The notes under the pieces were generated by a model that had not been told where the DNA came from, searched no databases, and was given only the letters and a program-made list of their open reading frames with translations. From Desulfomonile tiedjei DSM 6799 (GTDB taxonomy: Bacteria > Desulfobacterota > Desulfomonilia > Desulfomonilales > Desulfomonilaceae): a DNA stretch of 64,000 bases. The translations under genes and the position numbers were made by a program. Positions 1 through 64,000 of this stretch are shown here, in pieces. Each line of letters starts with the position of its first letter. Positions within the stretch are counted from its first letter, which is position 1. The stretch spans positions 4,406,001 to 4,470,000 of the forward strand of contig NC_018025.1 in NCBI RefSeq assembly GCF_000266945.1. The letters are read 5' to 3'.

Positions 1-1136
1 TTTTCGAGGAATTCTCTGATCTGAGCCTCGTCATAAGCCGGTCCAAGGTAAGAGCCGACCTGCTTATCCATTCTGTCATCTGCAGTTCTCTCATTATTCA
101 GGAGCTGATGCCAGACAAAAAGAGCTGCTCCCAAAGCCCCTCCAGCATCCCCTGCAGCAGGCTGGATCCACAGATCGTCAAAAGGACCTTCCCGCAGAAT
201 ACGGCCATTGCCCACACAGTTCAGAGCCACACCTCCCGCGAGACAAAGATACTTTTCGCCGGTGACCCTTTTGATGTGCCGGGCAGTTCGGATCATGACT
301 TCTTCTGTCACCACCTGCACGGATTTGGCCAGATCCATCTCCCTTTGGGTAAGCTTCGCTTCAGGTTTTCGTGCAGGGCCGTCGAAGAGTCTCTCAAAGG
401 CCGCACCGGTCATGGTAAGCCCGTACGGATAGGTGAAGTAATCCATATTGAGTTTGAACGATCCATCTTCTTTGAGGTCGATCAACTCTTTCAGGATCGC
501 GTCTACATATTTGGGCTCTCCATAAGGGGCAAGTCCCATTACCTTATATTCGCCGGAGTTGACTTTGAAACCAGTGAAATACGTGAAAGCGGAGTACAGG
601 AGACCCAGGGAATGGGGAAATTGGATTTCCGAATCGATCCGAATTTTATTGCCTGCGCCTACGCCGTAGCTCGTTGTGGTCCACTCTCCCACACCGTCCA
701 TGGTGAGGAAAGCGGCTCTTTCGAATGGCGATGGAAAGAAAGCGCTTGCAGCATGGGATTCGTGGTGTTCGGGAAATAGTATTTTCCCTTCGTAATCCAG
801 GTTCTTCCGTATGAGGGTGGGCAAATGGAGCTTCTGTTTGAGCCACGACGGCATAGCCATGAGGAATGATGTCCATCCCCGCGGAGCATAAGAGATATAC
901 GTTTCCAGGATTCGCTCGAATTTAATCAACGGCTTGTCGTAAAAAGCGACATAGTCCAGTTCCTGAGCCGTAATTCCAGCCTCTTTCAAGCAATAGTCAA
1001 TCGCATCTTTGGGAAAGGCGTGATCGTGCTTGATCCGGGTAAATCGTTCCTGTTGAGCGGCTGAGACAATGATCCCGTCTCTCACGAGACAGGCTGCACT
1101 GTCATGATAATATGCTGAAATTCCGAGAATATTCAT
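1..1136 (-). CDS. Carbamoyltransferase (NodU/CmcH family), 3' end outside window
   Basis: Reading the minus strand from an ATG at 1136 gives an uninterrupted frame of 378 codons that runs off the left edge, so the C-terminus is missing. The N-terminus (MNILGISAYYHDSAACLV) and the following QERFTRIKHD are the ASKHA-fold start of this family. Further on are PEHHESHAASAFFPSPF (His-rich metal/active-site region), VMGLAPYGEP and LAGGVALNCVGNGRI. Family members O-carbamoylate sugars or antibiotics using carbamoyl phosphate and ATP. The start lies 5 bp after the stop of the SGNH hydrolase gene, so the two are almost certainly co-transcribed. This suggests modification of a surface polysaccharide or secondary metabolite. 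The actual acceptor cannot be read from the sequence. Confidence 0.9.
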   Translation of the reverse strand, partial: MNILGISAYYHDSAACLVRDGIIVSAAQQERFTRIKHDHAFPKDAIDYCLKEAGITAQELDYVAFYDKPLIKFERILETYISYAPRGWTSFLMAMPSWLKQKLHLPTLIRKNLDYEGKILFPEHHESHAASAFFPSPFERAAFLTMDGVGEWTTTSYGVGAGNKIRIDSEIQFPHSLGLLYSAFTYFTGFKVNSGEYKVMGLAPYGEPKYVDAILKELIDLKEDGSFKLNMDYFTYPYGLTMTGAAFERLFDGPARKPEAKLTQREMDLAKSVQVVTEEVMIRTARHIKRVTGEKYLCLAGGVALNCVGNGRILREGPFDDLWIQPAAGDAGGALGAALFVWHQLLNNERTADDRMDKQVGSYLGPAYDEAQIREFLE

Positions 1137-1141
1137 GGGTT

Positions 1142-2989
1142 CTACCGATATACGCTCAGGGAGCGGAGTCGAATGGATCGCTCTGCGACGCGAATTGGTT
1201 TGTATCGTACAAAACGGGCCTGTACTGGTTTAGCTGCATAGTATTCGAAACCCGGCCAACGGGAAAAACTGTCCGTTTGCTGACTTGTCGCTCGCACAAA
1301 CGGTTCCCACTGTTTTTCATCCAGAGATGTTTCCATTTCCCATTCATGAGGAACCGATGCTTCATCGGCCCAAACAACTCTGATCCTGCTCATGGTATGA
1401 GCTTCTCCAAAATCGAATACCATTTCGAGTGGCTGGTCTTTTACCGAACGGGCGGAAAAGAGAACCTCTCCGGGATAGCCTCGAAGCACATTTTCCGGTC
1501 CTACATCGGAGCTGTCCGGAGCAGGTGCGTACTTGACCGTGCCGGACGCTGCCAGATCCCAGAAGAAACTGTCTTTTTCCTTTATTTTATCCGTTTCATC
1601 CAGAGGTCTGGCGAAAATATGCTCTTTTACGAGATTTGCCAGCTCTTTCGCAAGGAGAAAATTAGCTCCCGGGGTAAGATGACACCAATCGGTGAAGACC
1701 CACTCCGTGACATCGTCAAAATAATCCGAAAAGTCCACCAGAAAATAATTTGTTCTTTCAGCGCTCTGTCGGGCGCGTTCAAGATATAGCTGGTACATTT
1801 TGTCTGATGGAATCCCGTAATATGTCCTGTACCCGCTGAGGGAATCGAGTATTTGCTCTTTTTCGTGCTTCTGCTTTTGGCTCAAGTAGAACCATGGCTG
1901 AAGCGCTATGATATGCGGTATTCCGTCATTCTGAAGCGCTGCGTGATAATCCTCCATGACGCGAACAACTGCAGCTATGTTGCGATCAACCCGTCTCGAT
2001 TTCTCTTCCACGGAAAGATTTGCGAATGGATCGGTTCCGAATGTCTCGGACAACCCTCTTTGCATGTGAATGCCTTTGTTCAATTCCTGAAAAAGATCTC
2101 TTCCGTTCCAAAACAGTGTCACGAGATAGGAATTGTTCTTGAACCACAACGTCAGATATGAAGAAAGCCCCGGCCCGTTATACGCGAAGACCTCTTCCAG
2201 GATATTATGAAATTGTCCTTCTCTGAAGTAGTTCCAGTCAGGAGTAAGTTTACTGATCATCGGCAATTCGTTTGCGCCGTCCAGCGAGATCACGAGATCC
2301 GGCGAGTAATCCCTTAATTTCGTCATGTATCGCATGAGGAGGTGTTGATACGCGTGACCCCATACGGCCGTGTTGTATACCTTGATGGTCTTTCCCTCAA
2401 TGGGAGCAGTCGCATTCAGAATCATCTCGAGAGCATGGGAAATAGTCTCGCGATATTCGATTCCGTAATTATTCATTGCAAATGCGGCTTCACCCACGGG
2501 TCCCATACCGAACGCGGTCGATCCTCCGGTAAGAAACACACGGTATTCATCAGCCGGTTTTTCTTTGGGAATATCTCGTGGCTCGCGAAATCCCGCATTG
2601 TTTGCATACTCGTACCGATTTCCCTTGGAGATGTTGTACTCAAGGCAGACTCCGGGGACAAAATCGTAATCGTAATGCGATACGGGCATGGTGAAGTCCC
2701 GTCGCGCCATAATGAGGTTTCCCGGATAAATCGAGGAGACGTAGGTTTTGCCTAACGACCAGTAAGCCACTTTTTCCAGAGCGAGCAGAATCAGAACAAC
2801 ACTGGCGATCAAGAAAACTATATATAACGGAACCCTGAGAACAGGCCAAACGTACCTGCCCAAAAATCCTGATTTCTTCTGAACAGATTGAAAAGACTCA
2901 GCAGCGGATTCTGTTTCCCGTGCGACTTTTTTCAGCTCCAGTTCTGCCTCGGCTTGCCCCACAAGACTTTGGGTATACTTCTCGGTCAT
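1142..2989 (-). CDS. Membrane-anchored SGNH/GDSL hydrolase with C-terminal discoidin-like domain
   Basis: 615 aa. A charged N-terminal cytoplasmic segment is followed by one membrane segment (about residues 51-72), then an extracytoplasmic SGNH hydrolase. Visible blocks are GGST at 155-158 (nucleophile Ser), DGANE at 237-241 (Gly/Asn block) and DWCHLTP at 434-440 (catalytic Asp/His). The last ~135 residues (YAPAPDSSDVGPENVLRG onward, with VFDFGEAHTMSRIRVVW and ARFVRY) look like an F5/8 type C (discoidin) carbohydrate-binding fold. The family includes acyl esterases and O-acetyltransferases acting on polysaccharides. Together with the adjoining carbamoyltransferase this suggests decoration or de-esterification of a surface or exported glycan (inference). 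The ATG at 2989 has only a weak ribosome-binding site. Confidence 0.82.
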   Translation of the reverse strand: MTEKYTQSLVGQAEAELELKKVARETESAAESFQSVQKKSGFLGRYVWPVLRVPLYIVFLIASVVLILLALEKVAYWSLGKTYVSSIYPGNLIMARRDFTMPVSHYDYDFVPGVCLEYNISKGNRYEYANNAGFREPRDIPKEKPADEYRVFLTGGSTAFGMGPVGEAAFAMNNYGIEYRETISHALEMILNATAPIEGKTIKVYNTAVWGHAYQHLLMRYMTKLRDYSPDLVISLDGANELPMISKLTPDWNYFREGQFHNILEEVFAYNGPGLSSYLTLWFKNNSYLVTLFWNGRDLFQELNKGIHMQRGLSETFGTDPFANLSVEEKSRRVDRNIAAVVRVMEDYHAALQNDGIPHIIALQPWFYLSQKQKHEKEQILDSLSGYRTYYGIPSDKMYQLYLERARQSAERTNYFLVDFSDYFDDVTEWVFTDWCHLTPGANFLLAKELANLVKEHIFARPLDETDKIKEKDSFFWDLAASGTVKYAPAPDSSDVGPENVLRGYPGEVLFSARSVKDQPLEMVFDFGEAHTMSRIRVVWADEASVPHEWEMETSLDEKQWEPFVRATSQQTDSFSRWPGFEYYAAKPVQARFVRYKPIRVAERSIRLRSLSVYR

Positions 2990-3055
2990 GGCAACTCTGT
3001 TTATATCAAAAGAGCACGCAGGGCAAGAGGTCAGATGTACGAGAGTCAGACAGCG

Positions 3056-4573
3056 CTATTTCAATTTTTCGATTCCCGCTGCCGTTATGGGCTGTCCCGT
3101 TTGTACGAAATCGATGAAGAGTTCTGAAACCTGTTTTTCATAATTAAAACGATTGCGGCCGTTTTCTTTGAATACGGCGTATCCGTCTCCGCCTGCTGCC
3201 AAGAAGTCGCTTATCGCTACGGAATACTCGGAACTTGGTTTGAACGGCTTGCCGCCTACGGAAGCGATCTTCACGGCTCCATTGCCAACAGAATAGTCAA
3301 TGCCATGAATCTGTAGCTTTCCGCCGCTCCCAGGCTCAAGTTCGACGCTTCTCTGGAGCACCGAACGGAGTTCTTCGCCGGAAAGAGTCATCTTTACAAC
3401 AATGTTGGAGAACGGAAGCACGGTATAAATGTCCATCAAGGTGATCGGTCCTTCGTTGATGCTTTCCCGAATGGAGCCACCATTGATGAGTGCAACATCC
3501 GTCTTCGCGTATTCAGCCATCAAGTATGAAAGGATGCTGCCCAAGTTCGTCGTGCGATCGGACCTGACGCTGCGCTTGCTTCCATCGAGGAATATTTCGG
3601 CCTTACCTATTGGGCGCCGCATCTCCGGTCCGAAGACTTTCTGATGTTCCTCAATAATGGCCGTTATTTGTGGATCTTCTTTGATATCCGGACCAAGCGC
3701 CATTAATTCCCCGTGATATTTCACCACGTTTCCGCCTGAGACTTCCAGGTCTAGTTTGCCGACGTACTCCGAATAGGCGTCTGCCTGCACGATAAGAGTG
3801 TTCCCCACCTTCAGGGGCTGTGGCAAGTTTGTATGGGTATGGCCTCCTACGATTACGTCTATCTCGGGCACGGCTTCAGCGAGCTTCACGTCTTGGTCTA
3901 CGCCAATGTGGGTCAAAGCGATAACGAGATCCGAATCCGCGGTATCCTTGACAATTTCTTTGGCCGCTTTAATGGGGTCCTCAAAAATCAGACCTTCCAC
4001 GTTCCGCGGGTGCGTCGTAACAGGAGTGTCCTTGGTCGTGAGGCCGAATATGATTACCCGAGTGTCGGATTTGGGAAATTTCTTTGTGATGGACGCTTCG
4101 AACACTCTGTCACCTTTTGAGGTCCTTATATTTGCACTGAGAAGCGGAAATCCCATTTTGGGGAGCAGGTTTTTCATCAGGTTTTCCTGCCCATAGTCAA
4201 ATTCATGATTTCCAACAGCCATGGCGGTGAAGCCCATGACATTCATGAGCTCTACGCCCAAAGAGCCTTTGAAGACCGCTGAAAACGGTGTTCCCGTGAG
4301 GAGATCTCCTGCCATGAACGTGAGCGTCTCTTTTCCCTGCTCTGCATTTGCCGCTCTCACCTGGTTCATCACCGTAAGCGCCTTTCCGAACCCACCCATT
4401 GCACTTTCTTTCTCTTTCTTGGGGACGTAATGAGCGTGCGGATCGTTCATGTGGAGAATGGTAAGATTCAGAGTCTCGGAGGCAAAGGATCCCTGAGTTA
4501 CGAACAATCCGAGAAAGACGACAATTAACCAGAAACACCAAACCGGTCTGCGAAAAAAGGCGCAGAATTCCAT
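3056..4573 (-). CDS. UshA-like 5'-nucleotidase/metallophosphatase
   Basis: 505 aa with a Sec signal peptide (residues ~1-31, cleavage near GSFAS-E), so it is periplasmic. The N-terminal calcineurin-like metallophosphatase domain shows every metal-binding block: NDPHAH 43-48, AGD 88-90, GNHEFDYG 121-128, H221 and GGHTHT 243-248. The C-terminal 5'-nucleotidase domain (about 310-500) includes INGGSIRESI, ILPFSN-like LPFSNIVV and AAGGDGY. Family enzymes hydrolyse extracellular nucleotides, 2',3'-cyclic nucleotides or UDP-sugars to nucleosides for salvage. The start is supported by GAGGTAAGCG just before ATG. Substrate specificity is not determinable here. Confidence 0.93.
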   Translation of the reverse strand: MEFCAFFRRPVWCFWLIVVFLGLFVTQGSFASETLNLTILHMNDPHAHYVPKKEKESAMGGFGKALTVMNQVRAANAEQGKETLTFMAGDLLTGTPFSAVFKGSLGVELMNVMGFTAMAVGNHEFDYGQENLMKNLLPKMGFPLLSANIRTSKGDRVFEASITKKFPKSDTRVIIFGLTTKDTPVTTHPRNVEGLIFEDPIKAAKEIVKDTADSDLVIALTHIGVDQDVKLAEAVPEIDVIVGGHTHTNLPQPLKVGNTLIVQADAYSEYVGKLDLEVSGGNVVKYHGELMALGPDIKEDPQITAIIEEHQKVFGPEMRRPIGKAEIFLDGSKRSVRSDRTTNLGSILSYLMAEYAKTDVALINGGSIRESINEGPITLMDIYTVLPFSNIVVKMTLSGEELRSVLQRSVELEPGSGGKLQIHGIDYSVGNGAVKIASVGGKPFKPSSEYSVAISDFLAAGGDGYAVFKENGRNRFNYEKQVSELFIDFVQTGQPITAAGIEKLK

Positions 4574-4640
4574 CGCTTACCTCTCAATTATTTTGAAAAA
4601 GTCTTTTGAATCAGATGCAAAGAGGATGCGGACTGATGCA

Positions 4641-4718
4641 TGGTCGGGGTGGCCGGATTCGAACCGGCGGCCTCGTGCTCCCAAGGCACGCGCGCTAACC
4701 AGGCTGCGCTACACCCCG
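4641..4718 (-). tRNA. tRNA-Pro (anticodon UGG), CCA encoded
   Basis: The reverse strand folds into a full cloverleaf. The acceptor stem is CGGGGUG/CACCCCG. The anticodon stem is CGUGC/GCACG around loop CUUGGGA, giving anticodon UGG (proline, CCA codons). The T arm is GCCGG-UUCGAAU-CCGGC. Discriminator A is followed by a genomically encoded CCA (4641-4643 on the plus strand read tgg). Confidence 0.95.
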
Positions 4719-4790
4719 AATTGGATGTTTATAGCCCGTGAAGATAAAAATCGCAACAGCAAGAAGATCTCTGCTGTTCCGATTCTCAAC

Positions 4791-5396
4791 TCACGGATAT
4801 TTATGATGCAGGAAATCCCCAACCTGTTTCAATGCCTTTCCACGATGGCTCACTCTGTTTTTTGCCGTTCGGTCCATTTCCGCAAAGGTTTGTCCTGCTT
4901 CCTCGTACAGGAAAATGGGATCGTACCCGAACCCCTCAGATCCCCGAAGCTCATGGATAATCTTTCCCTCGCAAACACCTTCAAAGGTGCGTTCCATTCC
5001 GTTCGGGTCTACAAGAGCCATGACGCACACAAAGCGCGCCGTGCGAAGCTCGTCAGGTACTCCATCCATTTCATGGAGCAGACGCCTGCATTTCTCCTCG
5101 TCAGACAAATCCTCCCCGCCGTATCGAGCGGAAAGCACCCCGGGCCGACCGTCCAGAGCATCGACGCAGAGCCCCGAATCGTCCGCCAGGGTAATCAGTC
5201 CTGTTTCCCGAGAGAGAGTTCGAGCCTTCTTCAGCGCATTCTCCTCGAATGTAACGCCGTCCTCTTCAACGTCCGGGAGATCCGGAAAATCAGTCATGGA
5301 TCGGAATTCTATAGGTAAACCCTGTACCAGGTCTCGTATCTCTTTCACCTTGCCCTTATTCCGAGTCGCAATGAGAATGTGTGTGTCGCTCGTCAT
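4791..5396 (-). CDS. rdgB: RdgB/HAM1 XTP/dITP pyrophosphatase
   Basis: 201 aa from the ATG at 5396. A longer in-frame extension exists to 5558, but the HAM1 fold begins at residue 5 of this start (ILIATRNKGKVKEI), and GAGGTG lies just upstream. Family motifs are the SNNxxK-equivalent TRNKGK, LADDSGLCVDALDG (catalytic Asp), ARYGGE, GFGYDPIFLYEE, TFAEM and KNRVSHRGKAL. It hydrolyses non-canonical purine NTPs (ITP, dITP, XTP) to the monophosphate plus PPi, cleaning the nucleotide pool. It sits between tRNA-Pro and the divergently transcribed prs. Confidence 0.95.
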   Translation of the reverse strand: MTSDTHILIATRNKGKVKEIRDLVQGLPIEFRSMTDFPDLPDVEEDGVTFEENALKKARTLSRETGLITLADDSGLCVDALDGRPGVLSARYGGEDLSDEEKCRRLLHEMDGVPDELRTARFVCVMALVDPNGMERTFEGVCEGKIIHELRGSEGFGYDPIFLYEEAGQTFAEMDRTAKNRVSHRGKALKQVGDFLHHKYP

Positions 5397-5591
5397 AAGC
5401 ACCTCAAAACAGTAGATTCGCGGTACCTTTTTTATGCTCGGTTCTCGAGAATGTAAATCGTGGAATCCTCCCATAGGCATCAAAAAAAGAAGTGTCATAG
5501 GATGCTGATGAGCGGAGCGAACCGCAAACATTTTTGCCAGGGAGTCCCCTCCGTGCATAACTGAATGATTACAGGAGGTCTGGGTTTTTTA

Positions 5592-5620
5592 TTGACAGAG
5601 TACAGGGCTGCAGTTAGTAT
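5592..5620 (+). promoter_or_regulatory. Sigma-70-type promoter of prs
   Basis: TTGACA at 5592-5597 and TAGTAT at 5615-5620 are separated by exactly 17 bp. The -10 ends 39 bp before the prs start codon, in the divergent intergenic region with rdgB. The -35 is perfect and the -10 matches the consensus at five of six positions. Confidence 0.75.
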
Positions 5621-5659
5621 TAATGGTTTAAGCAATCTCGCGTCCCAGAGGAATCCGCC

Positions 5660-6604
5660 ATGAGGGTAGGACTCAAGATCTTCTCAGGAAATTCGAATCT
5701 GGATCTGGCACACGCTATTACGAGATATATGGGTATCCCGCTCGGCGCAGCTATGGTCGCTTCGTTCAGCGATGGCGAAATTCAGGTGGAATTTCGTGAA
5801 AACGTCAGGGGAATGGATGTATTCGTCCTTCAATCCACCTGTTGCCCTGTAAACGATAATATCATGGAACTTCTGGTTATGATTGATGCTCTGAAAAGAG
5901 CTTCCGCCAGTCGAGTGACGGCAGTGATGCCCTATTACGGATATGCTCGGCAGGATAGGAAAGTAGCCAGTCGCGCACCCATCACCGCAAAACTCATTGC
6001 AGATATCATCACAGCCGCAGGTGCCGATCGCGTGCTCACCATCGATCTGCATGCAGGGCAGATCCAGGGATTCTTTGACATCCCCGTGGATCACCTCTAT
6101 GCGAGCCCCATCATGGCAGAAGCCATTAAAACGGATCTTACCACCAGCGAATGCACTGTGGTGTCCCCTGATGCGGGCGGTGTGGAGCGCGCCCGGGCTT
6201 TTGCAAAGAGGCTGGGAAGCAACCTCGCGATCATAGACAAACGCCGGTCTAAGCCGAACGAGTCCGATGTCATGCACGTCATCGGCGATGTGAGCGGAAG
6301 AGACGCAATTATTCTCGACGACATGGTAGATACGGCAGGGACTCTCTGCAAAGCCGCCGTTGCTCTGGGACATGCAGGAGCACGGAACATCTACGCGTGT
6401 GCGACTCATGCTGTTCTGTCGGGAAGCGCGGTTGACCGGATCAATCAGTCCCCCATCAAGAAACTCTATGTTACGGATACAATACCGACTCATCAAAAAT
6501 TGGCTGCTTGTTCCAAGTTGCAGACAGAATCCATAGCGCCTTTGCTTGGTGAAGCAATAAGCAGAATACACCGAGAGGTTTCGGTCTCGGAACTTTTCGT
6601 TTAA
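5660..6604 (+). CDS. prs: Ribose-phosphate pyrophosphokinase (PRPP synthetase)
   Basis: 314 aa, normal class I length. It makes PRPP from ribose 5-phosphate and ATP for nucleotide, His and Trp synthesis. Visible motifs: SFSDGE 36-41, the ATP-binding YYGYARQDRK 92-101, IDLHAGQIQGFF 128-139 (catalytic/metal His), VVSPDAGGVERA 167-178, the flexible loop IDKRRSKPN 192-200, and the ribose-5-phosphate loop LDDMVDTAGTL 219-229. ATG at 5660 is preceded by AGAGGAA. It leads an operon with rplY (64-bp gap), the common prs-rplY arrangement, although pth does not follow. Confidence 0.97.
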   Translation: MRVGLKIFSGNSNLDLAHAITRYMGIPLGAAMVASFSDGEIQVEFRENVRGMDVFVLQSTCCPVNDNIMELLVMIDALKRASASRVTAVMPYYGYARQDRKVASRAPITAKLIADIITAAGADRVLTIDLHAGQIQGFFDIPVDHLYASPIMAEAIKTDLTTSECTVVSPDAGGVERARAFAKRLGSNLAIIDKRRSKPNESDVMHVIGDVSGRDAIILDDMVDTAGTLCKAAVALGHAGARNIYACATHAVLSGSAVDRINQSPIKKLYVTDTIPTHQKLAACSKLQTESIAPLLGEAISRIHREVSVSELFV

Positions 6605-6667
6605 ACAAAGATCACGTGTCGCCGGGAAGTGGATTGAGAAAACCCGGCAAGCATGCCGGAGGAAATG

Positions 6668-7273
6668 ATGAACAAAGTTCTTATTGAGGTTGAAAAGCGA
6701 ACGGAAACAGGAAAAGGACCGGCCCGAAGATTGCGGGCAGTCGGAAAAATACCTGCAACACTATATGGCAGGAAGTCCGAACCGATTAGCCTTTCATTAA
6801 ATGAACATGAATTCAGGAAGATTTATGAACGCGCCGGGAGTACTTCTCTTTTCGATTTGCAGATAAAGGGAGACGGCAAAGTTTTCACCCGAAGCGCACT
6901 TATCAAGGAACGCCAGATTCGCGCGTTTGACGGGACAATTCTGCACCTGGATTTTCAGGAAATTCTCATGGACGAGGCCATTGAAATGGCTATCCCGGTG
7001 GAATTCGAGGGCAAACCCATTGGCTTGGAAAAAGGAGGCGACTTCCTTATTACCACGAGAGAAATCCGCGTATCCTGTTTGCCCGGCAATATCCCGGAAG
7101 CTATTGTCGTCGATGTCTCCGGTCTCGATTTAGGACACTCCATCCATGTCGGGGAAATTACCCTTCCTGAAGGTGTCAGCGCAGTGGTTGAAGCAGGAGT
7201 TGCTCTTGCCAGTGTAACCGCTCCAAAGAAAGAAGAAGAGCCTGAGGAGCCCGAAGAGGAAAAAGCCGAATAG
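6668..7273 (+). CDS. rplY: 50S ribosomal protein L25 (general stress protein CTC type)
   Basis: 201 aa. The N-terminal 5S rRNA-binding L25 domain (IEVEKRTETGKGPARRLR...GKIPATLYG) is followed by the C-terminal CTC beta domain (to about 185) and an acidic tail rich in Glu/Pro. The start was set at ATG 6668 because GGAGG (6658-6662) lies 5 nt upstream. An in-frame ATG at 6653 has no good ribosome-binding site and would add five residues. It is the second gene of the prs operon. A strong inverted repeat follows at 7337-7372. Confidence 0.94.
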   Translation: MNKVLIEVEKRTETGKGPARRLRAVGKIPATLYGRKSEPISLSLNEHEFRKIYERAGSTSLFDLQIKGDGKVFTRSALIKERQIRAFDGTILHLDFQEILMDEAIEMAIPVEFEGKPIGLEKGGDFLITTREIRVSCLPGNIPEAIVVDVSGLDLGHSIHVGEITLPEGVSAVVEAGVALASVTAPKKEEEPEEPEEEKAE

Positions 7274-7336
7274 TATTGTTTCCTCCTTGTTCTCTGCTTC
7301 CATTCTCTTCAAATTCTGTTTTGCATCACAACATTT

Positions 7337-7372
7337 GAGTGGGACTTTCCTTTTGTGAAGAAAGTCCCACTC
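7337..7372. terminator. Hairpin between convergent rplY and dinB
   Basis: Perfect 13-bp arms GAGTGGGACTTTC (7337-7349) and GAAAGTCCCACTC (7360-7372) with a 10-nt loop. It lies between the ends of two convergent genes, and its right arm overlaps the dinB stop codon at 7371-7373. There is no long U-run, so either a bidirectional terminator or a 3'-end stabilising hairpin fits. Confidence 0.6.
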
Positions 7373-8525
7373 ACCCGGATACCATTACCGATCCGAATCC
7401 GAATTTGCTGCGGATATCGTCCAAAGCACGGTCTCTGCGGATACGAACTTCACTTCCAGCATCGAACAGGTTTTCCTGAAAAATCGGCAAACCGATACCT
7501 GAAAGCTTGACTCCGACCTGACGTACTCTCGCACTTTTCTTCAAAAGTTTTGCCAGTAGTTCATCTACAGTTGTGAGGATTTCACCATTCGTGTTCATGG
7601 GGTGACTTCTGCTGAGACTTTTGCTGATGTCCGTAAAATCCGAGTACCTGATCTTCAGGGTAACAGTAGACGCCCCTACTCCTTCAGATCTCAGTCGTGC
7701 TGCCAGTTTTTCTCCCAGCTCCCGGGCCATGGATCTTATAAGTTTGCGGCTGATGGTGTCCTTCTCGAGAGTGCGCTCCTTGGAATAGGATTTCTGCATG
7801 TCGTCCGAATCCGGCTCGATGGGCCTGCCCTCTCCGCCCTGAGCCATTTCGACCAATCGTTCGCCCCATTTCCCCAGGAGAGCACGAACATCCTGTTTCC
7901 CTGCCGACACAAGGTCGCTCAATGTATGAATTCCCGCCTGCTTGAGAATCGCTTCAGCGCGTGCTCCCACTCCAGGAATGGATTCCACAGGGAGATGCTG
8001 CATGAGAACGAACGCATTGGGTGAATCAAGAAAGAGTAATCCGTTCGGTTTCGCGATACCTGCGGCAAGTTTTGCCCAACATCTGTTGGAAGCCAGACCT
8101 CCGGACACATTAATTCCGAGCGTTCCACGTATACGGAGAAGAATACGATGAGCGACTTCCCAGGGAGGCGCTTTGTGTAATCGCAATGTTCCCGAGAGAT
8201 CCACGTATCCCTCATCCACACTGGTGACTTCGACGAGTGGAGAGAATTCCCTGATTATGGAAAACATCTGTCTGGAGAAAAGACTATACGCAGAAAAATT
8301 CGGCGCCAGAAAGATCCCGCGCGGACACAATCTTCTCGCTCGGGTCACCGGCATTGCAGAACGCACACCGAATCTCCGGGCCTCGTACGATGCTGCTGAG
8401 ACCACCCCTCGGGAAGATGCGCCCACGATCACCGGCAACCCTTTTAACTCAGGCCTCAGCGCTTGTTCCACCGAAGCAAAGAACGCGTCGGCATCGATGT
8501 GGAGAATGAGCCTTTCTGTCTGCAT
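7371..8525 (-). CDS. dinB: DNA polymerase IV (Y family)
   Basis: 384 aa. The polymerase core shows LHIDADAFFASVEQAL at the start (metal Asp), VIVG, YEARRFGVRSAMP, TSVDEGYVDLSG (catalytic acidic residues) and SGGLASNRCWAKLA, then the HhH thumb IPGVGARAEAILKQAGI and a little-finger domain. It carries out error-prone translesion synthesis. It lies 9 bp downstream of lexA on the same strand, so it should be SOS-controlled through the lexA promoter. The C-terminus has no clear beta-clamp peptide. Confidence 0.95.
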   Translation of the reverse strand: MQTERLILHIDADAFFASVEQALRPELKGLPVIVGASSRGVVSAASYEARRFGVRSAMPVTRARRLCPRGIFLAPNFSAYSLFSRQMFSIIREFSPLVEVTSVDEGYVDLSGTLRLHKAPPWEVAHRILLRIRGTLGINVSGGLASNRCWAKLAAGIAKPNGLLFLDSPNAFVLMQHLPVESIPGVGARAEAILKQAGIHTLSDLVSAGKQDVRALLGKWGERLVEMAQGGEGRPIEPDSDDMQKSYSKERTLEKDTISRKLIRSMARELGEKLAARLRSEGVGASTVTLKIRYSDFTDISKSLSRSHPMNTNGEILTTVDELLAKLLKKSARVRQVGVKLSGIGLPIFQENLFDAGSEVRIRRDRALDDIRSKFGFGSVMVSG

Positions 8526-8534
8526 CTGAGAAGC

Positions 8535-9146
8535 CTATCTGGCATATTTTCTAAGAATGCCGACTACTACTCCTTGAATGGAAATCTCCTCTTCATCGTA
8601 AATCATCACCGGGTACGCCGGATTCGCCGGTTCAAGCCGTATTTTCGACCCGTCCCGTCGAAAACGTTTCAGAGTCGCTTCGGAATTCCTCACCAGAGCC
8701 ACTACCATATCCCCGTTCCTGACAGTCGGCCTTTTCTCGACAATGACGTAATCGCCATCCAGAACATGATCGTCCTGCATCGAGTCTCCTTTGACCTGGA
8801 GTACGAATGCGCTGTGTCTTCCCAGCATATCCGAAGGCAAGCTGATGGTTTCGGTGTCCCGGACTGCTTCGAGAGGTATTCCTGCTGCAATTCTCCCTTC
8901 AAGCGGGAGTTCGACCACCTGAGCAACCTGTTCCTCGGATGTCAGATCGATGGAACGATTTGCGTTCCATTTTTTCGTGAGGTAACCTTTTGCTTTCAGA
9001 TTCTCTATATGCGCGTGTATGGTAGAAGGAGACGATCGACCTATTCCGCGTGCAACTTCTTCATAACTCGGTGCATGTCCGAATTCCTCGATGAATTTTC
9101 GGATATAATCGAGCACCATCTTCTGTTTTTTCGTGAGTGTCTGCAT
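8535..9146 (-). CDS. lexA: LexA repressor
   Basis: 203 aa from ATG 9146. An in-frame extension to 9194 is not LexA-like. The N-terminal winged helix (LTKKQKMVLDYIRKF...APSYEEVARGIG) binds SOS operators. The C-terminal S24 domain has the self-cleavage Ala-Gly at 88-89 (RIAAGIP), catalytic Ser122 (KGDSMQDD) and Lys160 (EATLKRF). All residues needed for RecA-stimulated autoproteolysis are present. It is transcribed with dinB from a recognisable promoter upstream (9236-9263) with a small inverted repeat at the expected transcription start. Confidence 0.96.
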   Translation of the reverse strand: MQTLTKKQKMVLDYIRKFIEEFGHAPSYEEVARGIGRSSPSTIHAHIENLKAKGYLTKKWNANRSIDLTSEEQVAQVVELPLEGRIAAGIPLEAVRDTETISLPSDMLGRHSAFVLQVKGDSMQDDHVLDGDYVIVEKRPTVRNGDMVVALVRNSEATLKRFRRDGSKIRLEPANPAYPVMIYDEEEISIQGVVVGILRKYAR

Positions 9147-9210
9147 TTGTGTCGCCGTTAAGGTTCGAAATCGGACATGATCCGCTTTCACCAAATAGAA
9201 GCGCTTGTGT

Positions 9211-9226
9211 GATTCTCTCGGGAATC
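9211..9226. promoter_or_regulatory. Candidate operator downstream of the lexA -10
   Basis: The inverted repeat GATTC-N6-GAATC lies about 10 bp downstream of the lexA -10 on the minus strand, so it covers the likely transcription start. It is a plausible autoregulatory site, but no SOS-box consensus for this lineage was matched and there is only one copy in view. Confidence 0.35.
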
Positions 9227-9235
9227 AAGATGGAG

Positions 9236-9263
9236 ATTATATGAAAATAAACCGAAAGTCAAA
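9236..9263 (-). promoter_or_regulatory. Sigma-70-type promoter of lexA-dinB
   Basis: On the minus strand a perfect TATAAT (9236-9241 read in reverse) lies 16 bp after TTTGAC (9258-9263), or 15 bp after TTGACT. This leaves a leader of roughly 80-90 nt before lexA. Confidence 0.6.
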
Positions 9264-9316
9264 CGAATTTGTTCCGAAAGTGTGACCATTGATCTACCCG
9301 GGGGACAGATGTCTTT

Positions 9317-9569
9317 GCCCCGAAGGGGCTGCCCGTGAATAGCCGTGGGTGCAAACCCACGGAAAAAGCAAGGCAAACCTTTTGCTTCGAGGACCCTGGA
9401 AGGGTCCACCAAAACATCCTGCGATCATTGCCTGTTGGGCGACCCATTCAGGGTCGTTGACTCAGGGTTATGGGCGTGTCTGTGTCCACGGGTTGACACC
9501 CGTGGCTACCGTTGAACCGCCCTTCCAGGGCGCAGAATTCCTAGTGCCCGCTCTTAACTGAATGGTTGC
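9317..9569. repeat. Dispersed hairpin repeat A, copy 1
   Basis: About 253 bp, non-coding, built from consecutive hairpins: GCCCCgaaGGGGC, CCGTGGGTgcaAACCCACGG, GACCCtggaAGGGTC, CGACCCattcaGGGTCG, CCACGGGTtgacACCCGTGG and CGCCCTtccAGGGCG. It aligns over its whole length with 16256-16514, and a remnant is at 36592-36638. It occupies most of the lexA-tmk intergenic region. Confidence 0.8.
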
Positions 9570-9626
9570 CCGAAAGTCAGATCGCTCGTACATAATGTTC
9601 CGTAATCTCACCGAAATGGATTGAAA

Positions 9627-10250
9627 ATGCCGAGATTTATGCACCTCAGAAAAAAGCCCTGGTTCATCGTCTTTGAAGGAATCGACGGCTCTGGTAAATC
9701 GACGCAGGCTCGACTCCTTGCTGACAAGCTCCACCAGGCTGATATTCCTGTCATTCTCACTGCAGAGCCGTCTGAAGGTCCCATAGGGTGTCTTATTCGA
9801 ACCCTGAGGACTCGTCCCTCTCCTGAGGAAGAAAGGCAGCTTTTTACTCAGGATCGCAAGGATCATATTTCCCGCGTCATCGCTCCTGCGTTGAAGAATG
9901 GCATTTCCGTGATTTGTGACAGGTACGTGTATTCATCTGTTGCGTACCAGGGTGCCCGGGGAATCGACCCACGACAAATTCTGGAAGAGAATCGCACCTT
10001 CGCCCTGGAACCGGATGTTACGTTCTTGCTTCGTATCGGGGTTGACGAAGCGCTTTCTCGGATTTGTGAGGGGAGAAAAGAGGCGTTCACCATATTTGAA
10101 GCAAAGGCGAACCTTGAAAGGGTCGCGGCGATATACGATGCTTTGGATGATTCGCATGTGAAAAAGATTGACGCAAGCATGTCACCTGAGGAGATACATC
10201 GAGAGATTTTGGATTATTTGCGGCTTGCATTCACGAATTCTAGCGCTTAA
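9627..10250 (+). CDS. tmk: Thymidylate kinase
   Basis: 207 aa from ATG 9627. A TTG at 9621 would add two residues, and neither has a strong ribosome-binding site. It phosphorylates dTMP to dTDP. Visible: the P-loop FEGIDGSGKST near residues 16-26, the DRx motif CDRYVYSSVAYQG, which binds the nucleotide, and a LID region. The gene stands alone, without the usual holB downstream. Confidence 0.93.
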   Translation: MPRFMHLRKKPWFIVFEGIDGSGKSTQARLLADKLHQADIPVILTAEPSEGPIGCLIRTLRTRPSPEEERQLFTQDRKDHISRVIAPALKNGISVICDRYVYSSVAYQGARGIDPRQILEENRTFALEPDVTFLLRIGVDEALSRICEGRKEAFTIFEAKANLERVAAIYDALDDSHVKKIDASMSPEEIHREILDYLRLAFTNSSA

Positions 10251-10310
10251 TCTATTTAATAAGTTGCGTATTTTTTAGGTACTTTTACATCATTTTTAGA
10301 CGCCAACATG

Positions 10311-10340
10311 TTGACAAAATACTTATTTTTCTGTTATGAT
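10311..10340 (+). promoter_or_regulatory. Sigma-70-type promoter of the small secreted protein gene
   Basis: TTGACA (10311-10316) and TATGAT (10335-10340) with an 18-bp A/T-rich spacer, 38 bp before the start codon at 10379. Confidence 0.72.
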
Positions 10341-10378
10341 GAAATCAAGGATTACGATTTGCCATGCAAGGAGAGATC

Positions 10379-10687
10379 ATGCGCTCCATTCGATTCATCT
10401 TTGCTTTCATGCTGTTAGGAGTTTTGTGTGTTTCCGGCATTGCGTCGGCTGCAGATTACAATTCCAGGTTCGTGCGCAACTATCCTCCAGGGTATCACGG
10501 GATGTGGTACTATGCGGAACGTTTCTTTGACAAGCCCGATAAGAGCCGCACAGAAGAATACCGCTGGGACAAGTTCACCGCGAGAATCAACAATATTCAA
10601 TATCCATTCCTGCCTCATCCGTATGCATGGAACTACGGCGATCATCGTAGCTTCAATCTTCCCAACTACAATTCCAACGACTGGTAA
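10379..10687 (+). CDS. Small secreted Tyr/Asn/Trp-rich protein
   Basis: 102 aa from ATG 10379, chosen because AAGGAG lies 5 nt upstream (an ATG at 10364 precedes that site). Signal peptide MRSIRFIFAFMLLGVLCVSG-IASAA ends at AAD. The mature ~75 residues are unusually rich in Tyr, Asn, Trp, His and Pro (NYPPGYHGMWYYAERFF, YPFLPHPYAWNYGDH) and contain no Cys. No family recognised. It has its own strong promoter. Likely periplasmic or extracellular; function unknown. Confidence 0.75.
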   Translation: MRSIRFIFAFMLLGVLCVSGIASAADYNSRFVRNYPPGYHGMWYYAERFFDKPDKSRTEEYRWDKFTARINNIQYPFLPHPYAWNYGDHRSFNLPNYNSNDW

Positions 10688-10832
10688 TCCGTTTCACATC
10701 CAAATGTCGGGGGGACGAACAAATACAGCTCCCTCCGGCGTTCTTCGATAAATCACATCCTCATGAAACGATTTCTGTTACTATGATATAATCAGAAGAA
10801 TACGTGGGTTATTTCGGGCGGATTTTTTGTGA

Positions 10833-10925
10833 TGGCGGAGAGAGAGGGATTCGAACCCTCGGAACACCTTGTGGGCATTCACGCGATTTCCAGTCGCGCC
10901 CCTTCGGCCACTCGGGCATCTCTCC
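10833..10925 (-). tRNA. tRNA-Ser (anticodon GGA), CCA encoded
   Basis: 93 nt with the long variable arm of a class II tRNA. Acceptor stem GGAGAGA/UCUCUCC with discriminator G and an encoded CCA. Anticodon loop CUGGAAA gives GGA (UCC/UCU codons). The variable arm is GAAUGCCCACAAGGUGUUCC and the T arm is GAGGG-UUCGAAU-CCCUC. Confidence 0.94.
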
Positions 10926-10979
10926 TGGACAATCCGCACATCTTAAACCATATGCTTGTACGTGGTCAAGGAGATTTCA

Positions 10980-11879
10980 ATGGAACCTGAGCAATCCCAA
11001 GTGTTTCGCAGCGGGATTGTCGCCCTGGCGGGAAGGCCCAATGTAGGAAAATCCACGCTGGTAAACACTATCCTGGGGAGGGAGTTGTCTATTGTAACGC
11101 CTAAGGCGCAGACTACGAGAAATCGGATAACCGCGATTCATACCATGCCTGAGGCACAACTCGTATTGCACGACACCCCAGGAATTCACGATCCCAAGAC
11201 TCCGCTCAACAGAGCGCTCGTGGCCATAGCAGCAAAGACTCTCGAAGACGCGGATATCATCCTCCTCATTACGGAACCTCTCGAAGAGATTCATCGAGAA
11301 GATTTACAAATCGTAGATATGATCGGAAAAACCCGTACTCCCGCGGTACTCGCGCTGAACAAGATCGATACCGTGAAACCTCAAGCATTGCTCCCGGTAA
11401 TCGAAAACTTCAACCGGCTCGAGCGATTTGAAGAAATCGTGCCAATCAGCGCGCTGCATGGAGACGGCGTGACGGAGCTGGTGAATATTCTCATAAGAAT
11501 GCTTCCTCCAGGACCGGCCCTTTTCCCGGAAGACGAGATCAGCGATTTGCCTGTCCGGTTTTTTGTGGCTGAAATCGTGCGAGAACAAATAACGCGCATG
11601 ACCGGAGAAGAGATCCCGTACAAAACGTCGGTTGTTGTCGAATCATTCAAGGAGGAAAGCGAGCGTATCCTTATCCATGTGGATGTGCACACGGAACGTG
11701 ACAGCCAGAAGAAGATCCTCATCGGCAAAGGCGGCAGAATGATCAAACAGATTGGCATTGCCGCGCGGAAGAAGATCGAGGACTTTCTTGAGGCTCCCGT
11801 TCGCCTTGAGCTATTCGTGAAAGTAACCCCGAATTGGACCAAGAACGAAAGGATGCTTCGGGAATTCGGATATATGTGA
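10980..11879 (+). CDS. era: GTPase Era
   Basis: 299 aa from ATG 10980, with AAGGAG 6 bp upstream (a TTG at 10956 opens the frame but lacks a site). G motifs: G1 GRPNVGKST, G2 region TTRN, G3 DTPG (HDTPGIHDPK), G4 NKID. The KH domain follows with GKGGRMIKQIGIAARKKIE. Era binds the 3' end of 16S rRNA in 30S assembly. It is a separate gene from the related der at 56402-57793. Confidence 0.97.
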   Translation: MEPEQSQVFRSGIVALAGRPNVGKSTLVNTILGRELSIVTPKAQTTRNRITAIHTMPEAQLVLHDTPGIHDPKTPLNRALVAIAAKTLEDADIILLITEPLEEIHREDLQIVDMIGKTRTPAVLALNKIDTVKPQALLPVIENFNRLERFEEIVPISALHGDGVTELVNILIRMLPPGPALFPEDEISDLPVRFFVAEIVREQITRMTGEEIPYKTSVVVESFKEESERILIHVDVHTERDSQKKILIGKGGRMIKQIGIAARKKIEDFLEAPVRLELFVKVTPNWTKNERMLREFGYM

Positions 11880-11896
11880 TACCTGTTCGAGACTCC

Positions 11897-13219
11897 TCAT
11901 TCCACCCGGAAGAAGGAATCGTCAAATTCCGGTTTGCCCTCGTACTTACGTAAATAGAATCCCGGAGCCTGGTCCATGTGCTCGAAAACCGCCGGATTGA
12001 GATCGATGCCTACTTGCTGAAAAGCTTTCAAAATCGCATCAGGACGCGGGGGACATGTCTTTATGGTGATCATCTTGCCGATATCAGGGTGATTCTTATT
12101 GGCCTCGTACAGGCATTTTCCGATAAGAATGGAATGTTTCTTCCCGGGAGTGGGCTTCATGAGCTTGCCCGTCAGCACCTCCACATCGTCCCAGGCAACT
12201 CCTTTCCAGGCATACGCTACTGCGGTGAGTATTATCCCCGTGAGTAACGAGCAGTAGGTGCACATGGTGAGATCGTATTTCCAATAGGAGAGTCCCTCGA
12301 TTCCCATTTTCTTCATCGGCAGCGGCAGACTGTTGTCTTCATTGTAGGGGAAAGAGTATTCCAGCTTGAGAGCCAATTCCTCCAGCGGGACTCCTGACAA
12401 CTCAAGATCCGAAAGATCGGTAGTTCGTCCACTTCCGGTCGCGGCCAATGCTATGTGCGGAACGTCCGAAGGTTCGTATCCGAGAAGTCTTGCGCCTACT
12501 TTATCAGCCGAAAGCGTGTCCGAAGAGGCCACGAGGATGTTGCTTCTCCTCATTTTCCCGTCAAAAGCCGGGCCGCGTTCGTTCGTGAAAATGCCATCCA
12601 GAAGAGTGAATCCGGGCGGGATGCAATCCGATAGTTTGGACACCATGTAGTGCAGATCTTTTCCAGGGTCGATCGAGTGGCATTTTTTCCGGGAATTTAT
12701 ATCGAGCAGGCCTTTCAAATTCTTAATTCCCAGGCTCACTTTAGTCTGAGCATGAGTTTTGAGAACCGGTATATTCACGACGAAATCGCTCTCGAGAATA
12801 TCTGTATTCACGTTTACCGTGATTTCGGAATCCAGGTTGATTTTCTGGAACGGTCGTTCGTGAACGTTGATTACCTTTACCCCGTACCGCTTTTTCAACT
12901 CGTTGTATCCAAGGCTCTCAAAGGCGTGCCACGACGTCTCCTTATCTTTGGGATCGAAAACGACACCGCCTTCGCCTATGGTAATGTCTTCCACCCCGCG
13001 TTCACGAAGAATACGGACCATGTCCTGAACAACGCGAGAGGTGGTAATCACGCCATATTTGGGGAAAAGTGTCGAACGGGTCCAGAAGACAACGTTCGGT
13101 TTGATGAAAACCCGGGAACGTGAAGAAACACCTTCGAGACCCCGGGAAAGTTCAACCGCCTTGCGCACGGATTCATAAGGTTCTTCATAGCGAATTACTG
13201 CTACTTTAGGTTTGGCCAC
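11897..13219 (-). CDS. DUF362 domain protein
   Basis: 440 aa. The start is GTG 13219, because GAGGAG lies 7 nt upstream and the recognisable domain (AKPKVAVIRYEEPYESVRKA) begins there. The DUF362 core includes FIKPNVVFW, GEGGVVFDPKD, INVHERPF and VNIPVLKTHAQTKVSLGIKNLKG, the typical signature. A C-terminal segment carries MCTYCSLLTGII and further Cys (GKCLYEANKN, IKTCPPRPDAI), suggesting metal or Fe-S binding. DUF362 proteins are common in anaerobes but biochemically undefined. There is no close same-strand partner. Confidence 0.85.
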   Translation of the reverse strand: MAKPKVAVIRYEEPYESVRKAVELSRGLEGVSSRSRVFIKPNVVFWTRSTLFPKYGVITTSRVVQDMVRILRERGVEDITIGEGGVVFDPKDKETSWHAFESLGYNELKKRYGVKVINVHERPFQKINLDSEITVNVNTDILESDFVVNIPVLKTHAQTKVSLGIKNLKGLLDINSRKKCHSIDPGKDLHYMVSKLSDCIPPGFTLLDGIFTNERGPAFDGKMRRSNILVASSDTLSADKVGARLLGYEPSDVPHIALAATGSGRTTDLSDLELSGVPLEELALKLEYSFPYNEDNSLPLPMKKMGIEGLSYWKYDLTMCTYCSLLTGIILTAVAYAWKGVAWDDVEVLTGKLMKPTPGKKHSILIGKCLYEANKNHPDIGKMITIKTCPPRPDAILKAFQQVGIDLNPAVFEHMDQAPGFYLRKYEGKPEFDDSFFRVE

Positions 13220-13292
13220 GCTGAAACTCCTCAGACTATTGTTGCTTACGGGAAAATAATGGGAATGAAATACCGCTGAATTATATACCAAA

Positions 13293-13690
13293 TGTCAGAA
13301 TTTTTGTCTGATTGCGAAAAGCGCTTCTCGAAAATTGGTGGGTGCCGGCCTCCGTCCTGGCATATTTTCAATATGATCAATAATATCGACAGAATGGACC
13401 GGCAGGGAGAAACTGTCTCAAAATCAATGAATTTACAGAAAATCGTGCTACGATTCGACATCGTTGTAGGGGCAGGTCTCGTGCCTACCCTCCCGCAATG
13501 ACCGGCACGGAGGCCGGTCACTACTGGGCACCCACGAGGGGCGCCCCTACAATCAGGCCGTGAAGATGATGAGAATTTCGTGCCACGATCTGGGAAAAAT
13601 TTCGACTTTTGAGACAGCCTCGGGACGCCGGTCCCCACCAATATCTTGTATTGGAGCGTAAGATAAACGCCAGAATTTTTTGGAAATCGC
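13293..13690. repeat. Dispersed repeat B, copy 1, interrupted by a MITE-like element
   Basis: The left half (13293-13408) starts TGTCAGAATTTTTGTCTGATTGCG and contains TGCCGGCCTCCGTCCTGGCA. The right half (13622-13690) starts GGGACGCCGGTCC and ends CCAGAATTTTTTGG. Joined at GGACCGGCAGGGACGCCGGTCC, they match intact copies at 18987-19115 and 25731-25832. It fills the gap between the DUF362 gene and the GH57 gene; no gene is seen here. Confidence 0.7.
13409..13621 (+). mobile_element. MITE-like element, copy 1
   Basis: 213 bp bounded by inverted repeats GAAACTGTCTCAAAA (13409-13423) and TTTTGAGACAGCCTC (13607-13621, 12 of 15 matching). It lies inside the palindrome of repeat B, with GGGA on both sides as a possible 4-bp target duplication. 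The interior has G/C hairpins (ACCGGCACGGAGGCCGGT, TGGGCACCCACGAGGGGCGCCCC). It is too short to code for a transposase. The same element lies inverted at 36639-36852. Confidence 0.65.
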
Positions 13691-13691
13691 T

Positions 13692-16082
13692 CTAAAGCCT
13701 GACGGCCAGGCGATGCGCCAATTCCACTAACGTATGAGGCAATTCGCGCATACGATGCCCGAGACTTTTCAGGATACGAAAAACTCCGATCTGGGCTTCG
13801 CCTAATTCAATGCGGCATTCGATTCGCTCACAGAGATCGAGAAACACAATGATTTCTGCTGCGACAGCAGCGTTTCCCTTGGATTTTTGCAGTTGTCCGG
13901 TTAACTGCACAATCCTTGTTCGTATCAGCCGATCGATTTCGCCCAGATCCAGGTTAATCTTCCAGAATCCTGCTTCCTGGAGAATCGCTTCAAGCCCGTC
14001 GGGGAATTTGCCATTCGAGAGTTTGTCAATCTCTTCGATCAGCCTTCTGTTCAAGGAAAAGCGGGCCACGGCAACGAAAGTGTCGGGAAGATAAGCGTCC
14101 TGCTCCACGAGCAGCTTTGCAAGATCCCGGTTTTTTTTGTAATGCGTTTCGAAGAGGCCGGCTTCTGCCTCGTACATCGTGCCCGTGATAGCGTTCAGAA
14201 CCCTGCGGCGCTCTTCAACGAAAAGATCTTTCGCTGAGTAGTATGCTTCTGAAAAATGACGATCCATCTTTCGGCCGAGTTCCGTGACGGATTGGCTTCT
14301 GAACGCCTCGAGCAACTCTTCTTTCGCCTCCGCGTACCGGTATTCGCTTATGTACTCGGTTACCGAGCATCTGACGTCCACTCCACCAAAATAGTGTGCT
14401 GCAACTGCAAGCTTCATACTTTCGGTGGTTATCCTGCTCAGTACGGTCATGGCGGCAACCAGCAGGGTCCTGTCTCCGCTTTGTTCTTTCGTGAAGTCGT
14501 GCAACGCTATTTCGTAACAGTACAGTCTTTTCTTGGGGGGCACATCCTCGAAAACGGAAAGAATGGCTCCATGAGCAGCCACTCTGGGCAAGCCCGAAAC
14601 CTGAGTAATTATCTTGTCCCGGAAAATTTCATCACCTGCTGGATAGGGTTTGAAATTGCTTTTAGCGTTCTTCAACACGGACAGGAAATCTTCAAGGATG
14701 TCAGGATCGAAAGGATAGATGATTTGGATAGCTCTGGCCGCGTACCTGAGAACCTGAAGGCTCTCTATTCCGGAGATATCATCGAAAAACCAGCCGCAAC
14801 TCGTGTACATGAGCATGCGGTTTCTCTGAAGCTCCAGCAACTGCAATCCTTTTATCCGGTCTTCTTTCCTGAGCTGTTTCAGCCCGTGTTTCTTGAAGAA
14901 GGGCCCAATCTTGGGGCGGTTTTCCAACAAGACCTGGATATAATCGTTACGAGCTTCCCACGGATCTTTGAAAATACCTTTGCCCTGCTCTTCATACAGA
15001 GAGTCGGCCCGATCCCGTAGAAGGTCGAGAGCTTCTCTAAGAGGCGCTCTCCATTTCTGGTTCCATTCGGGTTTCTGTGAAATGGAGCAGCCGCAATCGC
15101 CGGACCAGCGACCGACCCCGTGGGCGCAGCTCCACGCCGAGTTCTCGATTATTTCTACTTCAGCTTTGGGCGGATGGAGTGCAAGATACTCTGCATAGTT
15201 GGTTACTCGAACGTCATGCCTTCGGAAGAGTTCTTTGAGTGCATAGGAGAGCGCCATTTCACCGAATCGATGATGATGTCCGTAGGATTCACCGTCTGTG
15301 GCAATGTTGATAACCTGTGGGCGGTCGTCTGTTGTGAATGCGTTCAAAAGGCGGTTTTTCAGCTCTTCTCCGTTATCGAGCAGTTTTTCGAACGCTATTG
15401 CCCTGGATATCGGGCCGTCGTAGAAGAAAATCGCTATAGAAAGCTTTTTGGACAATCGGCATAGATACGGTCTTGAGGGATCGATCGCTCCGTTGTGCAG
15501 AGTCTCCCATTCATGCTTTGGTGCCAGCTTGAATCTTTGCGCCTGAGTTTGCGAAAGGATCGTGAATTTGATGCCCTGTGTCGCCATGATCCGCAGGGAC
15601 TCAAGATCGACGGCAGTTTCCGGCAACCACATGCCTTCGGGATCACGCTGGAATCTCCTGCGAAAGTCTTCAATTCCCCAGATTATCTGAGTAAACTTAT
15701 CCCTGGACGATGCCAAAGGCATGATCATATGATTGTACGCTTGAGCCAGAGCGTTTCCATGGCCGGAGCGTTTTTTCACGCTGGCTGCATCCGCATCGAG
15801 GATAGCCTGATAGGTATCCGGATCGTGTCGGTCCAACCAGGAAAGCAGCGTAGGCCCGAAATCGAAACTGATGTACTCGTAATTATTCAGTACGTCTCTG
15901 AGACGACTGTGCCGATCGAGAATTCGTGCTTGCGTGTTGGGCCTGTAACACTCAAACGCAATTCGCTCGTTCCAATCGTGGAAAGGATGAGCGGATTGTT
16001 GAATTTCAATCTTTTCCAGCCATGGGTTTTCCCGGGGCGGTTGGTAGAAGTGCCCGTGAATGCAAATGTATTTCCTTATCAT
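13692..16082 (-). CDS. Glycoside hydrolase family 57 / DUF3536 protein
   Basis: 796 aa, cytoplasmic (no signal peptide). The N-terminal GH57-like barrel opens with ICIHGHFYQPPRENPWLEKI and has a conserved DGESYGHHHRFGEMAL block around residue 265, expected to carry active-site residues. It also has ENSAWSCAHGVGRWSGDCGCS. The C-terminal ~500 residues are the DUF3536-type helical region. Relatives are annotated alpha-amylase/alpha-mannosidase-like and probably act on glycogen-type or other alpha-glucans; the substrate is unproven. ATG at 16082. Isolated gene flanked by repeats A and B. Confidence 0.88.
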   Translation of the reverse strand: MIRKYICIHGHFYQPPRENPWLEKIEIQQSAHPFHDWNERIAFECYRPNTQARILDRHSRLRDVLNNYEYISFDFGPTLLSWLDRHDPDTYQAILDADAASVKKRSGHGNALAQAYNHMIMPLASSRDKFTQIIWGIEDFRRRFQRDPEGMWLPETAVDLESLRIMATQGIKFTILSQTQAQRFKLAPKHEWETLHNGAIDPSRPYLCRLSKKLSIAIFFYDGPISRAIAFEKLLDNGEELKNRLLNAFTTDDRPQVINIATDGESYGHHHRFGEMALSYALKELFRRHDVRVTNYAEYLALHPPKAEVEIIENSAWSCAHGVGRWSGDCGCSISQKPEWNQKWRAPLREALDLLRDRADSLYEEQGKGIFKDPWEARNDYIQVLLENRPKIGPFFKKHGLKQLRKEDRIKGLQLLELQRNRMLMYTSCGWFFDDISGIESLQVLRYAARAIQIIYPFDPDILEDFLSVLKNAKSNFKPYPAGDEIFRDKIITQVSGLPRVAAHGAILSVFEDVPPKKRLYCYEIALHDFTKEQSGDRTLLVAAMTVLSRITTESMKLAVAAHYFGGVDVRCSVTEYISEYRYAEAKEELLEAFRSQSVTELGRKMDRHFSEAYYSAKDLFVEERRRVLNAITGTMYEAEAGLFETHYKKNRDLAKLLVEQDAYLPDTFVAVARFSLNRRLIEEIDKLSNGKFPDGLEAILQEAGFWKINLDLGEIDRLIRTRIVQLTGQLQKSKGNAAVAAEIIVFLDLCERIECRIELGEAQIGVFRILKSLGHRMRELPHTLVELAHRLAVRL

Positions 16083-16255
16083 GCACTTATCTCAGAAGAA
16101 TGCGTGGCAAGCAGTCTGCAGCCGTAAAGATTTCTCATGGGGCCGCCCTCTCCCGAATCCGCACGAAAGCAACAAAAGAATAGCCATACGGTTCCTCCCG
16201 GTCAAGAAATGAATGCTGCACTGTATCCATTCGGTTACGCGTGGAAGAGCTTTCT

Positions 16256-16514
16256 GCAGCCCCATAGGGGCTGCCCAAGAGTAGCCGTGGGTGCAAAACC
16301 CACGGAAGCGATATGGCTAGTCCTTTTGTCTTCAAGACCCTGAAGGGGTCCACCAACGACATCTGAGAGTTATTGTCTTGTTGGTCGACCCCTTTCAGGG
16401 GTCGTTGAACTATGCTTACGGGCCGCCGCTGTCCACGGGTTGACACCCCGTGGCTACCATTGGGCCGCCCTTCCAGGGCGCAGAATTCTTAGTGGCCGCT
16501 CACCGAATGGTTGC
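16256..16514. repeat. Dispersed hairpin repeat A, copy 2
   Basis: Aligns end to end with 9317-9569: GCAGCCCCataGGGGCTGC, GTAGCCGTGGGTGCAAAACCCACGG, GACCCTGAAGGGGTC, CGACCCCTTTCAGGGGTCG, CCACGGGTTGACACCCCGTGG and CCGCCCTTCCAGGGCGCAGAATTC. It makes up most of the 460-bp gap between the GH57 gene and the TrpF-like gene. Short ORFs across it in both copies are by-products of the repeat. Confidence 0.8.
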
Positions 16515-16543
16515 GCTGCATTGGCTTTGGTTCAGTAGAATTC

Positions 16544-17245
16544 TCAGCAGACAGAAATGTCGCGAAATGCGGTCAGTGCCTGACTCGCAAATCGTCTGAT
16601 TTTGTCAAAGTTTCTGGAGCCGTCCGGATTTTCAACACCTGTGTGGACATCAACCCCATGCGGACGGACGGTGAGCACAGCTTCTCGCACATTCTCAGGG
16701 GAGAGTCCTCCGGCCAGGATTACCGGGACGGAAGCGATGCGCACTATTTCAGCGCTTAGACGCCAGTCATGAGTCTTGCCGGTTGCTCCAATCCTTCCGG
16801 TCACAGGATCGAGCGAATCCAAAATAATTGCGTCCCAAAGCGGAGACTGGAACCGTGGAACGTGTTGCAGAGAAGAATCTCCGTTTACGGTTATCCTCCC
16901 TATGCTCATTACGTGGGGAAGATGTTCCCGAAAACGCTGAATTTCATGGTCGGAAATTTCCCCATGAAATTGAATTGCTCGGCCTCCGGTTTTACACAGC
17001 AGCTCAATAGCTGCATCGGCTCGATTCAGATAGGTGATAATAACGGGCAGCAAGTCACTGGGAAGATCCCGAATTATGCACTTGGTTTTCTCCACATTCA
17101 AATCGTCATGGAGCCCGTGTGGCAATTCCAGGGTAAAGCCTACCGAATTCACCCCGCATTCGTGGCAGAACAGAGCCTCTTCAACGGTCGACACACCTGC
17201 TACTTGCACTATCGGACACCAGTTCAGAATTTGGCCTTTTATCAT
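16544..17245 (-). CDS. TrpF-like (phosphoribosylanthranilate isomerase family) protein lacking the catalytic Cys
   Basis: 233 aa from ATG 17245 (a TTG extension to 17296 is less likely). The (beta/alpha)8 barrel has TrpF landmarks: CGVNSVGFTL, AIQFHG, IILDS (general acid Asp), GATGKTHDW, ILAGGLSPENVREAV and GVDVHTGVENPDGSRNFDKI, which binds phosphate. However, the N-terminal K-x-C-G-x-T is VQVAGVS at residues 13-19, so the catalytic Cys is Ala and Lys is Gln. The gene is not in a trp operon. It may have a different isomerase or binding role, or be a degenerate paralogue. The fold assignment is secure; the activity is doubtful. Confidence 0.82.
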   Translation of the reverse strand: MIKGQILNWCPIVQVAGVSTVEEALFCHECGVNSVGFTLELPHGLHDDLNVEKTKCIIRDLPSDLLPVIITYLNRADAAIELLCKTGGRAIQFHGEISDHEIQRFREHLPHVMSIGRITVNGDSSLQHVPRFQSPLWDAIILDSLDPVTGRIGATGKTHDWRLSAEIVRIASVPVILAGGLSPENVREAVLTVRPHGVDVHTGVENPDGSRNFDKIRRFASQALTAFRDISVC

Positions 17246-17349
17246 GCGAAAGCCCTTACAGAGTCCGGTCTTGTAATCGGAAAAGCCTGGACACAAAAAG
17301 GATTGTTGGATATGTTATCGAATACAAAAAAACATAATTCAAGCCATCT

Positions 17350-17604
17350 ATGTCAAAAAAAGCCACATACGAACGTCCCAGGCTCATCGAGTTCGGTCCC
17401 AATCTCGAAGCATCTGCAGCCTGTTCGACCGGCTCGACGCATGGTTCGGGCAACTGCAATACCGGATACTCCGGTGCGGCATGTACTGTTGGCGGCAATG
17501 TGGGTGCAGGAAATTGCGCAAACGGAAGCGGAAACTGGCTGGTAAATTGTGTTGAAGGTGGAATAGCGATACTTGGACGCTGCACATCCGGGGGCTTTCG
17601 CTAG
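17350..17604 (+). CDS. RiPP-precursor-like peptide with tandem C-x-x-G repeats
   Basis: 84 aa. The leader-like N-terminus SKKATYERPRLIEFG carries a Y-x-x-P-x-L-x-x-x-G pattern, as in leaders bound by PqqD-type recognition elements (lasso and related RiPPs). The rest is Gly/Asn/Ser/Thr-rich with six Cys at 25, 36, 45, 56, 67 and 78. Spacings are 11, 9, 11, 11, 11, and every Cys is followed by x-x-Gly (CSTG, CNTG, CTVG, CANG, CVEG, CTSG). No signal peptide. Divergent from the TrpF-like gene with a 104-bp intergenic region; no maturase or transporter is adjacent. The ribosome-binding site is weak and other frames overlap. Coding status rests on the leader motif and Cys periodicity. Confidence 0.65.
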   Translation: MSKKATYERPRLIEFGPNLEASAACSTGSTHGSGNCNTGYSGAACTVGGNVGAGNCANGSGNWLVNCVEGGIAILGRCTSGGFR

Positions 17605-17734
17605 AACGGAATTATCCTGCTCTGGGACTGGTAATTCTAGAATTCTCGATATCGCGGATGTCAATCGACGCTATTTGGAGCCACATTAGCAGATAACTTG
17701 GTACTCGAGAGATGACCTGTCTTTGCCATTTCGA

Positions 17735-17764
17735 TTGACGTACCTTTGCATTTCATGCTAAAAG
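17735..17764 (+). promoter_or_regulatory. Possible promoter of the lipoprotein gene at 17797
   Basis: TTGACG (17735-17740), 18 bp, then TAAAAG (17759-17764) preceded by an extended-minus-10-like TGC. The -35 is good and the -10 moderate, 32 bp before the GTG start. Confidence 0.45.
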
Positions 17765-17796
17765 AGACGGAATCCTAAATAGTTAGGCAAACGAGA

Positions 17797-18123
17797 GTGC
17801 ACAAAGTCTTAAAATATTTTACCTTGGCCAGTTGCATGTTTTCACTCTCCGTTATGGCAGGCTGCGCGGGCAAGCTCGCTACAGCAGGGGCTGCACGCGT
17901 TGTTCAGGTCGCTCCCACTGGAGTCATGCTTCTGCAATATGAGGATGGAAAGACCTCCTGGAAATTGATCAATCCTGACAGCCCGCGAATCGATACGCAG
18001 ACTGCTGAAAAGAATGTCTTGAAACCGGCTCGTTATGTTGAAACCAAAAAGGGCAGCACCCTGACTTTTCCATCCGGAGACACTATTCTATATAAAGACA
18101 TCCCAACCGATAAGGAAAACTGA
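17797..18123 (+). CDS. Small predicted lipoprotein
   Basis: 108 aa from GTG 17797. Type II signal peptide with lipobox MAGC (Cys at ~23). The mature part (VVQVAPTGVMLLQYEDGKTSWKLINP, then TFPSGDTILYKDIP) looks like a small beta-rich domain, but no family was recognised. Probably anchored in the outer or inner membrane facing the periplasm. It precedes fmdB by 85 bp and may share its transcript. The terminator at 18944-18980 closes the group. Confidence 0.75.
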   Translation: MHKVLKYFTLASCMFSLSVMAGCAGKLATAGAARVVQVAPTGVMLLQYEDGKTSWKLINPDSPRIDTQTAEKNVLKPARYVETKKGSTLTFPSGDTILYKDIPTDKEN

Positions 18124-18208
18124 CGACGTTTATCTTATAAACGGGTTGCAACTTTTTTATCGGAAGCGCATCTTGGAATGATGAAACGGACAAGGAGGAA
18201 TTTCTTTT

Positions 18209-18427
18209 ATGCCAATATATGAGTACCGCTGCGACGAATGCCAGGTTGAATTTGAGAAGCTGGTCTTTGGGAGTGACGTAGTGTCATGTCCCAAATGTGG
18301 AGGAGAGGTTCACAGAATGATGTCTTGCTGCACTTTCAAGAGTGCTGCAGGGGATTTCAAGACTTCGGGAACGGGAAAATCCGGGTGCAGCGGTTGTTCG
18401 GCCACTTCTTGCGCAACATGTCATTGA
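18209..18427 (+). CDS. FmdB-family zinc ribbon protein
   Basis: 72 aa. The classic start MPIYEYRCDECQVEFE plus VSCPKCGGEVHRMMSCC gives a CxxC...CxxC zinc ribbon. The tail is Ser/Gly/Cys-rich (SGCSGCSATSCATCH) and could bind a second metal. AAGGAGG lies upstream. The family is sometimes annotated as a putative regulatory protein; the function is unproven. Probably co-transcribed with the next gene (46-bp gap). Confidence 0.88.
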   Translation: MPIYEYRCDECQVEFEKLVFGSDVVSCPKCGGEVHRMMSCCTFKSAAGDFKTSGTGKSGCSGCSATSCATCH

Positions 18428-18473
18428 AATTGCACATGCTTCCGTTTCGAATACCGAAAGGAGGTCTGCATCG

Positions 18474-18911
18474 ATGATGGACACCGAAAATCCGCACCTG
18501 CGGTTACAACAGCAGATAGATTGCCAATTGGAAACGAATCCCCGGGAAGCGCTCAAATCCTGGGAACGAGCCGGCTGGAACGAAGAACCCGGCACAGATG
18601 TAGACGAAGCCCCACTGAAGTATATGGCTTTAGTACTGCTCGATGCAATTGAAGAGCGCGCTGCTCGATTTGCGGTGGAGAAAGACGAAGGAGTCACCGT
18701 GTACGCGGACTCCACCTACACGCTTCCCCAGGCTCCCCCTCACGTTATCGCAAGGGGATTGGAGTTGATGAGGGAAATGGTCGGGCTGGAAGGCCCCTCA
18801 GGCGAGGGAACTCTTTCTCTCGGCATACGGAATGATAGTCTTGAGCTTGTCATTCAGAAACAGGCCGGTTTGCATACGATCAATATTCCCGACATGGGAC
18901 CGGTGACCTGA
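18474..18911 (+). CDS. Conserved-looking hypothetical protein
   Basis: 145 aa from ATG 18474, chosen for AGGAGG upstream; the frame is open back to 18342 across fmdB in another frame. The sequence is acidic and helical in its first half (LRLQQQIDCQLETNPREALKSWERAGW), with an Ala/Arg-rich helix KYMALVLLDAIEERAARFA. The second half is beta-type (GVTVYADSTYTLP, GTLSLGIRNDSLELVIQ). No signal peptide, no membrane segment, no family recognised. Downstream of fmdB and ended by a good terminator. Confidence 0.65.
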   Translation: MMDTENPHLRLQQQIDCQLETNPREALKSWERAGWNEEPGTDVDEAPLKYMALVLLDAIEERAARFAVEKDEGVTVYADSTYTLPQAPPHVIARGLELMREMVGLEGPSGEGTLSLGIRNDSLELVIQKQAGLHTINIPDMGPVT

Positions 18912-18943
18912 TTGGCTTCATGATTTCGCAATGAAAGTGAAAG

Positions 18944-18980
18944 AAATCGGAGAGGGATTGTGAATTCCTCTCCGATTTTT
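18944..18980 (+). terminator. Rho-independent terminator of the fmdB group
   Basis: AAATCGGAGAGG (18944-18955) pairs with CCTCTCCGATTT (18967-18978) across an 11-nt loop, and the stem runs into five T. It lies 33 bp after the stop at 18911. Confidence 0.85.
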
Positions 18981-18986
18981 ACTGCA

Positions 18987-19115
18987 AGTGTCTGAAATTT
19001 TGTCCGATTGCCAAAAGCGTTTCTCGAAAATCGGAGGATGCCGTGCCTCCGTGCCGGCACGTTTTCATAATAAATCGACGAGTTCGGTCCGGCAGCGACG
19101 CCGGACCCTACCGTT
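18987..19115. repeat. Dispersed repeat B, copy 2 (uninterrupted)
   Basis: Begins GTGTCTGAAATTTTGTCCGATTGCC, contains TGCCGTGCCTCCGTGCCGGCA and the palindrome GGTCCGGCAGCGACGCCGGACC, and matches the halves of copy 1 at 13293-13690 on either side of the inserted element. It is non-coding and lies between the terminator and mazG. Confidence 0.7.
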
Positions 19116-19179
19116 CCTTATAAAAGGAAGGTGTTCAAAAGGTCAGAAATTATGTGATGCCAATTGCCATAGACAGCGT

Positions 19180-19998
19180 CTATGCTCCAAGACGTTTCTT
19201 TTCGAGCTCTTTGGCCTCATCCCATAATGCATCCATCTCTGCGAGATTGACCTGATCCCAAGACTTGCCCTGTTCCTTGAGCTTCTCCTCAATAAATCGA
19301 AAGCGTCGCTCGAATTTGTCCGAGGTGCTGTGAAGCGCAGATTCACTGTGCACGTCCAAATGTCTGGCAGCATTTACCGTCACAAACAGAAGGTCTCCCA
19401 GTTCTTCCTTCACGTGCCGGGAATCTCCTGATTGAACTGCCTCTTTTAACTCAGCCAATTCTTCATCTAGTTTCTGAAACACTTCCTCCGGGCGTGTCCA
19501 GTCGAATCCCACTCTTTGCGCTCTGCGTGCCAGTTTTTGAGCGCGATTCAGAGCGGGTAGAGATCGTGGAATGCCGTCCAGGAGAGATTCTCGATGTTTA
19601 ATATTCTCTTCCGATGCTTTGATTTTCGCCCAATTCTCGATTACTTCTCCGGCGGTTCTGGCTTGTGCATCGCCAAAAACATGCGGATGCCTTCGCGTCA
19701 TTTTCTCGATGACGCCTTGCATGATGTTTTTCAGTGTGGCCGTTCCTTGCTGTTCGAACATGTACGCAGTGAAGACCACCAGGAACAATAGATCCCCGAG
19801 TTCGTCCGAGATCTCATGCGCGGAACCGGTTTCCATAGCTTGAACGAGTTCATGATACTCTTCGAGTATATAAGGGTGAAATGTTGCAGGAGTCTGTTTC
19901 TTGTCCCACGGACAGCCGTTTTCAGATCGAAGGGTCGCGATCAGTTTGAGCATGTTTTGAAAAGCGGCGGAAGCTTCGTCAAGAGATTCTGATTTCAT
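19180..19998 (-). CDS. mazG: Nucleoside triphosphate pyrophosphohydrolase MazG
   Basis: 272 aa with two tandem MazG domains. The first has GCPWDKKQT, EEYHELVQAM and DELGDLLFLVVF. The second has GFDWTRPEEVFQKLDEELAELKEA and EELGDLLFVTVN. The EExxE/DExxD metal sites are intact in both. It hydrolyses all canonical and damaged (d)NTPs to NMP plus PPi and influences (p)ppGpp levels. Full E. coli-like length. Its start overlaps a doubtful 60-residue frame (19979-20161). Confidence 0.95.
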   Translation of the reverse strand: MKSESLDEASAAFQNMLKLIATLRSENGCPWDKKQTPATFHPYILEEYHELVQAMETGSAHEISDELGDLLFLVVFTAYMFEQQGTATLKNIMQGVIEKMTRRHPHVFGDAQARTAGEVIENWAKIKASEENIKHRESLLDGIPRSLPALNRAQKLARRAQRVGFDWTRPEEVFQKLDEELAELKEAVQSGDSRHVKEELGDLLFVTVNAARHLDVHSESALHSTSDKFERRFRFIEEKLKEQGKSWDQVNLAEMDALWDEAKELEKKRLGA

Positions 19999-20311
19999 CG
20001 TGATGTTCCCGGAAGAGGTTCTGTATTATCTTCCTGCCGGAATGCGGATAAAGCGCCGGGATATTCGCTATATGCTGCAGATCTTCTGCCCCGGAGATCG
20101 TTATCCGATTGTCCTCAGGAGTAAGTAATCTCACTCTATACTCCCGATATTTGCGGTTCAAGAGCTTGGCATTGATTATTTTGCAGAAGAGATGATATTA
20201 TTCTCAGAATTTTGAATGCTGATAAAGTCTAATTTGAGAGGCTCAATCAGTGACCGGAACCGCCGGCCACGAAGACATGTTGGTTCAGGAGCACATGGAG
20301 GCTTCTTGGAA

Positions 20312-21310
20312 ATGCAATCCGTGGAGCAAGGCCAGCGGTCGCCCCGTCGCGTTAGTTTCGACAATATCGGGGCTCTCCAGGCGCTTGTCGGGGAATTAAG
20401 TAAGAACATCAAGTACATTGAAAAATGTTTAGGGGTCAGCATTTCTCTCAAAGGTAACACCCTCAGTATTTATGGGGACTCGCCTGTTGACGAACTGGCA
20501 GAAAGGCTGATCAAACAGCTTTACTCAATGGCTCGAGAAGGATATCCTGTAAATCCGGCTGACATCAGCCAGAGCGTGCGTTTGCTCGATCAGAATCCGA
20601 ACGCCAAGATTAAGGACTTTCTGCGGGATACAGTTTTCACGTCACCCGGCAAACGGCCGATTACCCCGAAAACCATCATGCAGAAAGAGTATGTCAAGGC
20701 GATTCTCACCCATGACATTGTTTTCGGAATAGGCCCGGCAGGAACGGGAAAAACGTACCTTGCAATGGCTGCGGCCATGGCGGCCTTTACAAAAAAGGAA
20801 TTACGAAGAATCATACTTGCACGGCCTGCGGTGGAGGCCGGTGAGCGACTCGGTTTCTTGCCGGGAGACTTGTACGAAAAAGTGAACCCGTACTTGAGAC
20901 CTCTTTACGATGCGTTGCACGACATGATCGATTTTGAAAAAGCTTCGAAAATGATAGAACGCGGTGACATCGAAGTGGCGCCTCTAGCCTTTATGCGAGG
21001 AAGAACCTTGAATGATTCCTTTGTGATACTCGATGAGGCTCAGAACACCACTTCAGAGCAGATGAAGATGTTTTTGACCCGCCTCGGGTACTCGTCAAGA
21101 GCCGTAATTACGGGCGATGTAACGCAAATAGATCTTCCCGAAGGCACCAGATCAGGCCTCGTAGAAGCGCGAGAAATTCTTAGTCATATAGAAGGCATTG
21201 CTTTTGTAACGTTTACCGATCAAGATGTTGTGAGACATCCACTGGTTCAGGAGATCATCAAGGCGTACGAAATGAAGTCCTCCGGTTCCGAAGGTCGAAC
21301 CCGGAAATAA
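20312..21310 (+). CDS. PhoH-family ATPase
   Basis: 332 aa from ATG 20312, which has GGAGG upstream; a longer frame from 20216 lacks a site and adds basic, low-conservation sequence. The N-terminal KH-like part (NIKYIEKCLGVSISLKGNTLSIYG) precedes the PhoH ATPase core: Walker A GIGPAGTGKTYLA, RPAVEAGERLGFLPGDL and Walker B FVILDEAQNTT. Probably a nucleotide-dependent RNA-associated factor. Its TAA overlaps the ATG of pgpH (TAATG at 21308-21312), and the order phoH-pgpH-ybeY matches the conserved RNA-processing cluster. Confidence 0.92.
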   Translation: MQSVEQGQRSPRRVSFDNIGALQALVGELSKNIKYIEKCLGVSISLKGNTLSIYGDSPVDELAERLIKQLYSMAREGYPVNPADISQSVRLLDQNPNAKIKDFLRDTVFTSPGKRPITPKTIMQKEYVKAILTHDIVFGIGPAGTGKTYLAMAAAMAAFTKKELRRIILARPAVEAGERLGFLPGDLYEKVNPYLRPLYDALHDMIDFEKASKMIERGDIEVAPLAFMRGRTLNDSFVILDEAQNTTSEQMKMFLTRLGYSSRAVITGDVTQIDLPEGTRSGLVEAREILSHIEGIAFVTFTDQDVVRHPLVQEIIKAYEMKSSGSEGRTRK

Positions 21311-23799
21311 TGCAAATGCCAGATTCTCAGCAAAAAAAACCGTCATCCGAAGGAATCAAAGATCGGCTCTCCACGCTGCGGAAAACTCTGGAGAAAAGGC
21401 TCCCTAAATGGGCGCACAATTTTTCCGAACCCAAATGGCAGCGATGGGCTATCATAGTAGGGACATCTCTCCTCGCGGCATTAATGATCGCACCGAAATC
21501 TTTCCGGGTGTACAACCTCACTGTCGGTGAAACCGCCCCTGAGACCATTATCTCTCCCCTCACATTCGAAGTCGTGGATCAGGCCGCGACTCAGAAGTAC
21601 AAAGATGACGTTATCAAATCAGTTCTCCCGGTGTACGACTTTGATGAAGAAATGGTTCACGATGTACAGACCCGCATCACCAATGCATTCAATTTCATGT
21701 CGGAATACCTGGAAGCTGAAGCGATCCATCAGTCCAAGGAGATAGAAAAATCCAAGGAGCGTTCTGCAGGCTCTCCCGGAGAACCTGTCACTGCCGCACC
21801 GAAACAAAGACCATTCCAGGTGTTGGATGAAAACACGCTGAGGACACGGTTTGAGAATCTCCTTGGAGCGAATGTGTCGCCCTCCAGTTTTGCAGTGCTC
21901 AAAGCTCACGGTTTCAACCAGAGAATCCAGAGGGATCTGAAATCATTGGTAGTCCCGGTTCTCATGAAAGGCATTGTTCTGAGCCGGGATCTGGTCATGA
22001 GAGACGGAAAATCGGGCATACTCTTAAAAGTCAAGAACAGAGAAAAACTTGAACCGCTCAAGGATCTCTCCCAGATTTTCGATTTGAAAGAAGCGGTCAA
22101 TTTTATCAATGTCGAAGAGCAGGATCCGTCGCGTGATTCCGCAGTTTCCAGAACCATTCGGCGTCTGGCGATGGATCTGGTGAATGTGAACATTACGTCC
22201 AACCGAGAACGCAGTGCGCAGCTCAGACAGGAGGCACTTGCTGCCGTCAAAGACGTATCGTTCAAGATTCCTAAAGGCGAGCCCATTATTAAAGAAGGTG
22301 AGCCGGTCAACGAAGGTCACCTGAAGAAGCTTGCCGGTTTGAACAAAGAGAACCCCGTATACAGCCGTTACATGATTGTGGCAGGGTTCTGTCTGATTCT
22401 CGTTCTCCTGTTGAGATTGGGTTTATATTTCTCGGAAAAGCACCTGGACAGAACAAATCATGCAACCGACGATCTGCTTCTGTTCTGTTTGCTGCTGATC
22501 GGTACGATTGTCCTGGTCCGATTTGTCTCGTCACTATCTCCCATGCTGACAGCAGCCGACAAAACCATTAGTGCCAGAACGATCACCTATGCCGCTCCAG
22601 TTGCGACCGGGTCCATGTTGATGGCACTTATGGCGGATGCGAGAATCGCTTTTATCTTTGCGGCCCTCGCTGCGGTGACTTCCGCTTTGGCGGTTGAAGG
22701 CGACATCTACCTCTTCGCGTTCTATTTCATCTCAGGCATTGTGGGACTCCACGGAATGTCACGGATTACCGATCGCACTTCCGTTTTGAGAGCAGGTTTG
22801 GTGGTCGGGCTGGTGAACATGGTGTCCATCCTCGCTATCAAAATGGCGCTGGGCAAGCTTGAGTCAGTGATGGATTTCTATGACATAGGTCTGGGATTTC
22901 TGGGGGGCCTGGTATCCGGACTTCTTGTATCAAGTCTGGCGCCCTTGCTGGAGCCTCTGGGCTATGTCACCAATGTAAAGCTGCTGGAGCTCGCGAATCT
23001 CAACCATCCGCTCCTGAAAGAAATGTCACTGCTGGCTCCGGGCACGTACCACCATTCGATTATGGTCGGCGGTCTGGCTGAGGCAGCAGCAGAGTTGATC
23101 GGAGCAAATCCGCTTCTCGCACGGGTCGGCGCGTATTACCATGATATCGGTAAGGCGGGCAAGAAAGCCAAGCCATCGTATTTCATCGAAAACCAGGAAA
23201 GGGGATACAATCCCCACGATAAACTGGAACCAAGTATGAGCGCTCTGATCCTGGTTGCGCACGTGAAACACGGCGTGGAAAAAGCGCGGGAGCATAGGCT
23301 TGGCACTCCCATCGTTGATATCATTCAGCAGCATCACGGGACCAACCTTATCAAGTTTTTCTACAACAAAGCCTTGGAACGAGCAGACAAGAATCAAACC
23401 GTGAATGAGGACAAGTACCGCTATCCCGGACCGCGCCCCCAATCGAAAGAAGCGGCGCTCGTCATGCTTGCTGACGTAGTAGAAGCTGCATGCAGGACTC
23501 TGGCGGACCCGACTCCGGCACGGATTCAGAAACGTGTTCAAACGCTCATTATGGGGTTGTTCTCCGAGGGACAGCTCGATCAATCGACGCTGACGCTGAA
23601 AGATATTCACGCAATAACAAAATCATTCGTAAGGGCTCTCCAGGGAATAATGCATTCCCGCATAGACTATCCTCCCGAAGCCCTGCCTCAGGAACGCACG
23701 AATGGAGATACTCATAAACAATCGCCAGAAAAGGATAGAAATCGACCTGCAAGAACTACAGAAGAAAACGGAAAGAATATTAGAAGACTTGGGCTGTAA
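21310..23799 (+). CDS. 7TM-HD phosphodiesterase, PgpH/YqfF-like (cyclic di-AMP hydrolase family)
   Basis: 829 aa. One N-terminal membrane segment (~50-68) is followed by a large extracytoplasmic 7TMR-HDED region (~75-345), a block of seven membrane helices (~355-560), and a cytoplasmic HD domain. In that domain HHSIMVGGLAEAAAEL (~580) and YYHDIGK (~610) carry the metal-binding His/Asp pairs. Characterised relatives (Listeria PgpH) hydrolyse c-di-AMP to pApA, so this implies c-di-AMP signalling in the host, although no synthase is in view. Its last 98 bp overlap ybeY in another frame. Confidence 0.93.
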   Translation: MQMPDSQQKKPSSEGIKDRLSTLRKTLEKRLPKWAHNFSEPKWQRWAIIVGTSLLAALMIAPKSFRVYNLTVGETAPETIISPLTFEVVDQAATQKYKDDVIKSVLPVYDFDEEMVHDVQTRITNAFNFMSEYLEAEAIHQSKEIEKSKERSAGSPGEPVTAAPKQRPFQVLDENTLRTRFENLLGANVSPSSFAVLKAHGFNQRIQRDLKSLVVPVLMKGIVLSRDLVMRDGKSGILLKVKNREKLEPLKDLSQIFDLKEAVNFINVEEQDPSRDSAVSRTIRRLAMDLVNVNITSNRERSAQLRQEALAAVKDVSFKIPKGEPIIKEGEPVNEGHLKKLAGLNKENPVYSRYMIVAGFCLILVLLLRLGLYFSEKHLDRTNHATDDLLLFCLLLIGTIVLVRFVSSLSPMLTAADKTISARTITYAAPVATGSMLMALMADARIAFIFAALAAVTSALAVEGDIYLFAFYFISGIVGLHGMSRITDRTSVLRAGLVVGLVNMVSILAIKMALGKLESVMDFYDIGLGFLGGLVSGLLVSSLAPLLEPLGYVTNVKLLELANLNHPLLKEMSLLAPGTYHHSIMVGGLAEAAAELIGANPLLARVGAYYHDIGKAGKKAKPSYFIENQERGYNPHDKLEPSMSALILVAHVKHGVEKAREHRLGTPIVDIIQQHHGTNLIKFFYNKALERADKNQTVNEDKYRYPGPRPQSKEAALVMLADVVEAACRTLADPTPARIQKRVQTLIMGLFSEGQLDQSTLTLKDIHAITKSFVRALQGIMHSRIDYPPEALPQERTNGDTHKQSPEKDRNRPARTTEENGKNIRRLGL

Positions 23800-24151
23800 T
23801 GCCGACACTGTGGTTTCCATCGCGGTCGTAGACAATCCGGAAATGGCTGAACTGAACTTCCAGTATCGCGGGAAAGAGGGACCGACGAATGTACTCTCGT
23901 TTTCTCAGAGAGAAGGAGAAATACAATCCGCACATCCCCATCTTCTCGGAGATATTGTAATTTCCGCCGATCGGGCTGCAGACGATGCTCAAGCATTGAA
24001 TTATACAAATGACGAAATGGTTTTATACCTTTTGATTCACGGCATTCTCCATCTTGTGGGGTACGAGCACCAGGAGCCTTCGCAAGCCTTCACTATGGAG
24101 CAAATGGTGGAAGAAATCTTTCGGAAATTCTATCCTTCCCTGCCTGAATAA
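23702..24151 (+). CDS. ybeY: Endoribonuclease YbeY
   Basis: 149 aa. Zn-binding HGILHLVGYEHQ gives three His at the C-terminal third, and TNVLSFSQRE and LLGDIVIS are also typical. It is required for 16S rRNA 3' maturation and ribosome quality control. The start at 23702 lies inside the end of pgpH, giving a long 98-bp out-of-frame overlap and hence probable translational coupling. Confidence 0.95.
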   Translation: MEILINNRQKRIEIDLQELQKKTERILEDLGCNADTVVSIAVVDNPEMAELNFQYRGKEGPTNVLSFSQREGEIQSAHPHLLGDIVISADRAADDAQALNYTNDEMVLYLLIHGILHLVGYEHQEPSQAFTMEQMVEEIFRKFYPSLPE

Positions 24152-24195
24152 ATGGGCCTAGATCTACATAACAATAAAATGAAATTGGTTTTTTT

Positions 24196-24519
24196 ATGAA
24201 GATCAGATTTCGCCAAACGGGCGGCTTTGCCAATTTGATCCAGAGTTGCGAAATAGACACCAAGACGTTGTCTCCCGCTCGAGCTGCCGAGATCGAGAAT
24301 TTGGTCAGGAACAGCGGTATCCTGACTGTCAAAATCCCGTTTTGGAGAAAGGTCGCTCGTTGGCAGAGAATAGTAGCTTGCGATCTCTTCTATTACAGTA
24401 TCTCAATTGAGAGCAGTGAAGTTACTTTTAGCTTGGCATTTGACGACTCCAGTATTCCCGACGGCAGTCGTCCTTTGTTAAATTACCTCAAGAACCGTGT
24501 ACGGTCGCAACCTCGATAG
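24196..24519 (+). CDS. Emfourin-like (protealysin inhibitor family) small protein
   Basis: 107 aa. The opening MKIRFRQTGGFANLIQSCEIDT and the later DLFYYSISIE...VTFSLAFDDSSIPDGSRPLLNYL follow the emfourin pattern (M4-protease inhibitors encoded beside protealysin-like proteases). No M4 protease gene is adjacent or in the window, so the partner is unknown. No signal peptide. Family call by pattern only. Confidence 0.6.
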   Translation: MKIRFRQTGGFANLIQSCEIDTKTLSPARAAEIENLVRNSGILTVKIPFWRKVARWQRIVACDLFYYSISIESSEVTFSLAFDDSSIPDGSRPLLNYLKNRVRSQPR

Positions 24520-24549
24520 TTTTTCTGTTTACCGTTATCTATCGTTTTT
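24514..24549. terminator. Weak hairpin between convergent genes
   Basis: CGATAG (24514-24519) and CTATCG (24539-24544) flank a 19-nt loop, followed by five T. The stem is short, so this is a tentative terminator for the emfourin-like gene. Confidence 0.35.
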
Positions 24550-24558
24550 CATAGAGAT

Positions 24559-24780
24559 TCAGAACGCATCGAATTTGCGTTTCCAGAGAGGGTCCGCTTG
24601 TCCTGAAGGTGCTCCTGCATTCTGGCCCTTACCCTTAACATCTTGAAAGAACTGCTGCACATTTTCGTCCTGCATAATTGTTTTCACCACATGAGACCCT
24701 GCTTTCCAACCGGCGCCCAAAGCAAAACCCGCAGCAGCCCAGCCCAATATTTTTATGGGGAACAATAGGAAACTCGCCAT
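24559..24780 (-). CDS. Small membrane-associated protein of unknown function
   Basis: 73 aa. A hydrophobic Ala/Gly-rich helix occupies residues ~3-27 (FLLFPIKILGWAAAGFALGAGW). Then comes a polar region (HVVKTIMQDENVQQFFQDVKGK) and a basic C-terminus. GAGGAG lies upstream of the ATG. No family recognised; the layout suggests a single-pass inner-membrane protein. Confidence 0.65.
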   Translation of the reverse strand: MASFLLFPIKILGWAAAGFALGAGWKAGSHVVKTIMQDENVQQFFQDVKGKGQNAGAPSGQADPLWKRKFDAF

Positions 24781-24950
24781 CGGTCTTCTCCTCGGTTTTC
24801 GATAAAGCCTGAATTCACTTTGTGTGCACCGTAACCGATCTTTCCATGTGAGTTGTCGGCACAGTGACGCGTACTTATTTCCTGTCGTAACATAATCATA
24901 TCATTTCGTTTCGAAAAAGAACAGCTCCGTCCGACACAAGGGGGCGAAAC

Positions 24951-24980
24951 TTGACCCTGAGCATTATTTATGCTTAAATA
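24951..24980 (+). promoter_or_regulatory. Possible promoter of the lipoprotein gene at 25000
   Basis: TTGACC (24951-24956), 18 bp, then TAAATA (24975-24980), ending 19 bp before the start codon. Moderate match. Confidence 0.45.
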
Positions 24981-24999
24981 ATTGAATCTTAGAGAGAAG

Positions 25000-25227
25000 A
25001 TGTACACCATGTTCCCTACATTCAAGTTTCTGATTCTTCTCGTGACATTCTGTATGTGTACTTCGGGTTGTGCCTCAACTGCGCATTCTATGAAAGACAG
25101 TATTCCGCTCCTGAAGTCATTTGGTCGAGGCGAGGAAACACAGTTCAAGAAACCCGGAGAGAGCTCACCATCGCAGAAATCCCCGATCATAAATCCGTTG
25201 GTAGAAGCTTATATGGAAACGGCTTAG
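25000..25227 (+). CDS. Small predicted lipoprotein
   Basis: 75 aa from ATG 25000 (a TTG at 24982 and an ATG at 25009 are alternatives). Hydrophobic signal FKFLILLVTFCMC, then lipobox TSGC. The mature part is short, polar and probably disordered (TAHSMKDSIPLLKSFGRGEETQFKKPGESSPSQKSP is split here only to show composition). No family recognised. It may be co-transcribed with the gene at 25301. Confidence 0.65.
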   Translation: MYTMFPTFKFLILLVTFCMCTSGCASTAHSMKDSIPLLKSFGRGEETQFKKPGESSPSQKSPIINPLVEAYMETA

Positions 25228-25300
25228 CGTGATGCTTTCGGGCATTCACTGCTCGTGAAAATTCCGAACATTCAGCGTTCCGCCGGTCAAGGAGAAAGGT

Positions 25301-25534
25301 ATGGCCCGAAAAAAGCAATCGCAAACAACTGTTCCCGGGAGAAGCCTGCTTGGACGAGGCGATATCATCACGATCATGGAAAAAGGATCGCCGCTCGAAT
25401 GTAAGGTCTTGTCGTGTATCTCGGCGGAAGATGGCGCGTGCCTGGCTAATCTTGAGATCCTGGAGGGAGAAAGAAAGGGAGAACGCATTTCGACCAAACT
25501 GCGCGCGGGCGGAGAGAAAAAGGTTGAAGAGTGA
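25301..25534 (+). CDS. Small hypothetical protein
   Basis: 77 aa; AAGGAG precedes the ATG. Basic N-terminus followed by a compact beta-type domain (GRGDIITIMEKGSPLECKVL, ACLANLEILEGERKGERI) with three Cys. The repeated pattern of short strands resembles a small RNA- or ligand-binding barrel, but no family is recognised. 73 bp after the lipoprotein gene on the same strand. Confidence 0.6.
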   Translation: MARKKQSQTTVPGRSLLGRGDIITIMEKGSPLECKVLSCISAEDGACLANLEILEGERKGERISTKLRAGGEKKVEE

Positions 25535-25730
25535 ACGAGTATTCGGTTGAAAATCAACTACCGGACTCTGCAAACTTCCTGTCTGATACGTGTATTTTCA
25601 GTACGTAAATACTGCCGAAATCCCGCCCTGAATTTCCCGCAATAAACTTTCAAAATTGCTGAACGGTCATTCCGGGGAAAGAAAACTTCTTACAACAATT
25701 CGTTCTTAGAGTAATTCTCGAAAGCAATGG

Positions 25731-25832
25731 AGAGCGATTCGTCGAAATTGGTAGCCACCGGCCTCCGTACCGGTGGACAATATATAAACAAATCAGTTAA
25801 TTGTGCCCGGCAGGGACGCCGGGCGCTACTAA
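25731..25832. repeat. Dispersed repeat B, copy 3
   Basis: GAGCGATTCGTCGAAATTGGTAG, then CCACCGGCCTCCGTACCGGTGG and the palindrome GCCCGGCAGGGACGCCGGGC. It is an uninterrupted copy with the same CAGGGACG centre that is split by the MITE-like element elsewhere. Nothing coding is seen in the rest of the 25535-25962 gap; a further G/C hairpin (GTCGGCACGGAGGCC) lies at ~25897-25930. Confidence 0.65.
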
Positions 25833-25962
25833 CAGTTTTCATCACAGGTATCGGATTACTTCAAAACTTTTGAGAAACACTGCAAAAACCCAATTCAGTC
25901 GGCACGGAGGCCGCTCGCTGCCGGCCGCGTCGGGTTAGCAGAGTTCGTATCCAACCTCCGTG

Positions 25963-26475
25963 CTAACCGATCGCTGTTGTTGTTCCGGATGCGATGAGCT
26001 GATTTCGTGCAGCGGAAAGCATGCGGATATGATCCATTTCGGCCATTATGAGTTTGTCGATTTCGCCTCTCCCGGAAACATCAGGCAATATCTCTTTCAT
26101 TCCGAGGAAAAACGCGACGGAATCCTTTTCGAATTGAAGCGCCATATTCAGGACTTCCAAAGGCTCATTTGCGGATTTCAGTCTACTGGAAGCCGCCTCC
26201 ACAGTAAAAATGTGCGTGTCAGCGGTAGCCTGCAAATACCCTTCCGCAAGTCCCTCCGGGTCCCACACCGCATCGGGAAAAGAAGCCGGGAGTTGCCCTC
26301 TCAAATCTCTGAATGCTTTTACGTGGCTTTCTTCCATGAAGGCAAGATCTTCAAGCAGTTTCTTCACTGCAGGGTCGTCAGCTTTTTTTGCGGCCGCTGC
26401 ATAGAACTGATGGCCGTTCTCTTCTATGCGGACAGCCATTGCGAAAACATCGTCTGCGGTTCCAAAAATGAACAT
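25963..26475 (-). CDS. Rubrerythrin/ferritin-like di-iron protein
   Basis: 170 aa from ATG 26475, with AAGGAGG directly upstream (a longer frame to 26520 is unlikely). A four-helix ferritin-like bundle carries the expected metal ligands: AVRIEENGHQFY, LAFMEESHVKAF (ExxH), ALQFEKDSVAFF and IMAEMDHIRML (ExxH). There is no rubredoxin CxxC module, so this is an erythrin-only member. Likely role: peroxide reduction or iron handling in an anaerobe. Confidence 0.85.
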   Translation of the reverse strand: MFIFGTADDVFAMAVRIEENGHQFYAAAAKKADDPAVKKLLEDLAFMEESHVKAFRDLRGQLPASFPDAVWDPEGLAEGYLQATADTHIFTVEAASSRLKSANEPLEVLNMALQFEKDSVAFFLGMKEILPDVSGRGEIDKLIMAEMDHIRMLSAARNQLIASGTTTAIG

Positions 26476-26691
26476 ACATCCTCCTTGGTCAATGAGACTC
26501 TGAATGGTCCAATGTGCCAATCCTGAACGTTATCGTAAATCGGTTGCTCTGAAGTTGAACGGTAATTCACCACCGTCAACATATCTTTTTAAGACAAACT
26601 TCGCGCTGGAGCAAGTTAGATCGGTAATACTCGAAAGGTCTTCTCTGTTTTTTTCCTTCCGATCTTCGGAAATGAGGGGGGGCAGCCGCAT

Positions 26692-26892
26692 AGGCGCTAA
26701 CCTAGTTTCCAATTCTTTGTCCCAAAGGGACTGAAGAAAATAGCCCGGTAATTCATTGCCGGGAATCCATTGATCAGTCGTCCCTCCTGGACTCGAAGAT
26801 CATTACATCTTTCCTTAACCGGCAATGAATCGCCAGCCTATTTCCAGTTGTTCCTCCGGAACAACGAACCAAAAATACTTTAGGTTAGCGCA
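26692..26892. repeat. Large imperfect palindrome (~200 bp)
   Basis: Outer arms AGGCGCTAACCTAGT (26692-26706) and ACTTTAGGTTAGCGC (26877-26891) pair. Inner arms ACTGAAGAAAATAGCCCGG/TAATTCATTGCCGGG (26730-26763) pair with CCGGCAATGAAT/CGCCAGCCTATTTCCAGT (26819-26848). Local hairpins GTCCCAAAGGGAC and TTGTTCCTCCGGAACAA sit on the arms. It fills much of the 527-bp gap upstream of the rubrerythrin-like gene. I see no gene there. Confidence 0.65.
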
Positions 26893-27002
26893 GATGGGGG
26901 GCAACCGGTCACGTGTACGTAGAGTTCATACTCGCGGCAATCTCCTCAAAACAGAGGAACAGGTTGCCTCGCTTATCAGAATTCAGCGCTACGCAGTCAA
27001 TT

Positions 27003-27989
27003 TCAATCGATTTTCCTGTACACGTTGAGTCCGATTTTTTCACTGGATCCGAAGACCAGTTGATTGCCTTCAGACGAAGCTATAATTACGGTCTTCCCGG
27101 ATTTTGACGGACCGAATTCCTTTGAAAGATCTACTGTGATAGTTAGTATTGACCCGTCAAGCTTCATCTCCATATTTTTGAAGGCATTCTTGCGTCCTGT
27201 TGCAGCCTTCTTGCCCTCCTGCTTGTAAACATTGAGCCCGATCTTCTCCGAACGGCCGGGAACCGACTTATTTCCCTCCGTGGATGCGACAATTGTAGTT
27301 TTTCCCGATTTTGACGGACCAAAATCTTTTGATAGATCGATCTCAACAGTGAGTATGTCGCCGTCAACCAACATTGCTACATTCTTCATGCGTGCAGTTG
27401 CTGCTTTAGCGACCCGGGCGGCAACTTTCTTCTGCGATTCTTCTCCCGGAACCCGCTCCTTCGAAGATTTCGGGATTAATTCCGCAGGGCTCTTATCCAG
27501 TGCGGGCCCCGGCAATTCCGCACAATTGGCCTGAATGAGCAGAGATCGTATTTGCGGAGATGCTTCAGTAACTCTCTTGATGTCACGCTCGGACACAGTA
27601 TCCGGATTGCAGCCCAATTCTTCCAGATTCCTCAAGAGCTCACGAGGCTTGACGGACGGTTTCGCTTCTACCGCTCGAGCCAGCGATCTCACCACGGAAC
27701 GAGCCTTTTCGAAATCCTGAACGCATACTTCAAAGGTATGGATAATGTTCATCACCTGCTCAATAAGACGAGAATTCACTGTTCCGTTGACCGGGTCCGT
27801 GATCAGGTGGCTCCAACGTTCAGGAGTGGGAGTATTCTCCTCCTTGTAGTAATTTCGAAAGTCCTCAGCGCTCACAAAAAATTCGAATCCGTCCGTAGTG
27901 CGTACGAGATACGGGGATGTGGAATCATCAAGCAGTTCTACCGAAATACCCGGTCCAACACCGAGGAACTGCTGGTAATACTTCGCCAT
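27003..27989 (-). CDS. Uncharacterised protein with two tandem copies of a small C-terminal domain
   Basis: 328 aa. The N-terminal ~180 residues are unrecognised (YYQQFLGVGPGISVELLDD, a helical middle part with CNPDTVSERDI). A linker rich in Lys/Ala is followed by two near-identical ~55-residue domains at about 204-258 and 270-326. Both share the core DGxILTxxxDLSKxFGPSKSGKT, then IxASxEGN and SEKIGLNVY. The core resembles small stand-alone proteins of unknown function known in bacteria and archaea (recognised by pattern only). No signal peptide or membrane segment. AAGGAGATC precedes the ATG. Monocistronic. Confidence 0.75.
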   Translation of the reverse strand: MAKYYQQFLGVGPGISVELLDDSTSPYLVRTTDGFEFFVSAEDFRNYYKEENTPTPERWSHLITDPVNGTVNSRLIEQVMNIIHTFEVCVQDFEKARSVVRSLARAVEAKPSVKPRELLRNLEELGCNPDTVSERDIKRVTEASPQIRSLLIQANCAELPGPALDKSPAELIPKSSKERVPGEESQKKVAARVAKAATARMKNVAMLVDGDILTVEIDLSKDFGPSKSGKTTIVASTEGNKSVPGRSEKIGLNVYKQEGKKAATGRKNAFKNMEMKLDGSILTITVDLSKEFGPSKSGKTVIIASSEGNQLVFGSSEKIGLNVYRKID

Positions 27990-28066
27990 TTGATCTCCTT
28001 TCGTCCAAGGAAAAGCGTAATTCTATAGAAAACTCTCCCCAAGGTCCAGGAATCCTGTCAAAGGAG

Positions 28067-28113
28067 AAGAATTTGGGGAAACCCTTCTTATAAGAAGTGT
28101 TTCCCCAATTCTT
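28067..28113 (-). terminator. Hairpin ending the exporter operon
   Basis: AAGAATTTGGGGAAAC (28067-28082) pairs with GTTTCCCCAATTCTT (28099-28113), with an inner self-complementary CTTCTTATAAGAAG. It lies just after the permease stop (28119, minus). The loop/arm sequence TAAGAAGTGTTTCCC recurs in the hairpin at 37946-37980. Confidence 0.7.
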
Positions 28114-28118
28114 ACTCT

Positions 28119-29261
28119 TTAGTCCAGAGTGCGGCGGTAGCGTTTCGCGCCGATCGCCAGGGCTATCACGGTAAAGAGCCCTATTTGCCACAGGTCCACG
28201 ACAACATCCGCAACACCGTTTCCTTTGAGCAGGATACCCCGTACTATGCGGAGAAAATGGGTAAGTGGCAAGAGCTCACCGATCATCTGCGCCCAATCGG
28301 GCATGCCTCGAAAAGAAAAAGCGAATCCTGACAATAATATATTCGGCAAAAAGAAGAAGAACGCCATTTGTATGGCCTGGCGTTGATTCTCCGCAATGGT
28401 GGAAAAAGTTACGCCCATTGCCAGGTTTGCAACGATGAACAGGAATGTGACAGTCAACAGGAGGGTCAGACTGCCTTGCATCGGGACGCCGAAAAGAAAA
28501 TGTCCTGCCAGGAGAATCAGTGCAACCTGGATATATCCTACGAGAATATAAGGGATAATTTTGCCGATCAGAACTTCGACCGGTCTTGGGGGCATTGAGA
28601 GAAGGTTTTCCATGGTACCGCTTTCGCGTTCCCGCGTAATGGCCAAAGCAGTAATCATCACCATGGTCATTGTCAGAACGACACCGAGCAGGCCGGGTAC
28701 GATGTTGTATTGCGTTATAACCTCAGGGTTGTATAGCGCGTGGACCCGCAATTCTACGGGACCGCTCGTGCCTGCAAGAAAACTGAGAGGTCCTTTCAGA
28801 TCGTTTTGCAGTGCAGTCGTCAGCAAAGCATTCAATGAGCCGATAGCATTGCTCGTGGTGCCGGGATCGGTAGCATCCGCTTCTATGAGGATTGCAGGTT
28901 TGTCGCCCCGGAGCAGATCTCGGCTAAAATTCTCCGGAATATTGATCACAAACTGGACTTCTCCCCTCGCGAGAGCTTCACGGCCTTCCTCTTCAGTTTT
29001 CACCTGTCTGACAAAATGGAAGTACCCGCTATTCTGAATCGCATACAACAGAGTTCGTCCCTGTGGACCGTTGTCCGCGAGAAGCACCGCTGAAGGCAGT
29101 TGTTTCGGATCGGAGTTGATTGCATAACCGAAGAGAATAAGTTGGAGCAGCGGGATTCCCACCATCATTCCAAACGTGAGACGATCCCGACGCATTTGAA
29201 TGAATTCCTTTACTACCATTGCCCAAAGTCGTGCGGGCGAGAATCCCTGCCATTCTTTCAT
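28119..29261 (-). CDS. ABC-2 type exporter permease (YhhJ/YbhR-like)
   Basis: 380 aa from ATG 29261, which overlaps the upstream ATPase stop as ATGA. First membrane helix at ~23-43 (FGMMVGIPLLQLILFGYAI), then a large periplasmic domain (~45-180) and five C-terminal helices, including the family signature GTMENLLSMPPRPVEVLIGK. It exports drugs or lipophilic molecules together with the ATPase and the membrane fusion protein encoded upstream. Confidence 0.92.
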   Translation of the reverse strand: MKEWQGFSPARLWAMVVKEFIQMRRDRLTFGMMVGIPLLQLILFGYAINSDPKQLPSAVLLADNGPQGRTLLYAIQNSGYFHFVRQVKTEEEGREALARGEVQFVINIPENFSRDLLRGDKPAILIEADATDPGTTSNAIGSLNALLTTALQNDLKGPLSFLAGTSGPVELRVHALYNPEVITQYNIVPGLLGVVLTMTMVMITALAITRERESGTMENLLSMPPRPVEVLIGKIIPYILVGYIQVALILLAGHFLFGVPMQGSLTLLLTVTFLFIVANLAMGVTFSTIAENQRQAIQMAFFFFLPNILLSGFAFSFRGMPDWAQMIGELLPLTHFLRIVRGILLKGNGVADVVVDLWQIGLFTVIALAIGAKRYRRTLD

Positions 29262-30184
29262 GATGAAGGCCTGCCTTTCGCTTTCTCCATCAGATGAATA
29301 AAAATATCCTCCAGCCCGGACTCGACCTCCTGCCACTTATATCCCTCGGAACGAAAAGGAGCGATAGCTTTTTCGAGTTTGGCGGCATCGACTCCGCTGA
29401 CGTGCAAGGCGCTCCCGAACGCCGCAGCCTGCTCCACATCCGGAAGTTTCCGGAGCCTTTCCGCAAGCTCAGTCAATCTGGGACCGCTCACAGACCATGT
29501 TGTGAGTCGGGTTTTCTCAATAACCTCGGAGATTGTCCCCTGAGTCAGGAGAACGCCATTGAGAATGAAAGCAAGGCGATGGCAGCGCTCAGCCTCATCC
29601 ATGTAATGCGTAGCAATAAGGAACGTGAGCCCTTGACCTGCAAGCCGGTGAATCTCCTCCCAGAAATCGCGGCGAGCCTGTGGATCCACGCCCGCGGTAG
29701 GTTCATCCAGGAGCAGGAGTTTTGGATCGTGAATTAGACACGCTGCCAGGGCCAGGCGTTGTTTCCAACCACCGGACAATTCTCCTGCAAGCTGGTGCTG
29801 TCGTGCTTCCAGCCCGAGACGTTGTATGCTTTCACGTACGACTTCAGACCGGTTTTTCATGGAATACAAACGGGCGACGAAATCGAGATTCTCATAGATA
29901 CTCAGGTCCTCATAAAAGCTGAACCGCTGAGTCATGTACCCGACCTGGCGCTTTATAATCTCACTTTCGCGAATCACATCGTATCCAAGGCACGTACCGC
30001 TTCCTTCGTCTGCACGGAGTAAACCGCATAGCATGCGGATAAATGTGGTTTTCCCGCTGCCGTTCGGGCCCAAAAAACCGCAAATTTCCCCTGTCCGGAC
30101 CTGAAGATCGATATGATTCACCGCGGTTAGATCCCCGAACCTCTTGGTCATGCCGTGTACATCAATTGCGAGTTCGTCGGTCAT
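29258..30184 (-). CDS. ABC transporter ATP-binding protein (YbhF/CcmA-like)
   Basis: 308 aa, single nucleotide-binding domain. Walker A FLGPNGSGKTT, Q-loop MTQRFSFYEDL, signature GELSGGWKQRLALA, Walker B LLLLDEPTAGVD, H-loop ATHYMDEAE. A C-terminal ~80-residue DUF4162-like extension follows. Both gene junctions are 4-bp ATGA overlaps (30181-30184 and 29258-29261), so translation is coupled through the operon. Confidence 0.95.
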   Translation of the reverse strand: MTDELAIDVHGMTKRFGDLTAVNHIDLQVRTGEICGFLGPNGSGKTTFIRMLCGLLRADEGSGTCLGYDVIRESEIIKRQVGYMTQRFSFYEDLSIYENLDFVARLYSMKNRSEVVRESIQRLGLEARQHQLAGELSGGWKQRLALAACLIHDPKLLLLDEPTAGVDPQARRDFWEEIHRLAGQGLTFLIATHYMDEAERCHRLAFILNGVLLTQGTISEVIEKTRLTTWSVSGPRLTELAERLRKLPDVEQAAAFGSALHVSGVDAAKLEKAIAPFRSEGYKWQEVESGLEDIFIHLMEKAKGRPSS

Positions 30185-31164
30185 TTATTAGGACCTATCT
30201 GCACATCCACCGGTTGCCCCGGATGCAAGAGCGCCGCTGTTTTATCGTCGAAACGCAGCTCGATCATGATCACCAGCTTGGAGCGGCTTTCCCGGCTATA
30301 AATAACGGGTGGCGTATATTCCACCTGCGGCGAGATGAAACTTACCTTCCCCACCATAGGCTCGGGACGTCCGTCAACGTACACGTGAAGCTGATCTCCA
30401 TATTGTATGGTGCCAATCCTGGTCTCAGGAACGAAAGCACGCACTTTGACATTCGACGGCGGGAGCAGAGCGACCACAGGCCTGCCCGCTCCAACCCATT
30501 CGCCCTCGCGATACAGCGTGTCAAAAACGACACCGGCTTGAGGTGCATTCTGGCGCTTCTGTGCAAGATTCCACTCCGCCCGTGCGAGTGCTGCTTCCTG
30601 GGCACGCACGGTCGCCTCTGCTGCGGCAATCTGGTCGGCCCGAGCCCCGAGACGGGCGGTTTCAAGATCTGCTTCAAGCTGCGCAACTCTTTTCTTATCC
30701 TGATCGCGTGTTGAACGCGCACGGTCGAGGTCTTGCATCGCCTGTGCTCCGGTTCTTTCCAGTTGGACCAGGCGTTCGAAATTCTTCTCAGAGAAGACCA
30801 ACGCAGCGCGAGCTTGTTCCAACTGCGCTTGAATCGATTCAATTTCCGTCGGGCGCCGTGGCTTCTTCAGATCCTCCAAATTTGACCGTGCCTGCACGAG
30901 TTGCTGGCTCGCCTGATCGCGAGCATCCTTTTCAGGTTGACTATCGAGGGCGAAAAGAGGGTCCCCCGGTTTCACCCACTGGCCCCGTTGCACATACAAC
31001 GATTCCAACTGACCGGAGAGAGGCGATGCAACATAGACAAATTCTCCCTCGACATACCCCTGTATGCGATTCGTAGACTGAGAGCTGCAACCCGTCAGAA
31101 GGCCCAATGCCATAAGCGTGACGCCAACCAGGAAGAGCGGATTTCCTGCATTAAAAGTGATCAT
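30181..31164 (-). CDS. HlyD-like membrane fusion lipoprotein of the exporter
   Basis: 327 aa with signal and lipobox LLTGCSSQ (Cys ~26). A lipoyl-like half-domain (VEGEFVYVASPLSGQLESLYVQRGQWV) is followed by a long alpha-hairpin coiled coil (~75-190, rich in Gln/Ala/Arg/Glu), then the second lipoyl half and a beta-barrel (AGVVFDTLYREGEWVGAGRPVVALL). It bridges the ABC permease and an outer-membrane channel, as in YbhG-YbhFSR. The outer-membrane component is not encoded here. Confidence 0.92.
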   Translation of the reverse strand: MITFNAGNPLFLVGVTLMALGLLTGCSSQSTNRIQGYVEGEFVYVASPLSGQLESLYVQRGQWVKPGDPLFALDSQPEKDARDQASQQLVQARSNLEDLKKPRRPTEIESIQAQLEQARAALVFSEKNFERLVQLERTGAQAMQDLDRARSTRDQDKKRVAQLEADLETARLGARADQIAAAEATVRAQEAALARAEWNLAQKRQNAPQAGVVFDTLYREGEWVGAGRPVVALLPPSNVKVRAFVPETRIGTIQYGDQLHVYVDGRPEPMVGKVSFISPQVEYTPPVIYSRESRSKLVIMIELRFDDKTAALLHPGQPVDVQIGPNK

Positions 31165-31778
31165 AGTATCGCTCTCCCCGTTTCTGTAATTATGCCTTCC
31201 AGAATCACCGAAATGATGGCGGAAAATCCGGCCTTCGGAGATATATTGAGATCCGTCAGTTTTTCCGGATTCATAATCGCCTCTGTTGCAGCCATCAGGA
31301 TCTCTATGATCAGGATGACTGGTACATCCTGACGAAAAACTCCTGCGGATTGGCCATCGTGAACCAGCTTGCCGAAATACTGATACACGACCTCTCGGCG
31401 CCTGATTTCTATGACTTTGAAGATTTCCGGCGCATCTCTCCGGAGGTCACGCAGAAAAGGTGGCTGCACTTCTTCGAGATGTTTCTGAATGCGCGGGAGT
31501 AATTTATGGAGCGCAGGAATAAATTCGGATGAAGACTCTGACGTGATTTGCTTCAAATCAGCCTCGACGCTCTGAATTTTATTCAGGAGCACAGCCTCAA
31601 CAAGCGCAATCTTGCTCGGAAAATGTACATAGAGCGTCTTCTTACTGATACCGAGTTCTCTCGCAAGATCGTCCATGGTTACGGCACGGAAACCATAGGC
31701 AAAAAAGTGACGACGGGCTGCGGCAACAATTCGTTGTCGGCCGGGGTTCTCCTCTGCAGAAAATTCATGCTGTTGCAT
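31161..31778 (-). CDS. TetR-family transcriptional regulator
   Basis: 205 aa. The N-terminal HTH (IVAAARRHFFAYGFRAVTMDDLARELGISKKTLYVHFPSK, given as positions ~17-56) is typical TetR; the C-terminal ligand domain is variable. First gene of a four-gene unit with ATGA overlaps throughout, so it very likely controls its own exporter. A GGAAACT-N14-AGTTTCC inverted repeat upstream is the candidate operator. Confidence 0.93.
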   Translation of the reverse strand: MQQHEFSAEENPGRQRIVAAARRHFFAYGFRAVTMDDLARELGISKKTLYVHFPSKIALVEAVLLNKIQSVEADLKQITSESSSEFIPALHKLLPRIQKHLEEVQPPFLRDLRRDAPEIFKVIEIRRREVVYQYFGKLVHDGQSAGVFRQDVPVILIIEILMAATEAIMNPEKLTDLNISPKAGFSAIISVILEGIITETGRAIL

Positions 31779-31845
31779 CGATGCTGTCCTTCATTGACGC
31801 CTTCTCTGTCCCGAGACTGAATTGGCAGCCGGGAACTAACACTCA

Positions 31846-31873
31846 GGAAACTAATAGAGTATAATCAGTTTCC
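31846..31873. promoter_or_regulatory. Candidate TetR operator
   Basis: Inverted repeat GGAAACT (31846-31852) and AGTTTCC (31867-31873), with an A/T-rich 14-bp spacer containing TATAAT on the plus strand. It is 68 bp upstream of tetR and 149 bp upstream of the divergent acyl-CoA dehydrogenase gene, so it could affect either. Confidence 0.45.
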
Positions 31874-32021
31874 ACCATACAGTCAAATTAAATACGCATT
31901 TTCGTTAAAGCCTTTATTTCCTGTTGACATTCGAGTGATCGACTTCTAAGGAATATGGTCAGACCTTGGAAGGCCTTATTTTAGGACTTTCGAGTGACAA
32001 TATAAAACGAGGTGATCAGGT

Positions 32022-33173
32022 ATGGATTATTTACTCACAGAAGAACAAAAGATGGCTCGAGATATGGCCAGAAAATTCTCGGACAATGAATTGAAACCCA
32101 TCGCGGACCGATTGGATCGCGAACATACTCACTCCCCCGAAGTACTCAAAGCTCTTGGTGAAATGGGAGTAATGGGCGTGGCGGTTCCCGTTGAATACGG
32201 GGGGGGAGGGATGGACTATATATCCTATGCCATGATCGTAACAGAAATATCCCGGGGATGCGGTGGCACAGGGGTGATCGTGGCTGCCCACAACTCATTG
32301 TATTGCTATCCGGTGCTGAAATTCGGGACCGAGGAGCAAAAAGAAAGGTTTCTCACTCCTTGCGCTTCAGGGGAATCCGTTGGTTGCTATGCGTTGACGG
32401 AAGCAGACGCAGGAAGCGATCCTGCAGCCATGAGAACCACAGCGGTGCTCGACGGCGATTCATGGGTAATCAATGGAGAAAAAAAGTTTATCACAAATGG
32501 AAACATAGCAGATTATTGCGTATTCGCTGCTATCACTGACAGATCCAAAGGCTACAAAGGGATATCCCAGTTTGTGTGCGATGTAAGGGAGACTCCGGGA
32601 TTCAAAGTCGGAAGAGTGGAGGAAAAGCTCGGAATCAACGCATCAGGAACCGCTGAACTGGTTTTTGAGGACGCACGGATTCCGAAAGACAATATTCTTG
32701 GAGCGCCCGGTGCAGGTTTGCGCCAGATGCTCGAGACGCTGGATAGCGGACGAATCAGTATCGCTTCCCAGGCATTAGGTATCGGCCGAGCAGTCCTGGA
32801 GGAAGCCACTGCGTACGCGTTGGAACGAATCCAGTTCGGCAAACCGATTGCCGAGTACCAGGCTATTCAATGGAAACTTGCCGATATGGCAACTCAACTG
32901 GATGCTGCAGAACTCCTCATATGGCGTGCAGCCTGGCTGGAAGATCACGGAATGCCGTTCGAAAAAGAGGCGGCGATGGCTAAACTGTATGCGTCGGATG
33001 TCGCGATGCAGGCATCCATAGAAGGCATCCAAGTACTGGGTGGATACGGGTATTGCAAAGAATATCCGATGGAGAGACATATGAGAGATGTCAAAATCAC
33101 CCAGATCTATGAAGGAACCAACGAAATTCAACGTATGGTAATCGCAAGGAATATCCTTGGTAAACGTAAGTAG
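32022..33173 (+). CDS. Acyl-CoA dehydrogenase
   Basis: 383 aa with the full ACAD fold: N-terminal helical domain (LLTEEQKMARDMARKF), beta domain CYALTEADAGSDPAAMRTTA (FAD binding) and YCVFAAI, and C-terminal helical domain. In the last, IQVLGGYGYCKEYPMER and QIYEGTNEIQR carry the catalytic Glu in the position used by short-chain/butyryl-CoA enzymes. It oxidises acyl-CoA to enoyl-CoA, passing electrons to ETF. Ribosome-binding site GAGGTGATC. Followed 9 bp later by meaB. Confidence 0.95.
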   Translation: MDYLLTEEQKMARDMARKFSDNELKPIADRLDREHTHSPEVLKALGEMGVMGVAVPVEYGGGGMDYISYAMIVTEISRGCGGTGVIVAAHNSLYCYPVLKFGTEEQKERFLTPCASGESVGCYALTEADAGSDPAAMRTTAVLDGDSWVINGEKKFITNGNIADYCVFAAITDRSKGYKGISQFVCDVRETPGFKVGRVEEKLGINASGTAELVFEDARIPKDNILGAPGAGLRQMLETLDSGRISIASQALGIGRAVLEEATAYALERIQFGKPIAEYQAIQWKLADMATQLDAAELLIWRAAWLEDHGMPFEKEAAMAKLYASDVAMQASIEGIQVLGGYGYCKEYPMERHMRDVKITQIYEGTNEIQRMVIARNILGKRK

Positions 33174-33182
33174 TTTCACAAC

Positions 33183-34154
33183 ATGAACACCCCACTGGTT
33201 CAAAAGGTATTAGAGGGAAACATCAGGGCCACTGCCCAGCTTATCCGGAAGATCGATGACGGAGATCGCGAAGTGTTGGACGATCTTTCCGTCTTGTATA
33301 AACATTCCGGACGTGCACATATTATCGGCGTCACGGGGTCTCCCGGCGTGGGTAAATCCACTTTGGTGGACCGGCTGGTTTCACAGTTCAGAGAAGAAGA
33401 CAAAAAAGTTGGCATTCTGGCTATAGATCCCACGAGCCCTTTTACCGGTGGGGCTATTCTTGGCGACCGTATTCGCATGCAGAAGCATTTCCTTGATGAA
33501 GGTGTATTCATCCGCTCCATGGCGACTCGCGGCAAATTCGGCGGTCTCACGCGTTCTACGGCGGATGCAATAATTGTACTGGATGCCATGGGAAAGGACG
33601 TGATAATCGTCGAGACCGTCGGAGTCGGGCAGGATGAAATCGACATAGCCCACAGCGCTCATACAACCGTGCTTGTCACCATTCCAGGTATGGGAGATGA
33701 CATTCAGGCCATAAAAGCCGGCCTTATGGAAATAGGCGATATATTCGTCGTGAACAAGGCGGATCGGGAAGGGGCCGGTAAAACGGTCCGTGAGTTGAAA
33801 TTCATGCTCCAGATGTCTTCGGAACGCCTTGAGGCGGCAGGATGGGATCCCCCGGTAATCGAGACTGTGGCAAGCCTCAATCAGGGAATCGAACAGGTCC
33901 ATGAAGCGATACTCAGGCATCGGGATCATCTTCTTCAACCAGGTCACGATCAACTCAAGAAACGGGAAGAAGTGAGAGTTCGCAATCAGCTTTTGGATCT
34001 TTTAAAGGAAAACCTCATTGAAACCGCGCTTGAACGCATTGGCGGAGTCGCGGGGTTGAACGGATTTGTTCGAGAAATCGTGGAGAGAGAAAAAGATCCT
34101 TACGGTGTAAGTTCAGAACTCCTGGAAAAGCTTATGAAAGGTCCCTCCAGTTGA
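33183..34154 (+). CDS. meaB: MeaB/ArgK-type G3E GTPase (methylmalonyl-CoA mutase chaperone family)
   Basis: 323 aa. Walker A GVTGSPGVGKSTL, IDPTSPFTGGAILGDRIRM, Walker B/metal VIIVETVGVGQDEID, and NKADREGA as the G4 motif. MeaB guards and reloads B12-dependent acyl-CoA mutases. No mutase gene is in this window; the gene sits between acyl-CoA dehydrogenase and a penicillin-acylase-like gene. The stop overlaps the next TTG start. Confidence 0.95.
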   Translation: MNTPLVQKVLEGNIRATAQLIRKIDDGDREVLDDLSVLYKHSGRAHIIGVTGSPGVGKSTLVDRLVSQFREEDKKVGILAIDPTSPFTGGAILGDRIRMQKHFLDEGVFIRSMATRGKFGGLTRSTADAIIVLDAMGKDVIIVETVGVGQDEIDIAHSAHTTVLVTIPGMGDDIQAIKAGLMEIGDIFVVNKADREGAGKTVRELKFMLQMSSERLEAAGWDPPVIETVASLNQGIEQVHEAILRHRDHLLQPGHDQLKKREEVRVRNQLLDLLKENLIETALERIGGVAGLNGFVREIVEREKDPYGVSSELLEKLMKGPSS

Positions 34155-36571
34155 ATCCTCTGAGAGCGCTCCAAAAGACCGATCTCGATCCTGTGTGGTT
34201 GTCCAGGATCTTCACCATCATTCCCGTGGTTCTCATTCTCCTTGCAGGCACTGCAGTGCTGTGGATCTATTTCTTCGTTCTGTCGCTCCTTCCTGAAAAC
34301 CAATCTGTCGTAGAGACGCCGGGCATCATGGCGGACGTCAAAGTGGTTCGCGATCCGAGCGGAATTCCAGGGATAATTGGTGAACGTGAAGAGGACGTTG
34401 CTCTTGTCCTCGGGTACGTCATGGCCGAAGATAGGCTCTGGCAAATGGATTATATGCGTCGAGCCGGCCAGGGCAGACTTTCGGAAATTCTTGGATCGGA
34501 CTATTTGGAAAGGGACTATCTTGTCCGCATGGTTATCGCTGGAAGACCCAAAGAGCAGGCTGCAAATCTCGATGCCCGGGAACGCCTGTGGCTCGAAAAA
34601 TTCGTGGAAGGCGTGAATCGTTACATTACCGACCAGGGAAGTAAGCTTCCGGTGGAGTTTTCTCTTCTCGAATACAGACCGGAGTTGTTTTCGGCCGACG
34701 ATGTATTTGCGATTCTGCACGGACTCGTATGGGAGAGTTCCACTGCACCGAAATTGGACGCCGTTTTGACGAAAATCCTGGGAAAGCTGGGGAAGGAAAA
34801 GGCGTTTCCCCTGTTTCCTTCAGATCCCGCTGCTTCAGCACCATTTGTGGCTTCCGAGCTTATCGGCTGGGAACCTAAAGGCCCATTGCTCTCGCCTCTG
34901 ACGTTGAAGACGGTGGTTCCTGCGCTGTACGGAGGTATCGGCTGGGTCCTGGGCAAAGAGAATACTCGCAGCGGAAAACCCATTGTAGGGTCTGCGATCT
35001 ACCAGGGAATTGCCGCACCCGGATTCTGGTATCGAGCACGAATAAGCACACAGGATTTCAATCTCACGGGAGTATTCATCCCCGGAGTTCCTGCAGCAAT
35101 TGCGGGCAGTAACGGTAAGCTTAGCTGGAGCTGCATTCCTGCTGCTTCTGACGATTCCGATCTGTTCATCGAGAAACTGGATGATTCTCAGCAACAGTAC
35201 TGGCGCATAGACAGATGGAAGAGAATCGAAGAGGCTGTGGAACACTTCAGGATCAAAGGCGGCGATCAGGAAACCAGAAGAATAGCCTTAACCGAGACCG
35301 GTCCGATTGTCTCCGACATTCACAAGTCCTGCGCATTATCGCTGCGTTGGACCGGCCGTGACGGGACGTCGCTGTTTCCCTGCATGTTCGCACTCAACAG
35401 AGCTCATGATGAAAAGGACATAACATCCGCAGCCGGCCGTCTTGTGGCTCCATGCATGTATGTGTTGTGGGCGGACGAGCAAGAGAATTGCGGCATACGC
35501 TGGGCTGGCGCAGTTCCGGTTCGTGCGCCGGGAAGCGACGGAATAGTGCCGCTTCCTGCGTGGACGGCCGTACACGACTGGAGCGGATATTTCTCCCCCT
35601 CTGAAATGCCGGCAGTGACCAACCCAAAGGATGGTCTATCCATTGTGAGCGAGGGCAGGCCCGGAGGGCAACATTTCCCGCTGTTTGTAACATGCTATTG
35701 GAGTGATGACAGCAGGAGCACTCGTATCAGGGAGATTCTGAACAAGTCCTCGGATCATTCACGAGAACGGCTCCAGTCAACTTTTGGCGATACGGTATCC
35801 CTTGTTGCCAAGGGGTTCACACCTCTGATTCTCAATGCCGTTGCGCAAAAGGGCCTGGCAGATTCTTCAGAAAAGGAAGCTGCACGCGTGCTCGCGTCGT
35901 GGGATTTTCAGATGAACAGGGATTCTGCAGGTGCGGCAATATTCGGCCTGACCTGGCAGTCCCTGACAGAAGAGATCCTGCTGCCTCTTCTGGGTGAAGA
36001 TTTGTTTAACGCGTACGTCGCTCATCATGCATTGCCAGATCGGCTGATAAAAAGCCTTCTCCTGATGCAAGACAGGAAGCTTCCCGGTCAAAAAACCGTC
36101 GAAGAGATGCTCTCTGCCAGCTTCAGAAAGGCTGTGGCACATGGGAAAAATCTCATGGGGCTGAAGCCTGGGGAATGGAGATGGGGGGCGATTCACAAAA
36201 TCCAATTTCACCATCCCATAGCCGTGCGTTCACGTTTTCTTGAAGCGCTGTACGATGTCGGTCCCATGGGAGTATCCGGATCCTTCGACACGATTGCTCA
36301 ATCAGGCTGGTCACAGTCTCGACCGTTCTCCGTGCAGGACAGCATATCCCTGAGTCAGATTACGGACATGACCCAACCTCCCGGACTTTTCTGCCTGACT
36401 CACATGGGCGCTTCGGCTCATTTCTTCTCTTCCCATTACAAGGACCAGATTTCCGCGTGGCTGGCAGGGCGATATTTCCGAGAACCCACCGATGTAGCGG
36501 ATATACGAAAAAGCGGCTTTGATCCGGTGGTGTTCAAGTCCAAGTCCGGTCGAGCGCTCAGTCTTAACTAG
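34151..36571 (+). CDS. Penicillin-acylase-family protein, probably lacking the Ntn nucleophile
   Basis: 806 aa, starting at TTG 34151 within the meaB stop (coupled). One membrane segment at ~17-43 anchors an extracytoplasmic S45-like protein. The alpha-region VKVVRDPSGIPGIIGE...MAEDRLWQMDYMRR is canonical. At the alpha/beta junction active enzymes show G-S-N-x-W; here residues 261-265 read GGIGW before VLGKENTRSGKPIV, so the autocatalytic Ser and the Asn are missing. Later blocks (PGVPAAIAGSNGKLSWS, GSFDT) survive. It may therefore be uncleaved and non-catalytic. Family call firm; inactivity inferred. Confidence 0.85.
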   Translation: MNPLRALQKTDLDPVWLSRIFTIIPVVLILLAGTAVLWIYFFVLSLLPENQSVVETPGIMADVKVVRDPSGIPGIIGEREEDVALVLGYVMAEDRLWQMDYMRRAGQGRLSEILGSDYLERDYLVRMVIAGRPKEQAANLDARERLWLEKFVEGVNRYITDQGSKLPVEFSLLEYRPELFSADDVFAILHGLVWESSTAPKLDAVLTKILGKLGKEKAFPLFPSDPAASAPFVASELIGWEPKGPLLSPLTLKTVVPALYGGIGWVLGKENTRSGKPIVGSAIYQGIAAPGFWYRARISTQDFNLTGVFIPGVPAAIAGSNGKLSWSCIPAASDDSDLFIEKLDDSQQQYWRIDRWKRIEEAVEHFRIKGGDQETRRIALTETGPIVSDIHKSCALSLRWTGRDGTSLFPCMFALNRAHDEKDITSAAGRLVAPCMYVLWADEQENCGIRWAGAVPVRAPGSDGIVPLPAWTAVHDWSGYFSPSEMPAVTNPKDGLSIVSEGRPGGQHFPLFVTCYWSDDSRSTRIREILNKSSDHSRERLQSTFGDTVSLVAKGFTPLILNAVAQKGLADSSEKEAARVLASWDFQMNRDSAGAAIFGLTWQSLTEEILLPLLGEDLFNAYVAHHALPDRLIKSLLLMQDRKLPGQKTVEEMLSASFRKAVAHGKNLMGLKPGEWRWGAIHKIQFHHPIAVRSRFLEALYDVGPMGVSGSFDTIAQSGWSQSRPFSVQDSISLSQITDMTQPPGLFCLTHMGASAHFFSSHYKDQISAWLAGRYFREPTDVADIRKSGFDPVVFKSKSGRALSLN

Positions 36572-36591
36572 TCAGAATTCGATAGTCTTAA

Positions 36592-36638
36592 GGCCACAAA
36601 AGTCCCGAAGGACTAACCATGAGTAGCCATGGGTGCAA
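36592..36638. repeat. Remnant of dispersed repeat A
   Basis: AAAAGTCCCGAAGGACTAAC... followed by GAGTAGCCATGGGTGCAA corresponds to the left ~45 bp of repeat A and stops exactly where the MITE-like element begins at 36639. Confidence 0.6.
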
Positions 36639-36852
36639 GAAACTGTCTCAAAAGTCAAGAATTGATCCCTCATCGTAGCACGATCTTCTCATCATCCGCC
36701 CGGTCTGACTGTAGGGGCGCCCCTCGTGGGTGCCCGGTAGTGACCGGCCTCCGTGCCGGTCATTGCAGGAGGGTAGGCACGAGACCTACCCCTACAAGGA
36801 TGATGAATCGTGGCACGATTTGTTCTGCATTCGAGAATTTTGAGACAGTTTC
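36639..36852 (-). mobile_element. MITE-like element, copy 2 (inverted relative to copy 1)
   Basis: 214 bp with near-perfect 15-bp terminal inverted repeats GAAACTGTCTCAAAA (36639-36653) and TTTTGAGACAGTTTC (36838-36852). Its interior is the reverse complement of 13409-13621, yet the right flank GGGACGCCGGTCCCCAC is the same as in copy 1. The left flank is repeat A instead of repeat B. No coding capacity. Confidence 0.7.
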
Positions 36853-36920
36853 GGGACGCCGGTCCCCACTAATATCTTTGTATTCGGGCGCTGGATAAGC
36901 CAGAATTTTGAGCAAATCGC
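36853..36920. repeat. Right half of dispersed repeat B
   Basis: GGGACGCCGGTCCCCACTAATATC... to CCAGAATTTTGAGCAAATCGC matches 13622-13690. The left half of repeat B is absent here. With repeat A and the MITE-like element, it fills the 530-bp gap between 36571 and 37102, where I see no gene other than the promoter at 37030. Confidence 0.65.
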
Positions 36921-37029
36921 AATAATAGGCTGGTATTGATTTCATTTTCTCGATTTGAAAGAACGTAACCAGGTTCAATTCCTAAAGAGACTGCCTTTGC
37001 TGGCGAAAAGAGGCTCGCGTTCTCCGAAG

Positions 37030-37058
37030 TTGATAAAATGCGTGAATTTTAGTATAAT
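37030..37058 (+). promoter_or_regulatory. Strong sigma-70-type promoter
   Basis: TTGATA (37030-37035), 17 bp, then perfect TATAAT (37053-37058). It is 43 bp upstream of the small secreted protein gene at 37102. Confidence 0.75.
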
Positions 37059-37101
37059 AAATACATATCTTTTTTTATGAATTGCTTGTCTGGAGGTAAG
37101 A

Positions 37102-37398
37102 ATGAAATTCCGTGTGTATTTCACGGCTATGGTTGTAGTGGTATTTCTCGCATCCTGTCTCATAGCAAATGCAGCTACCGCACCAAAAGGAACGTACACC
37201 GTATACGATGCCAAGAACAAATGCCAGGTCGTTTGTAAAGCTCCGAAACCGGCTTTAGAAATTCTGGAAGACGGTTTGGCGTACTTACTTGACATCCCAC
37301 TGGCGATTCTCAGTCCCATCACTTGTCCGTTAGTTACCCCGGTCCTGGATAGGATCGATCCGGTGGAAGCAAGGAGTTTTCCACGTCGAATCAAATAG
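37102..37398 (+). CDS. Small secreted protein, unknown function
   Basis: 98 aa; GGAGGTAAG just before the ATG. Signal peptide to about residue 24 (FLASCLIANA-ATA). If Cys19 (FLASC) served as a lipobox it could instead be a lipoprotein. The mature part has two close Cys (NKCQVVCKAPKP) and a hydrophobic stretch LAYLLDIPLAILSPITCPLVTPVL that could insert in a membrane. No family recognised. Confidence 0.7.
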   Translation: MKFRVYFTAMVVVVFLASCLIANAATAPKGTYTVYDAKNKCQVVCKAPKPALEILEDGLAYLLDIPLAILSPITCPLVTPVLDRIDPVEARSFPRRIK

Positions 37399-37484
37399 AT
37401 GACGAAGAATTAGTTCATCCTGTCGATAAGCTCACAACCCAGGATAAGAACCGCATCTATTTCAGTAGGGTTGTCGATCTGGCC

Positions 37485-37910
37485 GTGGTGCAAGGATTGC
37501 TCGAAGCCGATCCGGACTCCGAAATAGGCCACTTTGCTTTTTCGCGCCATTACTTTACGGGAAAGAAATTGGACTTCGATCTGCAAGTGGCCATCCGGCA
37601 GTTCGAGCAAAGGCATCCGGAAATAGTCGGAGAAAGACACGATCGACAAGACCATCTTTTTGGCGGGATCGTTACTGCCTTTTCCAAAGAGGCACGCTCC
37701 GAAAAGCTTCGCGATCTCATTATACTGGGTGCAACGTACGGAATTTGGCCCGTAGGCACTTCTTTTGTCCTGACGTATCCCTGGGATTTGGACGGTCGCG
37801 GACGGCTTGTTCGTTTCAGGTCGGACCTGTCGGATTTCATGAAACGCCGGATAATAGAAATACTCAAAAAAGCCGGTAAATTAAGACACGAAAATCCATT
37901 CGGGGATTGA
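37485..37910 (+). CDS. Hypothetical protein; coding frame probably begins upstream of the first usual start codon
   Basis: 141 aa from GTG 37485, but the same frame is open back to 37353 and reads protein-like before that GTG (DDEELVHPVDKLTTQDKN, then RIYFSRVVDLAV). There is no ATG/GTG/TTG in that stretch. AAGGAG (37371-37376) lies 6 nt before an ACG at 37383, and an ATA lies at 37395, so a rare start codon or a lost ATG is possible. The C-terminal region is basic (DFMKRRIIEILKKAGK). Overlapping or adjoining the upstream gene suggests an operon. No family recognised. Confidence 0.6.
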   Translation: MVQGLLEADPDSEIGHFAFSRHYFTGKKLDFDLQVAIRQFEQRHPEIVGERHDRQDHLFGGIVTAFSKEARSEKLRDLIILGATYGIWPVGTSFVLTYPWDLDGRGRLVRFRSDLSDFMKRRIIEILKKAGKLRHENPFGD

Positions 37911-37945
37911 TCTTATGCCAATGTGCTTTCAAAGCAGTAATATCC

Positions 37946-37980
37946 GGGAACCTTTTTGTAAGAAGTGTTTCCCAGATTTT
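37946..37980 (+). terminator. Hairpin terminator between convergent genes
   Basis: GGGAA...TTCCC (37946-37950 / 37969-37973) around CCTTTTTGTAAGAAGTG, followed by AGATTTTATC. The loop/arm sequence is shared with the hairpin at 28067-28113. Confidence 0.55.
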
Positions 37981-38019
37981 ATCTCTCTGAATGCAAATCA
38001 GTATTACATTGCCTTTCAA

Positions 38020-38523
38020 TCACTTGAGCACGAAACATTTTTCGTCGCTCAACTCGCCTTTCAGGTCAAATTCAACCTGTTCTTGCGCCAGGTCCGGGGC
38101 GTTCCTCGTCGGTTCCCATTCACGCGTCTCTTTGTTCCAGATAAATTGTTGGACCGACACCCGCTTCTTCTTACGGACGTACAGCATCATATTCCATACT
38201 CCGTCGAGACGTGAAAAACACGTCTTCACATGAAGGACGTCCCGGACGTTCTTTTCGGCAAATTCGAGAGCAGCTCGATTCACTTCATCTTTGAGCCGTA
38301 GGTCTGCGGGTGGTTCCTCGGGTCTGGAATCTGTCCCCTTCGCTACTGGCGGTAGCTGAGTTTGCCCATCTTTGGATCTCTCATTCACTCCCGGCTCGGG
38401 AAGGGGTTTTGATTTAAGATCCGCGGGACCGGGAGATGATTTTGTATTCTTCAGCCCCGACAGACAACCGCACAAGGCGATCATCACCAGAAATGCAATT
38501 CCTGTATTCAAAAGAATCTTCAT
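38020..38523 (-). CDS. Predicted lipoprotein, unknown function
   Basis: 167 aa. Signal FLVMIALCGC with lipobox LCGC (Cys ~20). A long Pro/Lys/Ser-rich linker (~25-75) precedes a compact C-terminal domain (ALEFAEKNVRDVLHVKTCFSR to the end) with two Cys. The C-terminal part, with VSVQQFIWNKETREWEP, reads like a small periplasmic alpha/beta domain. No family recognised. Convergent with the gene at 37485. Confidence 0.75.
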   Translation of the reverse strand: MKILLNTGIAFLVMIALCGCLSGLKNTKSSPGPADLKSKPLPEPGVNERSKDGQTQLPPVAKGTDSRPEEPPADLRLKDEVNRAALEFAEKNVRDVLHVKTCFSRLDGVWNMMLYVRKKKRVSVQQFIWNKETREWEPTRNAPDLAQEQVEFDLKGELSDEKCFVLK

Positions 38524-38661
38524 ACATTATTCCGTGTGAAGTGGAAGGAAGCAATCATAACCATACCATGTGATATTCACATAAACAAGCCGACTATTCA
38601 TCAGCTAAAGGTAAACCGAAATGCAAATGAACTACAAACAGCAGAGACTACATTGCGGAAA

Positions 38662-41370
38662 CTATGAACATCCGCTGGTTGCTCCGCAGTTGAGGCAATT
38701 ATAGCACGAGCCTTCCCTTACCATGATCGCTCCGCAGTCATGGCATGCAGGCGCATCTGATTGCAGATGGAACGGGTATGCAGTCTGTGTTCTTTGGTCG
38801 CCGCCGGATGCAGGCACGCCGGAATTCGGATTACCCTCACCCGGAGGCAATAAACCTGCCGTAACCTGCTGGTCTTTGTTGAGAAAACGGATCCCCAGGA
38901 ATCGGAAAATATAATCAGTCAATGATTTCGCTATGGGAATCTCCCGATTACTGGTGAAACCGGACGGCTCGAATCGCACATGGCTGAATTTATTCACCAA
39001 AGCTTCCAACGGGACGCCGTACTGCAAAGAAATCGAGGTCAAGGTCGCTATGGTGTCCATGAGCCCGGAAATGGTGCTTCCTTCTTTTGCCATACGAATG
39101 AAGATCTCGCCAACTTTTCCGTCCTCATAGAACCCCACATGAATGTAGCCCTTCTGTCCCGCAACCTCGAATTTGTGCCGAAAACTTTTGCAGTCCACGG
39201 GCAAACGTTTCCTCACCGGCTGAGATTCGAAGAGTGCCTGGGAAGTGACTACAGGCTGAACAGCCTTGCATCCGTCCCGATATACCGCGATGGACTTCAG
39301 TCCCAGCCGCCATGCAAGCGTGAAGATGCGCTCGATCATTTCTACGCTGGCATCGTTCGGCAGGTTTACGGTTTTAGAGATGGCTCCGGAAACAAACGGC
39401 TGGACGGCAGCCATCATGCGAATGTGGCCTTCCGGCGAAATATTGCGTTTGCCTTTCAAAGGGCGAAATGCGCAATCAAAAACGGGCAGATGTTCCTGAG
39501 CCAGTTCGGGAATGTGTTCCAGGCTCCCAGTCTCCGCCAATTGCACGGTTATTTCATTGACTTGAGAGGTCGAATACCCGAGGCGCTCGAGCGCTCTGGG
39601 AACCGTGCGATTTACGATTTCCAGCCGCCCTCCCCCTGACAGGGATTTGTATTTGATGAGAGCCAGTTCCGGTTCCAGTCCTGTGGTGTCGCAGTCCATC
39701 ATGAATGCTACGGTGCCGGTGGGTGCAATTACCGTTACCTGGCAGTTTGCGTATCCGTGCGCCGAGCCCAGAGCCAGAGCCGCATCCCACACCTCTTTGA
39801 TTTCTTCCAGGAAGGGTTTCGGCAGAGCAGGCCCATCGATCATGGATGCCTTATCGCTGTGAGCACGAATCACGCCCAGCATGGGTTCCCTGTTTTTTTC
39901 AAATTCGCTGAAAGGACCGCGAACCGCGGCAATCCGGGCAGACTGGCTGTAGGCTTCCCCGGTCATGAGTGCAGTAATGCCCGAAGCCCAGGCACGACCT
40001 TCATCCGAATCGTAAGGGAGTCCCATGGACATGAGGAGTGCCCCCAGATCGGCATATCCTAGTCCCAATGCTCTCAGATTTCTGGAATTTCGTGTTATCG
40101 CAGGCGTGGGGTAACTTGCTTTATCAACAATAATGTCCTGTGCCGTAATCATGATGTCTACAGCGTGCCTGAATGCTTCGGTATCGAATCCGTTCTTGTC
40201 CGCAAACGCCGTGAGCTTCAATGAAGCCAGATTGCACGCGGAATCGTCAACATGCATGTACTCGGAACAGGGATTGGAAGCTCGTATGGGAGCAGTCTCA
40301 GGACAGGTGTGCCAGCGGTTGATGGTCGTGTGGAACTGAATACCGGGGTCGCCGCATGCATGAGCCGCCAAAGCCATTTCTCTCATGAGGTCCCCTGCCG
40401 GGTACGTGTCTGCGACTTTGCCTGAAGCAACGAATCGAGTCTGCCATTTTCCGTTGGTTTCGACTGCTCTCATGAACTCGTCCGTGACCCGGACCGAGTG
40501 ATTGGAATTCTGAAATGCTACGGTAGAGTACGCTTCACCTTCAAGCGATCCATCGTACCCCGCGTTTACGAGCGCCTGGACCTTCTTTTCCTCCAGCGCC
40601 TTGGAACGGATGAATGCCACGATATCGGGATGATCGATATCGAGAATCACCATTTTCGCAGCTCTTCTCGTCTTGCCGCCTGACCTGATCACTCCTGCGG
40701 AAGCATCAGCGGCCTTCATGAACGACAGGGGCCCTGAGGCAAGACCGCCTCCACTGAGAGGTTCCCTGCAGGAGCGGAGCTTCGAAACGTTTACCCCCGA
40801 TCCGGACCCTCCTTTGAAGATAATGCCTTCCTGGGTGTACCACTGGAGGATCGATTCCATGGTATCGTCAACACTGATGATAAAGCATGCAGAACACTGC
40901 GGATGCGGATCCGCGCCTATGTTGAACCAGACCGGACTGTTAAATGAAGCCTTCTGATGCAGTACGAGGAACAATAATTCGTCACGGAACACACGGGCAT
41001 CTTCTGGCGACGCGAAGTATCCCTGATCCGTTCCCCAGACGGCTATGGTGTCCACCACCCGTGTGAGCAACGATTTTACGCTGGTTTCTCTTTCTTCCGA
41101 AGAAAGCGTTCCTCGGAAATAGCGGGAAGCAACCACCGTCAGAGCCATATCGGACCAAAACTCCGGCGTCTCTATATCGGTCTGTTCGAAAATCAGTTCG
41201 TTCTTCTCGTTGCGAATTGCAGCAGTGCGCTTCTGCCACACGACCGCATCCAGAGGGTCCCGCCCTTCTACCGTGAAAACACGGCGGAAAACCAGACCGG
41301 AATCCGACGATCGTACAGGCTGAACGCTTTTTTCTCGGGCCCTACGTTTGCTGCCGTTTGGCTTTCGCAT
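38662..41370 (-). CDS. nrdJ: Vitamin B12-dependent (class II) ribonucleotide reductase
   Basis: 902 aa. Adenosylcobalamin-dependent reductase making dNDPs without oxygen. Substrate/radical-site blocks: SACFIISVDDTMESILQW, FKGGSGSGVNVSKLRS, SNPCSEYMHVDDSACNLASLKL (NPCSE with the thiyl-radical Cys) and VIAPTGTVAFMMDCDTTG. The C-terminal CHDCGAIMVREGSCYNCLNCG is a zinc-ribbon tail. A DUF (TSCPD-like) segment near 740-830 precedes it. Starts at ATG 41370, 76 bp after the zinc-ribbon HTH gene on the same strand. No class I or III reductase is in view. Confidence 0.95.
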   Translation of the reverse strand: MRKPNGSKRRAREKSVQPVRSSDSGLVFRRVFTVEGRDPLDAVVWQKRTAAIRNEKNELIFEQTDIETPEFWSDMALTVVASRYFRGTLSSEERETSVKSLLTRVVDTIAVWGTDQGYFASPEDARVFRDELLFLVLHQKASFNSPVWFNIGADPHPQCSACFIISVDDTMESILQWYTQEGIIFKGGSGSGVNVSKLRSCREPLSGGGLASGPLSFMKAADASAGVIRSGGKTRRAAKMVILDIDHPDIVAFIRSKALEEKKVQALVNAGYDGSLEGEAYSTVAFQNSNHSVRVTDEFMRAVETNGKWQTRFVASGKVADTYPAGDLMREMALAAHACGDPGIQFHTTINRWHTCPETAPIRASNPCSEYMHVDDSACNLASLKLTAFADKNGFDTEAFRHAVDIMITAQDIIVDKASYPTPAITRNSRNLRALGLGYADLGALLMSMGLPYDSDEGRAWASGITALMTGEAYSQSARIAAVRGPFSEFEKNREPMLGVIRAHSDKASMIDGPALPKPFLEEIKEVWDAALALGSAHGYANCQVTVIAPTGTVAFMMDCDTTGLEPELALIKYKSLSGGGRLEIVNRTVPRALERLGYSTSQVNEITVQLAETGSLEHIPELAQEHLPVFDCAFRPLKGKRNISPEGHIRMMAAVQPFVSGAISKTVNLPNDASVEMIERIFTLAWRLGLKSIAVYRDGCKAVQPVVTSQALFESQPVRKRLPVDCKSFRHKFEVAGQKGYIHVGFYEDGKVGEIFIRMAKEGSTISGLMDTIATLTSISLQYGVPLEALVNKFSHVRFEPSGFTSNREIPIAKSLTDYIFRFLGIRFLNKDQQVTAGLLPPGEGNPNSGVPASGGDQRTQTAYPFHLQSDAPACHDCGAIMVREGSCYNCLNCGATSGCS

Positions 41371-41446
41371 TTTTTCTCCTGATCGGCGTTTGCGCTGTAA
41401 CTCAAAGTAGCGTAATGCAAGCCCTCGTTTCAGGCAAGAGCACTTA

Positions 41447-41851
41447 TCAAGAAGCTGCCGCGGCGTATCTGATTTCTGCTACCCAATCGGGGACCTTTCT
41501 CACGAGTCTGCGGAGATTAAGTTGTCTGCATCTCGGGCATTCACTGAAATGGAGTGATGAAATAAATCCGCACGTGCCGCACTCGTACTCGTACTGTGAG
41601 CTTTCGATTTCCACCAGGGGAATGTGGGCAGTGCTTCTTCCGTTTCGCAATTCTATGCGTCTGGCCAAGTCCTGCGTGTTAAGAAATCCTCCATAAAAGA
41701 GCTTTGAATAGACTTTTCCGAGCTGTTTCCAGGTAAGACCGAATTTCCGCACTATTTCCTCATCCGACATGTCCTGCATGATGCAGGCGAGAACCTCGGC
41801 GACTCTAAGGACACGTGTGGTCTTCGAAAACATTACAAGTTTCTTTTTCAT
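41447..41851 (-). CDS. HTH-like protein with zinc ribbon, upstream of nrdJ
   Basis: 134 aa from ATG 41851 (GGAG upstream; the frame extends to 41890). The N-terminal helical domain (VAEVLACIMQDMSDEEIVRKFGLTWKQLGKVYSKL) resembles short HTH modules seen in deltaproteobacterial regulators. The C-terminal YECGTCGF...SECPRCRQ forms a CxxC-CxxC zinc ribbon. Probably a DNA- or RNA-binding regulator; the position immediately upstream of nrdJ makes it a candidate co-transcribed regulator (inference). Confidence 0.7.
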   Translation of the reverse strand: MKKKLVMFSKTTRVLRVAEVLACIMQDMSDEEIVRKFGLTWKQLGKVYSKLFYGGFLNTQDLARRIELRNGRSTAHIPLVEIESSQYEYECGTCGFISSLHFSECPRCRQLNLRRLVRKVPDWVAEIRYAAAAS

Positions 41852-41935
41852 TTGGGGGCTCCAATTATGATTATACTTTAATTTTATCATTTTATTAATT
41901 GATATTTCAAGTTATTTTGTGATTAATAATCAAGA

Positions 41936-42012
41936 GCAGACACGAGGCCTGCCCCTACAAGGATGGCGAATCGTGCCACGATTTTTGCGCATTCGAGAAT
42001 TCTGAGACAGTC
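41936..42012. mobile_element. Truncated MITE-like element, copy 3
   Basis: GCAGACACGAGGCCTGCCCCTAC...GATTTTTGCGCATTCGAGAATTCTGAGACAGTC matches the last ~75 bp of the element at 36639-36852, including a diverged right terminal repeat. The left end is missing. Confidence 0.6.
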
Positions 42013-42080
42013 TAGGCGAGTAAGGCGAGTGTGCCCCTACCTGGCATCGGAACAGCCGATTCAGCAATTCTGTCAAATAT

Positions 42081-42167
42081 TGTCATTGCGAGGAGCGCAG
42101 TGACGTGGCAATCTCCTGATTCAACCGGTTAATTTCAGGCGATTGCTTCGCTTCGCTCGCAATGACA
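42081..42167. repeat. Palindromic repeat C (TGTCATTGCGAG family), copy 1
   Basis: An 87-bp near-palindrome: TGTCATTGCGAGGAGCGCAG... to ...CTTCGCTCGCAATGACA, with an inner GGCAATCTCCTGA/TCAGGCGATTGC pair. Reverse complement of the copy at 60520-60607. This type of extragenic palindrome is widespread in bacteria. Confidence 0.8.
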
Positions 42168-42197
42168 CCCCCGAACTGAATCTCGCTTTCCGGAAAA

Positions 42198-42638
42198 TCA
42201 GTCGACAGTCCAGCTAAATGATTCCTGAATTTCTTTGACAGACGTATCGGGAGGGAATCCCCCTTTGAAGAGTTCGTCTACGCTCGTGACAATCCGTTCT
42301 CCTGAACGGCCTTCAGCAACGATAAGAATGTCGCGGCCTTCCAGACGGGCGAATTCCTGCAGGTATTGGAGACACGTGCCGCAGGGCAACAGGGGTGCGT
42401 ACAGATCCGAAACCACGGCCACTGCGATGAAGCTTCGTGAACCGTGTATCAGCGCATGATTTACGGCATTTCGTTCGGCGCAGACGCCCAGAGCAGGAAT
42501 TAAGCATTCAGTATTGCAGCCCTCGAAGATTTCTCCATCCGTTGTGAGAACCGCAGCGCCTACGCGGAATCGGCTCAAAGGAACAGAGGCATTGTCTCGC
42601 ACTTGAAGAGCGGCAGAGATAAGTCGATCGATGTTCAT
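42198..42638 (-). CDS. cdd: Cytidine deaminase
   Basis: 146 aa from ATG 42638 (the frame is open to 42716 but the domain starts here). Zn motifs: GVCAERNAVNHAL (CxE, catalytic Glu) and LPCGTCLQYLQEF (PCxxC). N-terminal SRFRVGAAVLTTDGEIFEGCN is typical of the small tetrameric class. Deaminates (deoxy)cytidine to (deoxy)uridine for pyrimidine salvage. Confidence 0.94.
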   Translation of the reverse strand: MNIDRLISAALQVRDNASVPLSRFRVGAAVLTTDGEIFEGCNTECLIPALGVCAERNAVNHALIHGSRSFIAVAVVSDLYAPLLPCGTCLQYLQEFARLEGRDILIVAEGRSGERIVTSVDELFKGGFPPDTSVKEIQESFSWTVD

Positions 42639-42722
42639 GGATAAGATCTCGCGATGTACATTTCGAAAAAAGTATAGGGGACCCTGGATAGCAATAAAGG
42701 ATTGAAGGGTCAACAACTTCCT

Positions 42723-43385
42723 TTAGTCATAAATGCCAAAACGGAGATGCGAGAACCTCTTCCGGTCTTGTTCGGACACTTCAGAACCTATTCGAGCCAT
42801 AAAGAGATTCTCCTCCCTGAGGGATACATTGGGCTCGTTCGTGTAGTAATCTCGAAATCCGTAGTTTTTCAGCAGATTCAGCATGAGCTTGCGATACTCG
42901 AATTTGGTCAGTCCGGTTCCGTCGAGATCCCAGTGCCAGGAGAACCCGTTCATATACGCTATTTTCGATTCCAGGGAGTCGTCGTTGGATAAGGTTATAT
43001 CCAGCATTTTGGAAGCTATTCCGGTTTTCCTGAAGTTGCGGCTCACCTCGATTGCGCCCAATTCGTACATGAGCTCACCCAACCTGCTCCACCGTTCCGT
43101 TTCTTCCGGAAACCAGCAGGCAAGATATCCCACCACAACACGTTCATCGCGAAGCGCCAGAGAAACGCGTCCGCCCTTTTTTGCAGCAATCCTCTCGAAC
43201 ACTTCGAGTTTCTGAATTATGGACGAATAATGAGCAAAGTTGCCCAGACCCGGGTCCAGTTCCAATCCATGGAAATCTTCCGCCGGAAATCGAGGATGGA
43301 TGATGATGCCATTCGCTTCTTTATATGCCGGTAAAGGTTGTTTACGGGGAACAGAGATTGTTCCCACGTCCAGATTTTCCATCAA
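42723..43385 (-). CDS. GNAT-family acetyltransferase (AcuA-like)
   Basis: 220 aa. The GNAT core shows GRVSLALRDERVVVGYLACWF, LGAIEVSRNFRKTGIASKMLD (acetyl-CoA-binding R/Q-x-x-G-x-G/A equivalent RKTGIA) and IAYMNGFSWHW. It resembles the AcuA group that acetylates acyl/acetyl-CoA synthetases (tentative). Start ATG overlaps the stop of the upstream GNAT gene (43382-43385), so both are made together. Confidence 0.82.
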   Translation of the reverse strand: MMENLDVGTISVPRKQPLPAYKEANGIIIHPRFPAEDFHGLELDPGLGNFAHYSSIIQKLEVFERIAAKKGGRVSLALRDERVVVGYLACWFPEETERWSRLGELMYELGAIEVSRNFRKTGIASKMLDITLSNDDSLESKIAYMNGFSWHWDLDGTGLTKFEYRKLMLNLLKNYGFRDYYTNEPNVSLREENLFMARIGSEVSEQDRKRFSHLRFGIYD

Positions 43386-43945
43386 AAGTCACCCCAGTCC
43401 CGCTGCAGGGTTTTGAGCATAATTATGAGGTCGCGATACTTACCCTGTCGGTCTTTTACATAGTCTTTCAGGACGGCCTGTTCACGAAAGTCCAGTTTAT
43501 GCGCCCCGTTCTTCGCTGCGTCCTCCACGCCGGAGACAAATTCTGCGACGAGTATCTCAATACCTATATTCATCGCGAGTTTGATTGTGTCAAGGAGCAT
43601 CCATGTGCCGATCCTCTGTTGTCGATACTCCGGATCGACGTTTATGCGGAGATGTGCAACGTGCGACAGGCAATCCGAGGGACGTTTATGAAGCCGAACA
43701 TTTGCGATGATAGTTCCATCCGGCGTGACTGCCACCAATGGCAAGAGCCGGCTGAAGTCGAGGTGCTGTATCCATTCATGCATTACATCAGGATCAGCCA
43801 GGTTCTCTCTCAAGAACCATCTCTCGTCCTCCGGAATTCTTGCGAAGAGTTCCAACAGCTTGTGTTCGTCTTCCGGAACGAGAGGTCTCAAGAGCACGGG
43901 GAGTCCATCTTTGGTTATTATTTCCTTCGGGTAGTCGTCAAACAT
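43382..43945 (-). CDS. GNAT-family acetyltransferase
   Basis: 187 aa from ATG 43945 (GGAG 6 nt upstream; the longer frame to 44056 is not supported). GNAT core: LPVLLRPLVPEDEHKLLELF, LVAVTPDGTIIANVRL, AHLRINVDPEYRQQRIGTWML (QQRIGT acetyl-CoA loop). The tandem pair of coupled GNAT genes suggests acetyltransferases acting on related targets, perhaps protein lysine acetylation of acyl-CoA enzymes (inference). Confidence 0.85.
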   Translation of the reverse strand: MFDDYPKEIITKDGLPVLLRPLVPEDEHKLLELFARIPEDERWFLRENLADPDVMHEWIQHLDFSRLLPLVAVTPDGTIIANVRLHKRPSDCLSHVAHLRINVDPEYRQQRIGTWMLLDTIKLAMNIGIEILVAEFVSGVEDAAKNGAHKLDFREQAVLKDYVKDRQGKYRDLIIMLKTLQRDWGDF

Positions 43946-44146
43946 GGCTGGCTCCTTGCACAAAAGGTTCATCAGAACATATTTTTTTAACAAAGGCCGG
44001 GAATCTTGGCAAACGCAAATTCGGTCGAGAATGGGACTCCCGGATTCCGATTCCATGTCTTAGACAGGCAAAATGGTTGCACAACCGTTCATGTGGTACT
44101 ACAATGCGGTGCCGTCATAAGCGACGATTTTCTCCAGGAGGCACTT

Positions 44147-44332
44147 ATGGACGAAAAAGAAATAACCGTACTGAGCACTATGAAAAATTTGGGAAAGCCC
44201 GTGAGACCGGGTGACGTGGCAAAAGCATTGAATCTGGACTCAAAGGAAGTATCAAAAATAATTGACGGTCTGAAGAAGAAGGGAATGGTCATTTCTCCCA
44301 AACGCTGCTATTACGCTCCTTCGGATTCTTGA
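44147..44332 (+). CDS. Small winged-helix/HTH protein
   Basis: 61 aa from ATG 44147, chosen for CCAGGAGG upstream; an open frame back to 44006 overlaps the divergent GNAT gene. The whole protein is one HTH: EKEITVLSTMKNLGKPVRP, DVAKALNLDSKEVSKIIDGL, KKKGMVISPKRCYYAP. Likely a small MarR-like or archaeal-style DNA-binding protein. Divergent from the GNAT pair, so it could regulate it. A hairpin follows at 44339-44380. Confidence 0.75.
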   Translation: MDEKEITVLSTMKNLGKPVRPGDVAKALNLDSKEVSKIIDGLKKKGMVISPKRCYYAPSDS

Positions 44333-44338
44333 AAAGAA

Positions 44339-44380
44339 TGAGTCCTCCAGCGCCAAAAAAAACACTCAGCGGAGGACTCA
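44339..44380 (+). terminator. Hairpin after the small HTH gene
   Basis: TGAGTCCTCC (44339-44348) pairs with GGAGGACTCA (44371-44380) across an A-rich loop, 7 bp after the stop. There is no T-run, so the terminator function is likely but not certain. Confidence 0.5.
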
Positions 44381-44434
44381 CGAATCTCCCCATCGATATG
44401 TTTGAAAAAAGCTCTGGGCGCATAAGCAACATCT

Positions 44435-45907
44435 ATGGACAATTCCACGTACAGCCATGAAATTCCGAGGCTTATATCCCCACCTGCCCATATTCATCTC
44501 ATGGGAATCTGTGGCACGGGCATGGGATCGCTGGCAGGAATGTTTCACTCAAAGGGGTATCGCGTTACCGGATCGGACCAAGCCGTGTATCCGCCTATGA
44601 GCGATTTTCTGAGGAATCTTGGGATTCCGATCATGGAAGGCTATCGGGCTTCCAACCTCCAGCCGAGACCTGACCTCGTCATCGTAGGAAACGTGATCCG
44701 CAGAACCAATCCGGAAGCAGTGGAGCTTGAGAAATCAGGCATACCGTATGTTTCCATGCCTCTGGCCGTTACACACTACTTTGCCCGGGACAAGACCCGC
44801 ATAGTGGTCGCAGGTACCCATGGGAAAACCACGGTAACGGCAATGATCGCGTGGATACTCGCTTCTGCCGGACGCGATCCGGGATTCATGATTGGAGGCC
44901 TGCCGAAAAACTTCGGCCTGAATCACAGGGTAACGGACGGCTCGGTTTTCGTGATAGAAGGCGACGAGTACGATACAGCATATTTTGATAAACGCCCGAA
45001 GTTTCTCCATTACAGTCCCGGCATCGGAGTTATCACTTCCTGCGAATTCGATCATGCGGATATTTATGACAACTTCGATCAGATTCGAGAACAATTTCGT
45101 CTTTTTGCGGGACTTATTCCCAAAGAAGGCCGGCTCGTGGCCTTCGTCGATGACGTAAACGTCCGCGCGATCGCGGAGGCATGCAGAGGCCCTGTTGTCA
45201 CGTACGGGTTCAGTTCCGTCGTCCAATGGTCCGTAACCGATGCAACCCCTTCAGACGGAGGTTTTTCCGTTGTTCTGACGAATCATGGGATGAAAGTAGC
45301 TGCAGGAAGACTTGCCGTCATCGGGATGCATAATGTCCTGAACGCAGTCGCTGCGGTTGCCGCATGTGTTCAGGTAGGACTCGATCCCCAGGAAGCTCTG
45401 GACTCGCTAGCCTCCTTTCAAGGCGTAAGAAGACGTCAGGAGATTTTGGGCGAGTATCGCGGCATCACCGTCATAGATGACTTTGCGCATCATCCCACTG
45501 CCGTACACGTTACGTGCTCGGGTGTGAAAGCTGCGTTTCCCGGCAGACGGCTTGTTGCGGTATTCGAACCTCGGACAAACACGAGCAGGCGGGCATTCTT
45601 TCAGAATTTGTACGCTTCTGCTTTCAGCGATGCAGACTTGGTTCTGATCCGAACCCCGCGCGATGTTGAAGATGTCCCGCGCTCCGACAGATTCGATTCC
45701 GAGAGGCTGGCACGGGATCTGTGCACTCAAGGTAAAGAGGCGCGGGCCTTCGGTGATACTGAAGAAATTCTCCACTTCCTGTTATCCAACCTCCGGCAAG
45801 GGGATGTAGTGCTTATTATGTCTAACGGGAGCTTCGACGACCTTTGCAGGAATCTTCAAAAAAGCCTCCAGGAGGCATGTCATGAAGGAAGCAACTCTCT
45901 ACGATAA
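44435..45907 (+). CDS. mpl: UDP-N-acetylmuramate:L-Ala-gamma-D-Glu-meso-DAP ligase
   Basis: 490 aa, MurC-like three-domain ligase. N-terminal UDP-binding IHLMGICGTGMGSLAGMF and GSDQAVYPPMS; ATP loop VVAGTHGKTTVTAMI; central VIEGDEYDTAYFDKRPKFL (Mpl signature) and FDHADIYD; C-terminal IDDFAHHPTAV. It recycles murein tripeptide directly onto UDP-MurNAc, so the organism recycles a DAP-type cell wall. It overlaps the next gene by 26 bp. Confidence 0.94.
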   Translation: MDNSTYSHEIPRLISPPAHIHLMGICGTGMGSLAGMFHSKGYRVTGSDQAVYPPMSDFLRNLGIPIMEGYRASNLQPRPDLVIVGNVIRRTNPEAVELEKSGIPYVSMPLAVTHYFARDKTRIVVAGTHGKTTVTAMIAWILASAGRDPGFMIGGLPKNFGLNHRVTDGSVFVIEGDEYDTAYFDKRPKFLHYSPGIGVITSCEFDHADIYDNFDQIREQFRLFAGLIPKEGRLVAFVDDVNVRAIAEACRGPVVTYGFSSVVQWSVTDATPSDGGFSVVLTNHGMKVAAGRLAVIGMHNVLNAVAAVAACVQVGLDPQEALDSLASFQGVRRRQEILGEYRGITVIDDFAHHPTAVHVTCSGVKAAFPGRRLVAVFEPRTNTSRRAFFQNLYASAFSDADLVLIRTPRDVEDVPRSDRFDSERLARDLCTQGKEARAFGDTEEILHFLLSNLRQGDVVLIMSNGSFDDLCRNLQKSLQEACHEGSNSLR

Positions 45908-46895
45908 ACTCGAATCCAATGCGGTAAAATGCAGGCTATGCCGCCACGGCTGCAAAATAGAGGACGGCAAAAAAGGTCTTTGCTCGGTACGTCTCAATCA
46001 GAAAGGCACTTTATACACGCTGGTCTACGACAAAGTTGTGTCCACCAACGTCGACCCAATCGAGAAAAAGCCTCTGTACCACTTTGCCCCTGGGACCAAA
46101 TCGTTCTCCATAGCAACGGTAGGCTGTAATTTCTTCTGTACTTTTTGTCAGAATTATTCCATTTCCCAGATGCCTCGCGACAGGGACAGGATTATCGGTG
46201 AGGAGTATTCTCCGGCCCAGATAGTGGAAATGGCTGTGGAAAGCGGCTGTCGCAGTATTGCGTACACGTATACGGAACCCACGATTTACTACGAGTTGGC
46301 TCGTGAGACCATGGAAGAGGCTCATCGGCGTGGTCTCCTGAACGTATTCGTGACGAATGGATACATGACCCGTGACATGCTCGACGATTCAAAAGGTCTG
46401 ATCGATGCGGCAAATGTGGACTTGAAAGCATTCAACGATAAGTTTTATGTTCGCTATTGCAAAGCCAGGCTGGATGGAGTCCTCGATTCTCTCAAGTACA
46501 TGCGTGAACTGGGCATCTGGTTGGAAGTCACAACACTCCTGATCCATTCGCTGAATGACGAATTTCTCGAAATTCGCGAACTCGCGCGATTCATACGGAA
46601 AGAGCTCGGGGCACATGTTCCATGGCATGTCTCCAGATTTTATCCGCAATACAAAGAGCAGGATATTGCGCCCACCGATGTGGAAATCTTGCGAAAGGCG
46701 CGACAAATCGGCCTTGACGAGGGACTCAAATATGTCTACACCGGCAACGTTCCGTGGGACCCTGGGGAAAAGACTTTTTGTCCGGAATGCTCCGGGCTCT
46801 TGATCGATCGAGTGGGATATTCCATAAAAAAATACGCACTTAAAGAAGGCCGCTGCCCGAAATGCGGCTTCGAGCTTGATGGCATCGAGCTCTGA
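45882..46895 (+). CDS. amrS: AmmeMemoRadiSam-type radical SAM protein (AmrS/PflA-like)
   Basis: 337 aa. N-terminal Cys cluster KCRLCRHGCKIEDGKKGLCSVR, then the radical SAM site VGCNFFCTFCQNYSISQ (CxxxCxxC) binding [4Fe-4S] and SAM. VDLKAFNDKFY and a C-terminal zinc-like site FCPECSGLL...RCPKCGF follow. This family co-occurs with the Memo and AMMECR1 homologues, which are not beside it here. The precise reaction is unknown. The ATG lies inside the mpl 3' end with AGGAGG upstream, indicating coupling. Confidence 0.9.
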   Translation: MKEATLYDKLESNAVKCRLCRHGCKIEDGKKGLCSVRLNQKGTLYTLVYDKVVSTNVDPIEKKPLYHFAPGTKSFSIATVGCNFFCTFCQNYSISQMPRDRDRIIGEEYSPAQIVEMAVESGCRSIAYTYTEPTIYYELARETMEEAHRRGLLNVFVTNGYMTRDMLDDSKGLIDAANVDLKAFNDKFYVRYCKARLDGVLDSLKYMRELGIWLEVTTLLIHSLNDEFLEIRELARFIRKELGAHVPWHVSRFYPQYKEQDIAPTDVEILRKARQIGLDEGLKYVYTGNVPWDPGEKTFCPECSGLLIDRVGYSIKKYALKEGRCPKCGFELDGIEL

Positions 46896-46900
46896 CAGTG

Positions 46901-46929
46901 TTGACATTGGAGTGCAAACCGGCTTTAAA
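46901..46929 (+). promoter_or_regulatory. Possible promoter of rpe
   Basis: TTGACA (46901-46906), 17 bp, then TTTAAA (46924-46929), about 135 bp before rpe. A short A/T hairpin AAAAGAC-CCGA-GTCTTTT with a T-run (46927-46945) overlaps and might instead end the mpl-amrS transcript. Confidence 0.45.
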
Positions 46930-47064
46930 AGACCCGAGTCTTTTTGGCGCTTCCGTCTCCAGACGAGTGACCCGAGCCTGTCCCGACGGACTCCCGGATG
47001 ATCGCCGAAATCTGTCGGAGAAGAGAATCTCATCGCAGGCCTACCATGTCCCAAAGGAAATAGT

Positions 47065-47745
47065 ATGAATCGTAGAATTCTTGTATCCCCGTCAATCTTG
47101 TCCGCTGATTTCTCAAAACTGGGCGACGAAATTAAAGCGGTCGAACAAGCTGGGGCGGATTTCCTGCATATTGATGTGATGGACGGTCACTTCGTGCCGA
47201 ATATCACGATTGGCCCTATGATTGTGGAAGCCTGCAAGAAGATTGCGACTATCCCGCTGGACGTCCATCTCATGATTGCTGAGCCTGACAGGTACCTCGA
47301 AGATTTTCACGCGGCTGGAGCAAACATTTTGACGGTTCATCCCGAAGCGACTCATCATCTCCATAGAACTCTGACGCGTATACGAGAGCTGGGAATGCAA
47401 GCAGGAGCCGCTCTAAATCCTTCAACGGGGCTCGAAGCAGTCAGATATGTGCTTGCGGAACTGGATATTCTCATGATAATGACCGTTAATCCCGGTTTCG
47501 GAGGTCAATCGTTTATTCCCACCATGCTGGAAAAAGTAAGATCCGCACGGGAGATGGCGGACAAATCGGGATATCCCATTCGCATCGAAGTGGATGGTGG
47601 AGTAGCTCCTTCGACTGCGCCTGACCTTATATGTGCGGGCGCCGATATATTTGTCGCCGGAAGTGCGGTATTCCTTCGTCCGCCGTATTCCGACGCAATC
47701 AACCTTCTTCGCAGTGCGGAAACACAGTGCCGTACGGGCGAATGA
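47065..47745 (+). CDS. rpe: Ribulose-phosphate 3-epimerase
   Basis: 226 aa (beta/alpha)8 barrel. Metal-binding His and catalytic Asp in LHIDVMDGHFVPNITIGP, LDVHLMIAEPDRYL, MTVNPGFGGQSFIP, EVDGGVAPSTA and FVAGSAVF. It interconverts ribulose 5-phosphate and xylulose 5-phosphate in the non-oxidative pentose phosphate pathway. Followed 50 bp later by the TPR gene. Confidence 0.96.
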   Translation: MNRRILVSPSILSADFSKLGDEIKAVEQAGADFLHIDVMDGHFVPNITIGPMIVEACKKIATIPLDVHLMIAEPDRYLEDFHAAGANILTVHPEATHHLHRTLTRIRELGMQAGAALNPSTGLEAVRYVLAELDILMIMTVNPGFGGQSFIPTMLEKVRSAREMADKSGYPIRIEVDGGVAPSTAPDLICAGADIFVAGSAVFLRPPYSDAINLLRSAETQCRTGE

Positions 47746-47795
47746 GTCAACCAGGCCGGATTCAGAACCATTCACTTTCAAGAGAAGGTCAAAGC

Positions 47796-49523
47796 ATGAG
47801 AAAATTGCTGTTGATTATTGCAGCCCTGAGCGCGGTCGTTATGCTCGCCACCGATTATTGTTCCGCTGCCAAAGCCAAGAACAAAGTCCCTGAAGCCAAG
47901 TCAATTACGTATCCGGATCTGGAAAAGGATCCCGGTTTCTTCTTTATTCTTGCAGAACAGGCGGAGCTTGCCGGAGATACTGAAGGTGTAGTCCGGAATC
48001 TGAAAAAAGCGCTCCAATTGGACCCAGGTTCATCGTACCTGTACACGCGTGTGGGAAATGTACTGGCCAGGAACAGAAAAATCGCCGATTCTCTCATTAT
48101 GACCCGCATTTCGGTGCTTTTGGAACCCACCAATGACGAAGCGTTCACGCTCCTGGGGAAAATCTTCACGGTCACGGGGGATCGTCATAAAGCCATAGAG
48201 GAATACAGTCGTGCGCTGGAGTTGAAACCCGACGAGCGAGAGCTCTACGTCTTCATCGGATCGTTGCAGGTCTCTCAGAGGCTTTTTCCAGAGGCTGAGA
48301 AGACGTTTACGAAAATGACGAAACAGTTTCCCGATGAAAAGGAAGGTTTCTTTTACCTGGGAAGAGTTTTCGTTGAAGGCAAAAAGTTCGACGAGGCAAT
48401 AGAAACCTTCGAATCTCTGCTGGACAAAGGGGTTGAAAATCCTGCTCAGGTACATACGGAACTTGGCGGCATCTACCTGCTCATGAACAAACACGCCAAA
48501 GCGGAAGAACATTTCAGGGAATCCGTCGAGCTTGACCCTACCAATGTGACGTCTCGACTCAACCTCGGACAGGCTTTGGCCAGTCAGAAAAAATACGCCG
48601 AGGCGTACCAGGTTTTTGAAGATTTATCGAAACTTGCCCCCTCAAATCTTGGAATTCAGATCAAAATGGCCATGATTCTGGCCGAACAGAAACAATACGA
48701 TACAGCGATAGAAATTCTGCAGAAAATTCTCCTGACAAAACCCGGATGGGATCAGGTCCGTTTTCAGTTGGGAAGGGTGCTCAAAGAACAGGGCAAACTG
48801 GACGATTCAGAAAAGGAATTTATCCAGATTCGCAAGGGCCAGCCTACTTTTCTCCATTCCCGCATCATACTGGGACTGATGTTTCTCAAAGTAAAGGATT
48901 ACGGCAAAGCGCTCAGGTACGTTGATGAAGCGATTGATACGGATGTTAAGGAACCGGACCTTTTTCACATCAAGGGCTCGATTCTGGAGGAGTTGAACAG
49001 ATATACCGAAGCCCTCGTGATGTACGATAAGGCTCTTGAACTCGACCCAACAAATGTCAGGATTCGTTATTCAAAAGGAAATGCACTGGAAAAAAGCGGG
49101 CGTCGCCAACAGGCACTGGTTGAAATGGAGAGAATCATCGTGGAGAAACCGGACGACGCGAGCGCTCTGAATTTCGTCGGATATACGCTTGCAGTCGGCG
49201 GAAAAGACCTCGGGAGAGCCGAAAAACTTGTCCGCAAAGCACTGGAGCTGAAGCCGGACGACGGGTACATTATGGATTCGCTGGCCTGGGTCTTGTACAA
49301 ATCCGGAAAAACCGACGAAGCGCTGGATCTGCTCCTGAAAGCTATTGAAAAAGTGCAGACCGACCCTATTTTGGCCGAACACCTGGGGGACGTGCTGCTC
49401 GAGAAAAAGCGCGGTTCAGAAGCAGTTGAGGCGTACAAGAAATCTCTCCAACTGAATCCCGAAAACATCGTGGTACAGGAAAAACTTAAGAAATTGGAAA
49501 AGGAGAGTGCCGCGAAAAAATAG
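47796..49523 (+). CDS. Exported tetratricopeptide-repeat protein
   Basis: 575 aa from ATG 47796 (AGAAGG upstream; the long frame from 47631 lies inside rpe). A signal peptide (LLLIIAALSAVVMLATDYCSA-A; a lipobox is not clear) is followed by ~13-14 TPR units over the whole mature chain, for example EAFTLLGKIFTVTGDRHKAIEEY and SRALELKPDERELYVFIGS. No catalytic domain. Probably a periplasmic scaffold, perhaps for the envelope proteins encoded next to it. Confidence 0.85.
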   Translation: MRKLLLIIAALSAVVMLATDYCSAAKAKNKVPEAKSITYPDLEKDPGFFFILAEQAELAGDTEGVVRNLKKALQLDPGSSYLYTRVGNVLARNRKIADSLIMTRISVLLEPTNDEAFTLLGKIFTVTGDRHKAIEEYSRALELKPDERELYVFIGSLQVSQRLFPEAEKTFTKMTKQFPDEKEGFFYLGRVFVEGKKFDEAIETFESLLDKGVENPAQVHTELGGIYLLMNKHAKAEEHFRESVELDPTNVTSRLNLGQALASQKKYAEAYQVFEDLSKLAPSNLGIQIKMAMILAEQKQYDTAIEILQKILLTKPGWDQVRFQLGRVLKEQGKLDDSEKEFIQIRKGQPTFLHSRIILGLMFLKVKDYGKALRYVDEAIDTDVKEPDLFHIKGSILEELNRYTEALVMYDKALELDPTNVRIRYSKGNALEKSGRRQQALVEMERIIVEKPDDASALNFVGYTLAVGGKDLGRAEKLVRKALELKPDDGYIMDSLAWVLYKSGKTDEALDLLLKAIEKVQTDPILAEHLGDVLLEKKRGSEAVEAYKKSLQLNPENIVVQEKLKKLEKESAAKK

Positions 49524-49577
49524 CGGAGCCCGAGAATTCGATCGAGCGCAGGGTGCTCCGTTCGAGCTGATGAGATT

Positions 49578-50624
49578 ATGAAATATAGAACGATTCTTGA
49601 ATCCAAGTGGAGCCGGAATCTCATTAAATGCAAAAGGACCGGAATTGTCGTTGTCGGGCTTGTTCTTTTCATGGCCCAAGCGCTGGCAGTATCGGTCGAG
49701 GCAAGAGGACCTCAGAAAGAACCTTCCCCGAGTTGCGTCAGATATTCTATTCCTCCATCCCTGCTTGAGAAGCCATTCTCATTTGCCGGTAGGATTGTAC
49801 CCCTCCAGAGACCGGATGTACAGTCGAGAGTCCTTTTTCAGATAAATTTCCTCCTCCTGGATGCAAGGAGTGTTCTCACCGATTGGCTTTCGGACAAGAA
49901 TCGCTATAGCTGGCTTTTTGAAGAGATTCTGGCCAAGGAAGGCATTCCGAAAGATTTTGTCTGGCTCTCTCCCATACTATCCGGAGCAAATCTCAAATCG
50001 CAATCCCGGCAAGCCGGTGTGGGCTGGTGGTCCCTCGAGAAGGTCTGTTCCGCATCTGAAGGCGTGGCAATGTCGGAAGATACATGGCATGACGATCGCA
50101 TGGATCTGGAATTGTCAACCCGATGCTTCAGCCACACGATCAAAGATATCCGAAAAGAGTTGGGAAATGGGGACTGGCTCATAACCGTTGCGGCTTACAT
50201 GCTTGGGCGTAATACGGTCAAAGAAGCTATGCAGAAATGGAATACCCGGGACTTTTGGGACTTGCCGCTTCCCGAACCGGCGGAAGAACTTGTGGCGAGA
50301 TGGATTGCGCTCAAGATCATTGCCTCTGAAAGAAGTTACTTTGGCCTCGATTTCAAGGAATCCCACCCGTTTGTTTTCGATCAGGTCGCGGGGATTCGTC
50401 TGGCCAAAGATCTACCTGTCGCTAAAGTAGCAAAAATTCTGAACATGCCTGCCCGTGAAATAATGGAGTTGAATCCCAAATTACGGCCCTCATCCGGTAT
50501 ATTTCCGGCAGAGGTAAAAGGAACGCCTCTAGTGCATTCCATATCGGTGCCCCGGGGCAAGGGCTCTCTTCTGCTCCGGGAACTCGGCAAAGAAGGATAT
50601 ATAGCAGCTCCGCCCAAGTCGTAG
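49578..50624 (+). CDS. Degenerate MltD-like lytic transglycosylase homologue
   Basis: 348 aa with an N-terminal membrane/signal segment (~22-42). The region ILAKEGIPKDFVWLSPILSG followed by ANLKSQSRQAGVGWWSLE mirrors the MltD/SLT start (LP-x-x-x-x-LP-x-x-E-S-x-F-x-P-x-A-x-S-x-x-G-A-x-G-x-W). The position of the catalytic Glu is occupied by a small residue (ILSG). The C-terminal part (LPVAKVAKILNMPAREIMELNPKL) resembles the MltD linker to LysM. It probably binds peptidoglycan without cleaving it (inference). 54 bp after the TPR gene. Confidence 0.7.
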   Translation: MKYRTILESKWSRNLIKCKRTGIVVVGLVLFMAQALAVSVEARGPQKEPSPSCVRYSIPPSLLEKPFSFAGRIVPLQRPDVQSRVLFQINFLLLDARSVLTDWLSDKNRYSWLFEEILAKEGIPKDFVWLSPILSGANLKSQSRQAGVGWWSLEKVCSASEGVAMSEDTWHDDRMDLELSTRCFSHTIKDIRKELGNGDWLITVAAYMLGRNTVKEAMQKWNTRDFWDLPLPEPAEELVARWIALKIIASERSYFGLDFKESHPFVFDQVAGIRLAKDLPVAKVAKILNMPAREIMELNPKLRPSSGIFPAEVKGTPLVHSISVPRGKGSLLLRELGKEGYIAAPPKS

Positions 50625-50731
50625 GGACACCTATTTGGACTTGACTAGAGGCGGAAAAAGTCTTAACCTTGTCTCAAGAGTACAAGAATTATGCCGAAAA
50701 ATTGAGACCTTAACTCGGGAGCAGGGAATAA

Positions 50732-51172
50732 ATGACTCTCAATAAATGGGATCCAATCAAAGATTTGCTAAACATGCAGGAAAAGTTACATCGCATCATG
50801 CACACCGGATCGGCTGAATCCTGTCTCCCTCGTGCCGGATATTGGTGCCCTGCTGTTGACATTCTGGAAACGCAGGAAGCGTACATATTCAGGGTGGAGT
50901 TGCCGGGAGTAGGCAAAGAAAACATCAATGTGGAAGTCAGTAACAGCGCATTGGTCATCTCCGGCCGAAGGCCTTCCGACAAGGATCCTGAAATCTCGAA
51001 TTATCATAGAATCGAGCGAAATCAGGGATTTTTTCAGAGAAGCTTTACCATTCCCGGATATGTCGACGTAGAGAATGCCGTGGCAAAATATGTGGATGGT
51101 ATCCTTGAGGTAATTTTGCCCAAATCCGAGAGAGGCATTGAGCACAGCATACAGGTGATGTGTCTCCTTTGA
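50732..51172 (+). CDS. Hsp20/alpha-crystallin small heat shock protein
   Basis: 146 aa. An N-terminal helix (DPIKDLLNMQEKLHRIMH) precedes the alpha-crystallin domain (~40-140): PAVDILETQEAYIFRVELPG, NALVISG-like NSALVISGRR and the C-terminal VDGILEVILPKSE. ATP-independent holdase. It lies 49 bp before the DnaJ-like gene, forming a chaperone pair. I looked for CIRCE and sigma-32 sites upstream and saw none. Confidence 0.92.
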   Translation: MTLNKWDPIKDLLNMQEKLHRIMHTGSAESCLPRAGYWCPAVDILETQEAYIFRVELPGVGKENINVEVSNSALVISGRRPSDKDPEISNYHRIERNQGFFQRSFTIPGYVDVENAVAKYVDGILEVILPKSERGIEHSIQVMCLL

Positions 51173-51221
51173 TCTCCGCCGATCATAGCTATACTAGACA
51201 TTCCGAAGTAAGCGACAAAAC

Positions 51222-52166
51222 ATGCGAAAACGCGATCCCTATAGTGTGCTTGGTGTGGGGAAGACGGCCTCCGAAGAGGAGATCAAGCGGGCATATCGTA
51301 AGCTCGCCCGACTGTACCACCCCGATATGAATGGCGATAGCAAAACTGCCGAAGCCAAATTCAAAGAATTGAGCGAAGCGTACGAAATTCTTGCCGACAG
51401 AGAAAAGCGACGGATGTACGACACCTTCGGTCATGACGGTTTGGATGGCCACTTTCGCGATTTTTCCGGCACCAGGTACGGCAGCCCCGGTCAAAAGAGA
51501 AATACGTACCATTTCGATTTCAGCAACTTCTCGAGGTCCGGTGATTACGGTTTTTTTGACGATGTTTTTTCCGACTTCTTTAAGTCCGACGGTAACCGTC
51601 GTACCAGGAAATCAGGATCGGCTCGCGGCACGGACCTTGAATATCGTCTGACCGTGGACTTTTTCCAGGCTTTTCATGGTGTGTCGGCTATCGTTTCAGT
51701 CATGGATCGAAAAATCAATGTGCACGTTCCCGCGGGAGTGGATTCCGGTTCGAGGATCAGGGTTCCAGGACAGGGGGCGCCCGGATTGAGAGGGGGGCCT
51801 CCCGGAGATTTGTTTCTTGACGTGACGGTTACTCCACATCCTTTTTTCCGGAGGGAAGGTGACGATATCTTTACGACACTGCCCATAACCATTTCCGAGG
51901 CAGTTCTGGGCGCGAAAATCGAAGTTCCGGCTCCGGACGGGCGGCTCGTGCTGAAGATTCCGCAAGGCACCCAATCGGGAACGAATTTTCGGTTCAGGGA
52001 TAAAGGCTTTCCTTCCATCAGGGACAAAGAGCGGGGAGATTTCTATGTGGTAGCTCAGATTATCATTCCGTCCCACATCGATCCTGTGTCTCGGGAACTT
52101 CTCGCAGAATTCGAGCGTCGAAATCCTTCCAATCCGCGACATGGTATCTGGGGGGATGGTTTCTGA
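51222..52166 (+). CDS. DnaJ-class co-chaperone (CbpA-like, no zinc finger)
   Basis: 314 aa. J domain at 4-68 with the HPD motif in [13 protein letters not shown] Gly/Phe/Ser-rich linker ([15 protein letters not shown]...[11 protein letters not shown]-type) follows. The two C-terminal beta domains contain [19 protein letters not shown] and [21 protein letters not shown]. The CxxCxGxG zinc repeats of DnaJ itself are absent. Stimulates DnaK ATPase and probably acts with the adjacent Hsp20. Confidence 0.94.
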
Positions 52167-52246
52167 CGCTTTGATCGTGACTCAATCACGAATTTTTTGG
52201 ATCATTCCGTACGATCTATACAATTGTTTATACATTGGAGGAGCTG

Positions 52247-52663
52247 ATGGACGAATCTGAAAAATCTGAATTCACTATACGTGATAAACGAAGATTCACT
52301 ACTGAAGGGGAGTCGAAAGCAACATCCGCAGATAAAGAACCGGAAACTCCACCTGAACAGCCAAAAACAGAAGCCCCTTCGGAAAAACCTGCCGATAGGA
52401 AGAGAGAAAGAGAATATCAGCCCCTTGATTTCAACTCTTTCGTGTTAAGCCTTGCCAATACTGCTTTGCTGCAGATGGGAATGATAAAATTCCCGGATTC
52501 CGAAACGGAACGGGATCTTTTTGGCGCCCGCCAGACCATTGACCTTCTGGCCTTGCTTCAGGACAAGACTCGTGGTAATCTGTCCGATCAAGAACAAAAA
52601 GTTCTCAATGAAACGCTCTTTCAATTGAGAATTGCTTTTGTTGAAGCTGCCAAAGAAAAATAG
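52247..52663 (+). CDS. DUF1844 protein
   Basis: 138 aa from ATG 52247 (GGAGG 5 nt upstream; a TTG at 52235 is upstream). The N-terminal half is charged and disordered (Glu/Lys/Pro). The C-terminal ~75 residues form the DUF1844 helical domain: DFNSFVLSLANTALLQMG, then ARQTIDLLALLQDKTRGNLS. Function unknown; common in deltaproteobacteria. Followed 27 bp later by rpmB. Confidence 0.85.
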   Translation: MDESEKSEFTIRDKRRFTTEGESKATSADKEPETPPEQPKTEAPSEKPADRKREREYQPLDFNSFVLSLANTALLQMGMIKFPDSETERDLFGARQTIDLLALLQDKTRGNLSDQEQKVLNETLFQLRIAFVEAAKEK

Positions 52664-52690
52664 CGCCCATGTGAAAAGGAGAACCGACAA

Positions 52691-52885
52691 ATGTCCCGCA
52701 TTTGCGAAGTGTGCGGCAAACGACCGCTGAAGGGGTATAATGTGAGCCATGCACACAACCGTACCAAGAAAATATCATATCCTAACCTTCAGAAAGTCAG
52801 GGTCCTGGAATCCTCCGGCCGCGTAAAAAGGATGAAAGTGTGTACCCGATGCATTCGATCGAATATGATAACGAAAGCCCCCTGA
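52691..52885 (+). CDS. rpmB: 50S ribosomal protein L28 (zinc-binding form)
   Basis: 64 aa. [10 protein letters not shown] and VCTRCIRS supply two CxxC pairs, and [13 protein letters not shown] is the L28 core. Cys-containing L28 suggests no zinc-free paralogue is required. Ribosome-binding site AAGGAGA. A short GCGCCG/CGGCGC hairpin (52903-52928) follows and may help end the transcript. Confidence 0.95.
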
Positions 52886-53045
52886 TGTCCATCCAATCAA
52901 TTGCGCCGTAGGTATAAACTTGCGGCGCTTCCGCCACTTTCAAACTTTCAACCCTTCCTGTCCGACGACTTAACAACAAGATTGACTGTTGCGAAAAAGT
53001 GTGTGAAAAATCCAGCAACCCATACATTCTACTGGGAGCCGCACT

Positions 53046-53390
53046 ATGAGTGAAAAAAGTTCTGATGCCGTGGAGTGGGCCTACAACCGATATATTAAAG
53101 GCAATCCCGAGAGAAAGGCTTCGTTCGAAGAAGCAAGCAGACAATCCGATCTCGCTCAACAAATCTACGACATTCGGAATAAGCTCCGTATGACGCGGGA
53201 GGACTTGGCTGAATTCTCAGGGCTTACCCCAGAGATCATTGAAGACATAGAAGAGTCCGATTATTCCGGCGATTGGGATGAAACCACAACTTTGATTAAC
53301 AAAGCGTTCCGCGCCTGGGTTTCAGAAGTCATTATCCCCGTAGCCCGGATGAACCCTGATGACTATTCAGTAAAGGCGGTGAATGCTTGA
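53046..53390 (+). CDS. XRE-like HTH protein
   Basis: 114 aa. The N-terminal ~45 residues (DAVEWAYNRYIKGNPERKAS) are unknown. The central YDIRNKLRMTREDLAEFSGLTPEIIEDIE is a Cro/C1-type HTH. The C-terminal region is helical. The layout resembles single-domain antitoxin or regulatory proteins, but no toxin gene adjoins it. GGGAGCC upstream of the ATG is a moderate ribosome-binding site. The 148 bp after it hold nothing recognisable. Confidence 0.7.
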   Translation: MSEKSSDAVEWAYNRYIKGNPERKASFEEASRQSDLAQQIYDIRNKLRMTREDLAEFSGLTPEIIEDIEESDYSGDWDETTTLINKAFRAWVSEVIIPVARMNPDDYSVKAVNA

Positions 53391-53538
53391 AGATTATGTG
53401 TCCGACTGCAGCATTCCTGCTGACCAGGTACCCGCGTCAGTGCATCCATATAAGTCGCATGAGACCCAGAGGGGCACGAGCGTGCCGCTCGGTCTATGAT
53501 GAATGAAACCCATTATGCACTGAGGAGAAGCACTGACA

Positions 53539-54066
53539 TCACAGATTGGAATCCTGAGTGTGAGAGCGGAGAAATGGGAGACCGAAGAGCTCGAACTCTT
53601 TGACGGCTTCCTTCACATGAGGAGTAACCCGTGACCGTGCGACTTCAGGAGAAATCGGGATTGTCTGCGCGATAATGTATGCCATAATTTGGTCTTGTGA
53701 GGCACACAACGGCAATTCCTCAATCGCCCACCACCAGTCCTTTCCCCGTGACAATTCACCCAAACGGCACAAGTACTCATGCTCCAACCCCACCTCTTCC
53801 GGTCGAGCGAATGACGGACGCATCGTTAGTTGCGGAAAGCGCCCCATCGTGGACCAGCCAAGCTCAATCGTAAATGCTTCACGTTTTTGGTCCGGAACAA
53901 GAACCACCCACAGGTGCCGGCTGTCGGTAACAGCCCAACGATACGCGCGTTCACCCTGAAAACCAGCCAATGCAGAGTGCTTTTTTACCAGCGCAAAGAA
54001 AGGACAAGCACTGGTGAAGATTTGAGTAAACACTTCACGTAATGCGGCTCCATATTCTTTCCTCAA
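53539..54066 (-). CDS. Hypothetical protein, possibly DUF4304-like
   Basis: 175 aa from TTG 54066, preceded by GAGGGA at 6 nt. The frame remains open to within the 3' end of relA/spoT and reads plausibly there, so an earlier unusual start is possible. Features: FFALVKKHSALAGFQGERAY, a Trp-rich beta region (RHLWVVLVPDQKREAFTIEL, GKDWWWAIEEL) and a helical end. Loosely like DUF4304. Lies 46 bp downstream of relA/spoT on the same strand. Confidence 0.55.
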   Translation of the reverse strand: MRKEYGAALREVFTQIFTSACPFFALVKKHSALAGFQGERAYRWAVTDSRHLWVVLVPDQKREAFTIELGWSTMGRFPQLTMRPSFARPEEVGLEHEYLCRLGELSRGKDWWWAIEELPLCASQDQIMAYIIAQTIPISPEVARSRVTPHVKEAVKEFELFGLPFLRSHTQDSNL

Positions 54067-54112
54067 TTTCGTTCCCTCTGGTCCAGTGCTGTAATTTCTT
54101 GGAAAAAACAGA

Positions 54113-56326
54113 TCACATGATTGCCAGCCGATCGACTTTCTTTACTCCGCGTGTCGTTCTCAGGGCATTCATCAGAGAATTGAGGTGATCTACATTCTTC
54201 ACGGATACGACAAAAACGCCTTCAGCATAGTTGTCGTTGACATTCTTAATGTTCGCTTGAACTATATCCGAATCATTCGACGAAATTGTGCCGCTCACCG
54301 CAGCGAGCATGCCCATCCTGTTCTCGACCTGTAAAGCGAGCTTTGCGGTCCGGCGAATAGGCTGATCTTCATCCCAGGTCACATCGATTACTCGTCTGAC
54401 ATCTGTTCTCGCGAGGTTGGGGCAGTCCTGATTGTGGACCGTTACGCCTCTTCCTCGAGTGATGAATCCACGAATGCTGTCTCCGGGAAGCGGATTACAG
54501 CATTTCGCGAAAGTTACCATAACGTCCGTCAGGCCCTGCACTCGCACGCCGCTCTTGGCAGTGGAATGGTTCTTTTTGATCTGTTTTTCTTCGACCAGCG
54601 ATGCTTTTGCTTTTTCACGCTCTGCAGGCGGGACCAGCTTGGTAATGATGACTTTGGGTGAAATGCGGCCGTAACCGATGGCTGCGTAAAGATCGGCTTC
54701 GGTCTTGAAGCTGAACTCCTGGGCAATCTTGAGTATCTCCCCTTCTCTTTCGACCCGGGATATCTCCATACGCCACTTGCGAAGTTCCCGATCCGTGCTT
54801 TCTCTCCCGATCTGAATGGACCGTTCTCGCTCCTCGGTCAGCACATAATGGCGTATTTTAGTCTTGGCCCGACCGGTTTTGACAAATTTGAGCCAATCTT
54901 TGCTTGGTTTCTGGTGAACGGAGGTAATAATTTCAACGCTGTCGCCAGTTCGAAGCTGATATTTGAGAGACACCATTTTCCCATTGATCCTCGCGCCCAC
55001 ACACCGATGCCCCACTTCGGTGTGAATCGCATACGCGAAATCAAGCGGTGTCGCTCCTTTGGGAAATTCCCTTACCTCTCCTTTCGGCGTGAAAACGTAG
55101 ACCTCATCAGGGTACAAATCGACCCTGACATTCTCGAAAAATTCGCGAGGGTCGTCCAGATCCTGCTGCCATTCCATCATCTGGCGCAGCCAATTCACCA
55201 CTTTAGCATCTTCCGCTTCGGGAATCCTGCCTTCTTTGTACGACCAGTGGGCTGCTATACCTTCTTCAGCAATGAGGTCCATTTCCGTGGAACGTATTTG
55301 GATTTCTATGCGCAGTCCTTCCGGACCGATAACGGTAGTGTGGAGTGACTGGTACCCATTGCTTTTGGGCATGGCAATGTAATCTTTGAATCTGCCCGGG
55401 ACCGGCCGCCACAGAGAATGGATCAAGCCGAGCACAGCGTAACATTCGCTGACATTATTCAGGATGATTCGAAAAGCAGTGAGATCGTGGATTTGGTCGA
55501 AATCAAGGTGCTGAGTGATCATCTTTTGATGAATGCTGAAGATTTCCTTGTTTCGTCCCTTGATTGTGCCCTTTATATTGTACTGCTCGATCTTCTCCGT
55601 GATGATACGGAGTACATTATTCGCGTACTCCTCTCTTTGTTTCAGAGATTCCTCGAGACGCCTTGCAATAGTGGAATATCGTTCGGGATTTACGTACCGA
55701 AAGGCAAGGTCCTCCAGCTCGGTACGCATCCAGTAGATCCCCAGTCGAGCTGCTAGAGGCGCGTATATATCCAGAGTCTCACGCGCAATGCGGACCTGTG
55801 CGTCGGGGGGCATGGGGCCGAGAGTTCGCATATTGTGCAACCGGTCAGCCAATTTCACCATCAATACGCGAATATCCCGGCTCATCGCCAGAATCATCTT
55901 TCGGAAATTCTCTGCCTGTCGTTCTTCTTTTGACTGGAATTCTATTTTGCTGATTTTGGTGACCCCATCCACCAACGCAGCAATTTCTTTCCCGAAGAAA
56001 CGCTCGATCTCCTCAAGCGTGGCAAGGGTATCCTCTACTGTGTCGTGAAGCAGGCCCGTTGCCACGGACGCCTCATCCAACTTCATCTGGGCCAATATCA
56101 TCGAGACAGCGACGGGGTGGACGAGATAGGGCTCACCGGAACGTCGTGTCTGCCCAAGATGGACCTGAGCGGAATACACGTACGCCGCGCGGATCAGATC
56201 CAGGTCAGCATCCGGATAATATGATTTGACTAAATCCTGGATTTCACCAAAACGGACTATGGTCTTGCCCGTCTGACTCACGTTTGATCCAATTTGTTGT
56301 GCACTTGTGGATACCTTTTGTTCCAT
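54113..56326 (-). CDS. RelA/SpoT bifunctional (p)ppGpp synthetase/hydrolase
   Basis: 737 aa from ATG 56326 (a TTG at 56353 opens the frame). Domain order: HD hydrolase (YLVHPVAVSMIL, GLLHDTVEDT), synthetase (HDLTAFRIILNNVSECYAVLG, KSNGYQSLHTTVIGPEG), TGS (VYVFTPKGEVREFPKGATPL), a zinc/helical region with CCNPLPGDSIRGFITRGRG, and a C-terminal ACT domain. Hydrolase and synthetase residues both look intact, so it is a bifunctional Rel. It makes and degrades the stringent alarmone. Confidence 0.95.
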   Translation of the reverse strand: MEQKVSTSAQQIGSNVSQTGKTIVRFGEIQDLVKSYYPDADLDLIRAAYVYSAQVHLGQTRRSGEPYLVHPVAVSMILAQMKLDEASVATGLLHDTVEDTLATLEEIERFFGKEIAALVDGVTKISKIEFQSKEERQAENFRKMILAMSRDIRVLMVKLADRLHNMRTLGPMPPDAQVRIARETLDIYAPLAARLGIYWMRTELEDLAFRYVNPERYSTIARRLEESLKQREEYANNVLRIITEKIEQYNIKGTIKGRNKEIFSIHQKMITQHLDFDQIHDLTAFRIILNNVSECYAVLGLIHSLWRPVPGRFKDYIAMPKSNGYQSLHTTVIGPEGLRIEIQIRSTEMDLIAEEGIAAHWSYKEGRIPEAEDAKVVNWLRQMMEWQQDLDDPREFFENVRVDLYPDEVYVFTPKGEVREFPKGATPLDFAYAIHTEVGHRCVGARINGKMVSLKYQLRTGDSVEIITSVHQKPSKDWLKFVKTGRAKTKIRHYVLTEERERSIQIGRESTDRELRKWRMEISRVEREGEILKIAQEFSFKTEADLYAAIGYGRISPKVIITKLVPPAEREKAKASLVEEKQIKKNHSTAKSGVRVQGLTDVMVTFAKCCNPLPGDSIRGFITRGRGVTVHNQDCPNLARTDVRRVIDVTWDEDQPIRRTAKLALQVENRMGMLAAVSGTISSNDSDIVQANIKNVNDNYAEGVFVVSVKNVDHLNSLMNALRTTRGVKKVDRLAIM

Positions 56327-56401
56327 TCGGAAAAAACTCGTTTGTCCCTGCAAAATATTACGACACCCGATAAGACAAGGGCAACCCCCGACATCGGCAT
56401 A

Positions 56402-57793
56402 TTAGACGAAGCGCTTCCTTGAACCCGGCCGTCGCGGTTTCTTGGCTTGCTCCTGATCGGAAAGCCTGCCCTGTCTTTTCTTCAAGACGAGGCGCAGGGG
56501 GGAACCACGAAAATCAAAGGCTTCGCGCAACCGGTTCTCGAGAAATCGTTTGTACGAAAAATGGATGGATTCCGGATAATTGCAAAAAAACATGAATGTG
56601 GGCGGAGCAGTACGAACTTGCGTCAGGTAGTAGATCTTTATGGGTTTTTTATGATGCATACCCGGTGGATGACTTGTCGTTGTTTCTTCAATGAATTTGT
56701 TCAGTTCCGCAGTGCCTACCCGTTTCCTGTACACGGATTCCATTTCTTCGATAAGACCGAAAAGTTTTACCGCACGCGTACCTTTAAGTGCCGAGAGCGT
56801 CAGTATAGGCGCATACTGGAGATATTTCAGGAATTCCCTCACATGAGCGGTAAAGGCATGGATGGTATTACTATCTTTTTGCACCAGGTCCCATTTATTG
56901 AGCAAAATGATAACCCCCCTGCCCTTTTCGTACGCGTACCCTGCAATACGAGCGTCCTGATCCGTAACCCCTTCCGTTGCGTCCAGAAGCACCAGGACAA
57001 TATCGGCCCGATCGATGCTCTGGAACGCTTTGATGACACTGTATTTCTCAACCCTGTCGACGATCCGTGCACGGCGCCGTATACCTGCGGTATCGATAAA
57101 CACGTATTCTTTGCCGTGGTATTTGACAACAGTGTCTATAGAATCCCGGGTGGTTCCCGGCGCAGGATTAGCTACAAGCCGCTCTTCTCCCAGGAGCAGG
57201 TTGATCAGTGTGGATTTGCCCGTATTAGGCCTGCCCACCACCGCAATTTTCGTCAACGGCTCCCCGGCCGGTTCAGAAATCGATTCCGGAATTCCTTCCA
57301 GTATGGCATCGATGAGTTCATCAGCCCCATAGCCCGTAATTGCACTTACCGGATAGATGGGCTCGACGCCGAGCCCGAAGAAATCCACCGCGAAATTTTC
57401 CTGCTTCTCTGAATCGACTTTATTGACCGCGTACAAAACTGTCTTATCAGTTCGCTGCAATGTACGGACGATCTCATAATCAGACGGTGTTATCCCAGCC
57501 TTTGCGTCGCCCATGAAAACGATGATGTCCGCTTGTTCCACTGCCACCAGGGTCTGTGTACGCATTTGGGAAAGCATGACATCTTCGGTGGTCGGCTCGA
57601 ATCCGCCGGTATCCACGACTATGAAAGATTTGTCTCGGATCGTGACTTCCCCGTAATTACGATCTCTGGTGAGTCCGGGAGTGTCTTCGACCAACGCCCG
57701 GCGTGTCCCTGTCAGCATGTTGAACAGAGTAGACTTGCCGACATTCGGCCTGCCTACAAGAGCAACAAGTTTTTTACGTGTACTTTTCGCCAT
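56402..57793 (-). CDS. der: GTPase Der (EngA)
   Basis: 463 aa from ATG 57793. Two tandem G domains: first LVGRPNVGKSTLFN, DTGGFEP, NKVD; second VVGRPNTGKSTLIN, DTAGIRRR, NKWD. A KH-like C-terminal domain follows and ends in a basic tail (KKPRRPGSRKRF). Required for 50S subunit maturation. Confidence 0.97.
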   Translation of the reverse strand: MAKSTRKKLVALVGRPNVGKSTLFNMLTGTRRALVEDTPGLTRDRNYGEVTIRDKSFIVVDTGGFEPTTEDVMLSQMRTQTLVAVEQADIIVFMGDAKAGITPSDYEIVRTLQRTDKTVLYAVNKVDSEKQENFAVDFFGLGVEPIYPVSAITGYGADELIDAILEGIPESISEPAGEPLTKIAVVGRPNTGKSTLINLLLGEERLVANPAPGTTRDSIDTVVKYHGKEYVFIDTAGIRRRARIVDRVEKYSVIKAFQSIDRADIVLVLLDATEGVTDQDARIAGYAYEKGRGVIILLNKWDLVQKDSNTIHAFTAHVREFLKYLQYAPILTLSALKGTRAVKLFGLIEEMESVYRKRVGTAELNKFIEETTTSHPPGMHHKKPIKIYYLTQVRTAPPTFMFFCNYPESIHFSYKRFLENRLREAFDFRGSPLRLVLKKRQGRLSDQEQAKKPRRPGSRKRFV

Positions 57794-57921
57794 ACCAAAA
57801 CTATACCATACAATAGGAAAAGCGGTCACTTCGGCGGGAGTCCTTCATTTCCCCGGGACGAAATCACCGCTTAAATTGTGGTGCTTTTTGCTATCTTATA
57901 TTGACAAATAGTCCTTTCCGC

Positions 57922-58128
57922 TCAATCGCACAACATGCAATCAGCCACTACCTCTCCTCTCTTACGCTCGCATTCTTCCTTTGTGATCTTTACACATTGC
58001 GGTTTTGCATTGGGAAGGCAACTGCAAGGCCGGATGCAACAGTTAACGATTTCCTGATCCTGAGAAATCGCAACAGGGGAGGTCATGAGCACGATTGCCA
58101 TTGCGCCTATAAGAAGCCATCGGAACAT
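57922..58128 (-). CDS. Small secreted cysteine-rich protein
   Basis: 68 aa. Signal peptide WLLIGAMAIVLMTSPVAIS-QD, then a ~46-residue mature peptide with eight Cys: NCCIRPCSCLPNAKPQC, EECERK, ADCMLC. Such density suggests four disulfides or a metal cluster. Weak ribosome-binding site. No family recognised. It lies between der and the M48 protease gene, all on the minus strand. Confidence 0.65.
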   Translation of the reverse strand: MFRWLLIGAMAIVLMTSPVAISQDQEIVNCCIRPCSCLPNAKPQCVKITKEECERKRGEVVADCMLCD

Positions 58129-58229
58129 TTCGTATTACCTCTGATTCGAAATCACGGGGAGAAACATACCACATTCTCGGTTTTGCCATAGGATTAAATG
58201 TTTTTGTTTTTTCACATCTCCATTCGATC

Positions 58230-59483
58230 TCAGATTCTCGCGGATTCAAGGTATTCGACTCGTTCGCGAAGTGGAGGATGAGAATAATAGAACCACACAT
58301 AAAAAGGATGAGGATTCAGGTTCGAAAGATTATGGCCTGCCAGTTTTTTGAGCGCGGTCGCAAGAGGTCCTGAGTTCATCAGGAGTCGCAATGCAAAGAC
58401 ATCTGCACTTCGTTCGAATTTCCTGGAAATGGCTGCGCCTATAGGCCGGAGAAAATAGCCGGCTTTCTTCCAGAAAATTGCCACTATGACGAGCGCCACG
58501 TAATTGCTGACCGGATCGAGATGAAACGTCTCGTACATTAAAGGCCAGTTCAGGATACGATATGTTGCATAAAAGACGACGAGTGTGGTTGCGAGGCTCA
58601 GCAGGTATGATTTGAGCACGTGGTTCATTTTGAAATGCCCGAGCTCGTGAGCAAGCACCCCCAGGATCTCGTCCTGCGTATGGGTGTCGATGAGTGTGTC
58701 GAAGAGCACTACCCTCTTGGTTTTTCCCACACCGGTAAAATATGCATTGGAATGCGTGCTCCGTTTCCCTGCATCCATCCGAAAGATACCTTCTGTCCTC
58801 ATCCCTGTTTCTCGAACCAGTGACTCAATTTTTTCTGCCAATTCGGTATTGGAAAGAGGTTCAAACTTGTTGAATAACGGTGCAATCAGAACAGGGTACA
58901 GAACAATAAGAAAGAACTGAACCACGGCAACAATCACAAATCCCAGGAGCCACCAATAATCAGGCGAAAAAAGTATGCTCCACAAGAGCGGCCCTATGGT
59001 AATTACGGCAAATACAGCGGAAATCCCGACCGCTTTTACGTTATCCAAGAACCATGTTTTTATATCCGTTCGGTTGAACCCGTATTTTTCCTCAAGAACG
59101 AATGTGGCGTAGTAATCGAAAGGGAGATCGAGTACGAAAGAAATGGCTCCGAGCATCAGGAAGAAGCACAGTCCTGCAACAACATAGGAGTAAGAGACAA
59201 AAAGACCTCCAAGCCAGGGGAATAATCCGAAAAGGATCGCCGCAAGCAACAGAGAATCACCCGTCAATTTCTTCACAATGTACAGATTGCTGGTATCCAG
59301 ACTGTACTGATTCATCCGCAAGAGCTTATCCCTGTCGACAAACCCTTTCATGCTCTCAGGTACATCAGAGCCTTTCTGCACAAGGTGCCTGCGATTGAGC
59401 ATCTCCATACCGATTGCGAATGCAAGCTGCAGAAGATAGATAGCGCCGAACACGATTGAAATGGAATTCCACTCAACTACCAT
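58230..59483 (-). CDS. M48-family membrane metalloprotease (Ste24/CAAX-protease-like)
   Basis: 417 aa from ATG 59483 (GGAG 6 nt upstream). About seven membrane helices surround the zinc site GVLAHELGHFKMNH (HExxH near residue 277). The third ligand Glu is in the downstream AISRKFERSADVFAL. The N-terminal region SMKGFVDRDKLLRMNQYSLDTS is typical of Ste24 homologues. Likely housekeeping cleavage of membrane proteins. Confidence 0.92.
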   Translation of the reverse strand: MVVEWNSISIVFGAIYLLQLAFAIGMEMLNRRHLVQKGSDVPESMKGFVDRDKLLRMNQYSLDTSNLYIVKKLTGDSLLLAAILFGLFPWLGGLFVSYSYVVAGLCFFLMLGAISFVLDLPFDYYATFVLEEKYGFNRTDIKTWFLDNVKAVGISAVFAVITIGPLLWSILFSPDYWWLLGFVIVAVVQFFLIVLYPVLIAPLFNKFEPLSNTELAEKIESLVRETGMRTEGIFRMDAGKRSTHSNAYFTGVGKTKRVVLFDTLIDTHTQDEILGVLAHELGHFKMNHVLKSYLLSLATTLVVFYATYRILNWPLMYETFHLDPVSNYVALVIVAIFWKKAGYFLRPIGAAISRKFERSADVFALRLLMNSGPLATALKKLAGHNLSNLNPHPFYVWFYYSHPPLRERVEYLESARI

Positions 59484-59622
59484 AGATTGCTCCAATAAAG
59501 ACTTCGTTTTTCATAAAATATTCTGACAACCGGCTGGATGTACTTCCACATGAGATCTATAGTATTAGCAATCCTGTTGATTTTTCCTGCCGTTTCGATG
59601 CTTTCGGATTCGGGAGAAAAAC

Positions 59623-60249
59623 ATGCCGCTCTATGATGCAACATTGGCCCTGCACGAAAAAATGGCCATTTTCCCCGGCGACCCTCCTTTCAAGATGACT
59701 CCCCTTTTTCAGACAACCATGGGAGATAAATTTAATCTATCCACCATTACCATGGGAACACATACGGGTACTCATGTCGATCCGCCGGCGCATTACCTGA
59801 ATTGGGGGTATACAGTCGACGAAATTCCTCTAGAGACACTCATCGGTCCGGGGAAAATCCTGGATTTGACGGGCCACCCCGAGCTGAATCGAGATGTCCT
59901 GCATTCATGTGACCTGAAGGGCGTTGCCCGGGTTTTCTTCAAAACCGACAACAGCCGGAAACTTCTGGAGCCCGATTTTCATGAGAATTACGTGTCGCTT
60001 ACGAAGGATGGAGCCTCTTATCTATCCGAGTCAGGCATCAGAATGGTTGGAACGGATTATTTTTCTATAGAAACGTACCACAGCTCGGCAGCAGAGGTTC
60101 ATCACATATTGTTGCAGGCAGGAATTCTTGTTGTGGAGAGTCTCAATCTGGGGCACATACCTGCAGGCCCGTGCACGATCTACTGTCTTCCACTGAAGAT
60201 TTTAGGGGCGGACGGAGCACCTGCTCGAGTACTCATAGAAATGGACTGA
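59623..60249 (+). CDS. Cyclase-family protein (kynurenine formamidase-like)
   Basis: 208 aa. The metal site HTGTHVDPPAHYL (~46-58) is the HxGTHxDxPxH signature, and FPGDPPF precedes it. The C-terminal LNLGHIPAGPCTIYCLPLKI is also family-typical. Members hydrolyse amides or lactones such as N-formylkynurenine. No other tryptophan-catabolism genes are nearby, so the substrate is open. Cytoplasmic. Confidence 0.9.
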   Translation: MPLYDATLALHEKMAIFPGDPPFKMTPLFQTTMGDKFNLSTITMGTHTGTHVDPPAHYLNWGYTVDEIPLETLIGPGKILDLTGHPELNRDVLHSCDLKGVARVFFKTDNSRKLLEPDFHENYVSLTKDGASYLSESGIRMVGTDYFSIETYHSSAAEVHHILLQAGILVVESLNLGHIPAGPCTIYCLPLKILGADGAPARVLIEMD

Positions 60250-60360
60250 CAAGCGATCGATTTGGGCCGCTTAATTGCGGCGCTTCGCGACTCTCACAAA
60301 CCCAATAGTCACGCGAGGGAGTAGAGATCATCGTTTCTCGTGATCGCGGTACTGTGAGTT

Positions 60361-60455
60361 CTTAAATCCCCCCTACGCCCCTTTACTAAAGGGAACAGTG
60401 TCGCTTTTTTGCCCCCCTTTAAAAGGGGGAGCGGGGGCATAGGCGTTAAAATAAG
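60361..60455. repeat. Repeat D (CCCCCCT/AGGGGG type), left part
   Basis: CTTAAATCCCCCCTACGCCCCTTTACTAAAGGG then CCCCCCTTTAAAAGGGGGAGCGGGGGCATAGGCGTTAAAATAAG; the outer ends are mutually complementary. The terminal CATAGGCGTTAAAATAAG (60438-60455) is repeated inverted at 60720-60737. Non-coding. Confidence 0.6.
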
Positions 60456-60519
60456 AATCCGACTCAGGATGTGATGATCAAAGCGAACTGCATCGTTTTT
60501 GCCAGAGTGTCTGAATGAC

Positions 60520-60607
60520 TGTCATTGCGAGCAAAGCGAAGCAATCGCCTGAAATTAAGCGCCTGATCCCAGGCGATTGCCACGTCGCTGCGCTCCTCGC
60601 AATGACA
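60520..60607. repeat. Palindromic repeat C, copy 2
   Basis: TGTCATTGCGAGCAAAGCGAAGCAATCGCCTGA... to ...GCTGCGCTCCTCGCAATGACA. It is the reverse complement of the 42081-42167 copy with few differences. ORFs read across it are artefacts. Confidence 0.8.
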
Positions 60608-60669
60608 AGGATCAGGTTAGTTGCTGAATGGTGGATTCCTCGCTGTTCGCGGGCGTTTTCCATCAACAT

Positions 60670-60695
60670 GGGTCGGCAGAGACGCCGACCCCTAC
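60670..60695. repeat. Fragment of dispersed repeat B
   Basis: GGGTCGGCAGAGACGCCGACCCCTACC is the palindromic centre of repeat B with compensating changes in both arms. Confidence 0.5.
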
Positions 60696-60719
60696 CAAAG
60701 CGCTCGAGATGGGAATGTC

Positions 60720-60760
60720 CTTATTTTAACGCCTATGGGGGCGGGGGGATTTTCCCCGCG
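60720..60760. repeat. Repeat D, inverted right part
   Basis: CTTATTTTAACGCCTATG (60720-60737) is the exact reverse complement of 60438-60455 and is followed by GGGGGCGGGGGGATTTTCCCC. The two arms enclose copies of repeats C and B. Confidence 0.6.
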
Positions 60761-60817
60761 AATAACTGAATGCATACCCTTGTTTGAATATTTTCCTTGT
60801 GATGGCACAACGAGTAT

Positions 60818-60845
60818 AAGGCCCGACCGGGTGTCGGGCCTTTTT
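60818..60845 (+). terminator. Strong Rho-independent terminator with no nearby upstream gene
   Basis: AAGGCCCGAC (60818-60827), loop CGGGT, GTCGGGCC (60833-60840) then TTTTT. It points rightward, and the nearest plus-strand gene ends 570 bp earlier at 60249. The rest of the gap 60250-61005 holds only repeats and this hairpin. Confidence 0.8.
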
Positions 60846-61005
60846 GATGGGCATCGCCGTGCTTCAGGGTTCCCGAATTTCGAGGTACCGCCGGTAGAGT
60901 GGACATTCAACCTTCGGAAGGAACGCGCCCCGTTGCAAGTTCGGGAACCCGATTGACGACGCCCTTCCTCAATTGCGGTTGAGATGTTTCCAACAGGACC
61001 GGACC

Positions 61006-62148
61006 TTAGAAAATGATTCCTACAGCAGCCATAGCTCCTTCGAGGCTTATCTTATTTACGTTGCACGGCTGATCGATTTCCAACACTACCCAGCGCCAAC
61101 CTGCCTCAATGTAGCCGTATCGTCCATAGTTCATCGGCACGGATATTCTTCCTGCCGCATATCCGTCCCAACCGAGGTAGCCTTCAAGAAAATCGATGGA
61201 CCACTTGCAGTGAACAGAGGCTACACTCGTCCCGAGATATCTGACGAATCGCTCAAAGCTCATGCCTGCGGTGGCGAGATGCGCGGCCTGATTTCGTGTC
61301 CTTGTCTGGATCGTGTCACTTACCGTAAGCTTGTCATCAACCAGAGTATAGCCGGCAAACAAGCTTGATATTGCATGGGGTTGCTTGAACCAGTCATACA
61401 CGAGGGCTGCTCGGTAAATGTTGCGGTCCCAAATGGTAAGCGTGGAAACGAATGCCGGATATAGAGTATTTCCGAAGTAAAACATTGATGATGGAATGAA
61501 GTTGTCCCGATAGCGGATCGGCATGAAGGAAACCCGAATGCCCCAATTGGGCTTCACCTGACACTGAGCCTCGTACTCGGACAGGTACTCGTACTTCCGC
61601 AGTCCAAGATTCTTGGTCAAACTCAATTGAGGGGCTTCGCCGCCGATTGCATTACTGCCCCATACGATCGTAGAGGAGTTGAGATTTGAATACCAGATTT
61701 TGGCATTCAACTGGAACTTGCTGCACCCCATTCTCGGGAGAAAAGGAGGTGGAGCACACGGTCCGTATCCAAATCCCTGGAGACCGAAAAGATTGGAAAG
61801 TCCTCCGCCCTGGGGAAAAGGCCCGCATGCAGACCCCGGACCCGGATTGCCCGGTGGGCAGACGGCACCCTGGGACGGATTTCCCGGATAGGCTACAGGG
61901 GGAGCGGAGTAATAACTCCTCCTGGCAGTGTACCCCGAAGAAACCGCCGATTGTTGCGTACGCACCGGTGCCTTGGAACGATACTGTGGATTTACCCGCG
62001 GTTCTGCGGACAAAGCATCGCCCTGGATCACAGTCGAGCCCGAAATATCGCTGTAGGCCCAGCTAACCGTGACGGTGGCTGCAGTTATTAGTGTTAGCGA
62101 CAGAACACATAGACAAACCAATAGCTTCAAGGGCTTTACTATCACCAT
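61006..62148 (-). CDS. Predicted outer-membrane beta-barrel protein
   Basis: 380 aa from ATG 62148 with AAGGAGGG upstream. Signal peptide to about AYSD (residues 1-33). A Pro/Gly/Ser-rich, Cys-containing region (~60-140, PPGNPGPGSACGPFPQGGG) precedes a barrel of alternating amphipathic strands ending in a terminal Phe (AVGIIF), the outer-membrane assembly signal. The region is reminiscent of BBP7-type or OmpA-like barrels but no family is certain. An inverted repeat lies upstream at 62216-62247. Confidence 0.75.
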   Translation of the reverse strand: MVIVKPLKLLVCLCVLSLTLITAATVTVSWAYSDISGSTVIQGDALSAEPRVNPQYRSKAPVRTQQSAVSSGYTARRSYYSAPPVAYPGNPSQGAVCPPGNPGPGSACGPFPQGGGLSNLFGLQGFGYGPCAPPPFLPRMGCSKFQLNAKIWYSNLNSSTIVWGSNAIGGEAPQLSLTKNLGLRKYEYLSEYEAQCQVKPNWGIRVSFMPIRYRDNFIPSSMFYFGNTLYPAFVSTLTIWDRNIYRAALVYDWFKQPHAISSLFAGYTLVDDKLTVSDTIQTRTRNQAAHLATAGMSFERFVRYLGTSVASVHCKWSIDFLEGYLGWDGYAAGRISVPMNYGRYGYIEAGWRWVVLEIDQPCNVNKISLEGAMAAVGIIF

Positions 62149-62215
62149 ACCATCCCTCCTTGACTGAATGTCCTGGGATGGTGTCATTATTCAACCGCGA
62201 AATTATGTCAAGTGA

Positions 62216-62247
62216 ATTCTGAGAAAAAGTTATACTTTTTTCAGAAT
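62216..62247. promoter_or_regulatory. Inverted repeat upstream of the outer-membrane protein gene
   Basis: ATTCTGAGAAAAAGT-TAT-ACTTTTTTCAGAAT, a 32-bp A/T-rich palindrome about 70 bp upstream of the start. On the minus strand it contains TATAAC, so it could overlap the promoter and serve as an operator. Confidence 0.45.
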
Positions 62248-62480
62248 AATTCTCTAAAGCCCTGTCTTTTCTAAGACCGAAAATCCGCTAAACGCTAGTC
62301 ATATCCTTGAAAAAACGATCAATGTCCCGGTTTTTCGAATTAAAAAGCGCGATGCTGATAAGTAACTTGAAGGAGCCTCTGATTTCACCATCAGGGGGGG
62401 CGTGCTTGACCTCGATGCGTCGAAAACGTATCATTGCTGCCGATCTGAAGTCTCAGGCTCCGGGCACCCTCAACAAGAAT

Positions 62481-63029
62481 ATGCCGCGTAAAGCTATTTT
62501 CCTCGACCGGGACGGTGTTATTAACCACAAGTTACCGGAAGATCATTACGTTTCTTCTATAGAACAATTCGTTTTCCTGGACGGGGTCGCGGAAGCGCTT
62601 CGTCTCTTGCGCGATATGGGGTTCGTTCTCGTAGTGATCACGAATCAGCGGGGAATCGCTCGAAATTTGATGACTGAATCGGATCTCGAAAAAGTGCACA
62701 ATCATATGCGTTCAGTATTGGCTCGAAACGGCGTGGTTCTTGATGCTGTGTATCATTGTCCCCATGAAAAGGACGAACTCTGCAATTGTCGAAAACCTCA
62801 ACCTGGCATGATCCTGCAGGCTCAACGGGATCTTGGCATCGACCTGAATTTGTCTTACCTGGTGGGGGATTCTCCTTCAGATATGGAAGCGGGAAGCAGA
62901 GCCGGAGTTCGCTCGGTGCGGATAACCGATGGGCAGGATGATACTGCTCATGCAGTGTTCAAGGATTTATTGGATTTTGCCCGTGATCTGGCAAACCGTC
63001 AAAATACCGTCCAGGATGTGACCGTTTGA
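62481..63029 (+). CDS. gmhB: D-glycero-beta-D-manno-heptose 1,7-bisphosphate 7-phosphatase (GmhB-like HAD)
   Basis: 182 aa from ATG 62481; the frame is open back to 62307 but the domain starts here. HAD motifs FLDRDGVIN (Asp9, Asp11), VVITNQRGIA, CRKPQPGM and YLVGDSPSDMEAG. The zinc loop YHCPHEKDELCNC distinguishes GmhB/HisB-N from other HADs. Heptose-bisphosphate dephosphorylation feeds LPS inner-core synthesis, consistent with a diderm. GmhB versus HisB-N is not fully separable by eye. Confidence 0.88.
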   Translation: MPRKAIFLDRDGVINHKLPEDHYVSSIEQFVFLDGVAEALRLLRDMGFVLVVITNQRGIARNLMTESDLEKVHNHMRSVLARNGVVLDAVYHCPHEKDELCNCRKPQPGMILQAQRDLGIDLNLSYLVGDSPSDMEAGSRAGVRSVRITDGQDDTAHAVFKDLLDFARDLANRQNTVQDVTV

Positions 63030-63068
63030 CCCCTTGCCAATAGGAAGAAAGCGTCAGGAGATAAATAT

Positions 63069-63839
63069 ATGAGTAATGTTCAGGGCTGGCCTCCTCTGGA
63101 CGCGAATGCCCGCTTGTCTGTAGAAAGCGAGTTTTGCTTTGGGTGCGGACCGCACGTTCCCTGTTTTACCGAGTGCTGCGGAAAACTGGAACTGCTGCTT
63201 ACTCCTTATGATGTACTGCGGTTGAAGAATCGGCTGCAGCTCACATCAGAGGAGTTCCTGGACCGGTACACCGTCATGCGGTGGCGCACTGCTCACGGAT
63301 TTCCCGAAGTCCTCATGGAAATGGACTGTGCTTCGGGGAAACGATGTCCTTTTGTTACCCCCACGGGCTGTTCCGTGTACGAAGACAGGCCTGGAGCGTG
63401 CAGGATTTATCCGCTCGGGCGGGCTTCCACATCTCATGTTATGGATGGATCTCACAGGGAATTCTATTTTACCGTACGCGAGGATCATTGCAGAGGCTTT
63501 GAAGAAAAGAAATCATGGAAAGTCTCCGAGTGGCTGAGCGACCAGGGGATGGAAGATTATAACCGAATCAACGATCTCCTCATGGAATTGTACGTAATGC
63601 GGAATCGCGGCAAATCCGTTGAATTCAGCCCCCAGCATCTCCAGATGTTCGTCATGTCCTGTTACAATTTGGAGAAATTTCGGCAATTCGTATTCAAGAG
63701 TCGATTTCTGGATAAATTCGAGCTTGATCCTGAGATGGTGGCCGAGATCGAAGCAGACGATACCAAATTGCTCGAATTTGCGTTTCTCTGGCTGAAATTC
63801 GCTTTGTTTCGGGAACCGGTTCTGAAGCCGAAGTCATAA
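63069..63839 (+). CDS. YkgJ-family cysteine cluster protein
   Basis: 256 aa. Cys-rich N-terminal half: CFGCGPHVPCFTECCGKL, ASGKRCPFV and TGCSVYEDRPGACRIYPLGR, the YkgJ (Zn/Fe-chelatase-like) signature, followed by FTVREDHCRGF. The C-terminal half is helical and lacks Cys. The cluster probably binds a metal or Fe-S centre; function unknown. AGGAG upstream of the ATG, 39 bp after gmhB. Confidence 0.88.
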   Translation: MSNVQGWPPLDANARLSVESEFCFGCGPHVPCFTECCGKLELLLTPYDVLRLKNRLQLTSEEFLDRYTVMRWRTAHGFPEVLMEMDCASGKRCPFVTPTGCSVYEDRPGACRIYPLGRASTSHVMDGSHREFYFTVREDHCRGFEEKKSWKVSEWLSDQGMEDYNRINDLLMELYVMRNRGKSVEFSPQHLQMFVMSCYNLEKFRQFVFKSRFLDKFELDPEMVAEIEADDTKLLEFAFLWLKFALFREPVLKPKS

Positions 63840-63928
63840 CCTTGCTGTATATGCGAGAGAACCAGATAGCGTAGGACGGTGGTGAGCAAAGTGAACCGCT
63901 CATTGTGGTCGAAGAACGTCCGAATGGG

Positions 63929-64000
63929 TGTTATTGCGAGCGAAGCGAAGCAATCCCCTGAAGGTGCAGGCATAAGTCAGAAGATTGCCGCGTCGCTTCG
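63929..64000. repeat. Palindromic repeat C, copy 3 (cut by window end)
   Basis: TGTTATTGCGAGCGAAGCGAAGCAATCCCCTGA... ending AGATTGCCGCGTCGCTTCG at the window edge; same family as 42081-42167 and 60520-60607. Confidence 0.75.

Follow-up and report, generated by a model that had tools for sequence, protein, structure and literature searches.

A Cys-x-x-Gly repeat peptide of Desulfomonile tiedjei is a probable SCM-type RiPP precursor encoded apart from its candidate maturases

We analysed an open reading frame (ORF) in a 64-kb stretch of the D. tiedjei DSM 6799 chromosome (contig NC_018025.1; hereafter the window). The ORF very probably encodes a precursor of the SynChlorMet (SCM) type, a diverged and unlinked variant of a known, uncharacterised predicted system, and we put the probability that it is such a precursor, modified in trans by the radical SAM enzymes ScmE and ScmF, at roughly 0.85. 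An orphan precursor modified in trans was one of the readings offered by the original prediction, and it is supported: ScmC, ScmD, ScmE and ScmF are encoded in the genome, unlinked to the ORF, and homologues of the ORF keep both the leader and the Cys-x-x-Gly (CxxG) period and co-occur with the SCM enzymes. The predicted assignment of these maturases is supported by leader, core and co-occurrence, gene linkage being absent. The SCM system is already named in NCBIfam, which the prediction had missed. In the literature searched, we found no publication naming it by name or accession, so its product appears to be uncharacterised. The ORF would thus belong to a family of modified peptides that is widespread in bacteria but whose chemistry has yet to be characterised.

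The reading frame and its surroundings

The six Cys residues of the ORF were recounted and lie where they had been predicted (Table 1), at steps of 11, 9, 11, 11 and 11 residues. Each is followed by Gly at +3 (CSTG, CNTG, CTVG, CANG, CVEG and CTSG), and when the residues beyond the leader motif were shuffled, six CxxG out of six arose by chance in about 2 of 10,000 trials. The leader pattern Y-x-x-P-x-L-x-x-x-G, claimed for the first 16 residues, is matched exactly by residues 7–16. Among the 847 open frames of 40–200 aa in the window, this ORF is the sole one in which [YW]xxPx[LIV] is followed by at least three CxxG units. The composition had been described as almost pure Gly, Asn, Ser, Thr and Cys; the description was overstated, as they make up 62% of residues 17–84 (74% including Ala). 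No tandem repeats were found at the DNA level, so the period belongs to the protein.

Table 1. Features of the precursor gene, in window coordinates
Feature	Position	Strand	Remarks
Predicted ScmA-like RiPP precursor, 84 aa	17350..17604	+	ATG 17350, TAG 17602-17604
Leader head, residues 1-16, carrying YERPRLIEFG	17350..17397	+	from sequence
Core, six CxxG units (Cys 25, 36, 45, 56, 67, 78)	17422..17604	+	
Promoter-like site TGGACA-17-TATGTT	17288..17316	+	33 nt 5' of ATG; weak

The codon bias of the ORF was 0.041 per codon and that of the +1 frame 0.052, compared with 0.049 ± 0.032 per codon for reference coding frames and -0.006 ± 0.041 for non-coding ones. Since codon bias is uninformative about the frame, the claim that the ORF is coding rests on its homologues. 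A one-gene transcript could conceivably start from the promoter-like site, one of two such sites observed in the region where 1.0 was expected, which is not significant; no Shine-Dalgarno sequence was evident ahead of the ORF. The neighbours of the ORF are a TrpF-like isomerase, a small lipoprotein-like ORF and an FmdB-type zinc ribbon. It had been noted that no maturase is adjacent, and in agreement with this, tblastn with ScmC, ScmD, ScmE and ScmF found no SCM maturase within the window. PADLOC gave no match, Rfam gave nothing above the gathering score at 17000–18200, and Pfam gave only weak matches to the ORF (DUF5972, E 0.36, on the leader). In addition, a dispersed repeat, perhaps a mobile or REP-like element, flanks the precursor on both sides (window 13278–13347 and 18974–19043) and is also present near several Scm genes. 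We rejected dispersal of the Scm genes by this repeat: it occurs genome-wide, with at least 47 matches (505 first-look candidates), so proximity means little.

When the ORF was compared with the curated NCBIfam models, it scored 15.9 bits (E 0.012) against ScmA (TIGR04252), below the cut-off of 35 bits, and its residues 7–50 aligned with positions 1–46 of the 49-position model; the ORF itself is 84 aa long and has six units. Against the StsA sactipeptide model (NF045558) it reached 12.7 bits (E 0.093) of the 42 needed, and no match to the SCIFF model was found in NCBIfam up to E 10, which agrees with the earlier view that the peptide is recognisable neither as a sactipeptide precursor nor as SCIFF. 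The ScmA and StsA scores are weak, so neither would count alone. With regard to ScmA membership, the ORF has the [YW]xxPx[LIV] leader and CxxG core of the precursors in SCM loci, whereas the accompanying cassette of scmD-E-F and scmC is missing, the enzymes being encoded elsewhere on the chromosome. As it falls short of the cut-off and lacks linkage to a cassette, the ORF was not filed as a curated ScmA. The current ScmA model misses precursors such as this one.

SCM proteins in the D. tiedjei genome

The 6.53-Mb genome encodes a complete set of ScmC, ScmD, ScmE and ScmF, each above its cut-off and dispersed over the chromosome. ScmD (TIGR04248; C1:5416920) scored 124 bits with a cut-off of 100 (E 1.7e-36) and is the one PqqD-family protein in the genome above the Pfam cut-off. 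ScmE, at about 2.00 Mb, scored 594 bits (E 6.8e-179) and ScmF, at about 4.94 Mb, 568 bits (E 1.1e-170), the cut-off being 400 bits for both; there are 14 SPASM matches in the genome, and the proteins matched include one ScmE and one ScmF. Two ScmC genes (C1:6106173 and C1:5319641) scored 235 and 183 bits with a cut-off of 125. Using a profile built from four precursors, we also found a second precursor (C1:6111590), which lies 4.5 kb past one of the ScmC genes. On the map, the precursors lie at 4.42 and 6.11 Mb, ScmE at 2.00, ScmF at 4.94, ScmC at 5.32 and 6.11 and ScmD at 5.42 Mb; all these genes apart from the ORF occupy five scattered loci other than its own. A single-sequence search with the ORF returned only the ORF itself in its own genome and similar frames in a genome of the same genus; such searches of relatives were noisy, and the signal was clear only with a profile. 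Precursor profiles, of which the ORF is itself a row, found it in its own genome at 7.5e-16 to 7.9e-27.

Several other genes were noticed during these searches. A PF14907 nucleotidyltransferase gene (7.6e-36; L039:8900-10477) abuts ScmD, and PF14907-like genes were seen within or near six SCM loci of the set (L054, L137, L138, L140, L142 and L144); this nucleotidyltransferase is possibly an unrecognised SCM component. Two further radical SAM maturases are encoded in the same genome, one CbpB-like (2.9e-220; L012:1297-2709, C1:213980) and one of the HxsB type (2e-163; L014:550-1905, C1:5911294), so the genome carries several RiPP systems. Additionally, large predicted surface proteins that start with LE-x-LE-x-RIVLD and contain DUF4347/FG-GAP or ELWxxDGT repeats adjoin both ScmC genes (L044:9574-13524 and 13869-16703; L045:7737-9392), and the second precursor sits between two of them. 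We rejected a link between these proteins and SCM, as the SCM loci scanned in other genomes showed no such protein.

SCM loci and co-occurrence in other genomes

Loci in other genomes were collected by ScmE and the neighbouring genes were located by tblastn. The usual gene order is ScmD-ScmE-ScmF-precursor-ScmC. At five loci a small ORF between ScmF and ScmC carries CxxG units behind a [YW]xxPxL leader, at five more the precursor has the same position, and at a locus from the same genus it ends 62 bp ahead of ScmC; at two exceptional loci the precursor is upstream of ScmD. Within the fetched regions of four other precursor loci (L128, L135, L136 and L138) no Scm enzymes were found, and in L138 a PF14907-like gene is the only one near the precursor. 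Genome mining that is based on clusters is blind to precursors unlinked to their enzymes. On one 25-kb contig (G073:C129), two divergent ScmE-like genes occur together with three precursors (L144:3799-5116 and 13452-13682), which suggests two SCM systems side by side.

Thirty-six precursors were collected, several of them with a profile or pattern that included the leader and CxxG. The motif [YW]xxPx[LIV], itself a selection criterion, is present in all 36, with Tyr in 33. CxxG is found at 204 of 225 Cys residues (91%), and 145 of 189 Cys-Cys steps are 10 or 11 residues long (77%), 89% falling between 9 and 12. At +6 from Cys, 51% of units have Ala and 21% have Pro, together 72%. The conservation of leader and CxxG is thus due in part to selection, whereas synteny and co-occurrence are independent of it. 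The original prediction was to fall if no homologues kept the period or the leader; the homologues preserve the two, and the prediction stands on this point.

It had also been proposed to look for radical SAM-SPASM or RRE proteins that co-vary with the precursor; ScmD, ScmE and ScmF are proteins of these kinds, and the precursor tracks ScmE. We searched 395 genomes of the phylum, accepting ScmE at E 1e-60 or better and the precursor profile at E 0.001 or better. ScmE was found in 26 genomes and the precursor in 23; 21 had both, two the precursor only, five ScmE only and 367 neither. Fisher's test of the precursor against ScmE alone gave p = 4e-28 (6e-27 without D. tiedjei itself), and within its GTDB family the precursor was present in all four relatives with ScmE (G001, G008, G009 and G011) and in none of the 13 without (p = 4e-4); these tests treat related genomes as independent, and the p-values are indicative. 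In both genomes with the precursor only, ScmF and ScmC directly adjoin it on short contigs (L131 and L132). Every one of the 23 precursor genomes carries either ScmE or an adjacent ScmF.

These observations bear on three other explanations. The original prediction had also allowed for a structural repeat protein, and a Cys-Gly repeat protein with a structural or metal-binding role and no relation to RiPPs, or a chance frame, would suit the low-complexity, Gly-rich core and the weak Pfam matches; given the conserved leader, the synteny and the near-perfect co-occurrence with ScmE and ScmF, we find such an explanation barely credible. The CbpB-family and His-Xaa-Ser HxsB maturases are encoded in the same genome and either might take the peptide as its substrate, but this is very unlikely, as the leader and core of the ORF match those of precursors inside SCM loci (the comparison set consisting of SCM precursors) and the presence of the precursor tracks ScmE across the phylum. 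A paralogue that was duplicated away from its cassette and is no longer made or modified would agree with the absence of a linked SCM gene, the weak promoter match and the neutral codon bias. Such decay also seems unlikely, if less so, since the frame has no stop and keeps its six CxxG units and its whole leader, and unlinked precursors recur in the four loci mentioned above.

Possible modification and comparison with known systems

If the ORF is an SCM-type precursor, its leader would bind the PqqD-like ScmD, which would present the core to ScmE and ScmF, and these would act unit by unit along it. The precursor would be used in trans, like the second precursor of this genome and the unlinked precursors of related genomes. 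The nearest solved relative of ScmD is the lasso recognition protein TbiB1; for both ScmE and ScmF the closest relative in the PDB is SkfB, the sporulation-killing-factor maturase, followed by PqqE. In streptosactin, a Cys31-Gly34 alpha-thioether corresponds to CxxG (PMC8172795). On the strength of the relatives of ScmE and ScmF and of streptosactin, the best guess at the chemistry is a series of unnested rings between Cys and Gly: each Cys sulfur would be joined to the alpha carbon of Gly at +3, giving four-residue sactionine rings, up to six in the ORF, with 2 H lost per ring. By analogy, we hold a bond from Cys to the Gly alpha carbon tentatively, at slightly under even odds. The C-x-x-G-x-x-[AP] unit at a step of 10 or 11 makes this a precise crosslink prediction.

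The thioether is drawn from analogy, and generic radical SAM similarity fixes no bond; Ala or Pro at +6 might be an alternative acceptor. A different modification of an SCM-type precursor, such as a link to this Ala or Pro, a beta-carbon thioether, epimerisation or some other radical SAM chemistry, the two enzymes perhaps performing different steps, is a serious possibility, though we consider it somewhat less than an even one. It would account for the use of two different radical SAM enzymes on one core, ScmF being about 27% identical to ScmE, and for the Ala or Pro that 72% of units carry in addition to Gly at +3. On the other hand, this Gly is the strongest constraint after Cys itself, the nearest solved relative SkfB is a sactipeptide-type maturase, and streptosactin contains a CxxG sactionine.

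ScmC is a P-loop protein with an HPr kinase/PEP carboxykinase fold. In the SCM-type reading it would probably add a phosphate to the peptide, which the nucleotidyltransferase beside ScmD may decorate. The P-loop Gly-Lys-x-Thr of ScmC is invariant. Its best sequence match in the PDB was HPr kinase (1.2e-4). For its predicted model, a confident one (mean pLDDT 87), the nearest solved folds were PEP carboxykinases (Z 14.9, rmsd 4.5 over 253 residues). In Foldseek HPr kinase/phosphatase ranked 39th, and the 50 VIA-align matches listed were all PEP carboxykinases; its absence among the matches listed does not exclude HPr kinase for ScmC. HPr kinase homologues phosphorylate lasso precursors, and in pseudomycoidin a nucleotidyltransferase adds a hexose (PMC8498205). 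It is therefore plausible that the product is a peptide with several crosslinks and a phosphate, possibly glycosylated as well. The fuller picture, in which two radical SAM/SPASM enzymes would form about ten unnested Cys-to-Gly(+3) rings at most on a 10/11-residue repeat, combined with HPr-kinase-like phosphorylation, and in which the genes in some species are dispersed and several unlinked substrates share one enzyme set, we regard as less likely than not.

Of the known systems, the SCM cassette of NCBIfam (TIGR04248-TIGR04252: ScmD, ScmC, ScmE, ScmF and ScmA) is the closest. The same maturase families are present here above their cut-offs and the ORF shares its leader and CxxG core with the precursors inside such loci, but the cassette forms one locus, whereas in D. 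tiedjei precursor and enzymes are scattered. Streptosactin is not known to have a YxxPxL leader or a PqqD-like protein of its own. Like the ORF, this type II unnested sactipeptide (StsA/GggA) has Cys-x-x-Gly and a radical SAM/SPASM maturase (PMC8172795), but it has only two rings, compared with six CxxG units in the ORF, and its sequence match is the weak one given above. YxxPxL leaders are also found in lasso precursors, where Ala changes in the motif did not abolish phosphorylation (PMC10368454). The lasso systems with a split B1 (paeninodin, BsfA and pseudomycoidin) combine such a leader with a PqqD-like recognition protein (PMC8498205, PMC10368454) and, similarly to SCM, have an HPr-kinase-like enzyme and a nucleotidyltransferase around the precursor; in contrast, the SCM core is Cys-rich and repetitive, and predicted radical SAM enzymes stand where the lasso systems have enzymes of their own. 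SCIFF and other six-Cys ranthipeptides have six Cys residues and radical SAM/SPASM maturation in common with the predicted system, while the leader of the ORF and the spacing of its Cys residues differ from theirs.
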